From positions 1-64,000 of the forward strand of contig CAKRHP010000006.1 of NCBI GenBank assembly GCA_934339135.1: a stretch of DNA of 64,000 bases, given 5' to 3'. This document shows positions 1 to 64,000 of the stretch, piece by piece. The notes under the pieces were generated by a model. It made no database searches, had not been told where the DNA came from, and saw nothing but the letters and a program-made list of their open reading frames with translations. The stretch's first letter is position 1; every line of letters begins with the position of its first letter. A program made the translations under genes and the position numbers. Source of the DNA: an uncultured Lachnospiraceae bacterium (GTDB lineage Bacteria; Bacillota; Clostridia; Lachnospirales; Lachnospiraceae).

Positions 1-70
1 GCAGGTAGTTGAAGTTCTTAAAACTATCTAGGAGCTGGTCTGCTCATATTTTTCCGAAGAACAGTTTACA

Positions 71-3000
71 CTATCGATCAAAAAATCCACCTTTTCTGCA
101 AAATGCATATCTGGTATAATGTATATTATTTTTACCAAGCATCTTTATGACAAAAGATAACGACTCTTGTCCATTCCATATCAGCTTCTCATCAACTTCA
201 ATTTTTCTCTTGTATACCGTTTCTGTTTTTATCGAATACGGCTGAGGCTTCAGGAAAAAGTTTTTTGTAAATGTAGAATGATAAACATTTCCACATACTA
301 CGTTTAAATAAGCGTCCTTCGCATGATGAAGGTCATTAATCTGACGAGATTTTATAATTCCAAATGCATGTCGAAACTCTGACGCTAACCCTGCCTTTAC
401 ATATACAACCTCCGTTTCTGGAAACATCATTTTCAAAATTTCAGCCACAGCCTTTGTGGATTGTCTTGTTTCTACTAACTGACGATTCACAAATCCTTGT
501 TTTTCCTCGTCTGTAAATGGTGTTTTTCTTGTTAAGCGGTTATATTTTTCCTCAGAGATTAACCCCTCTTTTCTATAGTACTTCCAAATTGATGACATTT
601 TATCCCGGATATCCTTGTTTATTGGATACTTATCTGACTTTTCCCCATTTAGTTTCGATTTCACCAATACTTTATTATTGAAGCTGTCATCTTTCACGTA
701 CGCCTGAGGATAAATATGGTCAACATTGACATATGCATCTGATTTCAGTTTGGTAATGTCAATCGGATCTCCCGAATACATACATATTCCTAACTGCATA
801 AAATATAAGAACAACACCTCACTCTGTAACTCATTATCTGACTTTTTTTCCAACTCACCAAGAAGCTCGGAGATCTCTTTTGATATTTTTCTTACTTCCT
901 GTCTATCCATATGTTTGTACAATTCCTTAATTTTATCACGACGTGAAACAGTTCTTTTTCCCTTTTCGCCACCCCCGCGTGCCATCTCGACAAATATCTT
1001 CCGTGGTGCATTCTGACATGCTTTTGTAACATCACCTATAATATCCAATGTTCTATAAATCGGGCGTTTCACTGCATTCGAAACATACATATCCGATAAT
1101 ATCTGTTCCACACCGGCCGGATGTTCACTATAATAATCTTTCCTTTCTCTTTCAAGCACATCCCTAATCGTATAGTGATCAGAAAAAATAATCTGCATTA
1201 AGTTATCATTTGTTCCCCACATAATCTGTATAACACTTAAGATTTCTCCCGTTTCTTTTACAACACCCTTAATCTCCGTCAAAAATTTCTCCGATAATCT
1301 CCCAAAATCCTTATATTTCAGTTTTGAAATATAACGTCTGTCTTCCTCCGAAATATTAGGATAATTTTCTTCTAAGTATTTATTAATTCTTTTTTTGTCT
1401 TCCGTATATGTAAGACGTTTGATAATTTCTTCCACATCCTCCTCATTGACAATTTTGTTTTCCAACATTCTTCGAAAATCATGGTATGATTTCAAAGATG
1501 ATTTTACAGAAATGTCAAGTCCCGTTATCTCATCTGAATCACTCATATAATTATTACTGATCAAAAAATCACGTATCTTCTTTACTGTAACTTTTTTGTT
1601 CTTTTTAAAAAGACCAAATATTCCTTTTTTACATTCTACCGTAATTTTTTGTCCATTAACTTTAATATTATTAATTTCATTTAACACTTCATACTTGCAG
1701 TACAACAGGGAATATTTCGGCAGTACATCCTCTCCCGGCAAGTAACTACACTGATTTGTCATTTTGTTGATAAATGCCTGCTCACTTGCATCAAGATCAA
1801 TTTTTTCTTCATAATTCCATGGATAAATACGTCCTTTAGCCTTCCTCTCAATCCAGGCAAATGAACTATTTTCTCTATGTAATGGTCCTACATAATAAGG
1901 TGTCCGATATTCCATAATAGAGAGCAATTTTTCTTTCGTGATATATCCAGCGTCATCCTTTTCATTGATAAATGGAAGATATGCCGATGACTTTTCCAAA
2001 AGGCGGGCAAGTTCAAAATAATATAGCTGATACGGAATGACACGATTATCCGTATTAACCTGTTTCGGCATGAATATTCCAAGTTCTAACCGCTGCCACA
2101 TATCGTCATAAAATTCTTTATCTTCCATTTCACACTTAATGTCTTTTACAATTTTTCGTATGTAAGTGCAAAAATCTTCTTGCGACGCTTTTCTCTTCGG
2201 TCGTTTTTCCCCCTCATCAAGATTCAGAGAATTAAAATTATACGAATACGCCACATAATTGTTATCTCCTGCATCACGGAAAATTTCATTATATTTATCC
2301 GGGCAATATTTTCTTATAAATGCTTTGAGTCCTGCCAAATCTTTTTTGTGCTGTTCATACACTTCTATTTTTGCCTTTGAAATATATACCTGTCCCTTCG
2401 ATGCCTCGTATAATACAGCCCAATCATATACGGCTCTGATCTTTAATAAATATTCTGCATATTCATCTAATTCTGTTAAAATCTGTTCAAACTCATCTTC
2501 ATTCTTTTTAAAGCTAATACTGATTTTGTCCTGAAACTCGGCCTGCGCAAAAAGTTTATCTGCCGTAACCGTTCCTCCGGAAAGCAAGGTTATTACCGCA
2601 TTGGTTCCCAGTACTTCATTATCTTTATCGGAATTATTTTTGTTAGAATTATTTTTGAATAATTCATCTTTGAATGCTTTTTCTTTATCTTTTACGCCAC
2701 ATTTTTTCAATAAAATGTTTTTAAAGGTTTCCTCTTCATCAATCCAAGGTATATCCTGCCCAATGCCATGATACATCTCCTTAAATGCATTATACGAGGT
2801 TGAAAAGTCTAACACCTTTTCTACATTTGTTTTTTCAACGTCACTCAAAAAATGACCTCTGTGTGCAACAAGCCATGCCACCGCAAGATAAACCAGCCGG
2901 ACATCGTGAGGATTCTCATCATCAATCAGATCCATGATAAGATGATGTATCGTTGGATATTTGAAATAATATTCTTTATCCGTGTATCCGTTATCATTAA

Positions 3001-3334
3001 ACAATATAAATGGATCATTCCCGCTTGCGTCTTCACGATACAGAGCACTTTCCTTTAGGCGAAGAAAAAATCTGCTATCAACTTTTTCAATCTCGTGGGC
3101 AAATATTTCCTGAACAAAACGTACTCTCTGCTGTCGTCTGTTCAGTCTTCTTCTGGCCGTTCTAAAACCACGCCTTTCCGCACACTGACTGCCCTCCTCA
3201 AATACATGAGATCCCCACATCGGCTCTCCGTGGTATTTTAAAATTTTATACTGTGGATCAGTAACTGCATATCCCACAGAATTTGTTCCAATATCAAGTC
3301 CTAAATAATATTCTTCAATTACTCTTTTTTTCAT
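71..3334 (-). CDS. cas9: Type II-A-like Cas9 endonuclease, C-terminally truncated
   Basis: RNA-guided, double-strand-cutting effector nuclease of a type II CRISPR system. The N-terminus carries RuvC-I with the catalytic Asp (D14 in LGLDIGTNSVG), followed by an arginine-rich bridge helix (RRGFRTARRRLNRRQQR). RuvC-II has E783 (IFVEMARGG), the HNH domain has H873 (VDHIYPQ), and RuvC-III has H1004/D1007 (HHAKDAYLN). All nuclease residues are therefore present. The protein stops 80 residues after RuvC-III, at KGGFFDR. Relatives of this subfamily, which are about 1300-1400 residues long, continue there into the WED/PAM-interacting region, so roughly 300 residues are missing. An AAGGAGA ribosome-binding site precedes the ATG. 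A tracrRNA gene lies immediately upstream on the other strand. cas1, cas2, csn2 and the array are not visible here. Without the PAM-interacting half it is probably inactive for targeted cleavage (inference). Confidence 0.93.
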   Translation of the reverse strand: MKKRVIEEYYLGLDIGTNSVGYAVTDPQYKILKYHGEPMWGSHVFEEGSQCAERRGFRTARRRLNRRQQRVRFVQEIFAHEIEKVDSRFFLRLKESALYREDASGNDPFILFNDNGYTDKEYYFKYPTIHHLIMDLIDDENPHDVRLVYLAVAWLVAHRGHFLSDVEKTNVEKVLDFSTSYNAFKEMYHGIGQDIPWIDEEETFKNILLKKCGVKDKEKAFKDELFKNNSNKNNSDKDNEVLGTNAVITLLSGGTVTADKLFAQAEFQDKISISFKKNEDEFEQILTELDEYAEYLLKIRAVYDWAVLYEASKGQVYISKAKIEVYEQHKKDLAGLKAFIRKYCPDKYNEIFRDAGDNNYVAYSYNFNSLNLDEGEKRPKRKASQEDFCTYIRKIVKDIKCEMEDKEFYDDMWQRLELGIFMPKQVNTDNRVIPYQLYYFELARLLEKSSAYLPFINEKDDAGYITKEKLLSIMEYRTPYYVGPLHRENSSFAWIERKAKGRIYPWNYEEKIDLDASEQAFINKMTNQCSYLPGEDVLPKYSLLYCKYEVLNEINNIKVNGQKITVECKKGIFGLFKKNKKVTVKKIRDFLISNNYMSDSDEITGLDISVKSSLKSYHDFRRMLENKIVNEEDVEEIIKRLTYTEDKKRINKYLEENYPNISEEDRRYISKLKYKDFGRLSEKFLTEIKGVVKETGEILSVIQIMWGTNDNLMQIIFSDHYTIRDVLERERKDYYSEHPAGVEQILSDMYVSNAVKRPIYRTLDIIGDVTKACQNAPRKIFVEMARGGGEKGKRTVSRRDKIKELYKHMDRQEVRKISKEISELLGELEKKSDNELQSEVLFLYFMQLGICMYSGDPIDITKLKSDAYVNVDHIYPQAYVKDDSFNNKVLVKSKLNGEKSDKYPINKDIRDKMSSIWKYYRKEGLISEEKYNRLTRKTPFTDEEKQGFVNRQLVETRQSTKAVAEILKMMFPETEVVYVKAGLASEFRHAFGIIKSRQINDLHHAKDAYLNVVCGNVYHSTFTKNFFLKPQPYSIKTETVYKRKIEVDEKLIWNGQESLSFVIKMLGKNNIHYTRYAFCRKGGFFDR

Positions 3335-3363
3335 TTGACATTCTCCTTCATATGTGCTATTCT
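3335..3363 (+). promoter_or_regulatory. Predicted promoter of the tracrRNA
   Basis: A consensus -35 TTGACA (3335-3340), a 17-base spacer and a -10 TATTCT (3358-3363) read on the plus strand. The -35 abuts the cas9 start codon and lies between that codon and its ribosome-binding site on the opposite strand. Transcription would begin near 3370, directly before the anti-repeat. Confidence 0.65.
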
Positions 3364-3369
3364 AACAAT

Positions 3370-3488
3370 GTCAATCCCCTATGGATTAACACTGCGAGTT
3401 CAAATAACGTTATCGCAACGAAATCGCCGTATATCGGTTGCACAGTGTGTGCATTTATTTAAATAAGCCTTTATGGCTTATTTTTTTA
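3370..3488 (+). ncRNA. tracrRNA of a type II CRISPR system
   Basis: The RNA pairs with the CRISPR repeat to form the guide duplex bound by Cas9. The 5' part (3388-3406, AACACTGCGAGTTCAAAT) has the arrangement of a type II-A anti-repeat: AACACTGC and TCAAAT would pair with a repeat starting GTTTGA and containing GCAGTGTT, with the usual bulge between. Three further elements follow in the expected order: a short nexus-like hairpin CGTT/AACG (3408-3420), a small CCG/CGG hairpin, and a perfect TGCACA/TGTGCA hairpin (3439-3453). An intrinsic terminator comes last. A promoter of good quality lies upstream. The matching repeat array is outside the window, so the exact 5' end and the pairing are inferred. 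Confidence 0.8.
3462..3487 (+). terminator. Intrinsic terminator of the tracrRNA
   Basis: An AATAAGCC/GGCTTATT stem with a five-base loop is followed by a run of T, on the plus strand. Confidence 0.8.
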
Positions 3489-3570
3489 TCCCGATTATAT
3501 ATGTTATAAAAAAGTAAATTTATTATACCAAACTTCAAATCCTATATCAATTATTTTTATATTATATTTT

Positions 3571-3822
3571 CTATTTTTTCAACAATTCACAAACGACGCC
3601 ATCTGTCATCACATACATGATCCGGCCTTTCGCCTTAGCCCCTATTTTGTCATATAACCTTCCTGCACTCATAGATTTCCCCTGAACCGTCTGAGGACTA
3701 TTTGCTACATATCCACATTTTTCCAGTCCCTTCATTTCTACCCGAATCGCCTCTTTATCAAATTTATTGTCCGGCTCTTTAACTAATGTAACTTCCATTC
3801 CCATCAAAATCCATCCAATCAT
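3571..3822 (-). CDS. HIRAN-domain small protein, possibly lacking its N-terminal strand
   Basis: HIRAN domains are small DNA-binding or substrate-recognition modules found alone or fused to nucleases and helicases. The sequence VTLVKEPDNKFDKEAIRV followed by a GYVAN stretch is the HIRAN signature. In typical stand-alone HIRAN proteins this is preceded by about 20 more residues; here the frame opens with MIGWILMGMEV just before the signature. A better-spaced ATG lies four bases upstream behind AAGGGGG, but it is in another frame, so a frameshift may have removed the original N-terminus. The gene sits between bsh and cas9, reads the same way as both, and shows no clear operon link to either. 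Its cellular role is unknown. Confidence 0.7.
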   Translation of the reverse strand: MIGWILMGMEVTLVKEPDNKFDKEAIRVEMKGLEKCGYVANSPQTVQGKSMSAGRLYDKIGAKAKGRIMYVMTDGVVCELLKK

Positions 3823-3915
3823 CCATAGTAATTCCCCCTTCTAATGTGTTTTACCATTCCTCCAACTGTATTTCCATTATACTACACATCCAGTCCAATA
3901 AACAGTACTGCCAGT

Positions 3916-3975
3916 AAAAAAAGAAAGAAGAGAAAAACCTTACAAACTCACGTTCCGTAAGGTATTCTCTCTTCT
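3916..3975 (-). terminator. Intrinsic terminator downstream of bsh
   Basis: Read on the minus strand, ACCTTAC...GTAAGGT forms a stem flanked by AG-rich and T-rich stretches that extend the pairing, and it ends in a T run. It lies just after the bsh stop codon. Confidence 0.7.
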
Positions 3976-4006
3976 CCCGAACATATTTTCTGCTATATAC
4001 TCCTTT

Positions 4007-4981
4007 TTAATTCTCCCACCGAATCTGCTCTCCCTGAATCACTTCATACCGGATCAGTTCTCTGCTATCCAGATCTACCCGGTGCATATCCACTGCCGTG
4101 ATCTGATGGTTTTCATACGTCGTGTAATAATAGATTCCTCTGGTTGCATTACAGCAGGAGGTATACAACGTGATCTCGTACTTTCCCTCTCCCACATTGC
4201 AGCAGCCTCTCGGCTGGTCTACGGATCCCAGAATGTGGAAAAACTGGCTGACACTTTCTGCCTCACTGTCGCCGGAAATGGAGTTGGCTTTTACGAAAGC
4301 AGCACGCACAAACCGGGAAGCAGAGGAGAGATCCCCCGGCAGTCCCATAGCCCCCATGCCGCGGCTGTAAGTGCCAAGAGGCAGCTCCGGAGCAAATGTA
4401 TTCTGAGGCTGCTTTGACGAGAGGCCCATGTAATTATTCAGCAGGAACATCTGCGTCTCAAATGGCGGATTGTTAGTCAGGATTCCCACCGGATTATCAT
4501 GAATATGGAGACCGTCTGCCATGGATTCCACAGTAATGCAGTCACCGGCATCCGCAATGATCCAGTGAAGTCCCGCAGCCGGAAGCTGTTCGCTAAAAGG
4601 TGTCCCGGTGAGATTCATACGGGATAATAACTCCCGCACTTCCTTCATGGAAGCACACTGGGATAATACCCACGGAATAAATTCAAACTGTGCCACGTTT
4701 TCTCTGTCCGATTTTACGGACTGATACACTGCATTTCCGACGAAATTCAAGCCTGCCATGCCGACACCCTTTTCGTTAACCGCATCATAATATAATGGAT
4801 AATCTGCTGCCACATGTGCCATTCCGACCATCGCATAATGACTTTCCCTCATTCCCATATGACGGAACTGAAATGGATAATGACGCGGGGTTATCGTGAT
4901 CTCATCCCCATAAGAAAATTCATAATCCAGGGTTCTGCCAATATAAAAATCCTTTGTCCGGTAAGTTGCCGCTGTACACAT
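4007..4981 (-). CDS. bsh: Bile salt hydrolase (choloylglycine hydrolase)
   Basis: Ntn-hydrolase of the choloylglycine hydrolase family that releases glycine or taurine from conjugated bile acids in the gut. I place the start at the internal ATG, giving MCTAAT, because GGAGG lies just before it and Cys2 must become N-terminal to act as the nucleophile. The longer reading frame would bury that Cys. Other active-site residues are visible: R16 (IGRTLDYE), D19, N79 (AGLNF), the Asn pair in ILTNNPPF, and the Arg in SRFVRAAF. The motif GLPGDLSS favours bile salt hydrolase over penicillin V acylase. The length (324 residues) is normal. A 531-bp palindromic element begins 32 bases upstream, so the original promoter is displaced or replaced; a LuxR-type regulator lies beyond that element. 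Confidence 0.95.
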   Translation of the reverse strand: MCTAATYRTKDFYIGRTLDYEFSYGDEITITPRHYPFQFRHMGMRESHYAMVGMAHVAADYPLYYDAVNEKGVGMAGLNFVGNAVYQSVKSDRENVAQFEFIPWVLSQCASMKEVRELLSRMNLTGTPFSEQLPAAGLHWIIADAGDCITVESMADGLHIHDNPVGILTNNPPFETQMFLLNNYMGLSSKQPQNTFAPELPLGTYSRGMGAMGLPGDLSSASRFVRAAFVKANSISGDSEAESVSQFFHILGSVDQPRGCCNVGEGKYEITLYTSCCNATRGIYYYTTYENHQITAVDMHRVDLDSRELIRYEVIQGEQIRWEN

Positions 4982-5005
4982 AATTTTTCCTCCAATCATG
5001 AATAA

Positions 5006-5012
5006 TTAATAA
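5006..5012 (+). repeat. Target-site duplication, left copy
   Basis: TTAATAA immediately outside the left terminal inverted repeat. An identical direct copy lies outside the right one at 5544-5550. Confidence 0.6.
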
Positions 5013-5543
5013 CTCAAACTTCCCACACCAAGAACTATAATATGCCCAGACTGTTTCTGAAGTTCGAGGGTATTGAATATGATTTTTGGCTTTTAAGGGT
5101 CTGAATACCCGGAGCTGTGTCTGGAAATTGCCTTGTCACTAACGGCTTGCGGGAAGTCTGATTGCTTTGCTGTTTCGATGTTCGATGAACGTGTCTTCCC
5201 GTACTCGCCTCAGGGGGGGATTCAGGTATTTCAAAGGGCACTTTCGCACTCGCTGGTGTTTACGCTGCGTCTTTTGCAGCGTTATGCACCACTGCGTAGT
5301 GCGACGTAGCGGGAGCGTGCCCACTGAAATAACTGAGCCCACCCTGGAGGCTCGATCGTCCAGACACGTATTCATCGAAACATTGCAAAGCAAAGACTTC
5401 CTGGCAAGCCTACTGATCTGCGGCAATTTCCAGATCACAGCCTTCCGGGTGCATTCTTCTTAGGAGCCAAAAATCATATTGAAAACCGTGCCACATCAGA
5501 AACAGTCTGGGCACAATTTGTTTTCTGGTGTGGGAAGTTTGAG
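5013..5543. mobile_element. MITE-like giant imperfect palindrome with terminal inverted repeats
   Basis: The ends are perfect 18-bp inverted repeats: CTCAAACTTCCCACACCA at 5013-5030 and its complement at 5526-5543. Direct copies of TTAATAA flank them (5006-5012 and 5544-5550), as expected for a 7-bp target duplication. The two halves are complementary almost throughout. For example, TGCCCAGACTGTTTCTGA near the left end, AATATGATTTTTGGCT, CTGGAAATTGCC, and CTTTGCTTTG-like blocks all reappear inverted in the right half, and the centre is a short GCTGCG/CGCAGC-type hairpin near 5264-5282. The open frames on both strands are by-products of this symmetry and match no transposase I recognise. The likely class is a non-autonomous element mobilised in trans; a structured RNA gene is an alternative. 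Confidence 0.75.
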
Positions 5544-5550
5544 TTAATAA
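5544..5550 (+). repeat. Target-site duplication, right copy
   Basis: TTAATAA immediately outside the right terminal inverted repeat, a direct copy of 5006-5012. Confidence 0.6.
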
Positions 5551-5663
5551 TTCATCAAAATCTTCTATCATTAATCTAATTTTTCAATCAGTAAATCATT
5601 TCTGTGATCCATTTGTTTTACTGATCTTAGCATAACATTTTAATATGCCGTCACGGCTGTTCT

Positions 5664-6440
5664 TCACTCATGATACTGCTTAAACAGCTCCAGCCTCGAA
5701 CTGACCTCCAGCTTCCGCAGGAGATTCTGGATATGCTTTTGAACCGTCAGGCTGCTGATATCGTACTTTTCTGCAATCTCTTCATTGGAATCAAACTGCA
5801 GGATCCGTTCCAGAATCTGTGTCTCCCTCGCAGTCAGTCCATACCGTTCCCGGATATCCTCTACTGTCCGCAAAGTGGTACTCTTCTTATGATCTCCGGA
5901 TAAGATCTGCGGAAAAACCTTATTTAGATGAACTCCTATAGACCGCAGAAAAAACATATCATCCGACTGAAAGCAACCGTCGATCCTGGTTCGAAAAAGA
6001 GACAGTACTCCCAGCAGATGCTTATCCGACACGATACTATACTGCATGGTATCATAAATATCATAGCTTTCATAGCAGTAGCGGTGAAGCTCACCCTCCA
6101 GCCGTTCCTTATCACTAAGGATCTCACTCTCACAGACCAGAGTGGATTCATTGCCATGGATCAGCCACAATACCGGATCCTGCGCCGCCTTCTCGATATA
6201 CCGTTTCTCTGCCTCCGCAAAGGTATCCGGCACACAGATCGGTTCCGGCTGGTACAGATTTTCCGCGTTGGCCAGAGATGAGGTCCCCACCGGCTCCGCC
6301 GCAAGAAGAATACTGCAGTATGTATGGGGGATCAGCATACGGATGGGCACCATAAACTCTGTTTTGAGTTCCTCTATGGTAGTACAATCATAAAGATGAT
6401 TGATCAGATCATTATATATTAAAAACTGATTTTTTTCCAT
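5664..6440 (-). CDS. LuxR-family transcriptional regulator
   Basis: DNA-binding regulator with a C-terminal LuxR/GerE helix-turn-helix at residues about 195-255 (GLTARETQILERIL...SNEEIAEKYDISSLTVQKHIQNLLRKLEV). The first 190 residues resemble a GAF-like or other small-ligand sensing domain rather than a receiver; I see no phospho-acceptor motif. AGGTGG precedes the ATG. The gene is divergent from the putrescine aminotransferase operon, with a 315-base shared control region containing two direct TTATAC repeats 21 bases apart. Control of that operon is the simplest reading (inference); bsh on the other side is a second possible target. Confidence 0.85.
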   Translation of the reverse strand: MEKNQFLIYNDLINHLYDCTTIEELKTEFMVPIRMLIPHTYCSILLAAEPVGTSSLANAENLYQPEPICVPDTFAEAEKRYIEKAAQDPVLWLIHGNESTLVCESEILSDKERLEGELHRYCYESYDIYDTMQYSIVSDKHLLGVLSLFRTRIDGCFQSDDMFFLRSIGVHLNKVFPQILSGDHKKSTTLRTVEDIRERYGLTARETQILERILQFDSNEEIAEKYDISSLTVQKHIQNLLRKLEVSSRLELFKQYHE

Positions 6441-6594
6441 TTTTCCACCTTATAAAATACTACTTCTTTTTAGTTATTTTGATTCATTTTACATTATTTT
6501 ATGTCTTTTTACTCTAAGGATAGAGTACCATATGTTATACCAGTTGACAAGTAGTTATACTATTATCCCCGTATAAATTGCTCGAAAAATGTAA

Positions 6595-6623
6595 TTGAAA
6601 ACGGGTATATACGGTGCTATGAT
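6595..6623 (+). promoter_or_regulatory. Predicted promoter of the putrescine operon
   Basis: -35 TTGAAA (6595-6600), a 17-base spacer and -10 TATGAT (6618-6623). The start would lie near 6630, giving a leader of about 125 bases. The rest of the 6441-6755 intergenic region holds AT-rich sequence and two TTATAC direct repeats upstream. Confidence 0.6.
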
Positions 6624-6659
6624 GGTCTCAACAAAAAATTAGCTGACAAAATACAAAGG

Positions 6660-6735
6660 CGTATTTGCTGAAGTTCATTCGTATTTCACTCCTTGAGATG
6701 ACGAACTGATTTCAGCGGATACGTCTTTATTTTTT
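6660..6735 (+). promoter_or_regulatory. Structured leader with terminator-like hairpin and anti-Shine-Dalgarno loop
   Basis: The arm CGTATTTGCTGAAGTTC (6660-6676) pairs, with small interruptions, with the complement at 6703-6723, and a T-rich tract follows at 6725-6735. This has the form of an intrinsic terminator inside the leader of the aminotransferase gene. The loop contains CTCCTT (6689-6694), complementary to AAGGAG of the ribosome-binding site at 6741-6746. Attenuation or translational gating is plausible; no known riboswitch class was recognised. Confidence 0.5.
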
Positions 6736-6755
6736 CCAAAAAGGAGGAATTTATT

Positions 6756-8126
6756 ATGGCACAGAAAGAACAGGTTATTAAAGATCTCGACAAGATTATT
6801 TCTCTGATCCGCACAGACAGCGATCAGATTTCCGCTGATGACAAAAAGAAAATGGTGGATGACACACTTCATTATTTTGACAATTACGTAAGTCCGGGCT
6901 GGCTGAAATACAGAAAATCCGTTTCATCCGATTCGGAGAACGGTGCTGTACTGGAGTGGCATGATGAAGGAGCTTACTGCTACGGACTGAACGGTGAAAA
7001 GTTCATCGACTGCCTCGGTGGTTTCGGTATTTACACATGCGGTCACAGAAATCCGGAGATCCTGGATGTAGTAAAAGCACAGCTTGATCATCAGGCACTT
7101 CATTCACAGGAGCTTCTTGATCCTCTCCGTGGTTATCTTGCAAAGGCTGTTGCAGATATCACACCGGGAGACCTGCAGTACTGCTTCTTTACAAACGGTG
7201 GTGCCGAGGCGGTTGAGATGTCCTTGAAGCTTGCCCGTATCGCTACCGGCGGCAGATGGTACATTTCTACAGTCGGTGCTTTCCACGGTAAATCAATGGG
7301 TGCCATCTCTATGGGTGGTAAGAGTACATATCGAACCCCATATATCCCTATGGTACAACAGGTACAGCATGTACAGTATGGTGTTGCCGAGGATATCCGT
7401 AAGGCGATCGCTAATCTTCAGGCAGTCGGCGAGAAGGTTGCCGGTGTGATCCTTGAGCCAATCCAGGGTGAGGCCGGTGTTATCATTCCTCCGGAGGGAT
7501 ATCTGACAGAGGTCCGCAAGATCTGTGATGAGACAGGTGTTGCACTGATCTTTGATGAGATCCAGACCGGTATGGGTCGTACCGGTACCATGTGGCGTTG
7601 TGAAGCCGAGGGTGTTACCCCGGATATCATGACATTTGGTAAGGCATTCGGCGGCGGCATCATGCCAATCACCGGTATTATCTGTAAGCCAAAAATGTGG
7701 ACACAGGAGCTTATCGACAATCCATGGCTTCTTGGTTCTCCTACTTTCGGTGGAAACCCTGTATGCTGTTCTGCCGCACTTGCTACGATCAAGTATATGC
7801 TTGAAAATGATATTCCGGGTGTCTGCAAGAAGAAGGGCGAGTTCCTGAAAGCCGGTCTTGAGAAGCTGGCTGCAAAATATCCTGAAGTCATCTCCGAAGT
7901 ACGTGGTACCGGACTGATGCTTGCAGTTGAGTTCCACACCTCAGATATCGGTTATGAGTGTGCGAAGGGTCTCTTTGCAAGACGTGTTATGACTGCAGGT
8001 ACTCTTGTCAATGCCAAGACGATCCGTTTCGAACCGACCGCTGTCATTTCACAGCAGGATATGGAGGACGTTCTGACCCGTATGGATGAATCTCTTGCCG
8101 ATACCAAAAAGGCAATGAACCTGTAA
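6756..8126 (+). CDS. patA: Putrescine aminotransferase (class III, PLP-dependent)
   Basis: PLP enzyme transferring an amino group from putrescine (or cadaverine) to 2-oxoglutarate, giving 4-aminobutanal, which cyclises to 1-pyrroline. Similarity to E. coli PatA/YgjG runs along the whole 456 residues, including FIDCLGGFG, GHRNP, LHSQELLDPLR, GAFHGKS, VILEPIQGE, the Asp in FDEIQTGMGRTG that contacts the PLP ring nitrogen, and the Schiff-base Lys K296 in FGKAFGGG. AAGGAGG lies nine bases before the ATG. The gene starts an operon with a PII-family protein and an APC permease, which fits import and catabolism of a polyamine. The leader is structured. A related substrate such as another diamine cannot be excluded. 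Confidence 0.88.
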   Translation: MAQKEQVIKDLDKIISLIRTDSDQISADDKKKMVDDTLHYFDNYVSPGWLKYRKSVSSDSENGAVLEWHDEGAYCYGLNGEKFIDCLGGFGIYTCGHRNPEILDVVKAQLDHQALHSQELLDPLRGYLAKAVADITPGDLQYCFFTNGGAEAVEMSLKLARIATGGRWYISTVGAFHGKSMGAISMGGKSTYRTPYIPMVQQVQHVQYGVAEDIRKAIANLQAVGEKVAGVILEPIQGEAGVIIPPEGYLTEVRKICDETGVALIFDEIQTGMGRTGTMWRCEAEGVTPDIMTFGKAFGGGIMPITGIICKPKMWTQELIDNPWLLGSPTFGGNPVCCSAALATIKYMLENDIPGVCKKKGEFLKAGLEKLAAKYPEVISEVRGTGLMLAVEFHTSDIGYECAKGLFARRVMTAGTLVNAKTIRFEPTAVISQQDMEDVLTRMDESLADTKKAMNL

Positions 8127-8198
8127 ATAGTTAATGGATAATCAGACAGCAAACTTACCTAAAATTGATTAATAAATGATAAACTTGTCAAATGATCT

Positions 8199-8228
8199 GT
8201 ACCAATATACCTGTCCGTATATTGGTAC
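8199..8228 (+). promoter_or_regulatory. Perfect 12-bp inverted repeat before the PII gene
   Basis: GTACCAATATAC and its exact complement are separated by CTGTCC, ending 18 bases before the ribosome-binding site. There is no T run, so it is not a terminator. A protein operator or an mRNA stability or processing hairpin between patA and the PII gene are the possibilities. Confidence 0.5.
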
Positions 8229-8259
8229 AAGTCATCTAAAACGGTCAGGAGGAATGATT

Positions 8260-8604
8260 ATGGGACTTAGCAAAATCGAGATTATTACAGGCATGCAGAA
8301 ATTTAACGGATTAAAGCGCGTACTGAGCCAGGCCGGAGTCGGCGGTATGACATTTACCCAGGTGCTCGGCTGCGGCCGCGAAAAGGGTACCCGTGAATAC
8401 GAGGTGGATGAGCGTTATGAAATGGAGCTTCTGCCAAAGCAGCAGATCAATGTGGTCGTGGACGACAGCCGTCTTGACGAGATTCTTGATCTGATCAAGA
8501 AAGAACTTTACACCGGCCATATCGGTGACGGAAAAATTTTTGTCTATCACATTGATAATGCGATTCGTGTCCGCACAGGAGATGAGGGTGTAGACGCACT
8601 CTAA
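8260..8604 (+). CDS. PII-family nitrogen regulatory protein
   Basis: Trimeric PII signal proteins bind ATP/ADP and 2-oxoglutarate and gate transporters or enzymes by means of the T-loop. The true start is the ATG at 8260, seven bases after AGGAGG; an upstream extension would add unrelated residues. PII hallmarks are GREKG at the T-loop base, ELLPKQQINVVV, and the B-loop/C-terminal signature TGHIGDGKIFV...RVRTGDEG. Aligned with E. coli GlnB, the uridylylated Tyr51 position is Glu here (a Tyr sits one residue earlier), so classical uridylylation is unlikely. Instead of the usual AmtB partner, the next gene is an APC permease, and the previous one a 2-oxoglutarate-using aminotransferase. This suggests PII-type gating of amine uptake (inference). 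Confidence 0.88.
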   Translation: MGLSKIEIITGMQKFNGLKRVLSQAGVGGMTFTQVLGCGREKGTREYEVDERYEMELLPKQQINVVVDDSRLDEILDLIKKELYTGHIGDGKIFVYHIDNAIRVRTGDEGVDAL

Positions 8605-8624
8605 GCGCAGGATCGGAGGTACTT

Positions 8625-10028
8625 ATGGAGGAAAAAAAATTGGGAGTCAGAAATGTGGTGTCTGTCTCCGTGGGGTTAGTTATCGCAACAAGCTGTCTGG
8701 TTTCTCTGGGACAGGGTGCGGGCAATATTGGCGTTGTTTTTATTTTTGCTATGATCATTGCCTGTATGCTGAATATGATCTCCATCGCTTCGATGTCCGA
8801 GCTCAATGCTCTGATGCCCAATACCACAGGTGGTCTGGCACAATATACTCTCACCAGCCTTGGACCGGTGCCAACGATGGTTTCTATGGTTGGTGGATAT
8901 ATTCTTTGTAATGTACTTTCTGCCGGCGTTGAAGCTTCGATCTTTTCCTATGCGATGGGGGAGATCCTGCATCTGCCTATATCCAATTTTTGGTACACCT
9001 TCCTCATTACGGTCATTTTACTGATCGCCAACCTGAAGGGTGTCGATATGTTTGCGAAGATCCAGGATCTGGTAGCTTATCTGCTCCTTGGATCCATGCT
9101 GTTTATGGGGCTGATCGGTGCGTTTGGCATGGGAACCGGCGTAAAAGTGGATCAGCCATACTATATGACTACGAATCCCACGGACATCATTCCGATGATC
9201 GCTGTGGCATTCTGGCTTTTTATCGGAGCCGAATACGCTATCCCTATTTCCAAGGATGTTAAAAACGCAAAACGCAATGTGCCTCTGGGAATGTTTATCG
9301 GCCTTGCCATTATGTGCGCCGTGCAGTCCGTGATGATCTTTGGATTTCACAATTATACACCATGGAAAGAGCTTACGGAATCACCGGCACCGCATCTTCT
9401 CTATGGTATGAATCTGCTTGGTACTCCCGGAAAGCTGTGGATGACGTTGGTTGCCGCCCTTGCTGTGGTCAGCACCCAGAATTCCAGTGTACAGGGCCTT
9501 GCCAATATCTGTCAGGGTATGGCAAAAATGAATATGATGCCACAGTTTTTTGCAAAAACAAACAAGAACAATGTCCCATATATCGGTGTGTGGTTTGTGA
9601 GTCTGCTGATCCTGTTTTTTGGATATATCAGTAATGATTCCTCCAAACTGATCAGCTTTCTGATCCTGGTAGGTTCCGTTTTCTGGATGGTTTCCTACAT
9701 CTTTGCCCATATTGATGTGCTGGTGCTGCGCCACCGGCTGCCAAAAGCTCCCCGTACCTTCAAGGTTCCTTTTGGTCCGGTTCTTCCGCTGATCGGTATT
9801 GCCGGTACCGTTTATATGATCGTAAATATTTCCACCGATCCTACGGAACGTCTGATGATCTGGCTTGTGACCGGCATCACCTTTTTCGTGTTATTCATTT
9901 ATTCCGTTATCTGGATCAAATTCAAAATGAAGATCCCGGTATTTAAAAGCGTTCCTCTGGAAAAAGTGATGGCAATGGAAAACGAAATGTATTATATTAT
10001 CCGAAAAAGAAGAAACCTGTGCCGGTAA
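8625..10028 (+). CDS. APC-family amino acid/polyamine permease
   Basis: Secondary transporter of the amino acid-polyamine-organocation superfamily with about twelve hydrophobic segments across 467 residues. The first helix region contains the unwound glycine-rich segment SLGQGAGNIGV typical of the family's substrate site, and TTGGLAQYTLTSLGP resembles the conserved loop after helix 2. GGAGG precedes the ATG, 20 bases after the PII gene, so the two are co-transcribed. With the putrescine aminotransferase in the same operon, putrescine or a related amine is the likely substrate (inference). An intrinsic terminator overlaps the stop codon. Confidence 0.85.
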   Translation: MEEKKLGVRNVVSVSVGLVIATSCLVSLGQGAGNIGVVFIFAMIIACMLNMISIASMSELNALMPNTTGGLAQYTLTSLGPVPTMVSMVGGYILCNVLSAGVEASIFSYAMGEILHLPISNFWYTFLITVILLIANLKGVDMFAKIQDLVAYLLLGSMLFMGLIGAFGMGTGVKVDQPYYMTTNPTDIIPMIAVAFWLFIGAEYAIPISKDVKNAKRNVPLGMFIGLAIMCAVQSVMIFGFHNYTPWKELTESPAPHLLYGMNLLGTPGKLWMTLVAALAVVSTQNSSVQGLANICQGMAKMNMMPQFFAKTNKNNVPYIGVWFVSLLILFFGYISNDSSKLISFLILVGSVFWMVSYIFAHIDVLVLRHRLPKAPRTFKVPFGPVLPLIGIAGTVYMIVNISTDPTERLMIWLVTGITFFVLFIYSVIWIKFKMKIPVFKSVPLEKVMAMENEMYYIIRKRRNLCR

Positions 10029-10053
10029 TGAACGGCATGGGTTTTCTTTTTTT
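10013..10053 (+). terminator. Intrinsic terminator of the putrescine operon
   Basis: An AAACCTGTGCCG/CGGCATGGGTTT stem followed by a T-rich run; the 5' arm lies inside the last codons of the permease gene. Confidence 0.85.
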
Positions 10054-10120
10054 CAACCTCTCTATTTGTAGTAGAATATTTCTTTCTCCTATGTTATTCT
10101 AAAAATAGGAGGTGCATACC

Positions 10121-11500
10121 ATGGTCCGAGATACCATATCTTATAAAAACAAAACCATTTTAACCATATACCATAATCATTTTCCGGATGATCTTCACAT
10201 GCCATATCACAGCCGCTCAGAACATATTGGAAGATATATCATTCGATTTTCCGAAGAATATGTTCCGGACGAAGCTTGGAAACAATGCACAGATTATGCC
10301 TGGGAGGAACACATGCTTCTCACTCCCCAAACCCTCTATAATCCCTACGGAAGCGAGGCATGTGCTGACATGATACACCACATATGTCTGAAAAAACCTT
10401 CCGTAATCTTTCCAAAGAACGGTTCTACAATTTCGGAGGAGGAACTCTGCAATATCATTGATTTTATCAAAAAATATACCGGAATGGACCTCTCCGAAAA
10501 ACCAATCTTTCTAGGGGATACCTTTTTATTTTCTCCGCAGAAATTTGACTATCACAGTAACCGGGAACATTCTGTTGTTCTCCCCCATGTAGAAGCCGGC
10601 ATGACGATCATCCTTTCTTTTAAGAAGGATCATAATATCATCGAAAGCCGCATTATAAATATTTCAGAAAATGCAGAAGAATATGAAATAAAAACAGACT
10701 GTGACTGGCACTCCCACGATATTCTGGTCTACAAGGAGGGTCATTTGTTCTATAGCAACACAGATATATCTTATATGCGTACCATGGAAATGTCATTTTC
10801 CTTTGGAAACAGCGTGAAGCGAATTCCTTTAAAAGCTCTTCAGGATCATTTTGATATTACTATTCCCTGGGGCAAAGAACACCGCACGATCGGAGAAATT
10901 CCTGACCCTGTGATACAGACATTATCGGAGCACAATACCATGCTGACACACAAAATCCGCAACAACAGACATACCGATGATTTTCTTTTTATCTCACCAA
11001 ATGAGAAAACTATAGCATTTCGTGCCATTGCGGATTTCCTCTTTCAAGCAGCCGACGAAATCTGGCTGTTTGATTCTTACTTTACCGATAGAGGACATGA
11101 TAAACACAAAATGACCGACTGGCTGCGCTTGTCCGCAAACTGCCCGGCGCCACAGACAAACATTGTATTTTATAGCAGGCAGGCCGCCGGCACCTATAGT
11201 CCAAAGGAGCTAAAGCAGTTGTGCAGGCAGGATTACAAAATACAAAACGCTTTTGACACCGATCATCAAAAAAAGCTGCGCTTTCTGCAAACGTCTTCTC
11301 CGATCCATGACCGATTTTTTATTGCCCGCACAGGCAATGACTACTCCGGTCTTTCCATTGGCACATCTCTGAATTCTCTGGACCGGAATTTTTACTGTAT
11401 TCAGAGACTGCCCCATAAAAGTGCAAAAGAAATCCTGAAGACTATTTGTAACTGGCTTCCGGACAACCTGATCGACGAGGAGGAAATGAAGTATGAATGA
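10121..11500 (+). CDS. PLD-like phosphodiesterase-domain protein, candidate defence gene
   Basis: The C-terminal third (about residues 330-430) has a phospholipase-D-like layout: DEIWLFDSYFTD, then SPIHDRFFIA, then GTSLNSLDRNF, where the HxK of classical HKD motifs reads HDR. The N-terminal 280 residues match nothing I can name. I start at the ATG 8 bases after AGGAGG; an upstream GTG overlaps that site. The stop overlaps the start of the next gene by 8 bases, so the two are translationally coupled. The gene sits at the left edge of a cluster of nuclease, ATPase and DUF4062 genes. Role in phage or plasmid defence is inference; a DNA or nucleotide phosphodiesterase function is possible. Confidence 0.55.
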   Translation: MVRDTISYKNKTILTIYHNHFPDDLHMPYHSRSEHIGRYIIRFSEEYVPDEAWKQCTDYAWEEHMLLTPQTLYNPYGSEACADMIHHICLKKPSVIFPKNGSTISEEELCNIIDFIKKYTGMDLSEKPIFLGDTFLFSPQKFDYHSNREHSVVLPHVEAGMTIILSFKKDHNIIESRIINISENAEEYEIKTDCDWHSHDILVYKEGHLFYSNTDISYMRTMEMSFSFGNSVKRIPLKALQDHFDITIPWGKEHRTIGEIPDPVIQTLSEHNTMLTHKIRNNRHTDDFLFISPNEKTIAFRAIADFLFQAADEIWLFDSYFTDRGHDKHKMTDWLRLSANCPAPQTNIVFYSRQAAGTYSPKELKQLCRQDYKIQNAFDTDHQKKLRFLQTSSPIHDRFFIARTGNDYSGLSIGTSLNSLDRNFYCIQRLPHKSAKEILKTICNWLPDNLIDEEEMKYE

Positions 11501-12740
11501 AAATGATATTACCACACTTGCAAAAGCGGTTCTTTGTGGAAATCGTTCCCAGGATTCCCACAAAGAGATCTGTAAAATTTTCAAAAACAAAAGCTGCAAA
11601 ACAATCCTGCGGGAGGTAACTCCCATCTTAGAAAACACAGTAGGACGTGTCAAAAACCGGCTGGTGGTCATTCTTGTATTGGCTCTGCTTCGCAGACGTT
11701 CTACCAAATACGAAGCCCTGAAAAATGCCCTGATCGATGCCGGCTGGATGCCACTCCTTTACGGAGGACTTCGAATGCTTCTATGCAGTAATAATCCCGA
11801 TTTTCATATCAATGTTGCCTTCACCGATGCTTCTTTTCCGAATAAATACAGTTTTCTCACTCGTTTTGAGGGCGAATTTTACGAACCGGAGTATTACGAG
11901 ATTTTATACGCTGTGAAGCTCATTGCGGATACCGATCCATTCAAATTTGAAAATTTAGTTTTTGAAGACCCTACCCATTTGGTTCTTTTTAATCTTTCCT
12001 CATGGATCCTGGAATACTTTCCATCCCGTGCTCTCACCTCACGCCTTCTCAAAGATGGAGATACCATTCAGGCAAATACAGGATTTTACTATGCCGTCCG
12101 CCCTATTACAAAGGATGTTCGCGATTATGCGCAGCAGAGAAATCATCCGGATCTCCCAAATACAAAATCAAAAAAGGAAATCAACCATGCCATGGAACAA
12201 CATCTGGAAACTCTGGATCACATGCTGCAGCCATGCACCCCACAGCGAAGAACTGCACTTCTCTTAAACTACATACTGGTACATATGGAATATCCGATCC
12301 AATTTGGATATTGGCTTATGCATGCTGAATATCAGCCGTTTCTGCGAGAACAGATCATCTCCTCCAAAAAGATCAAAAATCTAAGGGATGTTCTCACCGT
12401 TACCAGGCTGATCCATGATTTTCCCAGTAAAAACTCCCAGGGGATAACGCAAAAAAAGAATCCCCTGTATGCTGCCATCCTCACTGTCCTCAAAAACTTC
12501 ATAAGCACCAGAAACGGCATATACTCCTGGGATTCCAAACAGGAACAGATCTGGAAGCAGATCTGTCATTGCCTCCCCAAAAGATACTTAAACTCCTTTG
12601 GCCTCTTTCTGGCAAAAACATCCTCAAATCTCATGGTCTCTCCGTTGGATGAAATGGTACGTTTTCAGATATACCTTGAAGATAAAAGACTATGGGATAT
12701 CTGTCAGGGTATGCTGGGCGGTTTATTGTATTCAGAATAA
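11493..12740 (+). CDS. Hypothetical helical protein coupled to the PLD-like gene
   Basis: A protein of 415 residues, rich in predicted helix (for example VGRVKNRLVVILVLALLRRRSTKYEALKNAL) with no signal peptide or convincing membrane segment. I recognise no family or catalytic motif. The start overlaps the stop of the PLD-domain gene by 8 bases, so stoichiometric expression and a shared function are likely. Only a remnant of an Rpn-type gene lies downstream, so this looks like a self-contained two-gene module. Confidence 0.55.
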   Translation: MNENDITTLAKAVLCGNRSQDSHKEICKIFKNKSCKTILREVTPILENTVGRVKNRLVVILVLALLRRRSTKYEALKNALIDAGWMPLLYGGLRMLLCSNNPDFHINVAFTDASFPNKYSFLTRFEGEFYEPEYYEILYAVKLIADTDPFKFENLVFEDPTHLVLFNLSSWILEYFPSRALTSRLLKDGDTIQANTGFYYAVRPITKDVRDYAQQRNHPDLPNTKSKKEINHAMEQHLETLDHMLQPCTPQRRTALLLNYILVHMEYPIQFGYWLMHAEYQPFLREQIISSKKIKNLRDVLTVTRLIHDFPSKNSQGITQKKNPLYAAILTVLKNFISTRNGIYSWDSKQEQIWKQICHCLPKRYLNSFGLFLAKTSSNLMVSPLDEMVRFQIYLEDKRLWDICQGMLGGLLYSE

Positions 12741-12773
12741 TCCGCCCGCTCCGCAACCGTCTTCATTTCCCGG

Positions 12774-12893
12774 AGTATCTCCGGAATTGTCATGTGAATA
12801 TCACAGCACAAAATCCTAATGCCACGTTCCAATCCCTGCTCAATTCCAGCTTCCAAGCCTTCATTATATTTCTCCCGATACTCCTGCTGTAGG
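12774..12893 (-). pseudogene. 3' fragment of an Rpn-type (PD-(D/E)XK transposase) gene
   Basis: On the minus strand it encodes EYREKYNEGLEAGIEQGLERGI followed by DIHMTIPEI, matching the C-terminal part of the intact gene at 14572-15525 with a single GIEQGLER unit. Sequence on both sides (12754-12774 and 12891-12908) also resembles scrambled pieces of that gene and its downstream region. No start codon or nuclease domain remains. Confidence 0.75.
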
Positions 12894-12925
12894 ATGATTT
12901 TTGGTGATTATGATTAACCCCATAT

Positions 12926-14347
12926 TTAAGAGGAGAGCCCTGAAATATCACACTGATAAAGGTCCTCCAGCGATACCAACCTCACTTCGCCTCGCTCCCG
13001 AGCCTGCAGGAGCCCATCCGTAAACCCGCCTTTCGAAAAAATATAATAATGATAATGATTTCCCTTTCCAAAAACCGATGCATAATCCTTGATCAGATCA
13101 AGCTCATCCAAACCAATTTTCTCATTTCTATATTTACACGAACCGATAATATATTCTTTTCCCACGACCGGCGTTCCGACAATATCAATTTGTACCTGCT
13201 TTTTCTTCCTTGGATCTGTTCCCCACCATTGACCGATTTCACTAAGTTCAATTGGAAGGTTATCCAAATAATAAAGCAGATAATCCTGACACATCTTCTC
13301 AAAAACCAATCCCATATAATCCGAAAAATGCTGTTTTACAGCATGCGGATATATCTTTATAATTCTGCCGGAATCAATCGCACTCATGTTTACCGGCACA
13401 AATCGGTACCAAAACCGAAAAAAATTATCTGCTAACAAATAGATGGTTTTCCTGCCCGGCTTTTCTGCAATCGGAGTCTCCTTTTTGACAATGCCAAGAG
13501 CAATCAGAGTCTTCAAATATTTCGATATAATTGAGTTCTCCTCACCAACCTTCATCTTGATGTCATTCATTCTGGACGCTCCCTCTGCAATCGCTTTAAT
13601 AATTGCATTATAGATGGCCGGCTCCCTAAGTTCCTGTTTTAGCAAATTCCCCGGCTCCTCATACAGATAGCTGGAACGGTCAAAAAAATTCTCCAGCAAT
13701 GCCTCATCCACACTATCCTTTACATCCAGTTTATTGATATAATGAGGAACTCCTCCTGTAATTCCATAGATCAGGGAATTATCTTCGGCTGACAGATCCG
13801 GATGAAATACCGCTGTTTCCCTATAATTCAATGGCTCAATTTTAAACTGGGCAGTTCTTCTTCCATACAAAGGACTTTGACTCCCAAGCACCTGACTTTC
13901 CATAAAACTCATAGATGAACCGCAAAGGATCAAATACATCTTTGATTCTGCCCATTTATGATCAATGATGTGCTGCAACATTGCTGAAATAGCAGGCTTT
14001 GCCTTTGCAAGATATGGATACTCGTCTATAACAAATATAATACGTTTATCCCTTGAAAGTGCTGTCAACTCATCCAAGGCGGCATCATAAGACCCAAACT
14101 CAGGTGCCAAGTCCGTATCCGGACGTTCAAAGCTCATGATCGCCTTTGAAAGAGCCGCCAGATTCTCCTTTCCTGTTGTGTTTAAGGCGGAGAAAAAAAT
14201 TACCGGCTTATTCCTGCAGAACTCATTGATCAGCGCCGTTTTACCAACACGCCGCCTTCCGTAGATGACAACGCATTCAAACTTATCTCCTGCATATCGT
14301 TTATTCAACTTTCTAAGTTCACCTTCACGACAATAAAACCGACTCAT
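12926..14347 (-). CDS. AAA-type ATPase with C-terminal DUF234 domain
   Basis: Belongs to the archaeal-ATPase/DUF234 family of P-loop proteins common in bacteria, whose role is unsettled. The Walker A motif is G30-RRRVGKT, Walker B is RIIFVIDEYPYL near residue 100, and LILCGSSMSFM resembles sensor 1. The C-terminal part (about 320-470) has the DUF234 layout, DIVG...IGSCKYRN, which looks like a PD-(D/E)XK nuclease core (D, then CK). I start at the ATG five bases after GGAGGTGA rather than at the first ATG. The promoter carries a palindromic operator. Neighbours are Rpn-type remnants and other candidate defence genes. Confidence 0.8.
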   Translation of the reverse strand: MSRFYCREGELRKLNKRYAGDKFECVVIYGRRRVGKTALINEFCRNKPVIFFSALNTTGKENLAALSKAIMSFERPDTDLAPEFGSYDAALDELTALSRDKRIIFVIDEYPYLAKAKPAISAMLQHIIDHKWAESKMYLILCGSSMSFMESQVLGSQSPLYGRRTAQFKIEPLNYRETAVFHPDLSAEDNSLIYGITGGVPHYINKLDVKDSVDEALLENFFDRSSYLYEEPGNLLKQELREPAIYNAIIKAIAEGASRMNDIKMKVGEENSIISKYLKTLIALGIVKKETPIAEKPGRKTIYLLADNFFRFWYRFVPVNMSAIDSGRIIKIYPHAVKQHFSDYMGLVFEKMCQDYLLYYLDNLPIELSEIGQWWGTDPRKKKQVQIDIVGTPVVGKEYIIGSCKYRNEKIGLDELDLIKDYASVFGKGNHYHYYIFSKGGFTDGLLQARERGEVRLVSLEDLYQCDISGLSS

Positions 14348-14384
14348 TTGCTCACCTCCATTTACTACACTCATGAGTTAGTAA

Positions 14385-14437
14385 CTCGTAAGTTACCTAT
14401 TTACGAGTATAATAAATCAGGTATTTCATAAAGTCAA
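14385..14437 (-). promoter_or_regulatory. Promoter and palindromic operator of the DUF234 ATPase gene
   Basis: On the minus strand a -35 TTGACT (14432-14437), 17-base spacer and -10 TATTAT (14409-14414) are followed directly by the inverted repeat CTCGTAA-N9-TTACGAG (14385-14407). Further partial copies of the motif (AACTCATGAGTTA, 14371-14380 region) continue towards the start codon. The layout suggests repression at the transcription start. Confidence 0.5.
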
Positions 14438-14571
14438 GAAGAAAAACAGGGTTCTCTTTTTGACATAATTATAAAGAGAAAATAAAATTTTAATCGTGCA
14501 GTTTTTATAGATTGTAGGGTAATCTTTGGCAATTATTTACAAGAGAAAACTTTTGTTCAACACACTTAAAG

Positions 14572-15525
14572 TTACTTTTCCTCTTTCTTCCCAAATTTCT
14601 CCACAATCTTCTCCACTTGCTGCTCCGTTATAGACATTTTAGCTGCTATCTCCGGAATTGTCATGTGAATATCACAGTACAAAATCTTAATGCCACGTTC
14701 TAATCCCTGCTCAATTCCACGTTCTATGCCCTGTTCAATTCCACGTTCTATGCCCTGCTCAATTCCACGTTCTATGCCCTGCTCAATTCCACGTTCTATG
14801 CCCTGCTCAATTCCACGTTCTATGCCCTGTTCAATTCCACGTTCTATGCCCTGTTCAATTCCAGCTTCCAAGCCCTCGTTATATTTCTCCCGATACTCCT
14901 GCTGCAGTGTCATATAATCCAGCCTCCATTTCTCATTTCGGCGGGCAGACTGCACCGCATCCTCCAGCTCTCTCGTAAATTCATCGCTTGCAGCCTGGCC
15001 ATCTATATATTCCAACAACCGTTTCATTTCCGGACTCACATCGTCCATCGTTCCTTTTGTATTTAGGATAATTTTAACGGTCTCGTCTCCAAATGTCAAC
15101 GACGGATCCTGATCACAAAGGTACTCGAAACTGTACAGATGACGCCCCTGGCCATAAGGGTCAAAGGTACAGATAAAGATGACATAGCTCTTTTTTAATT
15201 CGTTATAATCTCCACCCTTTTCCAGAATATTCAAGTCGATCATCCCCTGATAATACCTCATCCGTTTGGCCAGATTCCGTTTGATATGCACCTGCATCTC
15301 CATATCAAATACCGTGTTCTTCTCATCCTCTACATAAACGTCCAGCCGCACTCCCTTAGCTCCTGCGGACAGATCAATGGTCTTCTGACTTTCCGGGTAT
15401 TCCAGCTTGCGGATCTTGATGCCGAGGATCGTTTCCAAAAATGGTTTGCAATACTTCGGATCTCGCATAATTACCCCAAACATAAAGTCATCCTGTAACT
15501 CTAATTCTTCATATGCCTTTGCCAT
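14572..15525 (-). CDS. Rpn family recombination-promoting nuclease/putative transposase
   Basis: PD-(D/E)XK nuclease of the Rpn/PF12784 type. The nuclease core shows GVRLDVYVEDEKNTVFDMEMQV (Asp, then E-x-Q) at about residues 58-82. The C-terminal third holds seven tandem GIEQGI(L)ER units encoded by 24-bp DNA repeats, then a helical tail DIHMTIPEIAAKMSITEQQVEKIVEKFGKKEE resembling a small helix-turn-helix. GGAGG precedes the ATG. Rpn proteins cut DNA and promote RecA-independent recombination in E. coli (family knowledge). This is the only complete copy here; three broken relatives lie at 12.8, 15.8-16.4/21.0 and 21.4 kb. Confidence 0.88.
   Translation of the reverse strand: MAKAYEELELQDDFMFGVIMRDPKYCKPFLETILGIKIRKLEYPESQKTIDLSAGAKGVRLDVYVEDEKNTVFDMEMQVHIKRNLAKRMRYYQGMIDLNILEKGGDYNELKKSYVIFICTFDPYGQGRHLYSFEYLCDQDPSLTFGDETVKIILNTKGTMDDVSPEMKRLLEYIDGQAASDEFTRELEDAVQSARRNEKWRLDYMTLQQEYREKYNEGLEAGIEQGIERGIEQGIERGIEQGIERGIEQGIERGIEQGIERGIEQGIERGIEQGLERGIKILYCDIHMTIPEIAAKMSITEQQVEKIVEKFGKKEEK
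14691..14858 (-). repeat. 24-bp coding minisatellite, seven units
   Basis: Six near-identical 24-bp units (plus-strand core TTCCACGTTCTATGCCCTG) plus one variant unit encode the GIEQGIER heptad-like repeat of the Rpn-type protein. The broken relatives hold four units (15940-16035), one (around 21490) and one (around 12830). Confidence 0.9.
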
Positions 15526-15820
15526 AATGTAATACCTCCACTGTGCGATATGCTTTTTCGGAAACTTTTTCGAATTCAGACGCTTTGATTACTAATTTTG
15601 CCGTTTCCGGATCTTCTGTTGCTGATTGTGCATATCAGAATATCACGCATTGCATAGTGCTGTCTATTGACATTGTCGACAAATCAGACATAGACTTTTT
15701 TATAAAGGATTACATAATTATAAAGAGAATATAAAATCTTAATCGTGCAGTTTTTATAGATTGCAGGATGATTTTTGGCAATTCTTTACAAGAGAAAACT
15801 TTTGTTCAACACACTTAAAG
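15526..15820 (-). repeat. Rpn gene-flanking repeat, left copy
   Basis: The non-coding interval between the Rpn-type gene and the next 3' fragment is repeated almost base for base at 21066-21360. Its last 110 bases (from CATAATTATAAAGAGAA on) occur a third time at about 14466-14571. It carries the upstream region of one copy and the downstream region of the other; no gene is visible. Confidence 0.85.
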
Positions 15821-16434
15821 TTACTTTTCCTCTTTCTTCCCAAATTTCTCTACAATCTTCCCCACTTGCTGCTCCGTTATAGACATTTTGGCTGCTATCT
15901 CCGGAATCGTCATGTGAATATCACAGTACAAAATCTTAATGCCACGTTCTAATCCCTGCTCAATTCCACGTTCTATGCCCTGCTCAATTCCACGTTCTAT
16001 GCCCTGCTCAATTCCACGTTCTATGCCCTGTTCAATTCCAGCTTCCAAGCCCTCGTTATATTTCTCCCGATACTCCTGCTGTAAAGTCATATACATCTCC
16101 CTCCTTAGCCCGCAAATTTGGGGCTGCAGTCACAAATTTGCCGTGTGAAAAAATTATTTTTCACACTATCCAGCCTCCATTTGTCATTTCGGCGGGCAGA
16201 CTGCAACGCATCCTCCAGCTCTCTCGTAAACTGATCACTTGCAGCCTGACCATCTATATATTCCAACAACCGTTTCATTTCCGGACTCACATCGTCTATC
16301 GTTCCTTTTGTATTTAGGATAATTTTAACGGTCTCGTCTCCAAATATCAACGATGGATCCTGATCACACAGGTACCCGAAGCTGTGCAGGTGACGCCCCT
16401 GATCATAAGGGTCAAAGGTGCAGATAAAGATGAC
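15821..16434 (-). pseudogene. 3' part of a second Rpn-type gene, interrupted
   Basis: It matches the middle and C-terminal parts of the intact Rpn-type gene, with four 8-residue repeat units instead of seven, and is interrupted by a 75-bp insert at about 16093-16167. Similarity ends abruptly at 16434, where the four-gene nuclease module begins. The 5' end of the same gene appears to survive at 21036-21065, on the far side of that module. The part downstream of the insert forms an open frame of 91 residues with a new AAGGAGGGAG ribosome-binding site supplied by the insert. Confidence 0.8.
16093..16167. mobile_element. 75-bp palindromic insert inside the Rpn-type fragment
   Basis: It is absent from the other copies, where GTCATATA runs straight into ATCCAG. 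It contains GCAAATTTG and its complement about 18 bases apart, an AGCCC/GGGCT pair, and the near-perfect palindrome GTGTGAAAAA-ATTA-TTTTTCACAC. On the minus strand its end provides AAGGAGGGAG and ATG. No second copy was seen in the window. Confidence 0.5.
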
Positions 16435-16502
16435 ATGTGCTAATCATGTCTTATTTCATTCTGCTCTTTGAAAAAATAATAGTATTATTATCTAAAACAA
16501 AA

Positions 16503-17441
16503 TTAATCTGAAAAATAGTCAAATCCTTCAGTATCTTTTACTGTTTCTTCATAAATCTCTTTAATAAACTTTGACAATGGTCTTTTCCCAAATTCATCGG
16601 GATTACGATATCCCCCGTACAACATTCTATATAATTCGTCCTTATCTTCAAATAGTGTATCCATTTCATTAAGTATGTTCATCATATACTCTGGACCATA
16701 ATATCTTGTTTTCTTTATTATTTCCTGTACAATATCTCTGTGACCATTATATAATTCTTCTAATTTTAAACAATTCACATCATGAAGAGCTTCATTACTG
16801 GAAGATTTTATTTTAACTTTCAGCTGGCTTTCATCATTTAAATAATCAATTCCAAGAATATCATATTCGAATGTAATTTCCTGTGTTTTATCCATCAAGT
16901 AAGGATTTATTTTAAAGTCAGCATCTCCCTTGATATAATTACACGATCCACAAACCGGAATTAAATTATATAATGAAACAGCAAACATCGGAAATTTTAC
17001 TTTGGAATAAAAATGATCCAATTGCCAGGTCCCCACAATTTTCTTCACTCCCTTCCTTGTATTCACCTTCAATTTTTCAATAAAACTTCTATTACAATAT
17101 GGACAAACTCTCAACCCTGCTTGTTTATATACTATTTGTTTTGCCTCTATAGGCATTTTTTTATATAAAGTATCAACAAGATAATCGTTTTGCTTTCCTG
17201 TCGAATGAATACATTTAAATTTATTTTGAATTTTCCGAAAATCGCCTCGAGACTTTAAATCCTTCTGCAGCTCGTATATTCTTTGAGGGGATGCGCACAC
17301 AACATCCTTAAATGACATTGACAAATAATCATTGCATTTTTTATTTATATCTGAAATGTAGGCCTTACTTCTGTTCTTTATAATCTGAGCATAATATGTA
17401 TTTTCAATCAGATCATTTTTCTGATATCTCAATGAAATCAT
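16503..17441 (-). CDS. HNH endonuclease, PtuB-like
   Basis: Predicted metal-dependent DNA nuclease. A zinc-knuckle HNH core is plain at residues about 112-180: CPYCNRSF, then WQLDHFYSK (catalytic Asp-His), NLIPVCGSCN, and INPY. HNH proteins of this shape accompany SMC/Rad50-like ATPases in Septu (PtuAB) and in retron-linked PtuAB effectors (family knowledge). Its start lies within the end of the ATPase gene (29-base overlap) behind GGAGG, so the two are translated together. It is the last gene of a four-gene minus-strand operon. Cleavage target and activation are unknown. Confidence 0.85.
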   Translation of the reverse strand: MISLRYQKNDLIENTYYAQIIKNRSKAYISDINKKCNDYLSMSFKDVVCASPQRIYELQKDLKSRGDFRKIQNKFKCIHSTGKQNDYLVDTLYKKMPIEAKQIVYKQAGLRVCPYCNRSFIEKLKVNTRKGVKKIVGTWQLDHFYSKVKFPMFAVSLYNLIPVCGSCNYIKGDADFKINPYLMDKTQEITFEYDILGIDYLNDESQLKVKIKSSSNEALHDVNCLKLEELYNGHRDIVQEIIKKTRYYGPEYMMNILNEMDTLFEDKDELYRMLYGGYRNPDEFGKRPLSKFIKEIYEETVKDTEGFDYFSD

Positions 17442-19422
17442 ATTTTTCCTCCATAATCATCTTACGTCTCTTATTTAGTTCATCTATTTTTTTTTCAATC
17501 TCGGCTATCTCAACTTCTTTGTTTACTCTCCGTTTGCTTTTTAATTTTGCTTTTAATTTATTTCTTATTAAAGAATCCCCTATATAGCATATTTTTTGTT
17601 TATATTCATCATACTCCTTATCACTTACTTCCGAACGCTGATCAATTTCTGCAATAAGATTTTTTATAAAATTTAATGCAAAACTTCCCATTGACTTGTT
17701 TTCCAAATAAAAAGCATCGTCAAGAATTTCATAGATATTTGCGCCAAATGTTTCTTTATGCTCTGAATCATCTATAAAGGTACCTTCCTCCGTTTTTTTC
17801 ATATAAATAATATTGTCTCTAGGAACATCACTCAGACAAAGGGGAGAATGCGTTGTCATTATAATTTGTATGTGCTTTCCCTTATAACAACTGTTTACTA
17901 AATTAATAACATTCCATATCAAATCCCGCTGCCATGCAGGATGCATACACAAATCGATTTCATCAATACACACAATGATATTCTCTCTTGCCTGATCCTG
18001 TTTCCTTGTTACGTATTCATCTAAATTTCCAAGATAATATATCCAAGACATTAAATTCTGAAAAGCCCGTTCCCCTGATGAAAAAACCAAATTCTCAACA
18101 CGTAAATAACGTAGCAAAAAACTACCATACTTTTTTTCATTAGTATTTATTTTTTTATTTAATTTCGCTCTATTGTCAATATAAGAAATCACTTCTTTCC
18201 ATTCATCTGCTTCCGATATATTTTTCTTAGTATATTTAGGAATTTCGTTACCTGTAATATATCCCGAATTATTTTTAGGGACTACATTGTCTGCCTGTGG
18301 AATATTTTTTATAATATTTTCAAAATCCCTTATTTCCTTAATCCCCTCTTTAAAGTATTCATTATTTTCGTACTCAATGTCCTTTACTATTTCTGAATAC
18401 AAAATTTCAATTGATGAATCTTTTATCCCTTTTAATTTATTATTAAAAATATACCATTCTAATATAAGATTTGTTTTTAAAATATATATAATATCGTCCC
18501 TTGCTTTTTCTTGAGAAAAAATATTTTCCAACTCATCCGCTATTTCTTTAATATTAGATAATGTATTAATATTCCCTTCATCCATATCCATACCATTTCT
18601 CTGAGCTATTTCGTTTATATTGTCAATAATATCGAATGCTGATTGAATTTTTATTCTGATTTGAGTTCGAACCACTCCTTCATATTCTTTAATATAATCT
18701 GATTCAATTAGAAAATTATAAAACATCAAATCACATATCTGCTGAAAATCAAATGGAAATTTATTTTGTTTCAACAACCAACTATATGTCAAAAAACCAT
18801 TTTCTTCTCCTTTTATCTTTTGGGGACAAATAAATTCAAAAAAAGCATTAGATACAAATGACAATCTAGCCGGTGTTATAATTAAGTCGTCCAATGTTCC
18901 ACTCGATTGTGTTCCATTTAAATTGTCAAGACAACTGTTGGATACATATATTTTAGTGAACAAATAATAATCATCTAATCTAAGAGTCTTTTCATTCGTT
19001 ATATAAAATCTATTCTCATTTTTAATAATTCCATCTGTCACCTGCAAATCCTTTTTTAAAAGATTCGTATATAATTTTAATTCTTGTCCTTTTCTTAATA
19101 TAATTAAATTTTTAGATTCCTCATTTACTTTTTTTGTATATTCCTTATATTCCGCATCATTTGTTTCATGTAGCGAATAGCAATGTAAAGTCAGTATATT
19201 TTTTAAGAAAGTGGTTTTCCCGACTCCATTTTCACCTACCAGTACTGTTACATTTTTTATTACTTCTGAGGATAAAATATTTTTCTTTTCTTTCTTTGAT
19301 ATTTTCAATTCATATAATCCATTTTCATTTTTTTCCATTAAAATGGTAAATTCTGGTGAAAAACAAAAGCCTTGTTCCTTTATACAGTGATCCTTATTAA
19401 TCCAATAATATATAAGCTCCAT
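17413..19422 (-). CDS. SMC/Rad50-like AAA ATPase, PtuA-like
   Basis: A protein of 669 residues with an ABC/SMC-type split ATPase: Walker A G63-ENGVGKT near the N-terminus, a long mostly helical middle, the signature LVFSSGERAF, Walker B NIIVCIDEIDLCMHP, and an H-loop in IIMTTHSPLCL. No TOPRIM domain follows, unlike OLD nucleases. I start at the ATG eight bases after AAAGGAG; an upstream ATG adds nine residues and almost touches the previous stop. Coupling to an HNH nuclease supports a Septu-like sensor/regulator role (inference). The protein is longer than the PtuA proteins I know of. Confidence 0.85.
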   Translation of the reverse strand: MELIYYWINKDHCIKEQGFCFSPEFTILMEKNENGLYELKISKKEKKNILSSEVIKNVTVLVGENGVGKTTFLKNILTLHCYSLHETNDAEYKEYTKKVNEESKNLIILRKGQELKLYTNLLKKDLQVTDGIIKNENRFYITNEKTLRLDDYYLFTKIYVSNSCLDNLNGTQSSGTLDDLIITPARLSFVSNAFFEFICPQKIKGEENGFLTYSWLLKQNKFPFDFQQICDLMFYNFLIESDYIKEYEGVVRTQIRIKIQSAFDIIDNINEIAQRNGMDMDEGNINTLSNIKEIADELENIFSQEKARDDIIYILKTNLILEWYIFNNKLKGIKDSSIEILYSEIVKDIEYENNEYFKEGIKEIRDFENIIKNIPQADNVVPKNNSGYITGNEIPKYTKKNISEADEWKEVISYIDNRAKLNKKINTNEKKYGSFLLRYLRVENLVFSSGERAFQNLMSWIYYLGNLDEYVTRKQDQARENIIVCIDEIDLCMHPAWQRDLIWNVINLVNSCYKGKHIQIIMTTHSPLCLSDVPRDNIIYMKKTEEGTFIDDSEHKETFGANIYEILDDAFYLENKSMGSFALNFIKNLIAEIDQRSEVSDKEYDEYKQKICYIGDSLIRNKLKAKLKSKRRVNKEVEIAEIEKKIDELNKRRKMIMEEKYDFIEISEK

Positions 19423-19449
19423 CCCAAATTCTCCTTTTACTGATGTCAT

Positions 19450-19995
19450 CTAATCACGTCCATATTTCTTTCTGATCATTTCTATATCGGACTTTGAAGC
19501 CTCCCTAAGATTATAATCGTCCTCCTCTACACCATTCAAAAATACACATTTCAATATAAATCTAATAACTCGAAAAGATGCCATTATAAAATATATCAAA
19601 CTAGACACTTCGGCATACTTTATCATTTCCAGAATTTCAAAAAAGATGTGCGGACCATTTATTTTTATAGTCATTTTCCCCAACATCATCAAGGAAAATA
19701 TAACAACGATAAATCCAGAAAACAATGCTGTATTACAGTACTTTTGCAGCTTTTTCTTATAATATCGATTTTTTAAAATTAATTTTAAAAAATGCTCTTG
19801 TTTTATGCTATATAATAAAGCTATCACTACACCTAAAAATCCTATTAATATACTCGAAAAGCTTATAATAGCATTAACAAGTCCATCTGCACCCTGTATA
19901 ACTTCATAATCTAAATTATAAAATATAAATAAACCAATACCTGCAAATCCCACCGGATAATAATTTTCAAAAAAGGCTCCTATTCTATCACACAT
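19450..19995 (-). CDS. Four-helix membrane protein of the nuclease module
   Basis: A protein of 181 residues with four hydrophobic stretches at about 14-32, 42-64, 90-108 and 127-148, and a charged C-terminal tail. No family is recognised. It begins behind AGGAGAAG, seven bases after the DUF6731 gene, and ends directly before the ATPase gene, so it belongs to the same operon. Small membrane proteins beside defence nucleases may act as membrane-disrupting effectors or as anchors, but nothing in the sequence decides between these. Confidence 0.7.
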   Translation of the reverse strand: MCDRIGAFFENYYPVGFAGIGLFIFYNLDYEVIQGADGLVNAIISFSSILIGFLGVVIALLYSIKQEHFLKLILKNRYYKKKLQKYCNTALFSGFIVVIFSLMMLGKMTIKINGPHIFFEILEMIKYAEVSSLIYFIMASFRVIRFILKCVFLNGVEEDDYNLREASKSDIEMIRKKYGRD

Positions 19996-20002
19996 TCTTC
20001 TC

Positions 20003-20899
20003 CTATTTTATCAACTCTTTCTTATGCTGATTATATTTGATACATATTTCTTCTGACATTTTTTCAAACGAAATACTTTCTAGTCGTTCAATCCTTAAAG
20101 GAATAACATCTATAACTTTCATTGTAAATAGATCAATCGTCTCAACAGGATCTATTTCATTATATTTAACACTTAACTCTCCACCAACAACAAATCCATC
20201 TGATTCATTCATTTCTTGCAGCATCGAATTAATACTATCCTGATCCAATGAGCCTCTTCTATTACCTCTTCCCAAGGACATTGACAACGTAACGGATTTT
20301 GCATCAAACTGATTAAAATACTCAAATAATCTGTTTAAAGACGAATTTTGAGGAATTACTTTTCTTTCTCTCCTGTCAGAGGCAAATTTTAAAGTCATTT
20401 TCCTATATGTTTTCGCATTTCCAAGTTTCTCTGCCACATTTTCATCCAAAAAAGGGCGTAAGCTAATTCTATACTCACTTTCGTTCAGCAACTCTGTCAG
20501 ATAACGCTCCAATCCACTTGCGCTTAAACTATCAATATTCCTCTGGACAACAAAAATATTATTTGTTGGATCATACAAAGTTGTGATATCTTCTCCGATA
20601 TATTCATCCGCTCCCAGTCCAAATCCCTCTGCTTCCTGATCCAATGTTGCAAAAAGTGGTAATTTTGTTTGGCGCAGTCGCAAAAAATTCATATACCAAT
20701 ACTTTGTTGATTTTTCAAATAATATCTTGTCCAAACGAGCTTCTTCTTGATAATAGGAAAACTTTCTTTCCTCTAAACTCATCGCATCCGCTTTGATAAT
20801 AAGCTCCTCCAAGTTATATTCCTTTCCATTATCATCTCCGTTTTTCTTTTCTATATACACTCTGAAATATTCTACTTTAATTTTGTGTATGTATGCCAT
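20003..20899 (-). CDS. DUF6731-like protein, first gene of the nuclease module
   Basis: About 298 residues from the ATG that follows AAAGGA. The N-terminus HKIKVEYFRVYI and the overall pattern (a mixed alpha/beta protein with a central IRSL-type segment, here VVQRNIDSLSASGLERYL) fit the DUF6731 family, which has no assigned biochemical activity. It is the promoter-proximal gene of the four-gene operon with the membrane protein, ATPase and HNH nuclease. A sensing or regulatory role in the module is a guess. The assignment to DUF6731 rests on memory of family patterns. Confidence 0.6.
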   Translation of the reverse strand: MAYIHKIKVEYFRVYIEKKNGDDNGKEYNLEELIIKADAMSLEERKFSYYQEEARLDKILFEKSTKYWYMNFLRLRQTKLPLFATLDQEAEGFGLGADEYIGEDITTLYDPTNNIFVVQRNIDSLSASGLERYLTELLNESEYRISLRPFLDENVAEKLGNAKTYRKMTLKFASDRRERKVIPQNSSLNRLFEYFNQFDAKSVTLSMSLGRGNRRGSLDQDSINSMLQEMNESDGFVVGGELSVKYNEIDPVETIDLFTMKVIDVIPLRIERLESISFEKMSEEICIKYNQHKKELIK

Positions 20900-20939
20900 A
20901 ATATTATTTCCTTTCTCTTTTTGTATACATTTTTTTAAA

Positions 20940-20968
20940 ATTATAGCATTATAATACTTGTTACGCAA
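20940..20968 (-). promoter_or_regulatory. Predicted promoter of the four-gene nuclease module
   Basis: A perfect -10 TATAAT (minus strand, 20940-20945), a 17-base spacer and a weak -35 TTGCGT (20963-20968), about 35 bases before the first start codon. Confidence 0.55.
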
Positions 20969-21035
20969 GAGTTTCTTATGTATATTTTGCTTGTCATTTT
21001 GATATTAAATTGGCACCATGTACAAACGTAAGCGC

Positions 21036-21065
21036 CCAATCTAATTCTTCATATGCTTTTGCCAT
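21036..21065 (-). pseudogene. 5' end of the split Rpn-type gene
   Basis: GGAGG and ATG are followed by MAKAYEEL, the exact start of the intact Rpn-type protein. The frame then departs into unrelated sequence (WALTFVHGA...) and stops. It is the likely partner of the 3' part at 15821-16434, with the four-gene module replacing about 290 bases between them. Confidence 0.65.
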
Positions 21066-21360
21066 AATGTAATACCTCCACTCTGCGATATGCTTTTTCG
21101 GAAATGCTTTCGAATCCAGACGCTTTGATTTCTAAATTTGTCGTTTCCGGATCTTCCGTTGCTGATTGTGCATATCAGAATATCACGCATTGCACAGTGC
21201 TGTCTATTGACATTGTTGCCAAATCAGGCATAGACTTTTTTATAAGGGATTACATAATTATAAAGAGAAAATAAAATTTTAATCGTGCAGTTTTTATAGA
21301 TTGTAGGGTAATCTTTGGCAATTATTTACAAGAGAAAACTTTTGTTCAACACACTTAAAG
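21066..21360 (-). repeat. Rpn gene-flanking repeat, right copy
   Basis: Near-identical to 15526-15820, in the same orientation. It carries the upstream region of one Rpn-type gene and the downstream region of the next; no gene is visible. Confidence 0.85.
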
Positions 21361-21660
21361 TTACTTTTCCTCTTTCTTCCCAAATTTCTCCACAATCTTC
21401 TCCACTTGCTGCTCCGTTATAGACATTTTAGCTGCTATCTCCGGAATTGTCATGTGAATATCACAGTACAAAATCTTAATGCCACGTTCTAATCCCTGCT
21501 CAATTCCAGCTTCCAAGCCCTCGTTATATTTCTCCCGATACTCCTGCTGCAGTGTCATATAATCCAGCCTCCATTTCTCATTTCGGCGGGCAGACTGCAC
21601 CGCATCCTCCAGCTCTCTCGTAAATTCATCGCTTGCAGCCTGACCATCTATATATTCCAA
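21361..21660 (-). pseudogene. 3' fragment of a third Rpn-type gene
   Basis: A 99-residue open frame identical or nearly so to the C-terminal part of the intact Rpn-type protein (from EYIDGQAASDEF on), but with only one GIEQGLER unit. The nuclease domain is missing. Similarity ends exactly at 21660, where a pair of GGTAAGCGCCT inverted repeats begins. Confidence 0.8.
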
Positions 21661-21707
21661 GGTAAGCGCCTATCAATTAGGCGCTTACCTTAAACCAGGC
21701 GCTTACC
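21661..21707. repeat. Inverted and direct 11-bp repeats at a recombination junction
   Basis: GGTAAGCGCCT (21661-21671), its complement (21679-21689) and a second complement copy (21697-21707). The core GTAAGCGCC recurs at 21028-21036, precisely where the split Rpn-type gene resumes. There is no T run, so it is probably not a terminator; it marks both right-hand junctions. Confidence 0.6.
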
Positions 21708-21717
21708 ATGTAGTAGA

Positions 21718-23139
21718 TCAAACAACCTCTATATCAATCTCATATTCCTCCGGCTCCAGATATTCAGAACACATCATCCGAATGTTTATCTTTCCTTTTC
21801 CCTTTACCGCCGGAACGAGATAAAACATATAGAACTCCTCCGCATCCCTATGAAGAATCTGCCTGCATGACACATACACCGTCTGTTCTTTCACTGAAAA
21901 TGACCTATCTAGCGGTCCCACGTTGCGGTTTATTCGCAACAAATCAAGAGTCGATGCGATAGGAGAACGAACGGAAACCATGTCTGCCGTTGCACTTCGT
22001 GCCCAAGCCGGAACCGGAACCATTGCCCGTTCATACTTTTGCCTCGCCTCCTCAATAGGATTTTCCGGCAATGTTGGTGCCGTGGGTTCCTTTATCTTCT
22101 CCAGATGATCCAAATCAAATATCAAAAGATCATCCGGCACAGTCACCTCAATTCTCACATCATGTGCCTTTGCTGTTCCAAGATTGAGCACTTGAAGCCC
22201 CAATGCAACGCCGCCCCTTTGGATTGCTTCATAACATTTCATCTCATTCACATACTGATCCACCGTTTTCTGATCCGGTAATGCTTCATTATACTTTTTA
22301 ATAGAATCTTTTGTAAGATAAGGCCATAAATATGGTTCTGCATCCTCTTTAGAAATCGGTTCATATCGATACCCATAACGCTCTGCATGGTTCTCGGCCA
22401 GCTTTATCTTGATCCCGTCCTGATCATTTGTCAGCAGTAAATCTCCATGCGAACAAAATTTCTGCTTGTCTTTCGCATCCTCCTCATTTTCATCCAATAG
22501 GAAAGAAACCGACAACTCCGGTTTTCTTTCCTGCATATGAGATCGAAGTTCCTGGTTTTCCTGCTCCAACTCCCGAACTCTCTTATTCAATGCCAATATT
22601 TCCGCATGACTGGCTTCCAGATCAAAGCTATCACCACGAACCCAGCCGGGACGCTTCTTGCGCCCAAATTCCTGATAAAGTGCTCCCATGACCAGACGTG
22701 CCAATTCCTCCTCATTTTTCCACCATTTCACCAAACGATTCTGCTTGGCTTCCTCCTTAAAGGCATCCAGCTTCGCCTGCTTCTCCGGATCTGTTTCGAT
22801 AAATTCTTTCTTTAGCGGTACGCTGTCATCTATTATAAACACCAATGTTGGTATCTTCTGCTCTCTGGCATATCGGAACTCTTTCTCCGTATAGCTAATC
22901 CCTGCATCCGATCCATCCGAAATCTCTGAGCCATACCTTTGTCCTAAAATCAGTACATAATAATCTGAACTGTCAATCGTTTCCTGTATAATCTCCCACT
23001 GTTCTTCATCCGCAGCATTAAACATCTCCATCCCTACCGGGAAATGCAGCATAGATAAGATAGCATCACGAACTTTCACACGGGCTTCCACCAAATCTAT
23101 GTAGGTAGAAGAAATAAAAATCTGATATTTCTTTTCCAA
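21718..23139 (-). CDS. DUF4062-domain protein, candidate immune effector
   Basis: The N-terminal 90 residues show the DUF4062 pattern: YQIFISSTYIDL, GMEMF, then SDYYVLILGQRYGS and GISYTEKEFRYA. This fold is distantly related to TIR domains and is common in predicted signalling and defence proteins (family knowledge). A short coiled coil follows (about 178-205, ILALNKRVRELEQENQELRSHM), then about 260 residues of unknown, beta-rich sequence. No obvious catalytic Glu of a TIR NADase can be assigned with confidence. It stands alone, downstream of the Rpn-type remnants on the minus strand. Confidence 0.75.
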   Translation of the reverse strand: MEKKYQIFISSTYIDLVEARVKVRDAILSMLHFPVGMEMFNAADEEQWEIIQETIDSSDYYVLILGQRYGSEISDGSDAGISYTEKEFRYAREQKIPTLVFIIDDSVPLKKEFIETDPEKQAKLDAFKEEAKQNRLVKWWKNEEELARLVMGALYQEFGRKKRPGWVRGDSFDLEASHAEILALNKRVRELEQENQELRSHMQERKPELSVSFLLDENEEDAKDKQKFCSHGDLLLTNDQDGIKIKLAENHAERYGYRYEPISKEDAEPYLWPYLTKDSIKKYNEALPDQKTVDQYVNEMKCYEAIQRGGVALGLQVLNLGTAKAHDVRIEVTVPDDLLIFDLDHLEKIKEPTAPTLPENPIEEARQKYERAMVPVPAWARSATADMVSVRSPIASTLDLLRINRNVGPLDRSFSVKEQTVYVSCRQILHRDAEEFYMFYLVPAVKGKGKINIRMMCSEYLEPEEYEIDIEVV

Positions 23140-23199
23140 GGTGAGATCTCCTTTAGTTGACTTTGCATTTTTATTTTAAGAATTCCATCTGAAGAATCT

Positions 23200-23453
23200 T
23201 TACATCTCTTCCTTCATCTTCTGATATTCAACGGTAGTAAGACGCTTAGGAACCTCAAGACCAACTTTAACCAACCTATCCTCCCCCATAAACGACAGCA
23301 AAATATTACTGTATGCCATTCTCCCAAATATCTACGTTTGCATTCATAAGATGGTGAAAATATTATATCAGCAATTTCATACGGTATTGCATTCCTACAT
23401 CTTTCAATTGCCACATCTTCCTTAACATTTGTGGTCTTTACTACATACCACAT
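23200..23453 (-). pseudogene. Internally deleted NusG/LoaP-type antiterminator gene
   Basis: The first 45 residues (MWYVVKTTN... to RRYLGEWHTV) match the NGN domain of the antiterminator at 38906-39634. After that the frame is lost. Another frame encodes MGEDRLVKVGLEVPKRL to a stop at 23200-23202, which resembles the end of a KOW domain. The central part is deleted and the two ends are out of frame, so no working protein is expected. Confidence 0.65.
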
Positions 23454-23504
23454 ATCTTCGTTCCTTTCTCTTATGGACGTATCCTCTGGTTTTGATGATA
23501 CCCT

Positions 23505-24245
23505 CTATTTAGAGTAATCAATTGTATAATGATTTTTCACGAACTGTCGTTTCAAATTTTGCGGATATACCTTATCCGGATCTACTCCTGCAGTCACTGC
23601 CAAATCCTTCAGTTCCCTCCAGATATTTCCCCGGTCAAGAGCAGTTCCTTTTTTTGTGCAAAAAATAATTCCATCTGTAATTTGCTGATAATCTATATAT
23701 TCGTATAAATCTTGTACCAAATCCTGTGGTAAAAATATCTCATATGACATTCTCGCTCTCGGCACTGTAATCACACCATTATCCAGAGCTTCTACCGTCA
23801 AATAACATAATTCATTCAACCGAATATCTGTAAATGCAATAATCTGTATCAAAAGTACTACTCTATATTTTTCCTGCTCCACTGCAGTATCAAGCAATTG
23901 CTTATACTCTTCCTCTGTCAAACGATTATGAACATTCTCATAATTACTCTTTTTCCTGATATTCAAACTTTTACAAGTTAGGTCTGTTCGACCGGCGTAT
24001 TTACAATATGCCTTAATACCCATAATGATTGCATTAATACTGCAAGTCCCATATCCTGATTCTGGCAATGATGCTATAAACGCATCCAAAGATGATTGAG
24101 AAAGCTTCTGATTATGTTCCTCTAAAAAAAGAGCAAGCTTTTTAATATCTCGAACATACTTTTTTACTGTCGTTATCTTTATGCTGGTATTTATCAGGTA
24201 TGATTCAAATTGCTGTATATCTGATGTATTAAGTGAATCATTCAT
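23505..24245 (-). CDS. Tyrosine recombinase, degraded at the C-terminus
   Basis: Site-specific recombinase of the phage integrase family. A SAM-like N-terminal core-binding domain (residues 1-90) is followed by a catalytic domain with the first Arg in TDIRLNELCYL and a Lys-bearing beta hairpin (FCTKKGTALDR). The HxxR box reads NLKR, and the frame ends about 12 residues later, before the second His/Trp and the nucleophilic Tyr. The 246-residue product should therefore be inactive. It lies directly upstream of a NusG-like remnant, the order known from surface-polysaccharide loci where an invertase switches the promoter. Confidence 0.75.
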   Translation of the reverse strand: MNDSLNTSDIQQFESYLINTSIKITTVKKYVRDIKKLALFLEEHNQKLSQSSLDAFIASLPESGYGTCSINAIIMGIKAYCKYAGRTDLTCKSLNIRKKSNYENVHNRLTEEEYKQLLDTAVEQEKYRVVLLIQIIAFTDIRLNELCYLTVEALDNGVITVPRARMSYEIFLPQDLVQDLYEYIDYQQITDGIIFCTKKGTALDRGNIWRELKDLAVTAGVDPDKVYPQNLKRQFVKNHYTIDYSK

Positions 24246-24424
24246 ATTACAGTTCTCCCTTAAACAGAGCTCATTTACACTATTTCTTCTTAAAGATAAA
24301 ATATTGTTGATCTTACGATGAAAAAGTCAGGAAGCAGATACTTATAATTTTCTACTAGAAAGGTCTATTTCGCCCTCTTATGCGCATTGTAGAGCAATCA
24401 TATCTGATCTAATATCCACTTCTT

Positions 24425-24810
24425 TTTCAATCATCACATATCCAATGACTTTTCAATTGTATTCATTCCAATAATTTCATCCGCATTAGTTACATTTCCA
24501 TCATTGTCGAATTTATATAAAACAACAAATTTAGCAATAATAAGAATTACTGCATAGAAAGAAATCTGAAAAAAAGCTTAAATATATTTTTGCTTGTAAA
24601 TTCCAACTCAATTAAATAATAAGCACTTATAAATACAAAACATGTTACTCCCAACTTTCCGCCCATTTTCAAAAGTTGTGCAAATACTTGATTCTCAGAA
24701 AATTCCTAATCAAGTAGTCCTCCGTGATACACATAATGATTTAGAACTATAATTATCATCGAAAAAATCCGTAATAGTTCCATATTAGAATTTCGTGCTT
24801 TATTTTGCAT
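24425..24810 (-). pseudogene. Acyltransferase-3 family gene, broken
   Basis: The frame from the ATG at 24810 encodes SNMELLRIFSMIIIVLNHYV, then an in-frame stop, then VFAQLLKMGGKLGV and FVFISAYYL, which is the N-terminal pattern of membrane O-acyltransferases. After another stop, the similarity appears to go on in a shifted frame (FYAVILIIAKFVVLYKF). It starts 20 bases after the flippase gene, so it was once the last gene of the polysaccharide operon. The remaining 24246-24424 shows nothing recognisable. Confidence 0.7.
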
Positions 24811-24829
24811 TGTCCTTATCCTCTCAACA

Positions 24830-26374
24830 TCATTTCTTGGCTACTTTTTCTAATATTTTTTTATAGGAGTTCAATATAATCGTTTCTCGCAATAGAAAAA
24901 GTACGCCAACATAAACCAAACCACCAAATAAACCGCCAACCATACATCTTATAATATCTGAAAATGTGTTCATAAGCGGCATAACAAAGTGTAATCCAAT
25001 GCACATACAGACCAAAGCCAAAAGTGCTTTCGCAAATGTAACTACCGCTCTATTATATTTAAATCCATTCATTTTTTTGCACATTTGAATCAAAAGTAGT
25101 GCTGTACAAACCGTTGCCGAAATTGAAGTTGCAAATGCCAAACCAAGATATTCAAATCTTTTTACCAGCATAATATTTAAACCAATATTAACCACAACTG
25201 CAATTGTCCCGTTAATCATTGGAGTCTTCGTATCCTTCATTGAATAAAAGACTTTGTTAAGTACATCTCTAAATGAAGCTCCTACTATCCCCAACGCATA
25301 AACTTTTAGCGCACGACTTACAAATAAAACGGTTTCTTCATTAAATGCACCTCGCCCAAAAAGAATTTGAACAATTTCTTTTGAAAACACAAAAATCAGC
25401 GCAACCAACGGAAGTACCAACAATGATACTACGTTAATGTACGTTAAAGTAAATAAATTTTTCTCTTCTTCGTCTTCTCTTGCAAATAGTTCCGTCATTT
25501 TAGGATACAGAATTGTTGTCAAACTTAAAATAACGACTTGCGTAACCATATTTGCAACTTCGCTTGAGTAGTTTAGTGCAGATACACTTCCCTCAACCAA
25601 TCCAGATGCCATTGATCTATCCACAATCGAATTCAGCTGATTTACCCCCGTACTAATAAACACGGGACCAACTAATATAAGCATTTGTCTAATATTAGTA
25701 TCATGAAAATTCAATGTTCTCTGGTGCTTAAAATCCGTTCTTCGGCTTATTAATATCCTTAAGTAAATAAACTGTCCACAAGACGACAAAAGAAGTCCAA
25801 CTGCAAGAATATAAACATTCCCGACGTAAAATCCCAATACAATAAAAACAATTTGAATTAAATTGTATGGGACGTTCATCAAAGAGTTTTGATTGAAGAA
25901 ACCTTCGATTTGTAAATATGCATTGTATACATACACTAAAATAATAGCAACACATGTAGGCATAATAATCTTTGCATATTGATTACACAAAATAAAAGTT
26001 TCTCCTTGAAAACCTCCTGCAAACAATTTTACAAGCTGATTCGAAAAAATAATTCCTAAAATTGTCAAAAAAATCGACAATACTAAAAATATGTTAAACA
26101 CATTGTTGGCAAATATATCCGCTGATTCTTTATTTTTTTTAACCTTTATTTCTGTATATAACGGAATAAAGCCTGTGGTAACGGCTGTTCCAAAAACGGT
26201 AAATATGATAGCAGGGATATTTTGAACCGCAACAAAGACATCTGAAACATAACTTGTCCCGTAATAATTAGCTAAAACCATTTCACGGGCAAAACCCAGC
26301 CCTTTCGCTATAAATGCAGCGAGAATCAATTCAATAACCTTTATTGCAATATTTTTCTCCCTTTTCTGTGCCAT
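24830..26374 (-). CDS. MurJ/MviN-type lipid-linked oligosaccharide flippase
   Basis: An integral membrane protein of 514 residues with about 14 hydrophobic segments and the MOP-superfamily MurJ signature near the N-terminus (KGLGFAREMVLANYYGTSYVSD). In a polysaccharide operon such proteins move undecaprenyl-linked repeat units, or lipid II, across the membrane. Its position at the end of the glycosyltransferase genes points to repeat-unit export, a Wzx-like job (inference); a housekeeping murJ would usually lie elsewhere. It abuts the preceding gene with no gap. Confidence 0.85.
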   Translation of the reverse strand: MAQKREKNIAIKVIELILAAFIAKGLGFAREMVLANYYGTSYVSDVFVAVQNIPAIIFTVFGTAVTTGFIPLYTEIKVKKNKESADIFANNVFNIFLVLSIFLTILGIIFSNQLVKLFAGGFQGETFILCNQYAKIIMPTCVAIILVYVYNAYLQIEGFFNQNSLMNVPYNLIQIVFIVLGFYVGNVYILAVGLLLSSCGQFIYLRILISRRTDFKHQRTLNFHDTNIRQMLILVGPVFISTGVNQLNSIVDRSMASGLVEGSVSALNYSSEVANMVTQVVILSLTTILYPKMTELFAREDEEEKNLFTLTYINVVSLLVLPLVALIFVFSKEIVQILFGRGAFNEETVLFVSRALKVYALGIVGASFRDVLNKVFYSMKDTKTPMINGTIAVVVNIGLNIMLVKRFEYLGLAFATSISATVCTALLLIQMCKKMNGFKYNRAVVTFAKALLALVCMCIGLHFVMPLMNTFSDIIRCMVGGLFGGLVYVGVLFLLRETIILNSYKKILEKVAKK

Positions 26375-27370
26375 TTAATTGAATCCTCTCTTTGCAGCAA
26401 GTCTAGCCTTCTTTTTCAAGTTATAAACAACCTTTTTAGGGGTCAATTTTTTTCTATTAAAATATGCAACCTTCGCATAAAACTTAATCGTACTACATGT
26501 ACCGTGCTTTTTAACAAACTTGTAGTCCACTTTGTTTTTCCCAAGTTCTTTAACTACATCGGGATAGATTACATATACCTTATCCTTTGAATATGTTTTT
26601 GCCTTAAAAGAAATTGGTCTTGAGAAAAGATGAATATACATATATTCTTCTCTCTTTACATTGATTCCATCTAAATAGTTTCTAATAATCTTGCCATTTT
26701 CCCAAGTAAATACTTGTCTTTTATTCTTATACCCATCTTCTTCCGGTAAATACAGCAAATGGAAACTCGTTGTAAATCTATCTAAGTGAGCAAAATTTGT
26801 ATCTGTATACTGCGGAATATTCAGAGCCTTGTACAAATCCGCCATAACAACCTCATCAAAGAATTGGCCATCCGGACTTGTGAATGCCTCTTTATAATCA
26901 ATTATACCATCCACATGAATTCTATATCTGCTATTTACTTCCGGCATATTCCTATAAAGTATCGAATGTCCTTGAAATCCTATTTTATCATATTTAGATA
27001 AAATATCTTCTGTAATAAAGTTTCTGATATCACCCCATATCAAATCCATATCACAGTGGCCCCAAAAATCGTATCCTACCAAATCATCTGCAAAGATTTC
27101 ACCATATGCAGGTTTAAACTCGCAGAGCTTCCAAGGACGTTCAATCGAAACTTTAAAATCATAACACTTTTGGATTTTATTTTTTATATCTTCATATGAG
27201 CAATAGTGAACCTTCACATTATCCGGATAGTCATATTCAGTATGATCATCTGTATATAAAATCCAATCAACTGTGCTATTTGTGCTACATGAAAGAAGCC
27301 ACATCTGAAAACCCGCAGGCAGTTTTCCAAAATAAGGTATTACATAACAAATCGATGTTTGCTTGCTCAT
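26375..27370 (-). CDS. DUF6625-type putative glycosyltransferase
   Basis: A protein of 331 residues. The stretch GYDFWGHCDMDLIWGDI holds a DxD-like motif within a fold resembling nucleotide-sugar transferases, and ICYVIPYFGKLP is the N-terminal pattern I associate with DUF6625. The C-terminus is basic (KLTPKKVVYNLKKKARLAAKRG), suggesting contact with the membrane. It overlaps the upstream GT2 gene by 4 bases. Donor and acceptor are unknown. Confidence 0.7.
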   Translation of the reverse strand: MSKQTSICYVIPYFGKLPAGFQMWLLSCSTNSTVDWILYTDDHTEYDYPDNVKVHYCSYEDIKNKIQKCYDFKVSIERPWKLCEFKPAYGEIFADDLVGYDFWGHCDMDLIWGDIRNFITEDILSKYDKIGFQGHSILYRNMPEVNSRYRIHVDGIIDYKEAFTSPDGQFFDEVVMADLYKALNIPQYTDTNFAHLDRFTTSFHLLYLPEEDGYKNKRQVFTWENGKIIRNYLDGINVKREEYMYIHLFSRPISFKAKTYSKDKVYVIYPDVVKELGKNKVDYKFVKKHGTCSTIKFYAKVAYFNRKKLTPKKVVYNLKKKARLAAKRGFN

Positions 27371-28272
27371 TTGCTGATTCCTTTTCTTATTGCCAACACA
27401 TACCCTACTGGATATCCGCAGGTAACAAGTACCTTTCTATATATTCCATCAATTGAAGAGATTGCCTCTTTATATTTCCGACCAATCCGAATATTATCTC
27501 GGCTATACCCAATATATGCTTTAATGAATGCTTTTGGGTATTTCCAAAAATAATCCATTGCTTCGTTAATATAATAGCGCCACAAGTATATCGTTTCTCT
27601 TGCCCGCCCTGCACTTTGCTTAATAACAGAGTTCTCTTGATCGTGATAATAAGCTCTTATGTTTTCATCAATATAGCGTGTTTTATACTTTCGAGCCATT
27701 CTCCACCATACAACCGATTCCGGATAGAATTTAAGTTTTTCATTCGGTTCTGGAAATGGAATTTCTTTCATTACATCTGTACGAACGATATTCCATTTTT
27801 CAAAACAAAGTCGCTGTACAAAATAAGCATCCAAATCATTACTGTCGAACATATGCTGTGGATAATTTCCAATAGGCGTTCCATCTTCAGCATTATAACA
27901 TTTTGCGATGACGCCCTTATACTTGTTTCTATCCTTTTGAGGTATCGACTCCCATGTATTAATAAACACCTCTAATGAATTCGACTTGAAGGAATCATCA
28001 GAATCCGCAATCAGAAATAACTCCGACGTAGTTTCTTTCAGTGCCCTATTTATCGCCGAATGCTTACCTGCATTCTCTTGATAAATATAGATAATTTTGA
28101 ATTCTGCTTCTTTCTTAAATTCATCCACAAGGGTTTTGGTATCATCAGTTGATCCATCATCAACAATAATCCAAATAAAATCTCTGTACGTTTGTTCTTG
28201 CAGACTTTTATATACTCTTGATAAAGCCTGTCTTCTATTATATGTAGGTGTAAAGACTGTTATCCTCTCCAT
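27367..28272 (-). CDS. Family 2 glycosyltransferase
   Basis: GT-A enzyme with the classic N-terminus TVFTPTYNRRQALSRVYKSL, VDDGSTDDT for nucleotide binding, and the DxD-type metal site IADSDDSF near residue 92. It likely adds one sugar to the lipid-linked repeat unit. 301 residues, soluble with a basic C-terminal part. It overlaps the next gene by 4 bases. Confidence 0.9.
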   Translation of the reverse strand: MERITVFTPTYNRRQALSRVYKSLQEQTYRDFIWIIVDDGSTDDTKTLVDEFKKEAEFKIIYIYQENAGKHSAINRALKETTSELFLIADSDDSFKSNSLEVFINTWESIPQKDRNKYKGVIAKCYNAEDGTPIGNYPQHMFDSNDLDAYFVQRLCFEKWNIVRTDVMKEIPFPEPNEKLKFYPESVVWWRMARKYKTRYIDENIRAYYHDQENSVIKQSAGRARETIYLWRYYINEAMDYFWKYPKAFIKAYIGYSRDNIRIGRKYKEAISSIDGIYRKVLVTCGYPVGYVLAIRKGISK

Positions 28273-28324
28273 GTTTTTTCTCCTGCTCTCTTTCGTACAA
28301 TCGGTGTCGTCTCATATAGTTTCA

Positions 28325-29590
28325 TTAAACCGCTTCTTTCATTTGATTATATGCAACTGTTAATAACGCTAAAATCAATGCAAAGATGGGGGCGTTTTCC
28401 GCATAAAAGGCACCTTCATTACTTTGGCTAATAAGCAAATAAGCCAAAAGTAAAAGACATGAGACTGGAAGTTCTTTTTTCTCACTGTTCTTTTTTATAA
28501 ATTTACAAATCCACTCGATATTTAATACAATAATGAGCAGGCCGCTCCAGCCCAATTGACCGATAACAGTAGCAAATCCTCCGTCTCCAATAAAGCCGTA
28601 GTTTTCACTTGTGAATCCCCATATATCACTTAGGCCAAACTGCCGATATGCATTACTATAATATGTTCCAGACATCAAAGATCCAAAAGAAGCAAAACCG
28701 CCTCCAAACGGAAAAGCTTTAGCTGCAATTTTTAAAGATGCCATTAATGCACGTGCTCTTGATGCTGTTGGTCTCATAAAATAAAAAGCTATTTGTTCCC
28801 AACACACCAGTAGAATACATATTATAATTGGAAGCATTTGGATTATAAGCGGAATTTTTATTTTACTTCTAATTTTATTATTACATTTACTTCTTACAAT
28901 GAAATATACCGCCAAGCATGCAAACGCAATTCCTTTAAAGCGAAATGTTAGTACAAGCAACACCAAAGAAATATAGATGTACCATATATTGTCTTCCTCT
29001 TTCCAATATAGCAATCCAACCATTGCTGCCAAAATTGATGCTGTATTTGATGGATGCAACCCAAAGGAAAACGCAGGAAACCCATATCTCTCATGACCTG
29101 GAGCCAGTTGTATTATTCCCGTCAAATTCAGCATGGCTGTAATAAGTCCATATATCACTAAAAACTTCGAGATTTTTTGAGATGTATATAAATATAAAAA
29201 CACTCTTTCTTTTTTTCGTTTAAAAATTACCACAAAGCACGCATATAGGAGAAAGAATTTTTGCCATGAAAATGCATCCATAATTATTGCAAAATGATTG
29301 CTCTGATAATTATTTGTAGCATTTCCTATAAGTCCAATTCCAGTCATTGTTATAGGAAAAAGGAAAATGCCTATCGGAACTTTTGATTTTTCATGAAAAA
29401 AAATCAAAATAACCGCAGCATAAAATACTGTCAAAACTGTTAAAATATCATCCGCATACGACATAGATATATTACACCAATAACTTATTATGCCTGTTGA
29501 GGCAGTCAGTAACGCCATCACAACAATAGACAATTCGGAGATTGAATACTTGGCAATCTTCAATTTTAGTTTCTTTTTTATTCTAATCAT
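28325..29590 (-). CDS. O-antigen/polysaccharide polymerase-like membrane protein (Wzy-like)
   Basis: A protein of 421 residues with about ten to twelve hydrophobic segments and a large extracytoplasmic loop between about residues 265 and 345 (RPTASRARALMAS...GLSDIWGFTSENYGFIGDGGF). This layout is typical of Wzy polymerases and O-antigen ligase-type proteins, which are poorly conserved in sequence. The role as repeat-unit polymerase follows from context, since no other candidate lies in the operon. Confidence 0.7.
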   Translation of the reverse strand: MIRIKKKLKLKIAKYSISELSIVVMALLTASTGIISYWCNISMSYADDILTVLTVFYAAVILIFFHEKSKVPIGIFLFPITMTGIGLIGNATNNYQSNHFAIIMDAFSWQKFFLLYACFVVIFKRKKERVFLYLYTSQKISKFLVIYGLITAMLNLTGIIQLAPGHERYGFPAFSFGLHPSNTASILAAMVGLLYWKEEDNIWYIYISLVLLVLTFRFKGIAFACLAVYFIVRSKCNNKIRSKIKIPLIIQMLPIIICILLVCWEQIAFYFMRPTASRARALMASLKIAAKAFPFGGGFASFGSLMSGTYYSNAYRQFGLSDIWGFTSENYGFIGDGGFATVIGQLGWSGLLIIVLNIEWICKFIKKNSEKKELPVSCLLLLAYLLISQSNEGAFYAENAPIFALILALLTVAYNQMKEAV

Positions 29591-29591
29591 A

Positions 29592-30779
29592 TTAGTGCCT
29601 CTTAACTTTTCTTAATGTTCCCATCAATCCACCTTTATACGCAATTCCTTTTATGGATTCCAACAGTCTATCTTTAGAGGTAATTTTTATATACTTTTGA
29701 ATGTGCTCATCAATTCTATTTTTATCCAAATCCTTATAGAAGAGTTTTCTATCCTTATGTGGAATTGCTGAGTTGCGAACCATTATTCCATCTAATGCGA
29801 TTGCCTTTTCTGCATCCACCTGAAACATCTCATATGAAGCAACAATCTCTTTTAAAAGTTTGTTGCCCTTGTCAGTATGAACCAGAAGATTCGTGTATCC
29901 TCTATCATCATCCTTTTTCCCAAGCAACTCTCCCATATGCCAACAATCAAATACGGTATAATCACTAACTCGATTTAACTGTTTAAATTTACAAGCGTAG
30001 CAAGATGGCCGGGATGAAATCTCCGAAAAGAAACTTTTTAGCATATAATCAACTCTTGCACTACCTGTATATTTCTTTCCATTTTCAAATCTAAGCATCA
30101 TTGTGCCGCTATGATAGCCATAAGTTTTATTTCTAAAATTGATTTCTGTTATCTTCGAATCATACTTTCTGGTTTGAAAGTCTATATATTTTTCCCACAA
30201 TTTAGGTGATGGTGTTCCGTGACATACCAAATCCACTGTTATTAGTTTTTCATAATCTTTTTTCAAGAATTGCTTCAATCCATAGACCTGACAGGTAGTG
30301 CCAATAAAACAAACCCACTGATTCTTTTTCAATTCATTTAAGATTTTTGTATATGTATCTCCCAAATAGCTTTGGACATACTTTGATCCTCGCGTTTTTG
30401 AAAACTCGATTCCATCCTTAGTAAACTCTCTATGCACAACATTCCAATGATCATCATAACTTGCAGTCCAAACGCTGCCACCTTTGCTAAAGAACCACTG
30501 AGCAAGAGGTGTCGAAAATCCGCCCGACGTACTTTGCATAAGATCATTTTGATTTTTTGTGCGAACCACATATGCTGTCGGTGCTTTTTCTTCAATTGGT
30601 TTATAATTCGATATCGGACATGCTTTTTCGCATAAACCACAGTCTACGCATTGCTTCTTATCAACTACTGGATATAAAAAACCTTCTTCATCTGGCTGCA
30701 TTGAAATACATTTTTTAGGGCAAATATTAAAGCAGGCTGTACAACCACAGCATTGTATTTTATCTGTAATCTCGATCAC
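29592..30779 (-). CDS. Coenzyme F420 hydrogenase/dehydrogenase beta-subunit-like iron-sulfur protein
   Basis: The N-terminus carries two ferredoxin-type 4Fe-4S motifs (CCGCTACFNICPKKC and CVDCGLCEKACP). The FrhB-like domain follows, with STSGGF, GTTCQVYGLK and DLVCHGTPSPKLW. Such proteins are frequent in gut-bacterial polysaccharide loci beside pyruvyl transferases; reduction or oxidation of a sugar or pyruvyl-related intermediate has been proposed, but the reaction is not settled. It ends one base before the polymerase gene. Confidence 0.85.
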   Translation of the reverse strand: MIEITDKIQCCGCTACFNICPKKCISMQPDEEGFLYPVVDKKQCVDCGLCEKACPISNYKPIEEKAPTAYVVRTKNQNDLMQSTSGGFSTPLAQWFFSKGGSVWTASYDDHWNVVHREFTKDGIEFSKTRGSKYVQSYLGDTYTKILNELKKNQWVCFIGTTCQVYGLKQFLKKDYEKLITVDLVCHGTPSPKLWEKYIDFQTRKYDSKITEINFRNKTYGYHSGTMMLRFENGKKYTGSARVDYMLKSFFSEISSRPSCYACKFKQLNRVSDYTVFDCWHMGELLGKKDDDRGYTNLLVHTDKGNKLLKEIVASYEMFQVDAEKAIALDGIMVRNSAIPHKDRKLFYKDLDKNRIDEHIQKYIKITSKDRLLESIKGIAYKGGLMGTLRKVKRH

Positions 30780-30783
30780 TATT

Positions 30784-31818
30784 TTATCTCTCCGTTTTTT
30801 TTAATCTTCTAAAACAAGTATCAATTACCTTTTTTGCAATTACAGCAAAAGCAATTGTTAATGCACCAGTCAAGAACAGCACTACAATATAAGCTATATT
30901 CCCATTATTGATTCGACTCTCAATTCCAACTTTTTCAACAATTCGGAATATCATCATATGAGAAAGATACACTTCCAAGCTTACCTGGCTTAATGTTTTT
31001 GTAATACTGTTTCCTAACAATTTCATCGGCTGAGATATAGCAAATACCATCCACATTGCAAACATGATAACGGTTTTCACCGTAAACAAGAGTGAAAACT
31101 CTTTCGCCGAAATCAAATACCATGCCATTGTTATAACTACTGTCACCGATATTACCACAAATGTAGGGGCTCTATTAACTTTTTCTTGAATATGATCTTT
31201 ATAGAGATATAAAACCCCACCAATTACAAAATAAACTGCTAAAAGCAAAAAGTTGGCACCATCTGTTTCACCTACAGACTCGTAGTAATTACAACAGCAC
31301 CAATTTAAAACAAAGCAGATAATCACCGTGAACCATGCTCTCCTTTTTGTAGAAAGCAAGAAAACATAGAACGGAAACATAAAATAGAAAACAAAGATCA
31401 CACCCAATGTCCAGCCAACACCAATCACCGACATATCATGTGAAGGCATCAAATTAAAGGCCATTGTAAGCGAAGCGAAAACATCTCTCCATAAAACTGT
31501 TTTTATGCTAAACAATGTGTCAACGCATACTAGCAACGCAAAAAACGGCAGATTTTTAGCAAATCTTCTTGAATAGAACTCATTTAGATTCGCCCCTCCC
31601 CGTTTAAACTTTTCGTAATATCCGCAACACATTCCAAAGCCACTCAATATCAAGAATAATTTTACGAAATGTGTCATACTACCAATAATACTAGTAGCAA
31701 TGTCTGATGTGAGGGGATGCCCCATATTAGATGACACATGCATAGCAACAATGCCAAAAGCAGCAATAACTTTTAGCCCATCTAAATTTTTATATCTATT
31801 ATTACTGCTTACTGCCAT
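30784..31818 (-). CDS. Membrane acyltransferase, acyltransferase-3 family
   Basis: A protein of 344 residues with about ten hydrophobic segments and the family start NLDGLKVIAAFGIVAMHV, where the His is the presumed catalytic residue. FVKLFLILSGFGMC is the next conserved block. It probably O-acetylates or otherwise acylates the surface polysaccharide. Four bases separate it from the next gene. Confidence 0.85.
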   Translation of the reverse strand: MAVSSNNRYKNLDGLKVIAAFGIVAMHVSSNMGHPLTSDIATSIIGSMTHFVKLFLILSGFGMCCGYYEKFKRGGANLNEFYSRRFAKNLPFFALLVCVDTLFSIKTVLWRDVFASLTMAFNLMPSHDMSVIGVGWTLGVIFVFYFMFPFYVFLLSTKRRAWFTVIICFVLNWCCCNYYESVGETDGANFLLLAVYFVIGGVLYLYKDHIQEKVNRAPTFVVISVTVVITMAWYLISAKEFSLLFTVKTVIMFAMWMVFAISQPMKLLGNSITKTLSQVSLEVYLSHMMIFRIVEKVGIESRINNGNIAYIVVLFLTGALTIAFAVIAKKVIDTCFRRLKKTER

Positions 31819-31833
31819 AATTAGCTTCTCCTT

Positions 31834-33003
31834 TTATGTGCGCTCTTTAATTTCACGCAAAATTGTACCAAGATACTCATCTGTTACTTGCTTAAGTTCT
31901 ATATGTTTTTCTCTTACAACCTTATAATCAATGTCGTTTTTTACGATATCATATAAATTCATTCCGTTTTTATAACGACGACTTTCTAAGCCAAAATTCA
32001 CACATAGTGTATCTATCCGAGAATTTTTTGAAAAGCTGGAATTTTCAGCATATCTGTTAAACACTACAAACTGTTTTTCGTTGAGAATGGAAAATGCTGT
32101 TCCGTGAAAAGAATCGGTGCAAACATACTCTGCATTACGCAGAAAGTTCAAAAATCTTTCAGGTCCCACATCATACGGGGCAAAATCGCCAAAGCTTTCA
32201 TCCTCTTTCACATATTGATCCATATGTCGCAGTGTAACTACCCTCATGCCGTTATCTTTCGCTAATTTTTTCACTACATCACGATACTCCTGTGTTGTAC
32301 CAAGAAAATAAGCAAAAATATATGGCTCATCAATTTCTCTTTTATTAGAAATTCTCTCCAACCAATCGTTCTTACTCAAAAAGAAAACCGGATCTAAAAT
32401 CGTAGGAACATCACGTCCGGTCAATTCTTTGACTATTTCGCTTCCTCGATTCTCACGCATACTAATGTATTCAATGCGGTTCAAGTATTGTGCAGTTCTA
32501 CTCTTCTGATACCACGGAATTTCCTTTACTCCGAAACTTGATGCTAGTGATATTTTCAATTTTTCATCTGGAACGAACATCAAATTAAAAAAATTCGTTG
32601 GTAACGCTGCTGGACTCCAAAGCTGATCACTTCCAGTTATAACGGCATCATACTTAACGGCTCTTCCACGCAAGTCTTTAGATCCATGATATATATCGAC
32701 CCACGGATCAAATTTATCATGCATAAATCTCTCAAATGCCACCATCCGTTCTTTATCATGTTGACAATACTCTGGATTTTTCTTTAAACTCGCCTCCCTT
32801 TGCATTCCCTCCAATCTGCTATTCAACCACACCTTATTTAGTAGTCTGGGAACGTCCCTCAATTTTTCGCCAAGGGTTGTGTCTCTATAAAACCGAATAA
32901 TTCTAAAGTCAATATTTTCTTTTTTTAGATATTCCACAGTAGCAAAAGCCTGTAAAACTCCACCATAATTTTTGTGGAAATATCTGATGCACACTCCAAT
33001 CAT
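31834..33003 (-). CDS. Polysaccharide pyruvyl transferase family protein
   Basis: CsaB/WcaK-type enzyme expected to transfer pyruvate from phosphoenolpyruvate to a sugar, giving an acidic ketal. Hallmarks are the N-terminal YFHKNYGGVLQAFATVEYL, YDAVITGSDQLWSP, DPVFFLS, and the C-terminal AEYVCTDSFHGTAFSI with its conserved His. At 389 residues it is a normal length. It sits between the acyltransferase and DUF4422 genes. Confidence 0.87.
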   Translation of the reverse strand: MIGVCIRYFHKNYGGVLQAFATVEYLKKENIDFRIIRFYRDTTLGEKLRDVPRLLNKVWLNSRLEGMQREASLKKNPEYCQHDKERMVAFERFMHDKFDPWVDIYHGSKDLRGRAVKYDAVITGSDQLWSPAALPTNFFNLMFVPDEKLKISLASSFGVKEIPWYQKSRTAQYLNRIEYISMRENRGSEIVKELTGRDVPTILDPVFFLSKNDWLERISNKREIDEPYIFAYFLGTTQEYRDVVKKLAKDNGMRVVTLRHMDQYVKEDESFGDFAPYDVGPERFLNFLRNAEYVCTDSFHGTAFSILNEKQFVVFNRYAENSSFSKNSRIDTLCVNFGLESRRYKNGMNLYDIVKNDIDYKVVREKHIELKQVTDEYLGTILREIKERT

Positions 33004-33028
33004 TTCTGTTGTTCCACCTCACATCTTT

Positions 33029-33790
33029 TCACAGTTTGCGTTTAATATAGCCTTTCAAGCGCCTAAAAAATGACATTTTCTCTGTCTCAAGCAATGCCAA
33101 CTCGACAATCTTCTTTGAATTTCTCTGCGCCCAAATATCTAGACAGAACTCACTTAATGCACCTGCATATCGTTTTTGATCCTCTCTATCGGCACTCAAT
33201 GCAACAACTTTGTCGATAACCGGGAAAAGCCATGCACAGTAGGCATCGAAATTTTCTTTGCTGGAAATAAGCATATTCAGCATATGCGCCGAATTACCTC
33301 CTAATACTTTTTTCGCACTTTCATCATACGATGAGTCATACGCATGGATAGCTTTTTTCAGTCTTTCGATATCTTTGGTATGAATATCTTCGTATCCTTT
33401 CAACGAATGAATGTAGTGATTTTCAATTGATTCCATGTAACGTCTTGCAGGCGTCGCAAAAATAGCATCTTTTCCATATTTTTGAAACAATTGCTCATCT
33501 TGTTCGCTTGTCAATGCTTTATCAACCGTTCTTGCGCCTTTAGACATCGTAAAGTGCCGACGATAATGTGCCACTCCAACTCTATCCACGTTGAGGTTCT
33601 TCCACGCCCAATAAATCGCAGTCAATTCACAGTATGTGCTATTCTTTTTGCTTATATTTTCGCCTTTATTGTCCGGCTGGAATTTGTCCGACAAAGTCTT
33701 CAGCCCTGTTCCTACGCAAATTGGCATATAAAGACTATCATCAGGCATCTGGTAATCTTTATGTGTTACCACTATAATTTTATTATTCAT
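33029..33790 (-). CDS. DUF4422-domain putative glycosyltransferase
   Basis: A protein of 253 residues from the ATG that overlaps the end of glf. The DUF4422 pattern is visible: VVTHKDYQMP, YCELTAIYWAWKN, VGVAHYRRHF, and a C-terminal FPVIDKV...DIWAQRN block. Proteins of this family act as sugar transferases in capsule and exopolysaccharide synthesis. An upstream start adding 13 residues is less likely because it lies inside glf without a good ribosome-binding site. Confidence 0.83.
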   Translation of the reverse strand: MNNKIIVVTHKDYQMPDDSLYMPICVGTGLKTLSDKFQPDNKGENISKKNSTYCELTAIYWAWKNLNVDRVGVAHYRRHFTMSKGARTVDKALTSEQDEQLFQKYGKDAIFATPARRYMESIENHYIHSLKGYEDIHTKDIERLKKAIHAYDSSYDESAKKVLGGNSAHMLNMLISSKENFDAYCAWLFPVIDKVVALSADREDQKRYAGALSEFCLDIWAQRNSKKIVELALLETEKMSFFRRLKGYIKRKL

Positions 33791-34901
33791 CTCCGAGTTC
33801 CCTCTCAGTCGCTTCCAGTACCGCAGCAATCACCTGATCCATGTCGTAATACTTGTACTCTCCCAAACGACCGCCGAAAATAACTTTCGGTTCAGCAATG
33901 GTGAGTTTCTTGTATTCGCCATATAGTGCGCTGTTCTTTGCATCGTTGACCGGGTAATACGGCTCATCGCCGGGCTTCCACTCACTACTGTATTCGCGGC
34001 TGATGATGGTTTTAGGCAAATCGTTGCCGTTCTCATCCTTGCCGAACTCGAACCACTTGTGTTCGATAATGCGTGTCCACGGGGTCTCACAATCTGTGTA
34101 GTTGACAGCAGCGTTGCCCTGAAAGCTTGGCTTGTCCAGCAATTCATTCTCAAAACGGACCGAACGATATTCCAACGTGCCCAGCTTATAGTCAAAGTAA
34201 GCGTCAATGGGGCCGGTGTAGACTACTTTATCTGTCAGAGCGTCCAGATCCGCCTTATTTTCAAGATAATCGGTGTTCAAACGGACTTCGATGCCATCCA
34301 GCAGATTAGCAATCATCTTGGTGTAACCACCGATTGGAATGCCCTGATATAATGCATTGAAGTAGTTATTATCAAAGGTCAGGCGCACGGGCAAACGCTT
34401 AATGATGAATGCTGGCAATTCTTTGCAGTCGCGGCCCCACTGCTTTTCCGTGTAGCCTTTGATGAGCTTTTCGTAGATATCACGGCCTACCAGAGAGATG
34501 GCCTGCTCTTCCAAATTCTGCGGCTCGCCGGTGATTTCTTTACGCTGCTCTTCGATTTTGGCGGCGGCTTCTTCCGGCGTCACCACCCCCCACATCTTAT
34601 TGAAAGTGTACATATTGAACGGTAAGGAGTACAGTTCACCCTTATAATTGGCGACAGGTGAATTCGTGAAGCGGTTAAACTCTGCAAATCGGGTAATGTA
34701 GTTCCATACTTTTTTGTTGTTGGTGTGAAAGATGTGCGCGCCATATTTATGAACATTAATGCCCTCAATATTCTCAGTGTAGATATTTCCCGCAATATTA
34801 GGGCGCTTATCAACAACAAGAACCGACTTTCCATGTGCTTTGGCCTCATGAGCAAAGATAGCTCCATATAAGCCAGCGCCAACTATCAAATAATCATACA
34901 T
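33783..34901 (-). CDS. glf: UDP-galactopyranose mutase
   Basis: Flavoenzyme converting UDP-galactopyranose to UDP-galactofuranose. The FAD-binding start YDYLIVGAGLYGAIFAHEA, then VVDKRPNIAGNIY, HKYGAHIFHT, the substrate-site EKQWGRD, NYTD and the C-terminal GRLGEYKYYDMDQVI are all present over 372 residues. Galactofuranose is therefore a likely component of the polysaccharide. It is preceded by AAGGGG, overlaps the next gene, and shares with the two upstream genes a higher share of G/C-ending codons than the rest of the operon. Confidence 0.95.
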   Translation of the reverse strand: MYDYLIVGAGLYGAIFAHEAKAHGKSVLVVDKRPNIAGNIYTENIEGINVHKYGAHIFHTNNKKVWNYITRFAEFNRFTNSPVANYKGELYSLPFNMYTFNKMWGVVTPEEAAAKIEEQRKEITGEPQNLEEQAISLVGRDIYEKLIKGYTEKQWGRDCKELPAFIIKRLPVRLTFDNNYFNALYQGIPIGGYTKMIANLLDGIEVRLNTDYLENKADLDALTDKVVYTGPIDAYFDYKLGTLEYRSVRFENELLDKPSFQGNAAVNYTDCETPWTRIIEHKWFEFGKDENGNDLPKTIISREYSSEWKPGDEPYYPVNDAKNSALYGEYKKLTIAEPKVIFGGRLGEYKYYDMDQVIAAVLEATERELGDE

Positions 34902-34906
34902 CTGCC

Positions 34907-36091
34907 TCACCCCTTCATCTGCTGTGCGATATCAGCATCCACAATTTCCTCGCCGGTCTTATGCTTCAACTGCTCTTTAGAAGTCTCACTCAGACCGTTG
35001 TTGATCACACAGTTCATATCGCAAGTGCTACACTTGTCCAGTTCCTCTTTAGTAACTTTACCATCACGGTAGTCACGGCAAATCTTCATTTCATACATGC
35101 TGTATGGATGTTTAGTGAAGAGAGCCTTGAATTTGTGGGCCAGAACCCAAGTAGCAGGCTTCCAAATGTACTTGTGCATTGCCGGAGAAACGGAACCGAT
35201 CATCCAGCAGTCACGGTCGCAGCAGCGAACCTTCTTACGAACTTCCTCTGCCTGCGGGCTATTCCACAGTTCATCCCAACTCTGGGTGTTCAGGTTGCCC
35301 ATGACCTCTTTGTCCTTGGTACCATTACAAGGCATGACATCGCCATACGGATCAATGAAGAAGGTATCAAAACTCATGTCGCAAGGCAGCAGACGCTTCT
35401 GGCCATAGATGTAGTTAATCAGACCGTGGTTAAAGTAAGCCCGGAACCACTTCTTCGGGCTATTGCTCCGGAGTAACTCGTTGACCAGATTCTCGAAGTT
35501 CTTTGCGACCAGCGGACGATCATGGATGATGTTCTTGGCCTCAACGAAGTAGAAGCTGTTGTGCAGAGAAGCTGTGGCAAACTCCATCCCCATCTCGTTG
35601 GAGATTTTGTACAGAGGAACCAGGTCAGGAGCGTTCTTGTCCTGAACAGTCATACCGAAACCAACGTCCTTCATGCCCATCTCACGCAGTTTCTTCAGTG
35701 TGCCGTAACCTCGCTGGTAGCCGTTCTGCAGACCACGGATCTCGTTGTTGGTCTGTTCCAGACCTTCGATAGAGATACGAATACCAATCTGCGGAAACTC
35801 TTTGCACAGGTCAACGATACGGTCAGTGAAGAAGCCGTTTGTGGAAATAACGATACGATCAGACTTCTTATACAGTTCACGCACGATATCTTTCAGGTCC
35901 GTGCGGATGAACGGCTCACCACCGGTGATGTTGGTAAAGTACATCTTCGGCAGCTTCTTGATGGTTTCGATGCTGATTTCTTCTTCCGGCTTGGAAGGTG
36001 CTTTATAACGGTTGCACATGGAGCAACGAGCGTTGCAGCGATAAGTGACGATGACCGTACCATTTAACTTCTTTTCGCTATTATTAGCCAT
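34907..36091 (-). CDS. Radical SAM protein with SPASM-type C-terminus
   Basis: The CNARCSMC motif (CxxxCxxC) binds the catalytic 4Fe-4S cluster and S-adenosylmethionine; TNITGGEPFIR and ISIEGLEQTNNEIRG complete the radical SAM core. The C-terminus (about 230-385) has a SPASM-like spread of cysteines (CDMSFDTFFIDPYGDVMPCNG, CCDRDC, CSTCDMNC) for auxiliary clusters. It may modify a sugar or lipid-linked intermediate of the surface polymer (inference). Its codon use is richer in G/C endings than the flanking AT-rich genes. Confidence 0.88.
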   Translation of the reverse strand: MANNSEKKLNGTVIVTYRCNARCSMCNRYKAPSKPEEEISIETIKKLPKMYFTNITGGEPFIRTDLKDIVRELYKKSDRIVISTNGFFTDRIVDLCKEFPQIGIRISIEGLEQTNNEIRGLQNGYQRGYGTLKKLREMGMKDVGFGMTVQDKNAPDLVPLYKISNEMGMEFATASLHNSFYFVEAKNIIHDRPLVAKNFENLVNELLRSNSPKKWFRAYFNHGLINYIYGQKRLLPCDMSFDTFFIDPYGDVMPCNGTKDKEVMGNLNTQSWDELWNSPQAEEVRKKVRCCDRDCWMIGSVSPAMHKYIWKPATWVLAHKFKALFTKHPYSMYEMKICRDYRDGKVTKEELDKCSTCDMNCVINNGLSETSKEQLKHKTGEEIVDADIAQQMKG

Positions 36092-36116
36092 TTTTCTAAT
36101 ACCTCTATCTCTCTTT

Positions 36117-37316
36117 TTATCTATAAACTTTCATAATTTTCTCGTAATACTCATCGATGGTGTCGAAGCTGATGTCCTTGCAGTTCTTGCTATACTGCTC
36201 ACACAGCTTCTTATCACCCCAGAGTTTTTCAATCTTTTCTTTCAAATCTTTCCCGTTACCGCTCTCAAACAACTCGCCAGTCTTGCCAACCTTAATCAGT
36301 TCCGGAATGCCACCGATGTTCGCCCCCAGAACTGGCGTACCGTACATCTGGGATTCCATCACGGAGAACGGACAGTTCTCATACCACTCAGACGGATAGA
36401 TGGAGAACCGTGCCTCACGGATAAGTTTTTCCAGTACCTCACCCTTCTGGAAGCCAACATCTTTAATATTACTTACACCCTTGATGGTATCTTCCAACGG
36501 ACCAATTCCAGCAAAGATGAACTGTACATCCGGCAGTTCCTTGCAGACCTTGATGAGTGTGCCGATGCCCTTCTCTTCAGAGAAGCGACCGAAGTAGATG
36601 ACGTAATCCTTCTTCGGAGTCTCTTTCCACTCCACCTTGTCGATGAAGTTGTGCATCGCCACGGTCTTAGTCGCAAACAGCGGGTTGCTGTCCATCTTGC
36701 TCTTCATGAACTCGGAGCAGCAGATCATCGTGTCGATGTACTTATAAGTTCCCTTCCACTTCCAAAACTCTGCTTCCATCATGCCGATGGCAGATTTCGC
36801 AGTGGAGCCGTGGATACACTTGCCTTTCATGCAATTCGTGAAATGACCGCCGAGGCACTTCTCACAGTTCTGGTGAGTGTTCGTATTGTTCAGCATGTGG
36901 TTCGGGCAGACCAACTGGTAGTCGTGGGCAGTAAAGACGATCTTGCAATCCTTCCCCGTCTCCTTACGCCACTTCACGATTTCCAGAATCATGGAAGGCG
37001 TCAGCTGATAATTGAAGTTGTTCAGGTGACAGACGTCTGGCTGGAAGTCGTCCAGCACCTTACGCAGCTGCACCCGTGCTTCTTTGCTGTAAATCGTCTT
37101 GATTGGGTAAGTCAGCTTGCTCAGTTTGCTACCGCCGTGGAAATCCATGTCGGATGTATAAGCATTGACCCGATTGCCCACACAACGACCCTCATGCTCC
37201 ATGCCGAAGTACTGAACCTCATGTCCATGCTGCTCCAGTGCCTCGCCCAGTTTAAATATGTACGTTTCTGATCCGCCGTTTCGGTGCAGAAATTTATTTA
37301 TAATAAGCGTTCTCAT
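36117..37316 (-). CDS. Family 4 glycosyltransferase with Cys-rich insert
   Basis: GT-B enzyme of 399 residues. The N-terminal domain begins LIINKFLHRNGGSETYIFKL and carries a cysteine-rich insert around residues 137-160 (CPNHML...CEKCLGGHFTNCMKGKC). The C-terminal domain has the GT4 donor-site motifs IYFGRFSEEKGI and SEWYENCPFSVMESQMYG with the EX7E-type arrangement. It probably adds an early sugar of the repeat unit. Its codon bias matches glf and the radical SAM gene downstream. Confidence 0.9.
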   Translation of the reverse strand: MRTLIINKFLHRNGGSETYIFKLGEALEQHGHEVQYFGMEHEGRCVGNRVNAYTSDMDFHGGSKLSKLTYPIKTIYSKEARVQLRKVLDDFQPDVCHLNNFNYQLTPSMILEIVKWRKETGKDCKIVFTAHDYQLVCPNHMLNNTNTHQNCEKCLGGHFTNCMKGKCIHGSTAKSAIGMMEAEFWKWKGTYKYIDTMICCSEFMKSKMDSNPLFATKTVAMHNFIDKVEWKETPKKDYVIYFGRFSEEKGIGTLIKVCKELPDVQFIFAGIGPLEDTIKGVSNIKDVGFQKGEVLEKLIREARFSIYPSEWYENCPFSVMESQMYGTPVLGANIGGIPELIKVGKTGELFESGNGKDLKEKIEKLWGDKKLCEQYSKNCKDISFDTIDEYYEKIMKVYR

Positions 37317-37347
37317 GTTATTTTTCCTTATGTGTTCTACTTTGTTT

Positions 37348-37423
37348 CACTACTTGTGTTCGGATAAAGAAGTTTCGATGTATTACTCAAAAACCAGAGT
37401 GTTCTCTACGAACACAGGTAGTG
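37348..37423. repeat. 15-bp inverted repeats in the operon gap
   Basis: CACTACTTGTGTTCG (37348-37362) and CGAACACAGGTAGTG (37409-37423) are complementary at 14 of 15 positions and enclose 46 bases. A weaker third copy (CACTACCTGCGTTCA, 37564-37578) lies at the end of the upstream gene. The 37317-37565 gap otherwise shows only a weak promoter-like TTGAGT/TTTATC pair on the minus strand. Confidence 0.55.
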
Positions 37424-37565
37424 ATACTGAAAGTCCTTATGATAAAATCATCTGCCGTTGGTGAAAACAGGTTCTGAGATAAAAGCGTCCGATATTGATT
37501 CATCAGCATCTCAAAAAGTACCGTAAATACGCTATTTTTCAGCCATTTTCACTATGTACATCTCA

Positions 37566-38741
37566 CTACCTGCGTTCAGTTAGAGGAGATTGTTGATCAT
37601 CAAGACTCTCATCTGCTTTTCTCCCTCTATAAAGTTCCAATGTTTCTTCTGTCACGTCATCCCAGCTATATTTCTCACAGATAAAATCTGTTGATTTTTC
37701 CTTTAGCCGCATAACTTTTTCAACATTATCACATGCATCTTGCAATTTATTTTTCAAATCATTGATATCTGACTTTTTAAAAATCAATGCTTTATCTTCT
37801 ACAACTTCAGCGCACTCCGGAATATCCGAAACAAGGCAGCAATTTCCATAACTCATTGCTTCCAAAAGACTTAACGGCATCCCTTCCAGATCAGACGGCA
37901 ATGTGTAGATATAAGCATTGCTATATAGCTCATCCAGCATCTGTCCTTGAACAAATCCTGTAAATAAAATTCTTTCATCATTCGCTGCCATTGATTTCAA
38001 TTCTTCTGTGAACGAATCTGTATCGCTGGATCCACCGGCAATCACAAGTTTTTTATCTGTAGTTACTTGTTTGAATGCTTCCACCAGATATTTGATTCCC
38101 TTTTCCGGAACAAGCCGTCCAAGAAAAAGAATATACGAATCCTTCTCAAGACCAAATTGCTCGGTAATTAATTGGGGAGCACAGACTTCCGGACGATTCA
38201 CACCATTTGAAATGTAATGCGTTTTCCTGCCATAAGTCTCTAGGAAATACTTTTGTACTCCTTTGCTCAACACAATAATTTCATCCGCATATTTCACAGC
38301 ATTTTTCTCACCTTGGCGAATGAACTTAGAACCAAACCCTTCTTTCCATTTTTCCCGTTGCCAATCAATTCCATGGATAGTTACAATCACTCTTTTGCCA
38401 AATATTTTCGGCAACCATGAAAAGAACGCAGGTCCCTCCGCATGAATATGTACAACATTATACTTTCCAAAGGCACTACATAATGCCGCAAAAAAAGAAG
38501 AGCTCACTGCTGCGAGTCCTTTTTTTTCAATAGTCGGAACATACTTTTGGCAAATCCCCTGATATTCTTTTTTATCATCGAACTCTGCACCACTCACATG
38601 ATGACCTGATCGGTTATAACAGGTGACCTGATAACCTTTTTGAGCCATCCTTGAACACAATTCTTTAACCACGATTTCAACGCCGCCCTCACGACTCAAT
38701 CGTTTTTGTCCAAACATTGCTACTCTTAATTTGTCTTCCAT
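37566..38741 (-). CDS. Family 4 glycosyltransferase
   Basis: GT-B enzyme of 391 residues from the ATG behind TTGGAG. Motifs are MFGQKRLSREGGVEIVVKEL at the start, HIHAEGPAFFSWLPKIFGKRV, the donor-domain LFLGRLVPEKGI, and SDLEGMPLSLLEAMSYG. As the first sugar-handling gene after the antiterminator it could start or extend the repeat unit; no membrane-bound initiating sugar-phosphate transferase is visible in the operon, so the initiating enzyme must be elsewhere. Confidence 0.9.
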   Translation of the reverse strand: MEDKLRVAMFGQKRLSREGGVEIVVKELCSRMAQKGYQVTCYNRSGHHVSGAEFDDKKEYQGICQKYVPTIEKKGLAAVSSSFFAALCSAFGKYNVVHIHAEGPAFFSWLPKIFGKRVIVTIHGIDWQREKWKEGFGSKFIRQGEKNAVKYADEIIVLSKGVQKYFLETYGRKTHYISNGVNRPEVCAPQLITEQFGLEKDSYILFLGRLVPEKGIKYLVEAFKQVTTDKKLVIAGGSSDTDSFTEELKSMAANDERILFTGFVQGQMLDELYSNAYIYTLPSDLEGMPLSLLEAMSYGNCCLVSDIPECAEVVEDKALIFKKSDINDLKNKLQDACDNVEKVMRLKEKSTDFICEKYSWDDVTEETLELYRGRKADESLDDQQSPLTERR

Positions 38742-38905
38742 CTTGACTCCAACCAATTTCCTGTGTTATTTACAAACAAAAAAAGACCGAGCTTCGCCAC
38801 CCACCACCTGCCTTATCAACAGTCCGTAGTTCTCTCTTCGCATCACTCGCTCTTTTTGTCCGCCGTTCCACAACACGCGTCACTCGTCATCTTGCTTACA
38901 CGGTT

Positions 38906-39634
38906 TCATATAAACATTTGCAGTTCTTCTCGCTGAAATGTGACTTTAGTGCCAGCACCAAATAACTCTATCTCTACTGTCCATTCGTCGGCATCTGGAT
39001 CTGCATATAAGAATTTTCCTCGTACTCCTTCAAATACACCTGAGAGTACTTTTACCTGATTCTCAAATTGCACTTCATCCTTTTGACGATCGATGACATC
39101 AGAAATCATTTGACTTAATTCTTCTTCACTGACCCTGGCGATAGTTCCAAGCCCTACCTCGATTGGAGTAGCTCGTCCAAAAATCGGAACATCCATTTTG
39201 GCAATTCGCCGATGTCGATCTACTGTTCGAATCCATCCTTGTACCTTTTTCAAAGGTCCCGAAGTGATATAGACTTCATCACCTATCAAAAATCCTTCGG
39301 AGTATTGAACGATATGATCCTTATCCATCATCAGTGACAGAAACTCCTGTTCATCTTTTTTGACCGGCGAGATAATATCGCCATCTTTCAAGACCTTGGT
39401 ATACTGTCGGAATTCCTTTAGACCTCGTAGAACCGGCTCGATTTCATCAGTATCTACAAACAGATATCCCGGAAACAATGGTTTTGCCACTTCATGCCAT
39501 TCTTTCTTGAAATGCTTTTTCGTTTTATATTGAGGAATAAACATTTCCCGATAAGCTGACTGATCAATATATTCCTGACACTGTTGCATACACTTCTGCT
39601 CTAATCCAGCCATCGTATGTATCACATACCACAT
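38906..39634 (-). CDS. NusG-family processive antiterminator (LoaP-like) with two KOW domains
   Basis: Paralogue of NusG that binds RNA polymerase so that it reads through terminators in a long operon. The NGN domain covers residues 1-105 (MWYVIHTMAGLEQKC, FIPQYKTKKHFKKEWHEV, LFPGYLFVDTDE). A KOW domain follows (ITSGPLKKVQGWIRTVDRHRR...PIEVGLG), then a second KOW-like domain at the C-terminus (VLSGVFEGVRGKFLY...VTFQREELQMF). At 242 residues it is longer than usual LoaP proteins, which have one KOW. I start at the ATG behind GGGGTGG. It is the first gene of the polysaccharide operon, the standard place for such a factor. Confidence 0.85.
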   Translation of the reverse strand: MWYVIHTMAGLEQKCMQQCQEYIDQSAYREMFIPQYKTKKHFKKEWHEVAKPLFPGYLFVDTDEIEPVLRGLKEFRQYTKVLKDGDIISPVKKDEQEFLSLMMDKDHIVQYSEGFLIGDEVYITSGPLKKVQGWIRTVDRHRRIAKMDVPIFGRATPIEVGLGTIARVSEEELSQMISDVIDRQKDEVQFENQVKVLSGVFEGVRGKFLYADPDADEWTVEIELFGAGTKVTFQREELQMFI

Positions 39635-39737
39635 TTTTCCACCCCTGTTGTCAAGCATTTACTTCCTTGGTTTGCAAAGCCCAACATACGTATCAATATA
39701 TGCTGTATTACGTCGTAAACGTATTTTTTCGACATTC

Positions 39738-39766
39738 AGTATAACATAGTTGATTCTACAACACAA
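39738..39766 (-). promoter_or_regulatory. Predicted promoter of the polysaccharide operon
   Basis: On the minus strand: -10 TATACT (39738-39743), a 17-base spacer and a weak -35 TTGTGT (39761-39766). The leader to the antiterminator gene would be about 95 bases and contains a short ACGT/ACGT hairpin. Confidence 0.5.
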
Positions 39767-39797
39767 GTACCCATCGAAAATAAATATACTATTATTT

Positions 39798-39968
39798 CTA
39801 ATCTATTATCAACACAGAAACTTTAGTGTTACTTAATGCTTCGGTACTCATGTACACACTTCCCTCTATATGCTCCACCCCCTCTTTTCTCATAAAGCTC
39901 TGAATGTTAGAATATATGGATGTGTATTTGCTTTCTCTTCTCCCTACTTTATATCGCCTGTTTTCCAT
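39798..39968 (-). CDS. Small unknown protein overlapping its upstream neighbour
   Basis: A possible 56-residue product starting MENRRYKVGRRESKY. Its ATG lies within the last codons of the 103-residue gene upstream, in another frame (20-base overlap), as in coupled small gene pairs. No family recognised and no clear ribosome-binding site of its own, so it may be spurious. Confidence 0.35.
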   Translation of the reverse strand: MENRRYKVGRRESKYTSIYSNIQSFMRKEGVEHIEGSVYMSTEALSNTKVSVLIID

Positions 39969-40260
39969 GATCGGCGAACCACTCCCGTGTTTCTTGAATA
40001 CAATCTTCCTTTTCACCATCTACATCCAACGTCCATTCGCTCAATAACGTATCATACTCTGGAAACGCATCTGTATATAACGAAATCGCCATAGAAACCG
40101 TACACAATGCATCTTCTCCATCTTTGGCAAATACACCAGGCTCCACTTCAGTAATATTGTATTTCTTAGCATGATCTCTCACCGGCTTCAACAACTCTTC
40201 TTCTCTATAGCCAGCTTTTGCAATCTTTTCCTGATCAAATATAAATGTCAGAGTAACCAT
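39949..40260 (-). CDS. Hypothetical protein, 103 residues
   Basis: Acidic soluble protein (MVTLTFIFDQEKIAKAGYREEELLKPVRDHAKKY...). No domain recognised. It stands between the polysaccharide operon and an MNT/HEPN pair on the minus strand and is followed by an overlapping small frame. The 264 bases upstream (40261-40524) show no clear gene or hairpin terminator. Confidence 0.6.
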   Translation of the reverse strand: MVTLTFIFDQEKIAKAGYREEELLKPVRDHAKKYNITEVEPGVFAKDGEDALCTVSMAISLYTDAFPEYDTLLSEWTLDVDGEKEDCIQETREWFADHGKQAI

Positions 40261-40524
40261 ATGTCTACCTCATTTTCATAATTTATACAATTACATTGTA
40301 ACATACCTCCTCGTCATCTTTCACCGGCTTATTGACGGATCTGGGAGTTTGACAGTTGAATAATCCCAAAAAGTACCTGCAGGCCGCATAAATTTAAGTA
40401 TAACCTCCATTCACTGCATAAAGCATGGGAGTTTATTAGAGAAAACAAGATATATTTCCCACGGATAATGCCCTTTCCTTATTCAATATGCACAAAGCAC
40501 CCGGAGGTTTTTTATCCTTAATGT

Positions 40525-40932
40525 TCATTCTTCCACTTCTTGATTTTTATCAATAATGCTTTCCACCCATCTTACAATCTCTTCTGCATATTGCAATGCT
40601 TCTTGTACATTTCGTTCTTCAATGACAAGCTCATTCGGGTATCTAACGGCTATCCCATAGGGTGTTAATGTATCCGCATAATCATAATATTTTTCCGAAA
40701 CCTCAATGTTGTTCTTTATTTGCTCCAAAAGAAAAGAGAGATTATGCTTCTTTGGCATACCACTCTGTACTCCACTTGTCACTATAAGTGCCTTAATTGC
40801 TTTCTCTGCTGCTTGCTGGCAGTGGTAACATATAATTTCTAATGGCTTAGGATGATACAATTCATTCAAATGTCTGGCAACACCCAAATCTGTTTTAGCG
40901 AACTCCAGCCATGCCCTCTCTTCTTGCTCCAT
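40525..40932 (-). CDS. HEPN-domain protein, partner of an MNT nucleotidyltransferase
   Basis: All-helical HEPN-domain protein of 135 residues (WLEFAKTDLGVARHLNEL, CYHCQQAAEKAIKAL, KKHNLSFLLEQI, then VRYPNE). In HepT/MntA-type modules the HEPN protein is an RNase toxin that is neutralised by AMPylation or complex formation with the nucleotidyltransferase. The catalytic RX4-6H motif of active toxins is not evident here, so this may belong to the non-toxic HEPN subgroup. The start overlaps the MNT gene by 38 bases. Confidence 0.85.
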   Translation of the reverse strand: MEQEERAWLEFAKTDLGVARHLNELYHPKPLEIICYHCQQAAEKAIKALIVTSGVQSGMPKKHNLSFLLEQIKNNIEVSEKYYDYADTLTPYGIAVRYPNELVIEERNVQEALQYAEEIVRWVESIIDKNQEVEE

Positions 40933-41239
40933 ACAACAATACCCCTTTCTGCATTACCTCACTCTCCACCGAAGACAGCTTTGTTTTTCTATTTTCAAAT
41001 GTCGCCTCCGTATTCACTATAATATCTACGGGTCTCTTTTGTTTGTGCCTTATTGACTTATACGCCTTAACAGTAAGCCCAATCATATCTTTTTCAGAGT
41101 CAGCTACAACAATATAGAAATCAAAATCGCTATCTTTGTTTTGCTTTCCCTCTGCAAAAGAGCCAAACAGATAGATTCGTAAAGGTAAAAGTTCTTTTAT
41201 AAAACTTCTTGTCAATTCATCAATTTCATTCACTGGCAT
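40895..41239 (-). CDS. MNT-type minimal nucleotidyltransferase
   Basis: A protein of 114 residues with the polymerase-beta-fold signature YLFGSFAEGKQNKDSDFDFYIV (GSx10DxD) and a third acidic position in RPVDIIV. Members pair with HEPN proteins in toxin-antitoxin-like modules and transfer AMP or other nucleotides. A strong AAAGGAGGGAG site precedes the ATG. The pair lies where spoVAD would be expected, just after spoVAC. Confidence 0.87.
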   Translation of the reverse strand: MPVNEIDELTRSFIKELLPLRIYLFGSFAEGKQNKDSDFDFYIVVADSEKDMIGLTVKAYKSIRHKQKRPVDIIVNTEATFENRKTKLSSVESEVMQKGVLLYGARREGMAGVR

Positions 41240-41417
41240 CTGTCTCCCTCCTTTCCTCGGATTACATCCGCTTTTATCTGCCCCACTATCTGCGTTGTTT
41301 TAATCCTAAGTTGCTTTATACAGTCTTTTCCCAATTTTAATCCCATTTCAAAAGAAACGCAAGTGTTTTGAGGAATGATGTCAGCATGATGTCCTCCTAT
41401 CCGGACACCACGGCCGC

Positions 41418-41912
41418 TTACATAATACTCCCCAGCCAGTAGATCACTCCCACGACCCAGCTGCAGAATATGCCGTACAAGATCACGGGCCCGGCGATGG
41501 TAAAGATTTTGCAACCAATACCGAAAACCTGTCCCTCTGCCTGGAATTCAATGGCTGGAGATACCACGGAGTTGGCAAATCCGGTGATCGGTACAATGCT
41601 TCCGGCTCCGCCAAACTGTCCCAGTTTCTGGTAAATATTAAACCCGGTCAGAATGATGCTCAGCAGGATCAATGATAATGTCGTGTAAAGCCCCGCCAGC
41701 TCTTTATCATTTCCCAGATATTGGTAAAAGCTGTTGAAGCCTTCTCCCAGCAGGCAGATGGTTCCCCCCACCAGAAATGCTTTTGCACAATTTAGGAAAC
41801 GATTGCTTTTCGGAGTAATGTTGCTGACGTATTGATTATATTTTTCTTTTTGTTTTTCGCTGTCCTTTTCCTGTAGAACTTCCTCAATCCGTGGATTGTT
41901 ATTCTGATTCAT
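41418..41912 (-). CDS. spoVAC: Stage V sporulation protein AC
   Basis: Membrane component of the SpoVA channel that moves dipicolinic acid into the forespore and out at germination; SpoVAC behaves as a mechanosensitive channel in Bacillus. The family blocks FLNCAKAFLVGGTICLLGEGF, GQFGGAGSIVPITGFANSVVSPAIEF and GYVFG-like VFGIGCKIF are clear. I start at the ATG behind GGAGG, giving 164 residues. The usual next genes, spoVAD and spoVAE, are absent: an AGGAGG and ATG follow, but open a 16-codon frame, and then the MNT/HEPN pair begins. Confidence 0.93.
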   Translation of the reverse strand: MNQNNNPRIEEVLQEKDSEKQKEKYNQYVSNITPKSNRFLNCAKAFLVGGTICLLGEGFNSFYQYLGNDKELAGLYTTLSLILLSIILTGFNIYQKLGQFGGAGSIVPITGFANSVVSPAIEFQAEGQVFGIGCKIFTIAGPVILYGIFCSWVVGVIYWLGSIM

Positions 41913-41983
41913 ATACTCCTCCATTCTGTCCCGTTTTATGGACACAAATATTGATCATGATATTTCTTATCTCATTCCATGGA

Positions 41984-42406
41984 CTAATGCTGCATCCGGA
42001 AATATAACTGATAAAAGCATGCCACCGCTTTTCCCAGTGCCAGTGCCAGTATCACAAAGGGAAGACCGGCAGCAAGCTTCACTCTCTGTACCAGCACCGG
42101 GATCACCTTTAAGGTTTCTGCCAGTGCCATTGCCAGACAGCCCACAAAGATTCCGGTAAATAGTCCAAATACAGCAAGCATCGCACTTCCAAAGGGAATG
42201 GATATTTTAAAAACGGTTATGACTGCTCCTGCCAGTCCGCCCCAGAAGATGCAGTTTTCCAGATGATACACACGGTTCGCCATATGAAGCCTGCTCGCCA
42301 GTCTGGGCAGCATCTCCAATATGGAAATAAATGCAAATACACCCCCGGCTACGCTGATGCCTCCGGCAAACCCGATCAGTCCCAACAGTGCCTGTTTCCA
42401 GATCAT
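41984..42406 (-). CDS. spoVAB: Stage V sporulation protein AB
   Basis: Small integral membrane protein of the SpoVA apparatus, 140 residues with four hydrophobic segments (GLIGFAGGISVAGGVFAFI, NCIFWGGLAGAVITVF and others) matching SpoVAB. It overlaps spoVAA by 4 bases and precedes spoVAC, in the conserved order. Expected to be expressed in the forespore under sigma-G (family knowledge). Confidence 0.92.
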   Translation of the reverse strand: MIWKQALLGLIGFAGGISVAGGVFAFISILEMLPRLASRLHMANRVYHLENCIFWGGLAGAVITVFKISIPFGSAMLAVFGLFTGIFVGCLAMALAETLKVIPVLVQRVKLAAGLPFVILALALGKAVACFYQLYFRMQH

Positions 42407-43026
42407 GAGATCTCCTTCCCTTCTCTTGATGCATTTTTGATAATGGCATTATTCATTTCCTGCTCATAACTTCTCATTTCCAGATGAAGCGGTGTCGGAT
42501 CATCTCTCTCATTCCGGGCAGAAAAGTGATTATAAAAACCCAGGATCCCTATGGCGATTCCGACGCAATAAGTGATTTCCATGATACTTCCCTTGGTCTG
42601 CTTCGTTCCCATGACCAGCTTATAAAACAGAGAAAATACATCTCCCACACTGACATCTGTATTAAATGTCATGATCGTAAAGCCTGCTCCAAAAAATATG
42701 ATCAGACTCACCAGCACCGCCTTGCAGATCTCCATAAATTTTGACGGCTTTGGAGTATCCTTAAACTCTACAATAAAATCCGGTTCCCCGATATTGACCA
42801 CCTGCAGATCCAGCCGCTGCTTCTGCAGCAGATCAATGACTTTCATGGCAGAAAAAACAAGCTTCTGCTCTTTTTCCTTCTGAAATGTATAAAGCACCAG
42901 CTTTCCGGCTTCTTTTTGTAATGCACTGTCCGCAGTAAGAATTTCTGCCACATCCTCCAACAGCACCTTCGGATGGGATACCTGACTATTCTGTTCCAGT
43001 TTTAAGTAAATAATATCGGATTTCAT
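42403..43026 (-). CDS. spoVAA: Stage V sporulation protein AA
   Basis: First spoVA component; N-terminal soluble domain (MKSDIIYLKLEQNSQV) followed by two C-terminal membrane segments near residues 105-125 and 155-170, as in SpoVAA. 207 residues from the ATG behind AGGAGGGGG; a TTG two codons earlier is possible. A small membrane protein gene overlaps its 5' end. Confidence 0.92.
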   Translation of the reverse strand: MKSDIIYLKLEQNSQVSHPKVLLEDVAEILTADSALQKEAGKLVLYTFQKEKEQKLVFSAMKVIDLLQKQRLDLQVVNIGEPDFIVEFKDTPKPSKFMEICKAVLVSLIIFFGAGFTIMTFNTDVSVGDVFSLFYKLVMGTKQTKGSIMEITYCVGIAIGILGFYNHFSARNERDDPTPLHLEMRSYEQEMNNAIIKNASREGKEIS

Positions 43027-43165
43027 TGTCAACCCCCTCCTGCTCTACAAATTTGCCGTTGGCATAGGTTGTTTTCGCATTACGCATGATTGCAATATAG
43101 CAGACTGTACTGAGTGTCATCACACCGATCACCAATACATAAAACCACATTTTTTTCTTCTTCAT
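42986..43165 (-). CDS. Small single-pass membrane protein overlapping spoVAA
   Basis: 59 residues: basic start MKKKKMWFYVLVIGVMTLS, one hydrophobic segment, then a polar tail. The ribosome-binding site AAAGGGGA lies eight bases before the ATG. Its end overlaps the start of spoVAA by 41 bases in another frame, implying coupled translation. No family recognised; the position suggests a sporulation role (inference). Confidence 0.6.
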   Translation of the reverse strand: MKKKKMWFYVLVIGVMTLSTVCYIAIMRNAKTTYANGKFVEQEGVDNEIRYYLLKTGTE

Positions 43166-43256
43166 GGTGTATTTTCCCCTTTCTCTTTTCTGTAAATTGT
43201 TCCCTGGGAATGGAAATTTTATACATCTCTGATTTAAAAATAAGCACAAAAAGCCA

Positions 43257-43286
43257 TTGACACACGTATTGAATACGTGTTATTCT
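43257..43286 (+). promoter_or_regulatory. Promoter with embedded operator before hicB
   Basis: -35 TTGACA (43257-43262) and -10 TATTCT (43281-43286) with an 18-base spacer. The spacer is almost wholly a perfect 19-bp palindrome, ACACGTATTGAATACGTGT (43262-43280). This is the expected form of an autoregulatory site for the ribbon-helix-helix antitoxin encoded next. Confidence 0.7.
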
Positions 43287-43306
43287 CTTTAAAAGGAGGT
43301 ATTCAC

Positions 43307-43705
43307 ATGGCTGATCTATTTTATCCTGCTATTTTTAACGTTGCTGAGGAAGGGGGCTTTTTTGTTACTTTCCCAGACTTTCCGGAATGTTTTACCGAAG
43401 GAGATGATATGGACCAATCCTATCAAATGTCGGTGGAAGCTCTGGGGCTTGCAATTACCAGCCGTCTTGAAAATAACGAACCATTGCCTGATCCAACGGA
43501 CTTTTCTGCCCTGATTTTAGATCAACAACAACGTGCTGTTATTATTAACTTTGATTTTCAAGCCTATCAGCGCAGACACAGTTCAAAATCTGTCAAAAAA
43601 ACATTGACGATTCCAGAATGGCTCAACGAAGAAGCATTAGAAAGAGGCCTTAATTTTTCCAAACTTCTTCAGGAAGCACTTCTTCAAAAAATTAATAATA
43701 ACTAA
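43307..43705 (+). CDS. hicB: HicB-family antitoxin, solitary
   Basis: 132 residues: a partial RNase-H-like HicB domain (LFYPAIFNVAEEGGFFVTFPDFPECFTEGDD) and a C-terminal DNA-binding part (KTLTIPEWLNEEALERGLNFSKLLQEAL) of ribbon-helix-helix type. AGGAGG precedes the chosen ATG. HicB normally neutralises the mRNA interferase HicA, but no HicA-sized gene adjoins it on either side. It is the only plus-strand gene between 13 and 64 kb and interrupts the usual sigF-spoVAA order. Confidence 0.88.
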   Translation: MADLFYPAIFNVAEEGGFFVTFPDFPECFTEGDDMDQSYQMSVEALGLAITSRLENNEPLPDPTDFSALILDQQQRAVIINFDFQAYQRRHSSKSVKKTLTIPEWLNEEALERGLNFSKLLQEALLQKINNN

Positions 43706-43761
43706 TGTCGTGATGCAAGCCTCAACGATACAATTAATTACGCAGGCGATTCTCCACCATA

Positions 43762-44550
43762 CTATTCCACCTCCTGCCGCAGCCGTAACAGTATCTTTTT
43801 TTCAAGGCGGCTGACCTGAACCTGGCTGATCCCCAGCTCTGCTGCCACCTGGGTCTGGGTCTTATCCTCATAGTAGCGCAATGTGATGAGTCTGCGTTCC
43901 TTCTCTTCCAGCGTCCCCAGAAGCTGTTCCAGCAGGACATGATTGATCACCTTTTCTTTTTCTGCATCCACCCCGGAGTCAGCTTCTCCGGTATTTCCCC
44001 GTACCGCTGCGGTTCGGGATACATAACCGACACTGGCATTTTCTCCCGCTACCACCTGATCGATCAGGTAAATTTCCTTGCCTTCCGGCTGATAGACCGG
44101 CCGGTATATGGAGTCCACATCCCGGTTTGCCTCGATCGCTACAGCAATCTCTTCCGGTTCCAGCTCCGTTGCCGCCGCGATCTCATCCACCGTTGCCTGA
44201 CGTCCCAGCTCCTGTCCCAGCCGCTGTGCTGCCAGCTTTACCTTCCAGCCGTTTTCCTTCATGGTCCGGCTGATCTTGATCATGCCGTCATCCCGCATAA
44301 ACCGTTTGATCTCCCCCAGGATCATAGGTACAGCGTATGTACTAAATTTTACATCAAATTCCAGATTAAAATGATCGATCGCCTTGATCAGTCCGATACA
44401 GCCGATCTGAAACAGATCCTCCGGATCATATCCTCTTCCATTGAAGCGTTTCACGATATTCCAGACAAGTCCCACATTTTCCTCCACCATTTGATCTCTT
44501 GCCTGACGGTCACCGGCACGGGCTTTTTTTAATAATTCCATTGCATCCAT
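43762..44550 (-). CDS. sigF: RNA polymerase sporulation sigma factor F
   Basis: Forespore-specific sigma factor. Region 2 is clear (ENVGLVWNIVKRFNGRGYDPEDLFQIGCIGLIKAIDHFN, DVKFSTYAVPMILGEIKRFMRDD), as are region 3 (QELGRQATVDEIAAATE) and the region 4 helix-turn-helix (QTQVAAELGISQVQVSRLEKKIL). 262 residues from the ATG behind GGAGGGTG. It is third in the spoIIA operon, after its anti-sigma factor and anti-anti-sigma factor. A stretch near residues 190-200 (NTGEADSGVDAEKEK) is a linker. Confidence 0.96.
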   Translation of the reverse strand: MDAMELLKKARAGDRQARDQMVEENVGLVWNIVKRFNGRGYDPEDLFQIGCIGLIKAIDHFNLEFDVKFSTYAVPMILGEIKRFMRDDGMIKISRTMKENGWKVKLAAQRLGQELGRQATVDEIAAATELEPEEIAVAIEANRDVDSIYRPVYQPEGKEIYLIDQVVAGENASVGYVSRTAAVRGNTGEADSGVDAEKEKVINHVLLEQLLGTLEEKERRLITLRYYEDKTQTQVAAELGISQVQVSRLEKKILLRLRQEVE

Positions 44551-44572
44551 TTGACACCCTCCACGCCAACTC

Positions 44573-44986
44573 TCATGTTCTGTCTCCAATGTGCTTGCTC
44601 AGCTTGACGCGGGTGCCCTTCCCCACCTCAGAATATACCTCCAGCTCGTCCATAAACGCTTCCATAAAGGCAAAGCCCATGCCGGAACGCTCCCACTCCG
44701 GCTTCGTGGTATATAAAGGCTCCATGGCCTTTTCAATATCCGGAATGCCCACTCCGTGATCTGTGATCTCCACCATGATATCCTGTCCCTTGATCTCACA
44801 AACGATCTCTATCTCCCCTTCTCCATTGTTATATCCATGAAGAATACTGTTGGTAACAGCCTCAGATACAGCGGTCTTTACATCCGCCAGTTCCTCCAGA
44901 GTCGGATCCAGACGGGTGATATATGCCGCTACCACAGTTCTTGCAAATGCCTCATTTTGTGAATTACTATCGATGATCAGTTTCAT
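44573..44986 (-). CDS. spoIIAB: Anti-sigma F factor/serine kinase SpoIIAB
   Basis: GHKL-fold kinase that holds sigma-F inactive and phosphorylates SpoIIAA. Visible: the N-box EAVTNSILHGYNN, the G1 box DHGVGIPDIEKAMEPLYTTKPEWERSGMGFAFMEAF, and the G2-like VGKGTRVKL. 137 residues is normal for the family. It lies between spoIIAA and sigF with short gaps. Confidence 0.96.
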   Translation of the reverse strand: MKLIIDSNSQNEAFARTVVAAYITRLDPTLEELADVKTAVSEAVTNSILHGYNNGEGEIEIVCEIKGQDIMVEITDHGVGIPDIEKAMEPLYTTKPEWERSGMGFAFMEAFMDELEVYSEVGKGTRVKLSKHIGDRT

Positions 44987-45000
44987 TTTCTGCCCCTTTC

Positions 45001-45384
45001 TTATCTGTTCTTTTTGGTATTAAGCCCTTCCACTGCCTGCTCCGGTGTTGCATATCGTTCAATGATCTGAAACAATCCGGATAGATTAAAGATCCGCTCG
45101 ATCTCCTTCCCAACATTGGTCACGGCTGCCCTGCCTCCCCGGAACATCACTCTCTTATACCGCCCCATGATCAACCCGATCCCCGAGCTATCCATAAAAT
45201 CATTCTCCCGAAAATCAAAGATAATATGACGGATATCTCCTGCGTCGATCAGACGATCGGACTGTTCCCGCAGCAAATTTACCGTATGATGATCCAGATC
45301 CTGCGAGATATAGATGATCAGACAATTTTGCTGTATTTCATAATGAATTGCTTCCTGTTCCTTTTGGTTCAAAATAATCACCAT
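45001..45384 (-). CDS. spoIIAA: Anti-sigma F factor antagonist SpoIIAA
   Basis: STAS-domain anti-anti-sigma factor; dephosphorylated SpoIIAA releases sigma-F from SpoIIAB. The phospho-acceptor Ser lies in DFMDSSGIGLIMGRY. The start is uncertain: the ATG used here follows AAGAAAGGA with no spacing, and GTG or TTG codons shortly downstream are better spaced. First gene of the spoIIA operon; I see no clear sigma-H promoter in the short gap after the upstream terminator. Confidence 0.94.
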   Translation of the reverse strand: MVIILNQKEQEAIHYEIQQNCLIIYISQDLDHHTVNLLREQSDRLIDAGDIRHIIFDFRENDFMDSSGIGLIMGRYKRVMFRGGRAAVTNVGKEIERIFNLSGLFQIIERYATPEQAVEGLNTKKNR

Positions 45385-45450
45385 TCCTTTCTTAAAACCT
45401 ACAGCGATCCGCTGCAAATACTAAAAGACAAAATCTGCATTTCCCATATA

Positions 45451-45503
45451 CAAAAAAAGACCCGCCAGAGTGATACAATAAAATGTACACTCTGACGGGT
45501 CTC
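45451..45503 (-). terminator. Intrinsic terminator after the TPR-protein gene
   Basis: On the minus strand AGACCCGTCAGAGTG pairs with CACTCTGGCGGGTCT and is followed by seven T. It separates the upstream genes from spoIIA. Confidence 0.9.
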
Positions 45504-45534
45504 CCCATCATTTTCTCTTATGTCGATGCATCGG

Positions 45535-46980
45535 TTACTGACCGATCTCCCGCAGTCTGCTCTTTGCCTCCGCAACACGGGCAGAATCCGGATAATCATT
45601 GACTACCTGATCGTAATACTGCTTCGCCGTTTCAAAATCAGACTTTTGCTGATAGCAGCGTCCCAGGAAATACATGGCATCTGTATTATCCGCATTAAAC
45701 TTCAGTGCCTTCTTGAGCAGCTTGATCGCCTTATCATAATCTTTCTTACCGGCGTAATCTCCCTGACCATTGTAGCAGTCTCTTCCCTTTGTAAAGAAAG
45801 ACTCTGACGCTGTAGCATAAGTTTCTTTTTTGATCTTTTTATAAAACTTCTTTGCCTCTTCTCCTGCCAGGCTATCCTGATCTACTTTATCCAGGGCCTT
45901 TGCAGCAGAAAGCTTATCATTGTTGATATAATACTGCATCGCCTGGATCAGGTTATCATACACCGCCTGAACGCCATCCAGATCCGTCGGATTGCCGCTC
46001 TGATAATCGGACAATCTCTTCGTCAGCTCATCCACCTGCTTCTGCAGCTCCGTATTGGCATTTTTCAGCGTACTGACATCGCTTTCCCCGGAAGCCAGAT
46101 TCTCACTATAGGTCTTAAATGCTTTGTTTTCTTTATTGCTGGAGTGCTGCTTTAATGCCGGGGTGATCAAAAACTGCATGATCACGATTCCGGCGATCAG
46201 TCCCAACAGCACATGTACAAACGGCAGAACCGATGGTTTTTCTTCCTTATACAAGGTGATCGGTTTATAGGCATTTTCATCTACCCTTGGCAGCGTCTTA
46301 CGCGCCGGCTGTTCCGCTGCTTTTTCTACCTTTGGTGCCGCATTTTCGCCCTTGATATGAACATCGGACAATTCCTTTAAATAAGCAAGTGTCGTGGTAT
46401 TGGTCACATCCACACCACTGATGGATTTCATCAGCTTGTACGCACGTACCCGGTTTTCCTTTTTGCCGGTCTTCATATAGAGAAGTGCCAGAAGCTGATG
46501 CGCCCGGATAAACTTCGGATTGGTGCTGACCACCTTTTTCAGCTGGATGATCGCCATATCTTCATCGCCATTCTTTGCAGAGAACAACGCAGAATTATAC
46601 TTTTTCACCATCTGACTGTAGGTTTCCAGCCGGTTCGGATTGGACTGGATCAGTCCGATATAATAATCTGCTTCATTATGCTCATTCTGAAAGTGCTTAC
46701 TGATCACCCACTCGCTGAGAGCGGATACGATCTCTCCTTCTTCAAAATAGATGAGACCCAGCAGGTTTCTTGCATTGGTATTTAATTTGTTAAATTTTAA
46801 GCTTTTGTGCAAAGATGCGATCGCTCCGGAAAGATCTCTGACCTTTGCCTGTTCCAGGCCCCGGTTATAGCAAATATTGGATGCACTGAGAACTCTGCGG
46901 TAATTACGCAGCTCTTGTCCACAGTTATCACAACGATCCTTCTTGAAAGACACCTCTGCATTACATCTTGGACATCTCAT
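45535..46980 (-). CDS. Zinc-ribbon, membrane-anchored TPR protein
   Basis: 481 residues from the ATG behind GGGGAAG. It begins with a zinc ribbon (MRCPRCNAEV...CDNCGQEL). Tetratricopeptide repeats follow (about 35-180, with GAIASLHKSLKFNKLNTNARNLLGL). A single membrane segment lies around 255-275 (FVHVLLGLIAGIVIMQFLI), then a coiled coil (NANTELQKQVDELTKRL) and more TPRs at the C-terminus (KKALKFNADNTDAMYFLGRCY). Likely a scaffold, with TPR domains on both sides of the membrane; function unknown. It precedes the spoIIA operon and is common in Lachnospiraceae by my recollection. Confidence 0.8.
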   Translation of the reverse strand: MRCPRCNAEVSFKKDRCDNCGQELRNYRRVLSASNICYNRGLEQAKVRDLSGAIASLHKSLKFNKLNTNARNLLGLIYFEEGEIVSALSEWVISKHFQNEHNEADYYIGLIQSNPNRLETYSQMVKKYNSALFSAKNGDEDMAIIQLKKVVSTNPKFIRAHQLLALLYMKTGKKENRVRAYKLMKSISGVDVTNTTTLAYLKELSDVHIKGENAAPKVEKAAEQPARKTLPRVDENAYKPITLYKEEKPSVLPFVHVLLGLIAGIVIMQFLITPALKQHSSNKENKAFKTYSENLASGESDVSTLKNANTELQKQVDELTKRLSDYQSGNPTDLDGVQAVYDNLIQAMQYYINNDKLSAAKALDKVDQDSLAGEEAKKFYKKIKKETYATASESFFTKGRDCYNGQGDYAGKKDYDKAIKLLKKALKFNADNTDAMYFLGRCYQQKSDFETAKQYYDQVVNDYPDSARVAEAKSRLREIGQ

Positions 46981-46990
46981 GTTTCTTCCC

Positions 46991-47143
46991 CTATTCTGCG
47001 TTCTTTGTGCCGGTACCTGCATCTGCCAGAATACTCTGGAGCAGATCCATTACATCTGTTGTACTGTTTCCGTAAATGGCATCCTCTGCCTGCTCAATAT
47101 CAAGACTTGGCTGAAATTTTTCTAATTCTGCCTCAAAATCCAT
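46991..47143 (-). CDS. Small acidic protein, 50 residues
   Basis: A short gene: ATG behind GGAGG, product MDFEAELEKFQPSLDIEQAE and onward to a TAG. It fits exactly between the FapA-family gene and the TPR-protein gene, on the same strand, 10 bases before the latter. No family recognised, but a good ribosome-binding site and tight packing in the operon support it. Confidence 0.6.
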   Translation of the reverse strand: MDFEAELEKFQPSLDIEQAEDAIYGNSTTDVMDLLQSILADAGTGTKNAE

Positions 47144-47201
47144 CTTACACTACCTCCATTCCATCATCAAATCATTTCTGCCGCAATTATCGACATCATA
47201 C

Positions 47202-48599
47202 TTACTCCAGACCATAGGATACGATTCCCGTTCCTCGTCTTCTATATTCTACACCAGCAATCTCCTCCTGAACAGATACATGTTTTCCATTTACCGTGAT
47301 CTCTGTTCCGGGATTCACCCTCTTTAATATGGTGATGCTGGCATCATTTGTTTTACTCATCTGATCCACCGTCTCCTGCTTGCGCTTCATGATCTCATTG
47401 AGACGGGTATCTTTTTCAATCTTCACTCTGGTGAGCTTTAATTTCTTTTGCTGCAGATCCGGTGTGGGCGAAGTTTCCAAAATTTTGTTGATCTTTTTCA
47501 ATGCATCTAAGATCTTTTCTACTTCTTCCTGAATCTGCTGGCGGCTTTTTTCATGCTGCATCAGCAGTGCAAACAGATTCTCCTCCATCCCGGCGCAAAG
47601 CTCTGTTTTTACCTCCGCCATATTGCCGGCAACCATAGTTTCTATGCTATGCATCGCAGACACACTGCCTCCGATAATGGCACCAAAGCGTCCGGACACC
47701 TTGACGTCCTGACCACAGGTGATCTGACAGTTCATGATGGCATTTGCCGCAACATTTCCGTCACAGTCAATAAATGTCTGCTCGAAGAACTTCCCGGAAA
47801 CATCGCCCTTTGCGGCAACCTTTCCCTGTCCATTTCCCTGCATGCCGTTTTTGAGAACCACATCCTTACCGGCAACCAGTGTGGCGGCTTCCACATATCC
47901 ATCCACGATGATGCTTCCCTTTTCGGAAGTGACCTTCATCCCGGACAGTACATTGCCCCGGATCCGGATATCTCCGATAAAATGAACATCTCCCGTCGTA
48001 GTATAGGATACATCGCTGTCCAACGTCAGCTCCGCACTGATATTCAGAATATCATTTTGATACGTTGCCTTACCGGTCAGCTTGGCGGTATAAACCAGAT
48101 TATCCGGCGAGAGCTCAAAGCCCTTGCCCCGCAGCCGCGCAAGATCCCTGCCATTGCGTCCCGGAAGGAGCTGTCCCAGAACATTCATGCCATCCTTTGC
48201 CTTCTGTGCCGGATGATAATGCACGATCTCCTGTCCCTCCCCTACGGAAGGAACCTGACCACAGGAAGCATAATCTACAGAGCCATCCTTGAGGATCTTC
48301 GGACGGGTATCCACATGAATGGGAAAAAGAAACTCAAACCATCCATCCTTCCCATCCAGCGGCTCCTCCCCTCTGGCAACGGCAAACCGCTCATAGTACC
48401 GTTTTTCAGACACTGCCTTTTGCAGAACATCCTCCTGAACACCATGCTCCACACCTGCCGCTTTCAGAAGAATCTTCAATTCATCCATTTTATACTCATG
48501 ATCTCGTTTCTCCGGCGTCAGAGTGATGTATGCCGCCATATCATCCTCGGAAATCTCTACCTGAACTTCTCCAAAATCGTTTTTATCCACCTTCTCCAT
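47202..48599 (-). CDS. FapA-family (DUF342) protein
   Basis: 465 residues with the FapA/DUF342 plan: an N-terminal domain, then a right-handed beta-helix of polymer-forming type (residues about 170-320, with GDVHFIGDIRIRGNVLSGMKV, GSIIVDGYVEAATLVAGKDVVLKNGMQG), then a coiled coil (ENLFALLMQHEKSRQQIQEEVEKILDAL) and a small beta domain. FapA-type proteins are linked to cell-surface or flagellar gene sets, but their activity is unknown. It lies between valS and the TPR-protein gene. Confidence 0.85.
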   Translation of the reverse strand: MEKVDKNDFGEVQVEISEDDMAAYITLTPEKRDHEYKMDELKILLKAAGVEHGVQEDVLQKAVSEKRYYERFAVARGEEPLDGKDGWFEFLFPIHVDTRPKILKDGSVDYASCGQVPSVGEGQEIVHYHPAQKAKDGMNVLGQLLPGRNGRDLARLRGKGFELSPDNLVYTAKLTGKATYQNDILNISAELTLDSDVSYTTTGDVHFIGDIRIRGNVLSGMKVTSEKGSIIVDGYVEAATLVAGKDVVLKNGMQGNGQGKVAAKGDVSGKFFEQTFIDCDGNVAANAIMNCQITCGQDVKVSGRFGAIIGGSVSAMHSIETMVAGNMAEVKTELCAGMEENLFALLMQHEKSRQQIQEEVEKILDALKKINKILETSPTPDLQQKKLKLTRVKIEKDTRLNEIMKRKQETVDQMSKTNDASITILKRVNPGTEITVNGKHVSVQEEIAGVEYRRRGTGIVSYGLE

Positions 48600-48661
48600 A
48601 AAATCACCCTACCTTTCGGAATGCCTGTTTCTAAGGTAAACAGACACCTGTCTGCGGTGCA

Positions 48662-51307
48662 TTATTTCTCCAGTGCCTTTAACTCTTCCTCAACCTTTGT
48701 CATCATACTTGTATATTTCTCTAATTTTTCCTTTTCCTCTGCGATCTTGCTCTCCGGAGCCTTGCTCATAAACTTCTCATTGTTCAGCATGCCGTTGACA
48801 CGCTTAAGCTCTCCCTCGAGACGCTTCTTCTCCTTGGTAAGGCGTTCCTTCTCCTTCTCAAAATCAACCAGATCTGCAAGAGGCATGTAGACCGTTGCCT
48901 TTGGAATCACAACAGATACTGCATTCTCCTCGATACCGGTCTTATCCATCTGAACGAAAAGCTCAGAAGCATAGATCATATGCTCATAGGCATCTCTGCT
49001 GCCCTCCAGCACCTTGCAGGTTGCCTCGTCATCTGCAACAATATAAACCTGTGCCTTGCGGGAATTGGCTACATTCATCTCGGTACGGATATTACGGATA
49101 CCGCGGATAACGTTCTTGATATTCTCTGCCATTTCCTCGGCTGCCGGATTATTCCACTGCTCCTTGTACTCCGGCCAGGAAGAGATCATAATGGACTCTT
49201 CCTCTGACTGGATCGTGCAGAATATCTCCTCTGTGATAAACGGCATATACGGATGAAGCAGCTTCAGAGAATCGATCAGCACTGTGCGGAGTGTCCAGAA
49301 TGCTGCATTGGCAGAAGCCGGATCCTCCTCCTTTGCAAACAGTCTTGGCTTTACGATCTCAATATACCAGTCACAGAACTCGGTCCAGATAAAGTCATTG
49401 ATCTTCTGTACAGCTACTCCCAGCTCGTACTTCTCCATATTCTCGGTAACTTCCTTCGCCAGGGTATTTACCTTGGAAAGGATCCATTTATCAGCTTCTT
49501 TCAATTCATCATATGCAGGTTCTGTGATGGTATTGTCACCTAAATGCATCATAATGAAACGGGACGCATTCCATACCTTATTGGCAAAGTTACGGCTTGC
49601 CTCCACGCGCTCCCAGTAGAAACGCATATCATTACCCGGTGCATTTCCTGTGACCAACGTGAAACGAAGTGCATCTGCACCATACTTATCAATCACCTCC
49701 AATGGATCAATACCATTGCCGAGGGATTTACTCATCTTGCGTCCCTGGGAGTCGCGGACAAGTCCGTGGATCAGTACCGTATCAAACGGAACCTTGCCGG
49801 TGTGCTCCAGTCCGGAGAACATCATACGGATCACCCAGAAGAAAATAATATCATATCCGGTTACCAGTGTGCTGGTTGGATAGAAATAGTCCATCTCCTC
49901 GGTATTATCCGGCCAGCCCAGGGTACTGAATGGCCACAGTGCGGAGGAGAACCAGGTATCCAGTGTGTCCGGATCCTGACGCATCGGCTTACCACATTTT
50001 GGACAATTACAGCTGCTTTCCTTTGTTACAACCATCTCTCCGCAGTCATCACAGTAAAATGCCGGAATCTGATGTCCCCACCAGAGCTGACGGGAAATAC
50101 ACCAGTCACGGATATTCTCCAGCCAGTGATAATATGTCTTATCAAAATGAGGTGGTACAAACTTGGTATCACCGTTCTTGACTGCCTCAATGGCAGGCTT
50201 TGCCAGATCATCCATCTTAACAAACCACTGAAGAGATACTCTTGGCTCTACGGTTGTATGACAACGGTAGCAGGTTCCTACATTATGCTCATGGTCTTCT
50301 ACTTTCAGAAGAGCACCTTCTGCCTCCAGATCAGCTACGATTGCCTTTCTTGCCTCATAGCGGTCCATGCCTGCATATTTCGGATAATCCTCTACGATCT
50401 TAGCATCATCGGTAAGAACATTGATCACTTCCAGATTGTGACGCTTTCCTACCTCAAAGTCGTTCGGGTCATGTGCCGGTGTGATCTTTACAACACCGGT
50501 ACCAAACTCCATATCTACATAATCATCCGCGATGATCGGGATCTGACGATGTACGATCGGCAGATCCAGCATCTTTCCTACCATATCCTTGTAACGCTCA
50601 TCGTTTGGATTAACTGCAACGGCAGTATCACCAAGGAGTGTCTCCGGACGTGTAGTTGCCAGATCAATATATCCGGTACCGTCTGTGGTCTTATAACGCA
50701 GATGCCAGAAGCTTCCTGCCTGATCCTCATACTCTACTTCTGCATCCGAAAGAGAGGTCAGACAATGAGGACACCAGTTGATAATACGCTTTCCACGATA
50801 GATCAGTCCCTTGTTGTACAGCTTCACAAATACTTCCTTGACTGCCTTGGAGCATCCCTCATCCATGGTGAAACGCTCTCTGTCCCAGTCGCAGGAAGAA
50901 CCGATCTTTTTGAGCTGTTCTACAATACGGCCACCATACTGCTTCTTCCAGTCCCAAACGTGCTCCAGAAACTTCTCTCTGCCAATATCATCCTTGGAGA
51001 TTCCCTGTTCCCGAAGCTTTTCTACTACCTTTGCCTCTGTGGCAATGGATGCGTGGTCAGTTCCCGGCACCCAGAGTGCCTCATAACCCTGCATTCTCTT
51101 AAAACGGATCAGAATATCCTGAAGTGTATTGTCCAGAGCATGTCCCATGTGGAGCTGTCCTGTGATATTTGGCGGTGGCATAACGATCGTAAACGGTTTC
51201 TTGCTGCGATCTACCTCCGCATGAAAATATTTTTTCTCCTGCCACTTGTCATAGGTTCTCTTCTCAATGTCCGCAGGATTGTAGTTTTTTTCCAGTTCTT
51301 TTGCCAT
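48662..51307 (-). CDS. valS: Valyl-tRNA synthetase
   Basis: Class I aminoacyl-tRNA synthetase charging tRNA-Val and editing threonine. The HIGH box reads PPPNITGQLHMGHAL near residue 45-57, the KMSKS loop is GRKMSKSLGNG, the CP1 editing domain contains ATTRPETLLGDTAV, and the C-terminus is the coiled-coil arm (EKEKERLTKEKKRLEGELKRV). 881 residues, full length. The 96-base upstream region has a small GGAGTTT/AAACTCC hairpin but no T-box features that I can identify. Confidence 0.97.
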   Translation of the reverse strand: MAKELEKNYNPADIEKRTYDKWQEKKYFHAEVDRSKKPFTIVMPPPNITGQLHMGHALDNTLQDILIRFKRMQGYEALWVPGTDHASIATEAKVVEKLREQGISKDDIGREKFLEHVWDWKKQYGGRIVEQLKKIGSSCDWDRERFTMDEGCSKAVKEVFVKLYNKGLIYRGKRIINWCPHCLTSLSDAEVEYEDQAGSFWHLRYKTTDGTGYIDLATTRPETLLGDTAVAVNPNDERYKDMVGKMLDLPIVHRQIPIIADDYVDMEFGTGVVKITPAHDPNDFEVGKRHNLEVINVLTDDAKIVEDYPKYAGMDRYEARKAIVADLEAEGALLKVEDHEHNVGTCYRCHTTVEPRVSLQWFVKMDDLAKPAIEAVKNGDTKFVPPHFDKTYYHWLENIRDWCISRQLWWGHQIPAFYCDDCGEMVVTKESSCNCPKCGKPMRQDPDTLDTWFSSALWPFSTLGWPDNTEEMDYFYPTSTLVTGYDIIFFWVIRMMFSGLEHTGKVPFDTVLIHGLVRDSQGRKMSKSLGNGIDPLEVIDKYGADALRFTLVTGNAPGNDMRFYWERVEASRNFANKVWNASRFIMMHLGDNTITEPAYDELKEADKWILSKVNTLAKEVTENMEKYELGVAVQKINDFIWTEFCDWYIEIVKPRLFAKEEDPASANAAFWTLRTVLIDSLKLLHPYMPFITEEIFCTIQSEEESIMISSWPEYKEQWNNPAAEEMAENIKNVIRGIRNIRTEMNVANSRKAQVYIVADDEATCKVLEGSRDAYEHMIYASELFVQMDKTGIEENAVSVVIPKATVYMPLADLVDFEKEKERLTKEKKRLEGELKRVNGMLNNEKFMSKAPESKIAEEKEKLEKYTSMMTKVEEELKALEK

Positions 51308-51403
51308 TGTCTTACATCCTTTCTCTTATTATCTATAATAATTTTCTTTATCAGCGCATGACGGAGTTTCAAAAAACTCCTAATATAAATCCTTTCGAAC
51401 TCA

Positions 51404-52522
51404 TTATATTTTGCGTTTATCCACCGGATTCAGCCCGAAGCTCTCATAGGTCGCATTATAGTACTTCCAGAAATCCTTCGCCTTGGAAAACAGATTGTCA
51501 TATACTCTGCCGTTCATCTCCACCCAGGCATGGCTGGTGTCATGGCACACATAAACATCCTTGTAGCCAATCTCATGGAAAAGAAACGCCAGTGCGGATG
51601 ACTCTGACACACAGCAGCCCGCATGGTGCCGGAAAATATCATTGGCAAAGGTGCATTCCCAGCCCTTCTTCTTATAAATCGGCTCCAGAAAACGATATCT
51701 GCGGTAATCACATTTCATAATGTACCGGTAACACTTCATTTTCTTCTGCTCCCGTGTGTCCGAGGGCTTTGTGATCTGCTTCAGCAGCCTTGCTGCTGTG
51801 CGCATGGTCTCTATCTTTTTGACGCTGCGCTTTGTCTGCACAGCCTGACCTTTGCGAAGCCGGATGCCATCGACCTTCCCATGATGTACCAGCACTCCGG
51901 TACTCCGGTCCAGATAATAATATTCTCCGCCCCGTTTCAGCCAGCCGTGATACATATCTCCGTTTTTGTCAAAATAATAAGTCTTTTTCTTCAGGGTGAG
52001 AAAGCTTTTGGTCAGCTTCCTGCCACCTTTATACACATACCATGTGGTATATTTCTTATGAACCAGTCTGCCCGGTGTAACTGTGGGTCTCACCGTAGCT
52101 TTCGGTTTCATGGTGTCTCTTGGCTTTGCCGTAGTCCCAGGCTGTGCCGATTCTTTTGGCTGCTCCGTCTCTCCCGCCAGTGCCACAGTCCCCGTTGGCT
52201 CTGCGGGAGTGTCTGCTGTCACAGCAGGCGGTGACTCCTCTGTGGAAGCCTGTGTCTGCTCAACGGCTGTTCCCTTCGTATCCTCGATACCGGAGACTCG
52301 AAGAATCCCTCCGGAGCTGTAGTAAAGCTCCTGATGCTGTGTCCCTCCTGCTCCACTCAGCTCACAGCACGCCATCTGTCCTTTGACATGCCTGATAACA
52401 TGTCCTGTAGCAGCATAAGCCCTGTTTCTGCCACTACTGCTTCCACACAGAGTTCCCAGTGCCACTATAGCCGTAACACCAAGCCAGATGCCTCTGCCCC
52501 TGATCTGTCTTTTTCCTCTCAT
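51404..52522 (-). CDS. Secreted transglutaminase-like protein with wall-binding-type repeats
   Basis: 372 residues. A basic N-terminus and hydrophobic segment ending near AYAA form a signal peptide. A Thr/Pro/Glu-rich linker follows (about 80-150). Repeats like GDMYHGWLKRGGEYYYLDRSTG resemble cell-wall-binding (choline-binding-like) units. The C-terminal domain is transglutaminase-like: Cys in HHAGCCVSESSALAFLF, His in DTSHAWVEMNGRVYD and a following Asp. A peptidoglycan- or protein-directed peptidase or cross-linking role at the surface is likely (inference). Confidence 0.82.
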   Translation of the reverse strand: MRGKRQIRGRGIWLGVTAIVALGTLCGSSSGRNRAYAATGHVIRHVKGQMACCELSGAGGTQHQELYYSSGGILRVSGIEDTKGTAVEQTQASTEESPPAVTADTPAEPTGTVALAGETEQPKESAQPGTTAKPRDTMKPKATVRPTVTPGRLVHKKYTTWYVYKGGRKLTKSFLTLKKKTYYFDKNGDMYHGWLKRGGEYYYLDRSTGVLVHHGKVDGIRLRKGQAVQTKRSVKKIETMRTAARLLKQITKPSDTREQKKMKCYRYIMKCDYRRYRFLEPIYKKKGWECTFANDIFRHHAGCCVSESSALAFLFHEIGYKDVYVCHDTSHAWVEMNGRVYDNLFSKAKDFWKYYNATYESFGLNPVDKRKI

Positions 52523-52535
52523 CTGCTGCTCCCGT

Positions 52536-52931
52536 CTATTCTACACTGTCCACGATCCAGGTCTTCTTATTCTCTGTATGACAATACACCACAAACCCCT
52601 CGTATTTGGCAATGCCGTCATACTCGTTTTCATAGTAGCAGCTTGCCGCCTTGGAAAGCTTTTTGTATTTGCCAATCGCCTTAACAAGACTGCTTAGCTT
52701 TTTTCCAATATATTTTTTGGCTTTTTTCTTATTTTGTTTGATCTTTTTCTGAGCCTTTGTATTCTTTTTGCCCTTTGTCGCAGACTGTGTCGTCGTGGTT
52801 GTGGCACGTTTTGCAGCACTTGCACACATCACCTGCTGTGGTATCATGACAATCTCCTTTGCCGGAATTGTCAGACTGCCAAGCAGCGTACACACGATCG
52901 TCCCTGCAAGTACGATCTTCTTCCTCTTCAT
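52536..52931 (-). CDS. Small secreted basic protein
   Basis: 131 residues with a signal peptide (MKRKKIVLAGTIVCTLLGSL), then a Thr- and Lys-rich stretch (KRATTTTTQSATKGKKN, KKIKQNKKKAKKY) and a C-terminal folded-looking part ending WIVDSVE. No family recognised. It lies 13 bases upstream of the transglutaminase-like gene and is probably exported with it. Confidence 0.7.
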   Translation of the reverse strand: MKRKKIVLAGTIVCTLLGSLTIPAKEIVMIPQQVMCASAAKRATTTTTQSATKGKKNTKAQKKIKQNKKKAKKYIGKKLSSLVKAIGKYKKLSKAASCYYENEYDGIAKYEGFVVYCHTENKKTWIVDSVE

Positions 52932-52973
52932 CGCTTGATCCCCTCTTACTTTTCAATATTTACCCTATTTTAT

Positions 52974-54443
52974 TTATGTTACCACATATTTCCCCAGAAA
53001 TCCAGTTGTATAATAGCTTCCATCCTTTTTTGTAATGACCTCGATCTGATATCGGTCACGGGGCAGGGAGGATGTATCTATATAGGCGCCATAGCTATAC
53101 GCCCGGTCCGCTTTTTCGTCCATGGGATCATATACCGACGGAAAGGCTTCAAACATCAGAAGATTCTTTTTTCCATACATACTGATATAAATTTCTGAAT
53201 CATCATCCGTCCACCGTTTGTCTGTCTCTCCGGAGATCCGGAGCACACCATCCGTTCCGGTCACCTCCCGCATCTCCATCGTGGCTGCAGTTTTTCCGGT
53301 CTCCTGCACATCCTGATCAAATGCCACACCCGGAGCCATCATATAAGGAACTCCCTCCAGTAATGTCGGAATCTGCCTCTGTGCCAGTTCGATCACTACA
53401 TCGTCTGCCTTATAAGCATCCACCAGACTTAAATCGTATGGCACCTCCTTTGTGAAATATCCCTTCAAATACTCCTGCGCCATAAAGGGAACCAGTGCAT
53501 TTCCAAAGGAATCCCGGTACATCACCAGACTTTTATGCCTCTTCTGCTTTTTCTGTTTCTCTTTCACAGCATTCTTCTGATCATCCTTTTGCGTCTGATT
53601 TTCTGTCTGAATCTCCATCTGCTCGGTGGAAGTAACATTATTGACATATTCATACGTCCACGGACGATCGTAGATCGCATTCCAGTCCTTTTTCCGGCTT
53701 TTCGGAAAAAGCATCCCCTGAAGGTCACCGGAAAAATTTTTCTTCCAGAGATAGGATTCATTTTCATAATGAATATGATCTTTTCCAAAATAATCCAGTA
53801 ATGTTTCACAGGCGATGGATGCTCCCAGATTATTCCAATGGGTGTCCAATTTATGGTACACCTGGTTTTTCCCCTTCCGAAGAGGTGTCCGCAGATCCAC
53901 GTAATGAACCTTTTGCTTTTTCATTTCTGCGATCAGGTGCTCCAGGTTCCCCTCGCCGCTTCCAGCCTCAAAACGATCCGGCATGTATTTTCCATAGAGG
54001 GTGTTCTTGTTGGGTGCCACGGTAAATGCAAACTCCGCCCCCTGCAGCTCTACACCCTGTTCTATCAGGCGCACTACGGTGGCACAATTATGAATTTCCC
54101 GGCCCGACAAAAGATTCCTCTTCTGATAATCATTCATGGTCTCCTGAAAAAACAACCATCCCTTCTTTCCCACGATGACCTTCTCGTTAGCGGAGCTGTG
54201 AAAGATCCCTGCTTTTATCCCGGCATCTGCTGTGATCATTTCCTGGCGGAATGCAAAATGATCTGCCACATAATCGGTAATACCCTGAAAAAATCCGGTA
54301 TTGATCCTGCCATTCCGGATCAGCGGAGGCAGTGCTTCCTCATGCTTTTTCTCTATGCTAAGATCCGCATGATAAACGCTCATCCCCACAAATGGGATCA
54401 ACAGAATGAGAAAAAACACAGCAATAAATATTCTTTTTTTCAT
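52974..54443 (-). CDS. AlgX/AlgJ-type SGNH-like acetyltransferase (DHHW-like)
   Basis: Single N-terminal membrane anchor, then an extracytoplasmic SGNH-hydrolase-like domain of the AlgJ/AlgX kind: KVIVGKKGWLFF near the start, KLDTHWNNLGA, and the nucleophile block YRDSFGNALVPF. Such proteins take acetyl groups passed across the membrane by an MBOAT protein and O-acetylate a surface polymer. The MBOAT gene lies just upstream in the same operon. There is a Gln/Lys-rich insertion near residues 270-295 (TENQTQKDDQKN...). Confidence 0.85.
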   Translation of the reverse strand: MKKRIFIAVFFLILLIPFVGMSVYHADLSIEKKHEEALPPLIRNGRINTGFFQGITDYVADHFAFRQEMITADAGIKAGIFHSSANEKVIVGKKGWLFFQETMNDYQKRNLLSGREIHNCATVVRLIEQGVELQGAEFAFTVAPNKNTLYGKYMPDRFEAGSGEGNLEHLIAEMKKQKVHYVDLRTPLRKGKNQVYHKLDTHWNNLGASIACETLLDYFGKDHIHYENESYLWKKNFSGDLQGMLFPKSRKKDWNAIYDRPWTYEYVNNVTSTEQMEIQTENQTQKDDQKNAVKEKQKKQKRHKSLVMYRDSFGNALVPFMAQEYLKGYFTKEVPYDLSLVDAYKADDVVIELAQRQIPTLLEGVPYMMAPGVAFDQDVQETGKTAATMEMREVTGTDGVLRISGETDKRWTDDDSEIYISMYGKKNLLMFEAFPSVYDPMDEKADRAYSYGAYIDTSSLPRDRYQIEVITKKDGSYYTTGFLGKYVVT

Positions 54444-54505
54444 TCACAGCTCCTTTCCTCTGCATCCCGGAAACAATTACAAGCTCTGGTCCGCCAGACA
54501 CATGC

Positions 54506-55924
54506 TTAAAAACGAAAATAAATAAACGGATTATACGCCGCCGATGCCAGACTGCAGACGCAGATCAAAAACAACAGAAGCACTCCCACATAACGCAGAT
54601 TTTCCCATGCCACGCTGTGAGCCTCCCGCCATTTTGATGATTTCCGGGCAAGCTTTCCCGTCACCGGATAGGAAAATAAAATACCTGCAATCAGCAGTGC
54701 TATGGTATAACCGTCCAGCCGCTCCAGAATAAACTGTCTTGATGACACATCCCAGAAAAAATTGCCAAACATTGTCCGGATCATCTGCCACCCATATGCA
54801 GCGGTATCTGCCCGAAACATCACAAACGCTGTCACGGCAATGATCCAGGTATAGAGATTTCCGATCCACTTAAATCGACATTTGCGGATCGGCAGGATCG
54901 TATCCTCCAGCACATTCATCACACCATGGATCATGCCCCAGATCACAAAAGTCCAGTTGGCACCATGCCAGATACCCGTCAAAAAGAAAACGATCAGCTT
55001 ATTACACTCTGTCCGCAGCTTTCCTTTTCGGTTTCCTCCCAGTGGAATATAGACATATTCCTTAAACCATGAGGACAGAGAAATATGCCATCTTCTCCAG
55101 AAGCCATGAATACTGTCCGCACTGTACGGATGGTCGAAATTTTCCTGAAAATGAAATCCAAACATAGACGCCAGCCCGATCGCCATGTCCGAATATCCAC
55201 TAAAATCATAAAAAATCTGTAAGGCATAGCATATGGCTCCCAGCCATGCCACCGCCATACTGTACTGTCCAATATTCAGTTCAAACACCTGATCTGCGAT
55301 CCGTCCAAGTCCATTGGCAAGGAGAAGCTTTTTGGCCAGTCCTTTCACAAAACGACAGATGCCCTCCACCACACCGTCTGTAGTGATCGTCCGTTGGTTA
55401 AGCTGTGTTTTGATCTCTCCCCAGCGCACAATGGGTCCGGCAATAAGCTGTGGAAAGAAAGATATGTAAAGCAGCACCTTCATAAAGCTTTTCTGGCACA
55501 TATCCCGATTTCGGTACACATCGATCACATAGGACATTGCCTGAAAGGTGAAAAATGAAATACCCACCGGAAGTGCAATCTCCGGTACATTGAAGTGTGA
55601 TCCGGCCATATGATTGATATTTTCCACGAGAAATCCGGCATACTTAAATGTTCCCAGAATAACCAGATTACACAGTACGGAAGCCGCCAGCAGAAAACGC
55701 CGGATTCCCTGTCTCTCTGCTGCTGCCAGCCCCCTGCCAAATCCGTAATTCATGGCAGCCGATGCGATCATCAGGAAAACGTATACCGGTTCCCCAAAGG
55801 CATAAAAGATCAGACTCGCTGCGGTCAGAAATAGATTTTTCGCCCACAGGGGACGGATCAGCAGATTTCCCAGAAATACCACCGGAAGAAATATAAATAA
55901 AAATATTGCAGAACTAAATACCAT
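54506..55924 (-). CDS. MBOAT-family O-acyltransferase (AlgI/DltB-like)
   Basis: Polytopic membrane acyltransferase of 472 residues with motifs YVIDVYRN, FPQLIAGPIVRW, FYDFSGYSDMAIGLASMFGF, FWRRWHISLSSWFKEYVYIPLGGNRKG and the catalytic His in LTGIWHGANWTFVIWG. It transfers acyl groups across the membrane for the AlgX-like partner encoded next. I start at the ATG behind AAAGGATA rather than an upstream codon. Which polymer is modified cannot be read from the sequence. Confidence 0.93.
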   Translation of the reverse strand: MVFSSAIFLFIFLPVVFLGNLLIRPLWAKNLFLTAASLIFYAFGEPVYVFLMIASAAMNYGFGRGLAAAERQGIRRFLLAASVLCNLVILGTFKYAGFLVENINHMAGSHFNVPEIALPVGISFFTFQAMSYVIDVYRNRDMCQKSFMKVLLYISFFPQLIAGPIVRWGEIKTQLNQRTITTDGVVEGICRFVKGLAKKLLLANGLGRIADQVFELNIGQYSMAVAWLGAICYALQIFYDFSGYSDMAIGLASMFGFHFQENFDHPYSADSIHGFWRRWHISLSSWFKEYVYIPLGGNRKGKLRTECNKLIVFFLTGIWHGANWTFVIWGMIHGVMNVLEDTILPIRKCRFKWIGNLYTWIIAVTAFVMFRADTAAYGWQMIRTMFGNFFWDVSSRQFILERLDGYTIALLIAGILFSYPVTGKLARKSSKWREAHSVAWENLRYVGVLLLFLICVCSLASAAYNPFIYFRF

Positions 55925-55954
55925 GTTGTATCCTTTCCACATTTATTATATAGG

Positions 55955-55981
55955 ACAAAAAGAGCCCCGAAGGACTCTTCT
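55955..55981 (-). terminator. Intrinsic terminator of the infC-rpmI-rplT operon
   Basis: On the minus strand an AAGAGTCC-TTCG-GGGCTCTT hairpin with a UUCG tetraloop and a following T run, about 60 bases after the rplT stop. Confidence 0.85.
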
Positions 55982-56039
55982 TGTATATGCTTCAAAATCA
56001 AAATATCATAAATATTCCAACTCAGATATTATTCATTCA

Positions 56040-56396
56040 TTAGGCAAGCTTGCTCTTAGCAACCTCAACGAGAGAAGCGAATCCCTCAGGATCAGAGATA
56101 GCCATCTCAGAAAGCATCTTTCTGTTGATGTCAATCTGGGCCAGCTTCAGACCATACATGAACTTGCTGTATGAAAGACCGTTCAGTCTTGCTGCTGCGT
56201 TGATACGAGCGATCCAGAGACGTCTGAACTGTCTCTTCTTCTCTTTTCTACCTGCGAAAGAGGAAGTCAGGGCTCTCATTACAGACTGCTTTGCTACTCT
56301 ATACTGCTTAGATCTTGCTCCTCTATATCCCTTTGCAAGCTTTAAAACTCTATTGTGTTTCTTCTTTGCATTTAATCCGCCTTTAATACGTGCCAT
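56040..56396 (-). CDS. rplT: 50S ribosomal protein L20
   Basis: 118 residues matching L20 throughout ([36 protein letters not shown]). It binds 23S rRNA early in 50S assembly, and in Firmicutes it also represses its own operon through the infC leader. Last gene of infC-rpmI-rplT. Confidence 0.97.
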
Positions 56397-56414
56397 TTGT
56401 CTTTCCTCCTTAAA

Positions 56415-56615
56415 TTATTTAGAATATGGTAAAATGCGCTTCATCATCTTTGCGTTTGTTGCATCTACCTCTACAGCTTTTCTCAGGTTTCTCTTTCTCT
56501 TTGTAGACTTCTTATTCAGGATGTGGCTCTTGTAAGCCTTCATCTTCATGAGCTTTCCTGTTCCTGTAGTTTTGAAACGCTTTGCAGCTGCGCGCTTTGT
56601 TTTCATTTTTGGCAT
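56415..56615 (-). CDS. rpmI: 50S ribosomal protein L35
   Basis: 66 residues, [21 protein letters not shown] and the basic [12 protein letters not shown] stretch typical of L35. Between infC and rplT in the conserved order, with GGAGG before the ATG. Confidence 0.97.
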
Positions 56616-56719
56616 GATAGTTTCCTCCTTATTTGCATAATATTTATAATCTGGCGTATCTGCATCGGCAGTACACCGCCTTGAAAGCCTTGCTCACCGT
56701 ATGACCGGTCAGCCAATCT

Positions 56720-57229
56720 TTACTGCCTCTTCTCTGATAAGAACATTACCATGGTACGGCCTTCCATCTTGGCAGGCTTATCCACAACAGCAATATCCTC
56801 CAGCTTCTCGTAAAAGCTGTCCAGAATCTGTTTACTATAATTGATATGTGCAAGCTCACGACCACGGAAACGAAGGGATACCTTTACACGATCACCCTTG
56901 CTCAGGAATTTTCTCGCCTGATTTGCTTTTGTATTCAGGTCGTTTACATCAATGTTTGGAGACAAACGAATTTCTTTTACTTCCATTGTTCTCTGCTTTT
57001 TCTTTGCCTCTTTCTCACGACGTGCCTGTTCATAACGGTACTTTCCGTAATCAACGATCTTGCATACCGGAGGCTTTGCATTTGGTGCAATCTTGACCAG
57101 ATCAAGATCTGCTTCTCTTGCAAGCTTCATGGCATCTCTTGCCGACATAATTCCTAACTGTTCCCCATCCTCGCCGATCAGACGAATCTCTCTGTCTCTG
57201 ATCTGCTCATTTACTGCTGTCCTACTAAT
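56720..57229 (-). CDS. infC: Translation initiation factor IF-3, AUU start
   Basis: IF-3 binds the 30S subunit and rejects non-canonical start codons. The protein body is typical: NEQIRDREIRLIGEDGEQLGI, the linker helix YRYEQARREKEAKKKQ, and the C-terminal KEIRLSPNIDVNDLNTK...LSKGDRVKVSLRFRGREL. I place the start at ATT (57227-57229), nine bases after GGAGG. ATG-initiated versions would require a long unconserved extension, and AUU initiation of infC is the known basis of its autoregulation. 169 residues results, a normal length. Confidence 0.93.
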   Translation of the reverse strand: MSRTAVNEQIRDREIRLIGEDGEQLGIMSARDAMKLAREADLDLVKIAPNAKPPVCKIVDYGKYRYEQARREKEAKKKQRTMEVKEIRLSPNIDVNDLNTKANQARKFLSKGDRVKVSLRFRGRELAHINYSKQILDSFYEKLEDIAVVDKPAKMEGRTMVMFLSEKRQ

Positions 57230-57250
57230 GTTCCTGCACCTCCATACATT

Positions 57251-57281
57251 AAAAAAGTGGATAAGCAAAGCTTTATCCACT
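57251..57281 (-). terminator. Attenuator terminator in the infC leader
   Basis: On the minus strand AGTGGATAAAGC pairs with GCTTATCCACT and is followed by six T, only 10 bases before the infC ribosome-binding site. An upstream ATCCACT (57354-57360) can pair with the 5' arm AGTGGAT as an antiterminator. Confidence 0.8.
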
Positions 57282-57430
57282 GATCCTGTCAAAATCACGT
57301 TGCGGTGATTGATGTCATTATTTAACCCGAGTCACTTCCTGTGCTAAGGTGAGAGTGGATTTCTCTGCTTTGTTGTTATTTATCTGTTGTGACCGTAGCA
57401 CATCAATGTGTGAATTCAGCACAACATAAA
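57282..57430 (-). promoter_or_regulatory. L20/IF-3-type leader with antiterminator
   Basis: About 150 bases of leader RNA between the promoter and the attenuator. Segments such as GTGCTACGGTCAC and TTAGCACAGGAAGTGAC could pair with each other, and ATCCACT competes with the terminator. Position, operon and architecture fit the ribosomal protein L20 leader of Firmicutes; I could not check it against the family model. Confidence 0.6.
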
Positions 57431-57432
57431 GA

Positions 57433-57461
57433 ATATTATCATATGATTTTTTATTTGTCAA
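57433..57461 (-). promoter_or_regulatory. Predicted promoter of infC-rpmI-rplT
   Basis: -35 TTGACA (57456-57461, minus strand), 17-base spacer and -10 TAATAT (57433-57438). The -35 overlaps the stop region of the upstream gene. Confidence 0.65.
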
Positions 57462-58683
57462 GCACTTCTTTCAGGATTTCCTGACCAAATTCACTTTCCT
57501 CTACAACCTTGCGGATATGCTGCTCGTAATCCTCTTTGGTGTCTGTATTATACTTGATCTGCTCCCGGAGCTTCTGGCGTCTCTGGTTGAGATCGTGACG
57601 GATCTCTACCATCTCCCGGTCATCTAAGATCGCATAGGTCTGTACCAGCCATACCTCCGTATCATTCACACCATAACTGTCCAGAAGACGCTGCAGGGAA
57701 TCATTGCTTTTGCTGAGCTGTTCGGTATTGTCCCGGAATCGCCGCTCGTATTCCTTGGTCTTGCAGTATTCTCCCCAGAGATTTTCAAAATCCGCGGCAT
57801 TCCTGACGCCAAATTTTTCCCGGTTATAGTCCAACACACTGACGTTGTTGACATATTTGATCTTTGTCCGGTTCAAAAGCTCCACAGCTTTGTTGTACTT
57901 TTTGTCGGAAACAGCGATCTCGTACCTGTTTTTGTTGGACTCCGTAAAGATCACAACCGCAGCGACAGCAGCCAGAGCCAGTGTCCCAATATACGGATAG
58001 GTCATATTACTGTCCAGATTAAAGTACAGTATAATGAAAAGAACGATCAGAGAGCCGATCAGTACAGAAATGCCTTTGGCAAGCTTTTTCAGAAAATCCT
58101 GCCGTTCCATGATCTCTCTCCTGCTCTCCCGGATATATGCCTTTTCTGCCTCCAGATGGCGGATATCACTGTCGATCGCCTTCTGATACATTTCATTCTG
58201 ATACATTTTTTTGATCTCGTCGATCAGATCATCCTGATACCGGTCGAACCGGCGCATCTGGCGTTCCGTGATCGTAAGAGTTCTGTTTTTATATTGATTA
58301 CGCTCCTGCAGAAGTCTCTGGATCCTTTTGCAAAGCTCCAGAAGAGACTTTCTGTCCTCTCCGGCGATCCGGTCAATCTTCTGGATATCCGTCAGATATT
58401 CCGTAACCTGGGTATATTCTGTCTTTGCAATGCTGATCTGTTTCTCACAGTCCTTCACTGACTCACAGCAGTCATGGATATACCGTTTCTGTTCTGCCTT
58501 TCCCTTGGGAATGATATGCTCAGCCGCCAGCTCCTCCTGAGACAATCTGGCCGGCTCCTCTTCTGTTGCAGCCTTTCCCTCTGCATCCTCCGGAAAATTT
58601 TTCTCATCCACTGAGAACTCCTGCGCCGTTTTCTGCTGTTTTTGTTTTTTCTTTCGTTCTCTGATCCGGTTCCAAAAAGCCAT
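57451..58683 (-). CDS. Coiled-coil protein with paired membrane segments
   Basis: 410 residues. Long helical, charged stretches (about 60-190 and 255-405) flank two adjacent hydrophobic segments around 205-250 (ISVLIGSLIVLFIILYFNL and YIGTLALAAVAAVVIF). No family recognised. It is in a four-gene minus-strand run with the DUF5716- and DUF5717-type genes, a grouping I associate with Lachnospiraceae. A scaffold role at the membrane is only a guess. Confidence 0.7.
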   Translation of the reverse strand: MAFWNRIRERKKKQKQQKTAQEFSVDEKNFPEDAEGKAATEEEPARLSQEELAAEHIIPKGKAEQKRYIHDCCESVKDCEKQISIAKTEYTQVTEYLTDIQKIDRIAGEDRKSLLELCKRIQRLLQERNQYKNRTLTITERQMRRFDRYQDDLIDEIKKMYQNEMYQKAIDSDIRHLEAEKAYIRESRREIMERQDFLKKLAKGISVLIGSLIVLFIILYFNLDSNMTYPYIGTLALAAVAAVVIFTESNKNRYEIAVSDKKYNKAVELLNRTKIKYVNNVSVLDYNREKFGVRNAADFENLWGEYCKTKEYERRFRDNTEQLSKSNDSLQRLLDSYGVNDTEVWLVQTYAILDDREMVEIRHDLNQRRQKLREQIKYNTDTKEDYEQHIRKVVEESEFGQEILKEVLDK

Positions 58684-58717
58684 CTGTGCTGCCCCTTTCT
58701 TTTATGGGATTTTCTAT

Positions 58718-59554
58718 TTATGGAAGCATGCTTTTGCGGTATTCTGTCTTCCACTGGAAGATCAGCTCCTTCACTGCCTTTTCATAAGCTGGGTCCCCCT
58801 GCTCCTTCATCCTGCGGATACGCCGGACCATTTTACATTCCCTGCTGTCCACACTCTGCCGCAGTGCCTCCTCATACCGGGCATCCATAAAAGTCTGCTG
58901 CTCTCTGGTCACACCCATTTCTGCCGCAGCCTTTTCATATTCGTCCGGCATATCTCCCAGCTTCAGACAATACAGACAGGATTCCAATGCCTTCTGTGTT
59001 TTGGCATATTCATATGCCTTCTGAAATGCCTGGAATCCATGCCGGTATTCTCCCATACCGGCAAAAGCGGCTCCGAGCCGGTAATATAGATCCCCATATT
59101 CCTCCGATGATGCGTTGATCATATCCGGATTCTTTAAGATCCGTTCATACTCCTGCTTCGCTCTCTCCAGACTGCCGTTTTTCAGGTAGGTGTCCGCTTT
59201 GATCTTTTGCCTTCCCCGCAATGGCACATTGTGCGTCTGATCCATAATGGCGATCAGATCATTGATCTCTCTCTCCGTATAATAATCACAGCTGCAGCAC
59301 AGGGTCACCACAATATCCTTAAGATTATTATGATCCTCTCTCATCCGGTCCAGTTTATCTGCGGTCTCCGCCATACCGAGTTCATTACGGATCCAGTCTG
59401 CAAACGCTTTATCAAACACTTCCTCCTGCATCATATAGATGTTATTTCTAATGTAGTAGCAGACTTCCTCGATGGAATATACTTTTGTCTTCGTCATCGG
59501 AAAACAATACGGCTGCTTCGCAATGGCACTGCTGCATAATATTAATTTTCCCAT
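58718..59554 (-). CDS. Hypothetical TPR-like protein
   Basis: 278 residues, GGAGG before the ATG. The central part has TPR-like helical pairs (IKADTYLKNGSLERAKQEYERILK, YYRLGAAFAGMGEYRHGFQAFQKAYEYA). The C-terminal tail is basic and rich in Arg/Lys. No catalytic motif. The N-terminus holds cysteine-bearing segments (LCCSCDYYTEREINDLIAIM). Co-oriented and closely packed with DUF5716- and DUF5717-type genes. Confidence 0.7.
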   Translation of the reverse strand: MGKLILCSSAIAKQPYCFPMTKTKVYSIEEVCYYIRNNIYMMQEEVFDKAFADWIRNELGMAETADKLDRMREDHNNLKDIVVTLCCSCDYYTEREINDLIAIMDQTHNVPLRGRQKIKADTYLKNGSLERAKQEYERILKNPDMINASSEEYGDLYYRLGAAFAGMGEYRHGFQAFQKAYEYAKTQKALESCLYCLKLGDMPDEYEKAAAEMGVTREQQTFMDARYEEALRQSVDSRECKMVRRIRRMKEQGDPAYEKAVKELIFQWKTEYRKSMLP

Positions 59555-59575
59555 CCAATTCCTCCAATCTGCAAT

Positions 59576-60844
59576 TTATAAGCTGAGATAACGTTCCCAG
59601 ATCCGGTTGCTGGAAGGGCAAAACTCTCCAAAACCATCATCCTTTAACGTCACAATACAATGAGACGCATCCGCAAACCGAAGACGCAGAGTAAAACGTG
59701 TCATTTTATTGGGTCTCTCTTCAAAGCCCTCCAGGGACAAAAGATGTACCGTTGTTTCTCTCCGCAGCACATTCTGTGTCGTAAGCTGCAGTTCCTCCTC
59801 ACCGTCCGGAATAAAATCAACACTGACATCCACGTCCTTCCATGGTACGCCCGCTTTCACCAGAAGCACCTCCTGCATTCTGGCGTCACAGTATACCCTC
59901 AGTGAGATACTGGTATGCAGCATTTCCTGATCCAGGAACAGAAAATCCCCCATAACGCCTTCCCCGGCAAGTTCTCTGGCCGCAATACATGCCCCCTTGG
60001 TAAACAGATTGCCTCCCCTGAAAACTCGTCTGCCGTTACACAACTGGCTTAATGCCGTGTTGGCCCATTCCCCCTGAAAGCCTTCTCCCGTTACATAAAT
60101 CGTCGAAATCATCTGCTTATGCATCTGCGTATTGGCAAGGTTCACAAAAGCATATTCCATCTTGAAGCTGCTGTCGTGCTCCATCATATCCCAGTTGAGG
60201 CTCTGACTCAGATCCATCCGCTTGACACCGACGATATACGGAATATTTCTCCGGTCAATATGAATCTGGGAATAAAACAATCCATCCCGCCCAAATTCAA
60301 ATAATGCCACATCGCTAAGCCACAATTCCTTCTTCTGACTCAGAGCATAATACATATAACTCTGCTGGTGAAGCTGTATTACAAAACGGTCTTCTCCAAT
60401 GCCGATCTGATTCAATGCCCCCTTGATCGCCTCCACCAGATTGTCCGTTTTTTCGGACACAGATATAACCAGCTTCTTGATCGTTTCGCTTGGAAAATAT
60501 TCTTTCAGGCAACTCAGCACTTTAACAAAATAACGTACCAGCGTATCCACCGGTTCCAACTCCATATCACCGGAGATCACCTTATTGTGCCGGGATATCT
60601 GTTTTAGTATGTCCCGAAACAGGTACACATCTTCCCGTTCTGCCGCCAGGAGTGCTTCCGTGCCAAACAGCCACTCTTTTTTGACCGGCTGATAAGACAA
60701 GACGGTCGGACATTCATATTCTCTTTCTCTGCCCACCAGCCGCCCCACCGGAATCACTTTATCCATATCCCGGCGATAGCAGGAGATCTGCGTCGTATCA
60801 TCACACAGATCAACTCCCACCAGTACTTTTCTATCCTCGGTCAT
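59576..60844 (-). CDS. DUF5716-type actin/Hsp70-fold protein
   Basis: 422 residues with an ASKHA-like opening (VLVGVDLCDDTTQISCYRR) and later VALFEFGRDGLFYSQIHID, consistent with a nucleotide-binding Hsp70/actin fold. A C-terminal beta-rich part (FTLRLRFADASHCIVTLKDDGFGEF) resembles a substrate-binding domain. The DUF5716 label is from memory of the family. It overlaps the DUF5717-type gene by 14 bases, so the two proteins probably work together. Confidence 0.7.
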   Translation of the reverse strand: MTEDRKVLVGVDLCDDTTQISCYRRDMDKVIPVGRLVGREREYECPTVLSYQPVKKEWLFGTEALLAAEREDVYLFRDILKQISRHNKVISGDMELEPVDTLVRYFVKVLSCLKEYFPSETIKKLVISVSEKTDNLVEAIKGALNQIGIGEDRFVIQLHQQSYMYYALSQKKELWLSDVALFEFGRDGLFYSQIHIDRRNIPYIVGVKRMDLSQSLNWDMMEHDSSFKMEYAFVNLANTQMHKQMISTIYVTGEGFQGEWANTALSQLCNGRRVFRGGNLFTKGACIAARELAGEGVMGDFLFLDQEMLHTSISLRVYCDARMQEVLLVKAGVPWKDVDVSVDFIPDGEEELQLTTQNVLRRETTVHLLSLEGFEERPNKMTRFTLRLRFADASHCIVTLKDDGFGEFCPSSNRIWERYLSL

Positions 60845-63800
60845 TTTTTTCTATGCCTCCATCATCCGGTTTCATCAAAAAATTAACGATCGCTCTTTTT
60901 TCTGCGTACTCCTGCATCTGGTCCAGCAATGCATCCTCGCTGCCCTTCTGCTTCATCAACATTCTGTTCAACATCTGATAGCCACTGGCTCCTTCCATTC
61001 CTTTCATCTGATCCGTGTAGACCAGACGGGCCGTCGGTGTTTTTTTCTCGCAGCCTTCCGCATCCGTTTCTATAATTTCATACTCTACGGTTTCATCCTG
61101 AAACAGAATGAAACCTCTGACCCGGATTCCCTCAAACACATTTCGCATTGTCTCTGTCACCGAAGCCTGTCTTTGATCCCCTACAACATAGGTGTATCGA
61201 ATTTTAACATCATGTCCGGGATCGGCGGTATAATCCACATACTGCTCCTTAAGGAGCGTATCCGGCAAAGACAGCTTATCCTTAAAATTCTGGAAATACG
61301 GAAGAACAATATCCTTTTCATACAGCTGATGCAGATTGTAATCCACAAATACTGCTTCGCCTCCCGTCAGCATGCCTCTTCCCGACAAATATTTTAAAAC
61401 TGCCAGCAGACACGGGCGGTTCTCCTCCACCTGAACATGCTGATAAAAGGATTCAAAGAGTTCATCCGGCAGCTTGTCCCCATGAACCAGATAACCATAT
61501 GCCATCCGCTTCAGAAAAGCCCGGATCAGTTTTTTATTAAAACCATTCTCCTCATAATGGAAGAACACCGGATAGGCCTCCGGGATCATCTGGTCCGTAA
61601 ACAGGATCTGAGCTAACAGCCGCTCTGACAGAATCTGTATGTCAATCCCAAACTCCCGGCATGCATTCCATAATTTGACCATCTCCGGAATCGTTCCGGA
61701 ATAATGATCACACAAATATACCAGCAACGGCTTGTCGAACTCTCCGCCCTCAAAAATATACCATGCCAGCTTCGTCAGTGTCTTATCTTCTTCTGCTGCC
61801 ACAAAAGCATGTCCCGCGATCTTCAGGAGTTTTTTGGGATCTGCTCCGTTCCATCCAAAGAGCAGAAGTCCCTCCATTCCTTTTTCATATTTATGGCGTA
61901 CTGCACAATATTCCATAAATCGTTCTCGGTCCCGCGGCAGGATATTTTCCCAATCCATATGCTCCAGCTCTGCGTCAAGAAGTTCCCCTTGGAAATTATC
62001 AAAATAATATTGCATTTGTATGGCAAACAGCGATTTTCGAAAATGAATATCCAATCCGGCAATCCCAAGCACCCGCCGGCGAAGCTGTGAGATATCCTCT
62101 CCGGAACGGTTCTCCTGTACCGCCCTCTGATACAGATACAAAAGCACACGGACATTGTCTCCCACAAACGGCAGACACTTTTCTGCCAGGTGATCCAGAT
62201 GTACCATCCGGTGCACGGTGTAACCAATCGAGGAAGCATATCTGCGCCCCTCCCGGTCCGTGAGAAAAATCTGCGGTTCCGGTGTAAAAACAGATATCAT
62301 CGCTCTGCCATGGACAAATGCTGCGTTTTCCTCCTGCTGCAGCTCCCGGTGGCGCACAACTACACCGGCGATCCTGGGATCCTCGCACCGGATCTCTCTG
62401 GCAAAAAGGATCGACGGCAGAGCAGATGCCAGCTGCTCATTGATCATATCCTCCCGGATAAACTCCTCATAGATCACTGACAGATTATCATTGATCCGCC
62501 CCTGCTCTAACTGCTCCAGTGCAAACTTCTCCATGGATGCTTTATAACTGTCATACATGGTCTGATCCCGGTCCTTATGGCGGATCACATAGGCATAAAG
62601 CATCGCTTTTTTTGTTGCATTCAACTGATTATTGTATGAAAAATATAGTAATACTCTATCCGGAAGTACCATGTCGGGAGTTTCTTCCAATGCATATATA
62701 TAATTTTCATAAAGGTCTGTAATCTTTAAATTATGTTCAATACCAAGCCGGTACCACTTTACATTCTCCGGCAAAACTCGCCGTTCCCGCATCAAAAGCT
62801 GACAGATCATGGTGAGCAGATCATCGGAGGGACGCTCCTCGTACATCCGGTACATATCCCCCATCATAACACCGGTAAAATCTCTGGTCCTGCTGATCAG
62901 ATAGGCATAGCGAAACTGCAGTTCTTCCTCCAGAATCCGGTGGGAAAGTCCCCAGTGAAGTGCCTGCGCTTTTGCTTCCGTAAGCTCCAGCACCAGCTCC
63001 GGTGTGCTATTGTATAACCGGCAAAGTTCCAGATATAAAAGCGGACTGTGACAGCCTGCCTCGATATGTTCCAATATTGCCTCCTGCCGCTTGACAGAGA
63101 TCTGATAGCTGTCATCCATCTGCAGCAAAAACCACAGGATCAGCCAGTGACTGTGACCGTTCTGATAGCATTCCCGGATCTTAGATAATGCTCCGGCCCG
63201 TTCTGCTGCCTCCGGCTTCCAAAGATGCATCAGATAATAGTAAGCACAATATAGCAAAGGCTCCCGCTCCTGTATCTCTAACAGCCTTTCCTCTAACTGT
63301 GTCATTTCCAGATGAAACGCTTCCTCCTTCCGGGTCTGCAATGCCAGATAGATCCGGAACACCCGCACCAGCCATTGATATCTGCTTCCTGACTGTTCCG
63401 GCTGATCCAGACTGTTTATGCTTTTTTCTGCGGACGCAATAAAGTCCTTCCGGGACATTTTTCCTGCCTGATAATACACAAAGCTCCGGTATAAATTCCA
63501 GACATCCTTCTGCTGCTGTATTTTCCGGCGGCGCTCCTCATCAGACATGCAATATCTTCTGGCGATCACTTTAAGCTCCAGCTGCTGTCTTGCGCTGCTG
63601 ATCGTGATCCGTGCAAAATTATGACCGATCGCCATACAATCCGGATTGATCACCAAAACAAGTTCATAAGTATCTCCGGTAAAATCTGTGGTTCTGATAC
63701 ACGAACGTTCAAAGCGTACAAATGGAGCGTCCGACTTCACTTCGTATTCTCCGTACCCCCAGGTGTCCTTGTGAAGTATGATCTTGTCTGCAAATATATT

Positions 63801-64000
63801 CTCACATTTCGGATATTGCAGTTCCCGCTTTTCTACAGAAAGTTGTACCGGAGTCTTTTTGTGGGCGGCGATCAGAAACTCCTCCAATGCCATACTCTTA
63901 TCATTGCCCTTCAAAAGTCCCCGATAACGCTCCAGATAGACTTCCTTTTCCTGAAGAAAGATCCGTTCAAATGCCGGACTTTGAAAAATCCGTAATGCCT
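60831..64000 (-). CDS. DUF5717-type large protein, 5' end outside the window
   Basis: The frame stays open through the right edge of the window (63915-64000 reads ALRIFQSPAFERIFLQEKEV and onward without a stop), so the apparent TTG/ATG starts near 63890-63914 are internal and at least 28 more residues belong to it. The visible 1055 residues are helical-repeat rich, with a beta-rich stretch near the new N-terminus (YGEYEVKSDAPFVRFERSCI) and another near the C-terminus (VRGFILFQDETVEYEI). No enzyme motif seen. Coupled to the DUF5716-type gene. Confidence 0.75.
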   Translation of the reverse strand, partial: ALRIFQSPAFERIFLQEKEVYLERYRGLLKGNDKSMALEEFLIAAHKKTPVQLSVEKRELQYPKCENIFADKIILHKDTWGYGEYEVKSDAPFVRFERSCIRTTDFTGDTYELVLVINPDCMAIGHNFARITISSARQQLELKVIARRYCMSDEERRRKIQQQKDVWNLYRSFVYYQAGKMSRKDFIASAEKSINSLDQPEQSGSRYQWLVRVFRIYLALQTRKEEAFHLEMTQLEERLLEIQEREPLLYCAYYYLMHLWKPEAAERAGALSKIRECYQNGHSHWLILWFLLQMDDSYQISVKRQEAILEHIEAGCHSPLLYLELCRLYNSTPELVLELTEAKAQALHWGLSHRILEEELQFRYAYLISRTRDFTGVMMGDMYRMYEERPSDDLLTMICQLLMRERRVLPENVKWYRLGIEHNLKITDLYENYIYALEETPDMVLPDRVLLYFSYNNQLNATKKAMLYAYVIRHKDRDQTMYDSYKASMEKFALEQLEQGRINDNLSVIYEEFIREDMINEQLASALPSILFAREIRCEDPRIAGVVVRHRELQQEENAAFVHGRAMISVFTPEPQIFLTDREGRRYASSIGYTVHRMVHLDHLAEKCLPFVGDNVRVLLYLYQRAVQENRSGEDISQLRRRVLGIAGLDIHFRKSLFAIQMQYYFDNFQGELLDAELEHMDWENILPRDRERFMEYCAVRHKYEKGMEGLLLFGWNGADPKKLLKIAGHAFVAAEEDKTLTKLAWYIFEGGEFDKPLLVYLCDHYSGTIPEMVKLWNACREFGIDIQILSERLLAQILFTDQMIPEAYPVFFHYEENGFNKKLIRAFLKRMAYGYLVHGDKLPDELFESFYQHVQVEENRPCLLAVLKYLSGRGMLTGGEAVFVDYNLHQLYEKDIVLPYFQNFKDKLSLPDTLLKEQYVDYTADPGHDVKIRYTYVVGDQRQASVTETMRNVFEGIRVRGFILFQDETVEYEIIETDAEGCEKKTPTARLVYTDQMKGMEGASGYQMLNRMLMKQKGSEDALLDQMQEYAEKRAIVNFLMKPDDGGIEKNDRG

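Follow-up and report, generated by a model that had tools for sequence, protein, structure and literature searches.

This locus raises the question of whether four closely spaced genes in a Lachnospiraceae contig are a single antiphage system or two systems that stand next to each other. The window that we analyzed, the whole stretch of DNA, spans 64,000 nucleotides, and all four open reading frames (ORFs) that the preliminary description had placed between 16503 and 20899 were found there on the minus strand, intact and with their motifs preserved. In order of transcription, they are as follows.

20003..20899, minus strand: DUF6731 protein, putative RexA-like cytosolic sensor (298 aa; PF20505, E value = 5e-67)
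19450..19995, minus strand: four-helix membrane protein, candidate RexB-like effector (181 aa; position and topology)
17413..19422 (preferred start), minus strand: PtuA-like ABC/SMC-type ATPase (PDC-M62A, PtuA1, and motifs)
16503..17441, minus strand: predicted PtuB-like HNH nuclease (312 aa; PDC-M62B, PtuB1, and motifs)

The DUF6731 and membrane genes are 7 nt apart, and an overlap of 29 nt links the ATPase gene to the HNH gene. The longest ORF for the ATPase (19449 to 17413) encodes 678 aa; its start is nevertheless probably 19422 rather than 19449, because the MEL... start is common to its relatives and AAAGGAG lies ahead of it, and the gap to the membrane gene is therefore 27 nt. The four genes fill a 4.6-kb block that is low in GC throughout and holds no other gene. 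A single promoter had been proposed for them, a claim that we could not uphold: promoter-like matches numbered 43 versus 30.5 expected (standard deviation, 5.4), and one of them (10/12 positions) is located upstream of the ATPase, within the coding region for the membrane protein.

The last two genes had been described as Septu-like, and our searches bore this out. The ATPase matched PDC-M62A (E value = 9.7e-61), PtuA1 (E value = 5e-24), and Pfam AAA_21 (E value = 3.9e-17), as well as a retron PtuA from the PDB by sequence (E value = 1.4e-11 over 490 to 636), and its Walker A (72), SSGE signature (457), Walker B DEID (496), and H-loop THSP (533) are intact. The HNH protein matched PDC-M62B (E value = 4.9e-52) and PtuB1 (E value = 3.4e-8), scored under the family cutoff for Pfam HNH (E value = 0.01), and retains CPYC (113), LDHF (141), YNLIP (158), and CGSC (164). 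These matches identify the pair as PDC-M62, which PADLOC lists as a candidate and which is Septu-like: both proteins match its models best, and the M62A gene is followed by an overlapping M62B gene, with the difference that here the DUF6731-membrane pair precedes them in the same string. The pair also fits Septu in the broad sense, with an ABC-type ATPase and an HNH protein carrying PtuA and PtuB motifs in adjoining genes, as in the effector of retron Ec78, but the PtuA1 and PtuB1 scores are weaker, and the PtuA models cover mainly the C-terminal ATPase part, far below the PDC-M62 scores. Unlike retron Ec78, the island has neither a reverse transcriptase nor a retron RNA; an Rfam scan of the window at gathering scores gave no match, and the type I-A retron PtuA model NF041760 scored 69.8 bits versus a cutoff of 500. 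The preliminary description knew of no described system with this exact set of genes; the ATPase-HNH half of the set is already listed as PDC-M62. What such a pair would cleave differs between reports, passages of which name nicked DNA or tRNA-Tyr as the target of Septu (PMC11555353, PMC13096335).

Next, we looked into the DUF6731 protein, which had been left unassigned. It can be assigned by fold: a search with its predicted structure returned RexA as the top match by a wide margin, and a profile comparison with controls likewise pointed to the two-domain fold of RexA, the match being colinear. A narrower 20-sequence DUF6731 alignment (A4) reached a P value of only 0.029 against RexA. Superposed on RexA, the model gave root mean square deviations of 16 to 17.5 Å and TM-scores of 0.39/0.41; a rotation of the domains between model and RexA would explain the high deviation. 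Fold and profile comparison together show DUF6731 to be kin to RexA, and the protein is probably a DNA-binding dimer. Neither the DUF6731 protein nor the membrane protein matched the Pfam/PADLOC models for RexA (PF15969, PDLC02339) or RexB (PF15968, PDLC02340) at E values up to 1, while lambda RexA and RexB were both detected by these models; the DUF6731 pair is thus not filed under the curated lambda-type families.

The membrane protein has no Pfam family and matches phrog_17119 (E value = 1.1e-8). It has four hydrophobic segments, with basic residues mostly in the middle loop and the C-terminal stretch, and its structure model shows four long helices at a modest pLDDT of 71. A simple hydropathy scan of the window protein and 20 relatives found four segments in 19/21 and three in 2/21. 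Kinship with RexB was evaluated against shuffled and reversed sequences and 17 membrane-like proteins, 13 of them independent, since four proved to be RexB proteins themselves. HHalign gave a P value of 0.19; in HMMER comparisons in both directions, shuffled RexB scored as well as RexB, and an unrelated membrane control outscored every member of the family against the RexB profile. A fold search with the model returned no match with an E value below 0.02. A PHROG link to RexB (E value = 0.034) was weak and was discounted. Because HHalign, HMMER, and PHROG did not show sequence kinship, we claim likeness to RexB for position and topology only, and the protein is plausibly the effector.

The two genes share with lambda RexAB the RexA-type fold, the order of a sensor gene followed by a four-helix membrane gene, and a similar hydropathy layout, but the membrane protein is 181 aa long versus 144 and is not demonstrably homologous, and the copy in the window stands outside a phage, tied to a nuclease pair. 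The RexAB-type pairs of Pseudomonas putida prophage P1 and of the actinophages Sbash and CarolAnn also combine a RexA-like fold or domain with an adjoining four-helix protein, and for the P. putida pair HHpred gave no RexB relative either. Those pairs were tested in the laboratory and belong to phages of Pseudomonas, Mycobacterium, and Gordonia, whereas the genes described here are Bacillota genes known as sequences.

The sizes of KwaA and KwaB and the number of helices give the pair a likeness to Kiwa, whose genes run kwaA-kwaB, unlike the DUF6731-then-membrane order here. Kiwa, with a four-helix KwaA and a cytosolic DNA-binding KwaB, was the first candidate for the pair, and the structure search gave RexA instead. 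Here, too, a four-helix membrane protein lies next to a protein of comparable size that probably binds DNA. A passage on Kiwa is found in PMC12904381. Against this stand the gene order, the wide margin by which RexA was the best fold match, and the absence of any PADLOC match for either protein at E values up to 1, and we regard a Kiwa-like system as highly improbable. KwaA and KwaB are missing from the 50 fold matches listed, although these lists do not decide the matter.

We then asked whether the two halves occur together elsewhere. A small membrane gene directly follows DUF6731 at all 22 other places read, while the ATPase profile was found at none of them (0/22). Around ATPase relatives in four other genomes, the HNH gene was next in 4/4 and DUF6731 with its membrane gene was present in 0/4. 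The halves thus occur apart, and by the test that the preliminary description had itself set, the four genes are not one conserved system, contrary to what had been proposed. The wide alignments drew on 20 of the 22 places, omitting two with broken DUF6731 genes (L045 and L046). A broad ATPase alignment gave no match against genome contigs (597 pattern matches checked); in a viral scan it matched two sequences in part (L005 and L006), neither with DUF6731 and both outside the four PDC-M62 places counted, and a tighter alignment gave no match. On plasmids, the ATPase was matched in 27 records, in each case over less than 80% of its length, and the one plasmid record with DUF6731 was not among them.

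These counts bear on the reading that the four genes are an integrated system in which a single sensor, the RexA-like protein, would set off the membrane effector as well as the ATPase-nuclease. The tight spacing on one strand and the gene-exclusive low-GC block speak for it, as do near-identical relatives of the DUF6731 protein (100%), the membrane protein (96%), and the ATPase (97%) in public sequence collections. Yet the halves are separate elsewhere, on plasmid records as well, and relatives of the first two proteins continue at 88% (DUF6731) and 79% (membrane protein), whereas full-length ATPase matches are absent between 97 and 53% identity. We consider integration unlikely.

The DUF6731 relatives lie amid phage genes at 17/22 places, a likeness to lambda RexAB, but usually upstream of the terminase and not beside CI; a CI-like repressor was nearby in one case (L020), the only one among those of the 22 that were looked at. 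DUF6731 occurs in five phage records, three of which were read, the other two being the AP45 RefSeq record and a second Listeria record. The pair could accordingly be phage genes for lysogeny or lysis control instead of a defense module, a remnant of prophage decay beside which the Septu-like genes stand by chance. In lambda, RexA has also been described as shifting the balance between lysis and lysogeny (PMC11077077). The island, though, contains no other genes, a relative on a plasmid adjoins a type I restriction system (L026), and RexAB pairs that were tested elsewhere do exclude phages, as passages of two papers describe (PMC6426596, PMC12894663). This origin seems quite unlikely to us.

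We therefore favor, as the likely reading, two defense modules in tandem in one gene string, a RexAB-type pair and a Septu-type pair. The DUF6731 protein and its four-helix partner would form a RexAB-type abortive-infection pair, in which the former would sense an infecting phage through replication or recombination intermediates, or through a phage protein, and activate the latter, so that membrane damage stops the infected cell. The ATPase and HNH protein would belong to the PDC-M62 branch of Septu-type pairs. In it, the ATPase, which is of the ABC type, would control the nuclease, and on infection the nuclease would cleave phage DNA or a tRNA. We infer that the modules are probably transcribed together and so may provide two layers of defense. 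The layered response suggested in the preliminary description was in this respect a fair guess, a sensor with a membrane effector being plausible, while its single conserved system did not hold. A bolder proposal, possible but doubtful, is that RexAB has an unrecognized branch in Bacillota and their phages, with DUF6731 proteins as its RexA sensors, and that one such sensor here commands two effectors, one acting on the membrane and the other a Septu-type nuclease, as a two-tier abortive system.

RexAB was among the first abortive systems described. Only five RexAB-like systems have been described according to part of a 2026 paper (PMC12894663), and passages of the DefenseFinder report place RexAB in Proteobacteria only, with a possible limitation of its own models (PMC9090908). 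If DUF6731 is RexA, a functionless Pfam family gains a function, PHROG families 10865 and 17119 (function unknown) become a testable defense pair, and RexAB reaches phages of Listeria, Streptococcus, and Aeribacillus as well as Lachnospiraceae genomes. The window would add an example in which a membrane-type system and one of the nuclease type have been joined in nature, and with it a test case for additive versus wired tandems.

The two modules probably moved as a single cargo. The low-GC block interrupts copy B of an Rpn-family gene, next to an intact copy A and between direct repeats.

14572..15525, minus strand: Rpn-family gene copy A, intact (TIGR01784, E value = 5.3e-35)
15500..16011: direct repeat, left copy (Rpn start, intergenic stretch, Rpn end; families D2 and D4)
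15821..16437, minus strand: 3' part of Rpn-family nuclease gene copy B, broken again near 16100 (translations and repeats)
21040..21551: direct repeat, right copy (families D2 and D4)
21042..21065, minus strand: first eight codons of presumably the same copy B, on the far side of the island (MAKAYEEL, as in copy A)

The direct repeats that flank the island are about 92-93% identical, at a spacing of 5540.

The block runs from 20899 to 16503 and holds four genes in this order:

First gene, minus strand: DUF6731 protein, 298 aa
Second gene, minus strand: four-helix membrane protein, 181 aa
Third gene, minus strand: ABC/SMC-type ATPase, longest frame 678 aa, probably 669 aa from the MEL start at 19422 that is common to relatives
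Fourth gene, minus strand: HNH protein, 312 aa

The genes are spaced by gaps of 7 nt and 27 nt and then by an overlap of 29 nt. A purine-rich ribosome-binding stretch, judged by eye, lies upstream of each of the four starts, and one promoter for all four genes is possible. The ATPase and nuclease motifs are all intact.

We looked at the first two genes in 22 DUF6731 places outside the window (loci L001 to L004, L007 to L009, L017 to L021, which are also L028 to L032, L023 to L026, L044 to L047, L054 and L057). A small membrane protein gene directly followed DUF6731 in all 22, and its kinship to the window membrane protein was supported in 21 by a 10-row or leave-one-out profile; neither profile found such kinship for the L021 protein. 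The DUF6731 gene was broken at two places: in L045 (6277-8550) a transposase-family gene (408 aa; phage protein family phrog_506, E = 4.1e-61) sits inside it, with the membrane gene intact in position, and in L046 (7490-6559) it lies in two reading frames, with a phage endolysin close by. Among 397 Lachnospiraceae genomes, DUF6731 occurred in seven and the membrane-protein profile matched in six; five of these matches adjoin DUF6731, the sixth is weak and partial, and DUF6731 genomes G026 and G370 gave no match to the membrane profile. DUF6731 was also present in 5 of 398 phylum genomes, the centre genome included. Control genomes gave a single signal, a DUF6731 match in Methanocaldococcus jannaschii under the curated cut-off. 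The distance matrices of the two proteins were correlated across 21 pairs (r = 0.815; none of 5,000 permutations as high), which shows that they co-evolve as a unit. Since shared descent alone yields such a correlation, we read it as a sign of a unit and not of contact.

The last two genes had been described as Septu-like, and this view held: both proteins match PDC-M62, a Septu-like PADLOC candidate, best and far better than PtuA/PtuB, and their PDB sequence matches are mostly retron PtuA and PtuA. A Bacillus cereus study dropped 203 PDC-M62 calls in Septu's favour, since each repeated a Septu call in the PADLOC output (PMC11811056). Published accounts of Septu targets vary between nicked DNA and tRNA-Tyr cut in the variable loop (PMC11555353, PMC13096335). 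Searching the 397 family genomes with the window ATPase gave at least one relative (at E up to 1e-30, with two candidates per genome scored among the matches listed), and a search of 386 class genomes with the ATPase alignment gave at least three (E up to 1e-40, with three per genome scored among the matches listed). A PDC-M62B (HNH) protein followed the ATPase relative in all four such genomes. Locus L067 (2454-7741) is a less tidy case, because its PDC-M62B gene comes after what look like three ATPase-type frames in succession, perhaps an ATPase that has been duplicated and broken.

The two halves are separable. The ATPase profile matched at none of the 22 DUF6731 places outside the window; 21 of them had at least 4.7 kb of DNA past the membrane gene, and the remaining one, L020/L031, had 1.4 kb, which includes an integrase. 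None of the four genomes with an ATPase relative had DUF6731 or the membrane protein, and the single DUF6731-bearing plasmid record was not among the 27 that matched the ATPase in part. The counts of 0/22 and 0/4 speak against the preliminary proposal that the four genes are one system. Four genes wired together, in part a sub-case of tandem modules, seem unlikely. We consider it probable that a RexAB-type pair and a Septu-type pair stand in tandem, both for phage defence.

The DUF6731 relatives lie in surroundings typical of phage cargo genes and of defence islands. Phage neighbours, tested or annotated, were found at 17 of the 22 places. A terminase small subunit lay downstream, directly or a few genes on, in L001, L002, L003, L004, L007, L024, L028, L029 and L054 (PHROG match) and, per record annotation, in Aeribacillus phage AP45 and Streptococcus phage Javan1; L057 had a terminase large subunit downstream, and endolysins were close to the pair in L008, L044, L046 and L047. 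The gene preceding the pair matched a phage transcriptional regulator or activator in all seven loci tested (L001, L007, L024, L025, L028, L029 and L057). The L020/L031 pair comes close to the lambda setting of RexAB: a CI-like repressor gene is located three genes before it, and the next gene after it encodes an integrase. One relative, on a Niallia plasmid, adjoins a type I restriction system.

Within the tandem reading, DUF6731 is very likely kin to RexA, and the membrane protein quite likely plays the RexB role. A simple hydropathy scan of the window protein and 20 relatives gave four segments in 19 of 21 and three in two. Like RexB, window-type proteins have few basic residues in the loops that follow segments 1 and 3 and more in the middle loop. 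For the Sbash RexB-like protein, the published work predicts cytoplasmic N- and C-terminal segments and a cytoplasmic stretch between helices 2 and 3, and it finds two residues of that stretch to be needed for defence (PMC6426596). Sequence kinship to RexB, tested against controls, was not found (best member 9.3 bits against the RexB profile vs 10.7 bits for an unrelated control), and we therefore discounted the match of lambda RexB to phrog_17119 (E = 0.034). In the RexAB model, the sensor is a RexA-type protein, and once it turns on its partner, a membrane protein with four helices, that partner damages the membrane; for a Pseudomonas putida RexAB-type pair, SYTOX and propidium iodide indicated membrane damage and a voltage dye was unchanged (PMC12894663). 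By analogy, DUF6731 would be a RexA-type sensor that switches on its four-helix partner, and the activated partner would damage the membrane. We file the block as a new RexAB branch in tandem with the known candidate PDC-M62, and not as a new four-gene system. The literature searched, with bioRxiv and most subscription journals outside its coverage, had no mention of DUF6731, and its texts on RexA-like and RexB-like proteins had none of "Gram-positive".

The block has the look of a single cargo, because it interrupts an Rpn-family nuclease gene and is flanked by direct repeats (5540 apart). The Rpn-family parts are as follows:

21065-21042: presumed first eight codons of the split copy (our identification)
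16437-15821: remainder of the split copy, with a second break near 16100
15525-14572: intact copy

From these parts, about 105 codons are absent from the split copy. The GC content of the island (about 16438-21041) is 26 to 36%, against 37 to 46% in the nearest flanks, and on the right it is back down to 29% by 24800. A repeat search found no inverted repeats of 40 nt or more. Among family-named relatives, the closest DUF6731 proteins are from Lachnospiraceae. Rpn-family copies or fragments lie at 15525-14572, 16437-15821 and 21660-21361 and differ in their number of 24-nt repeats (coding EQGIERGI); cargo may use this gene as a landing site. Adjoining the island is a second defence candidate, an AAA ATPase with DUF234 (14374-12926; PADLOC candidate PDC-S27, E = 1.5e-55). 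Also beside the island are a DUF4062 protein (23139-21718) and a tyrosine recombinase (24245-23505) that, at 246 aa, seems short and is perhaps a remnant. We read the remainder of the window as ordinary chromosome; it includes a Cas9 of 1087 aa at 3334-71 (REC lobe, E = 1.7e-128).
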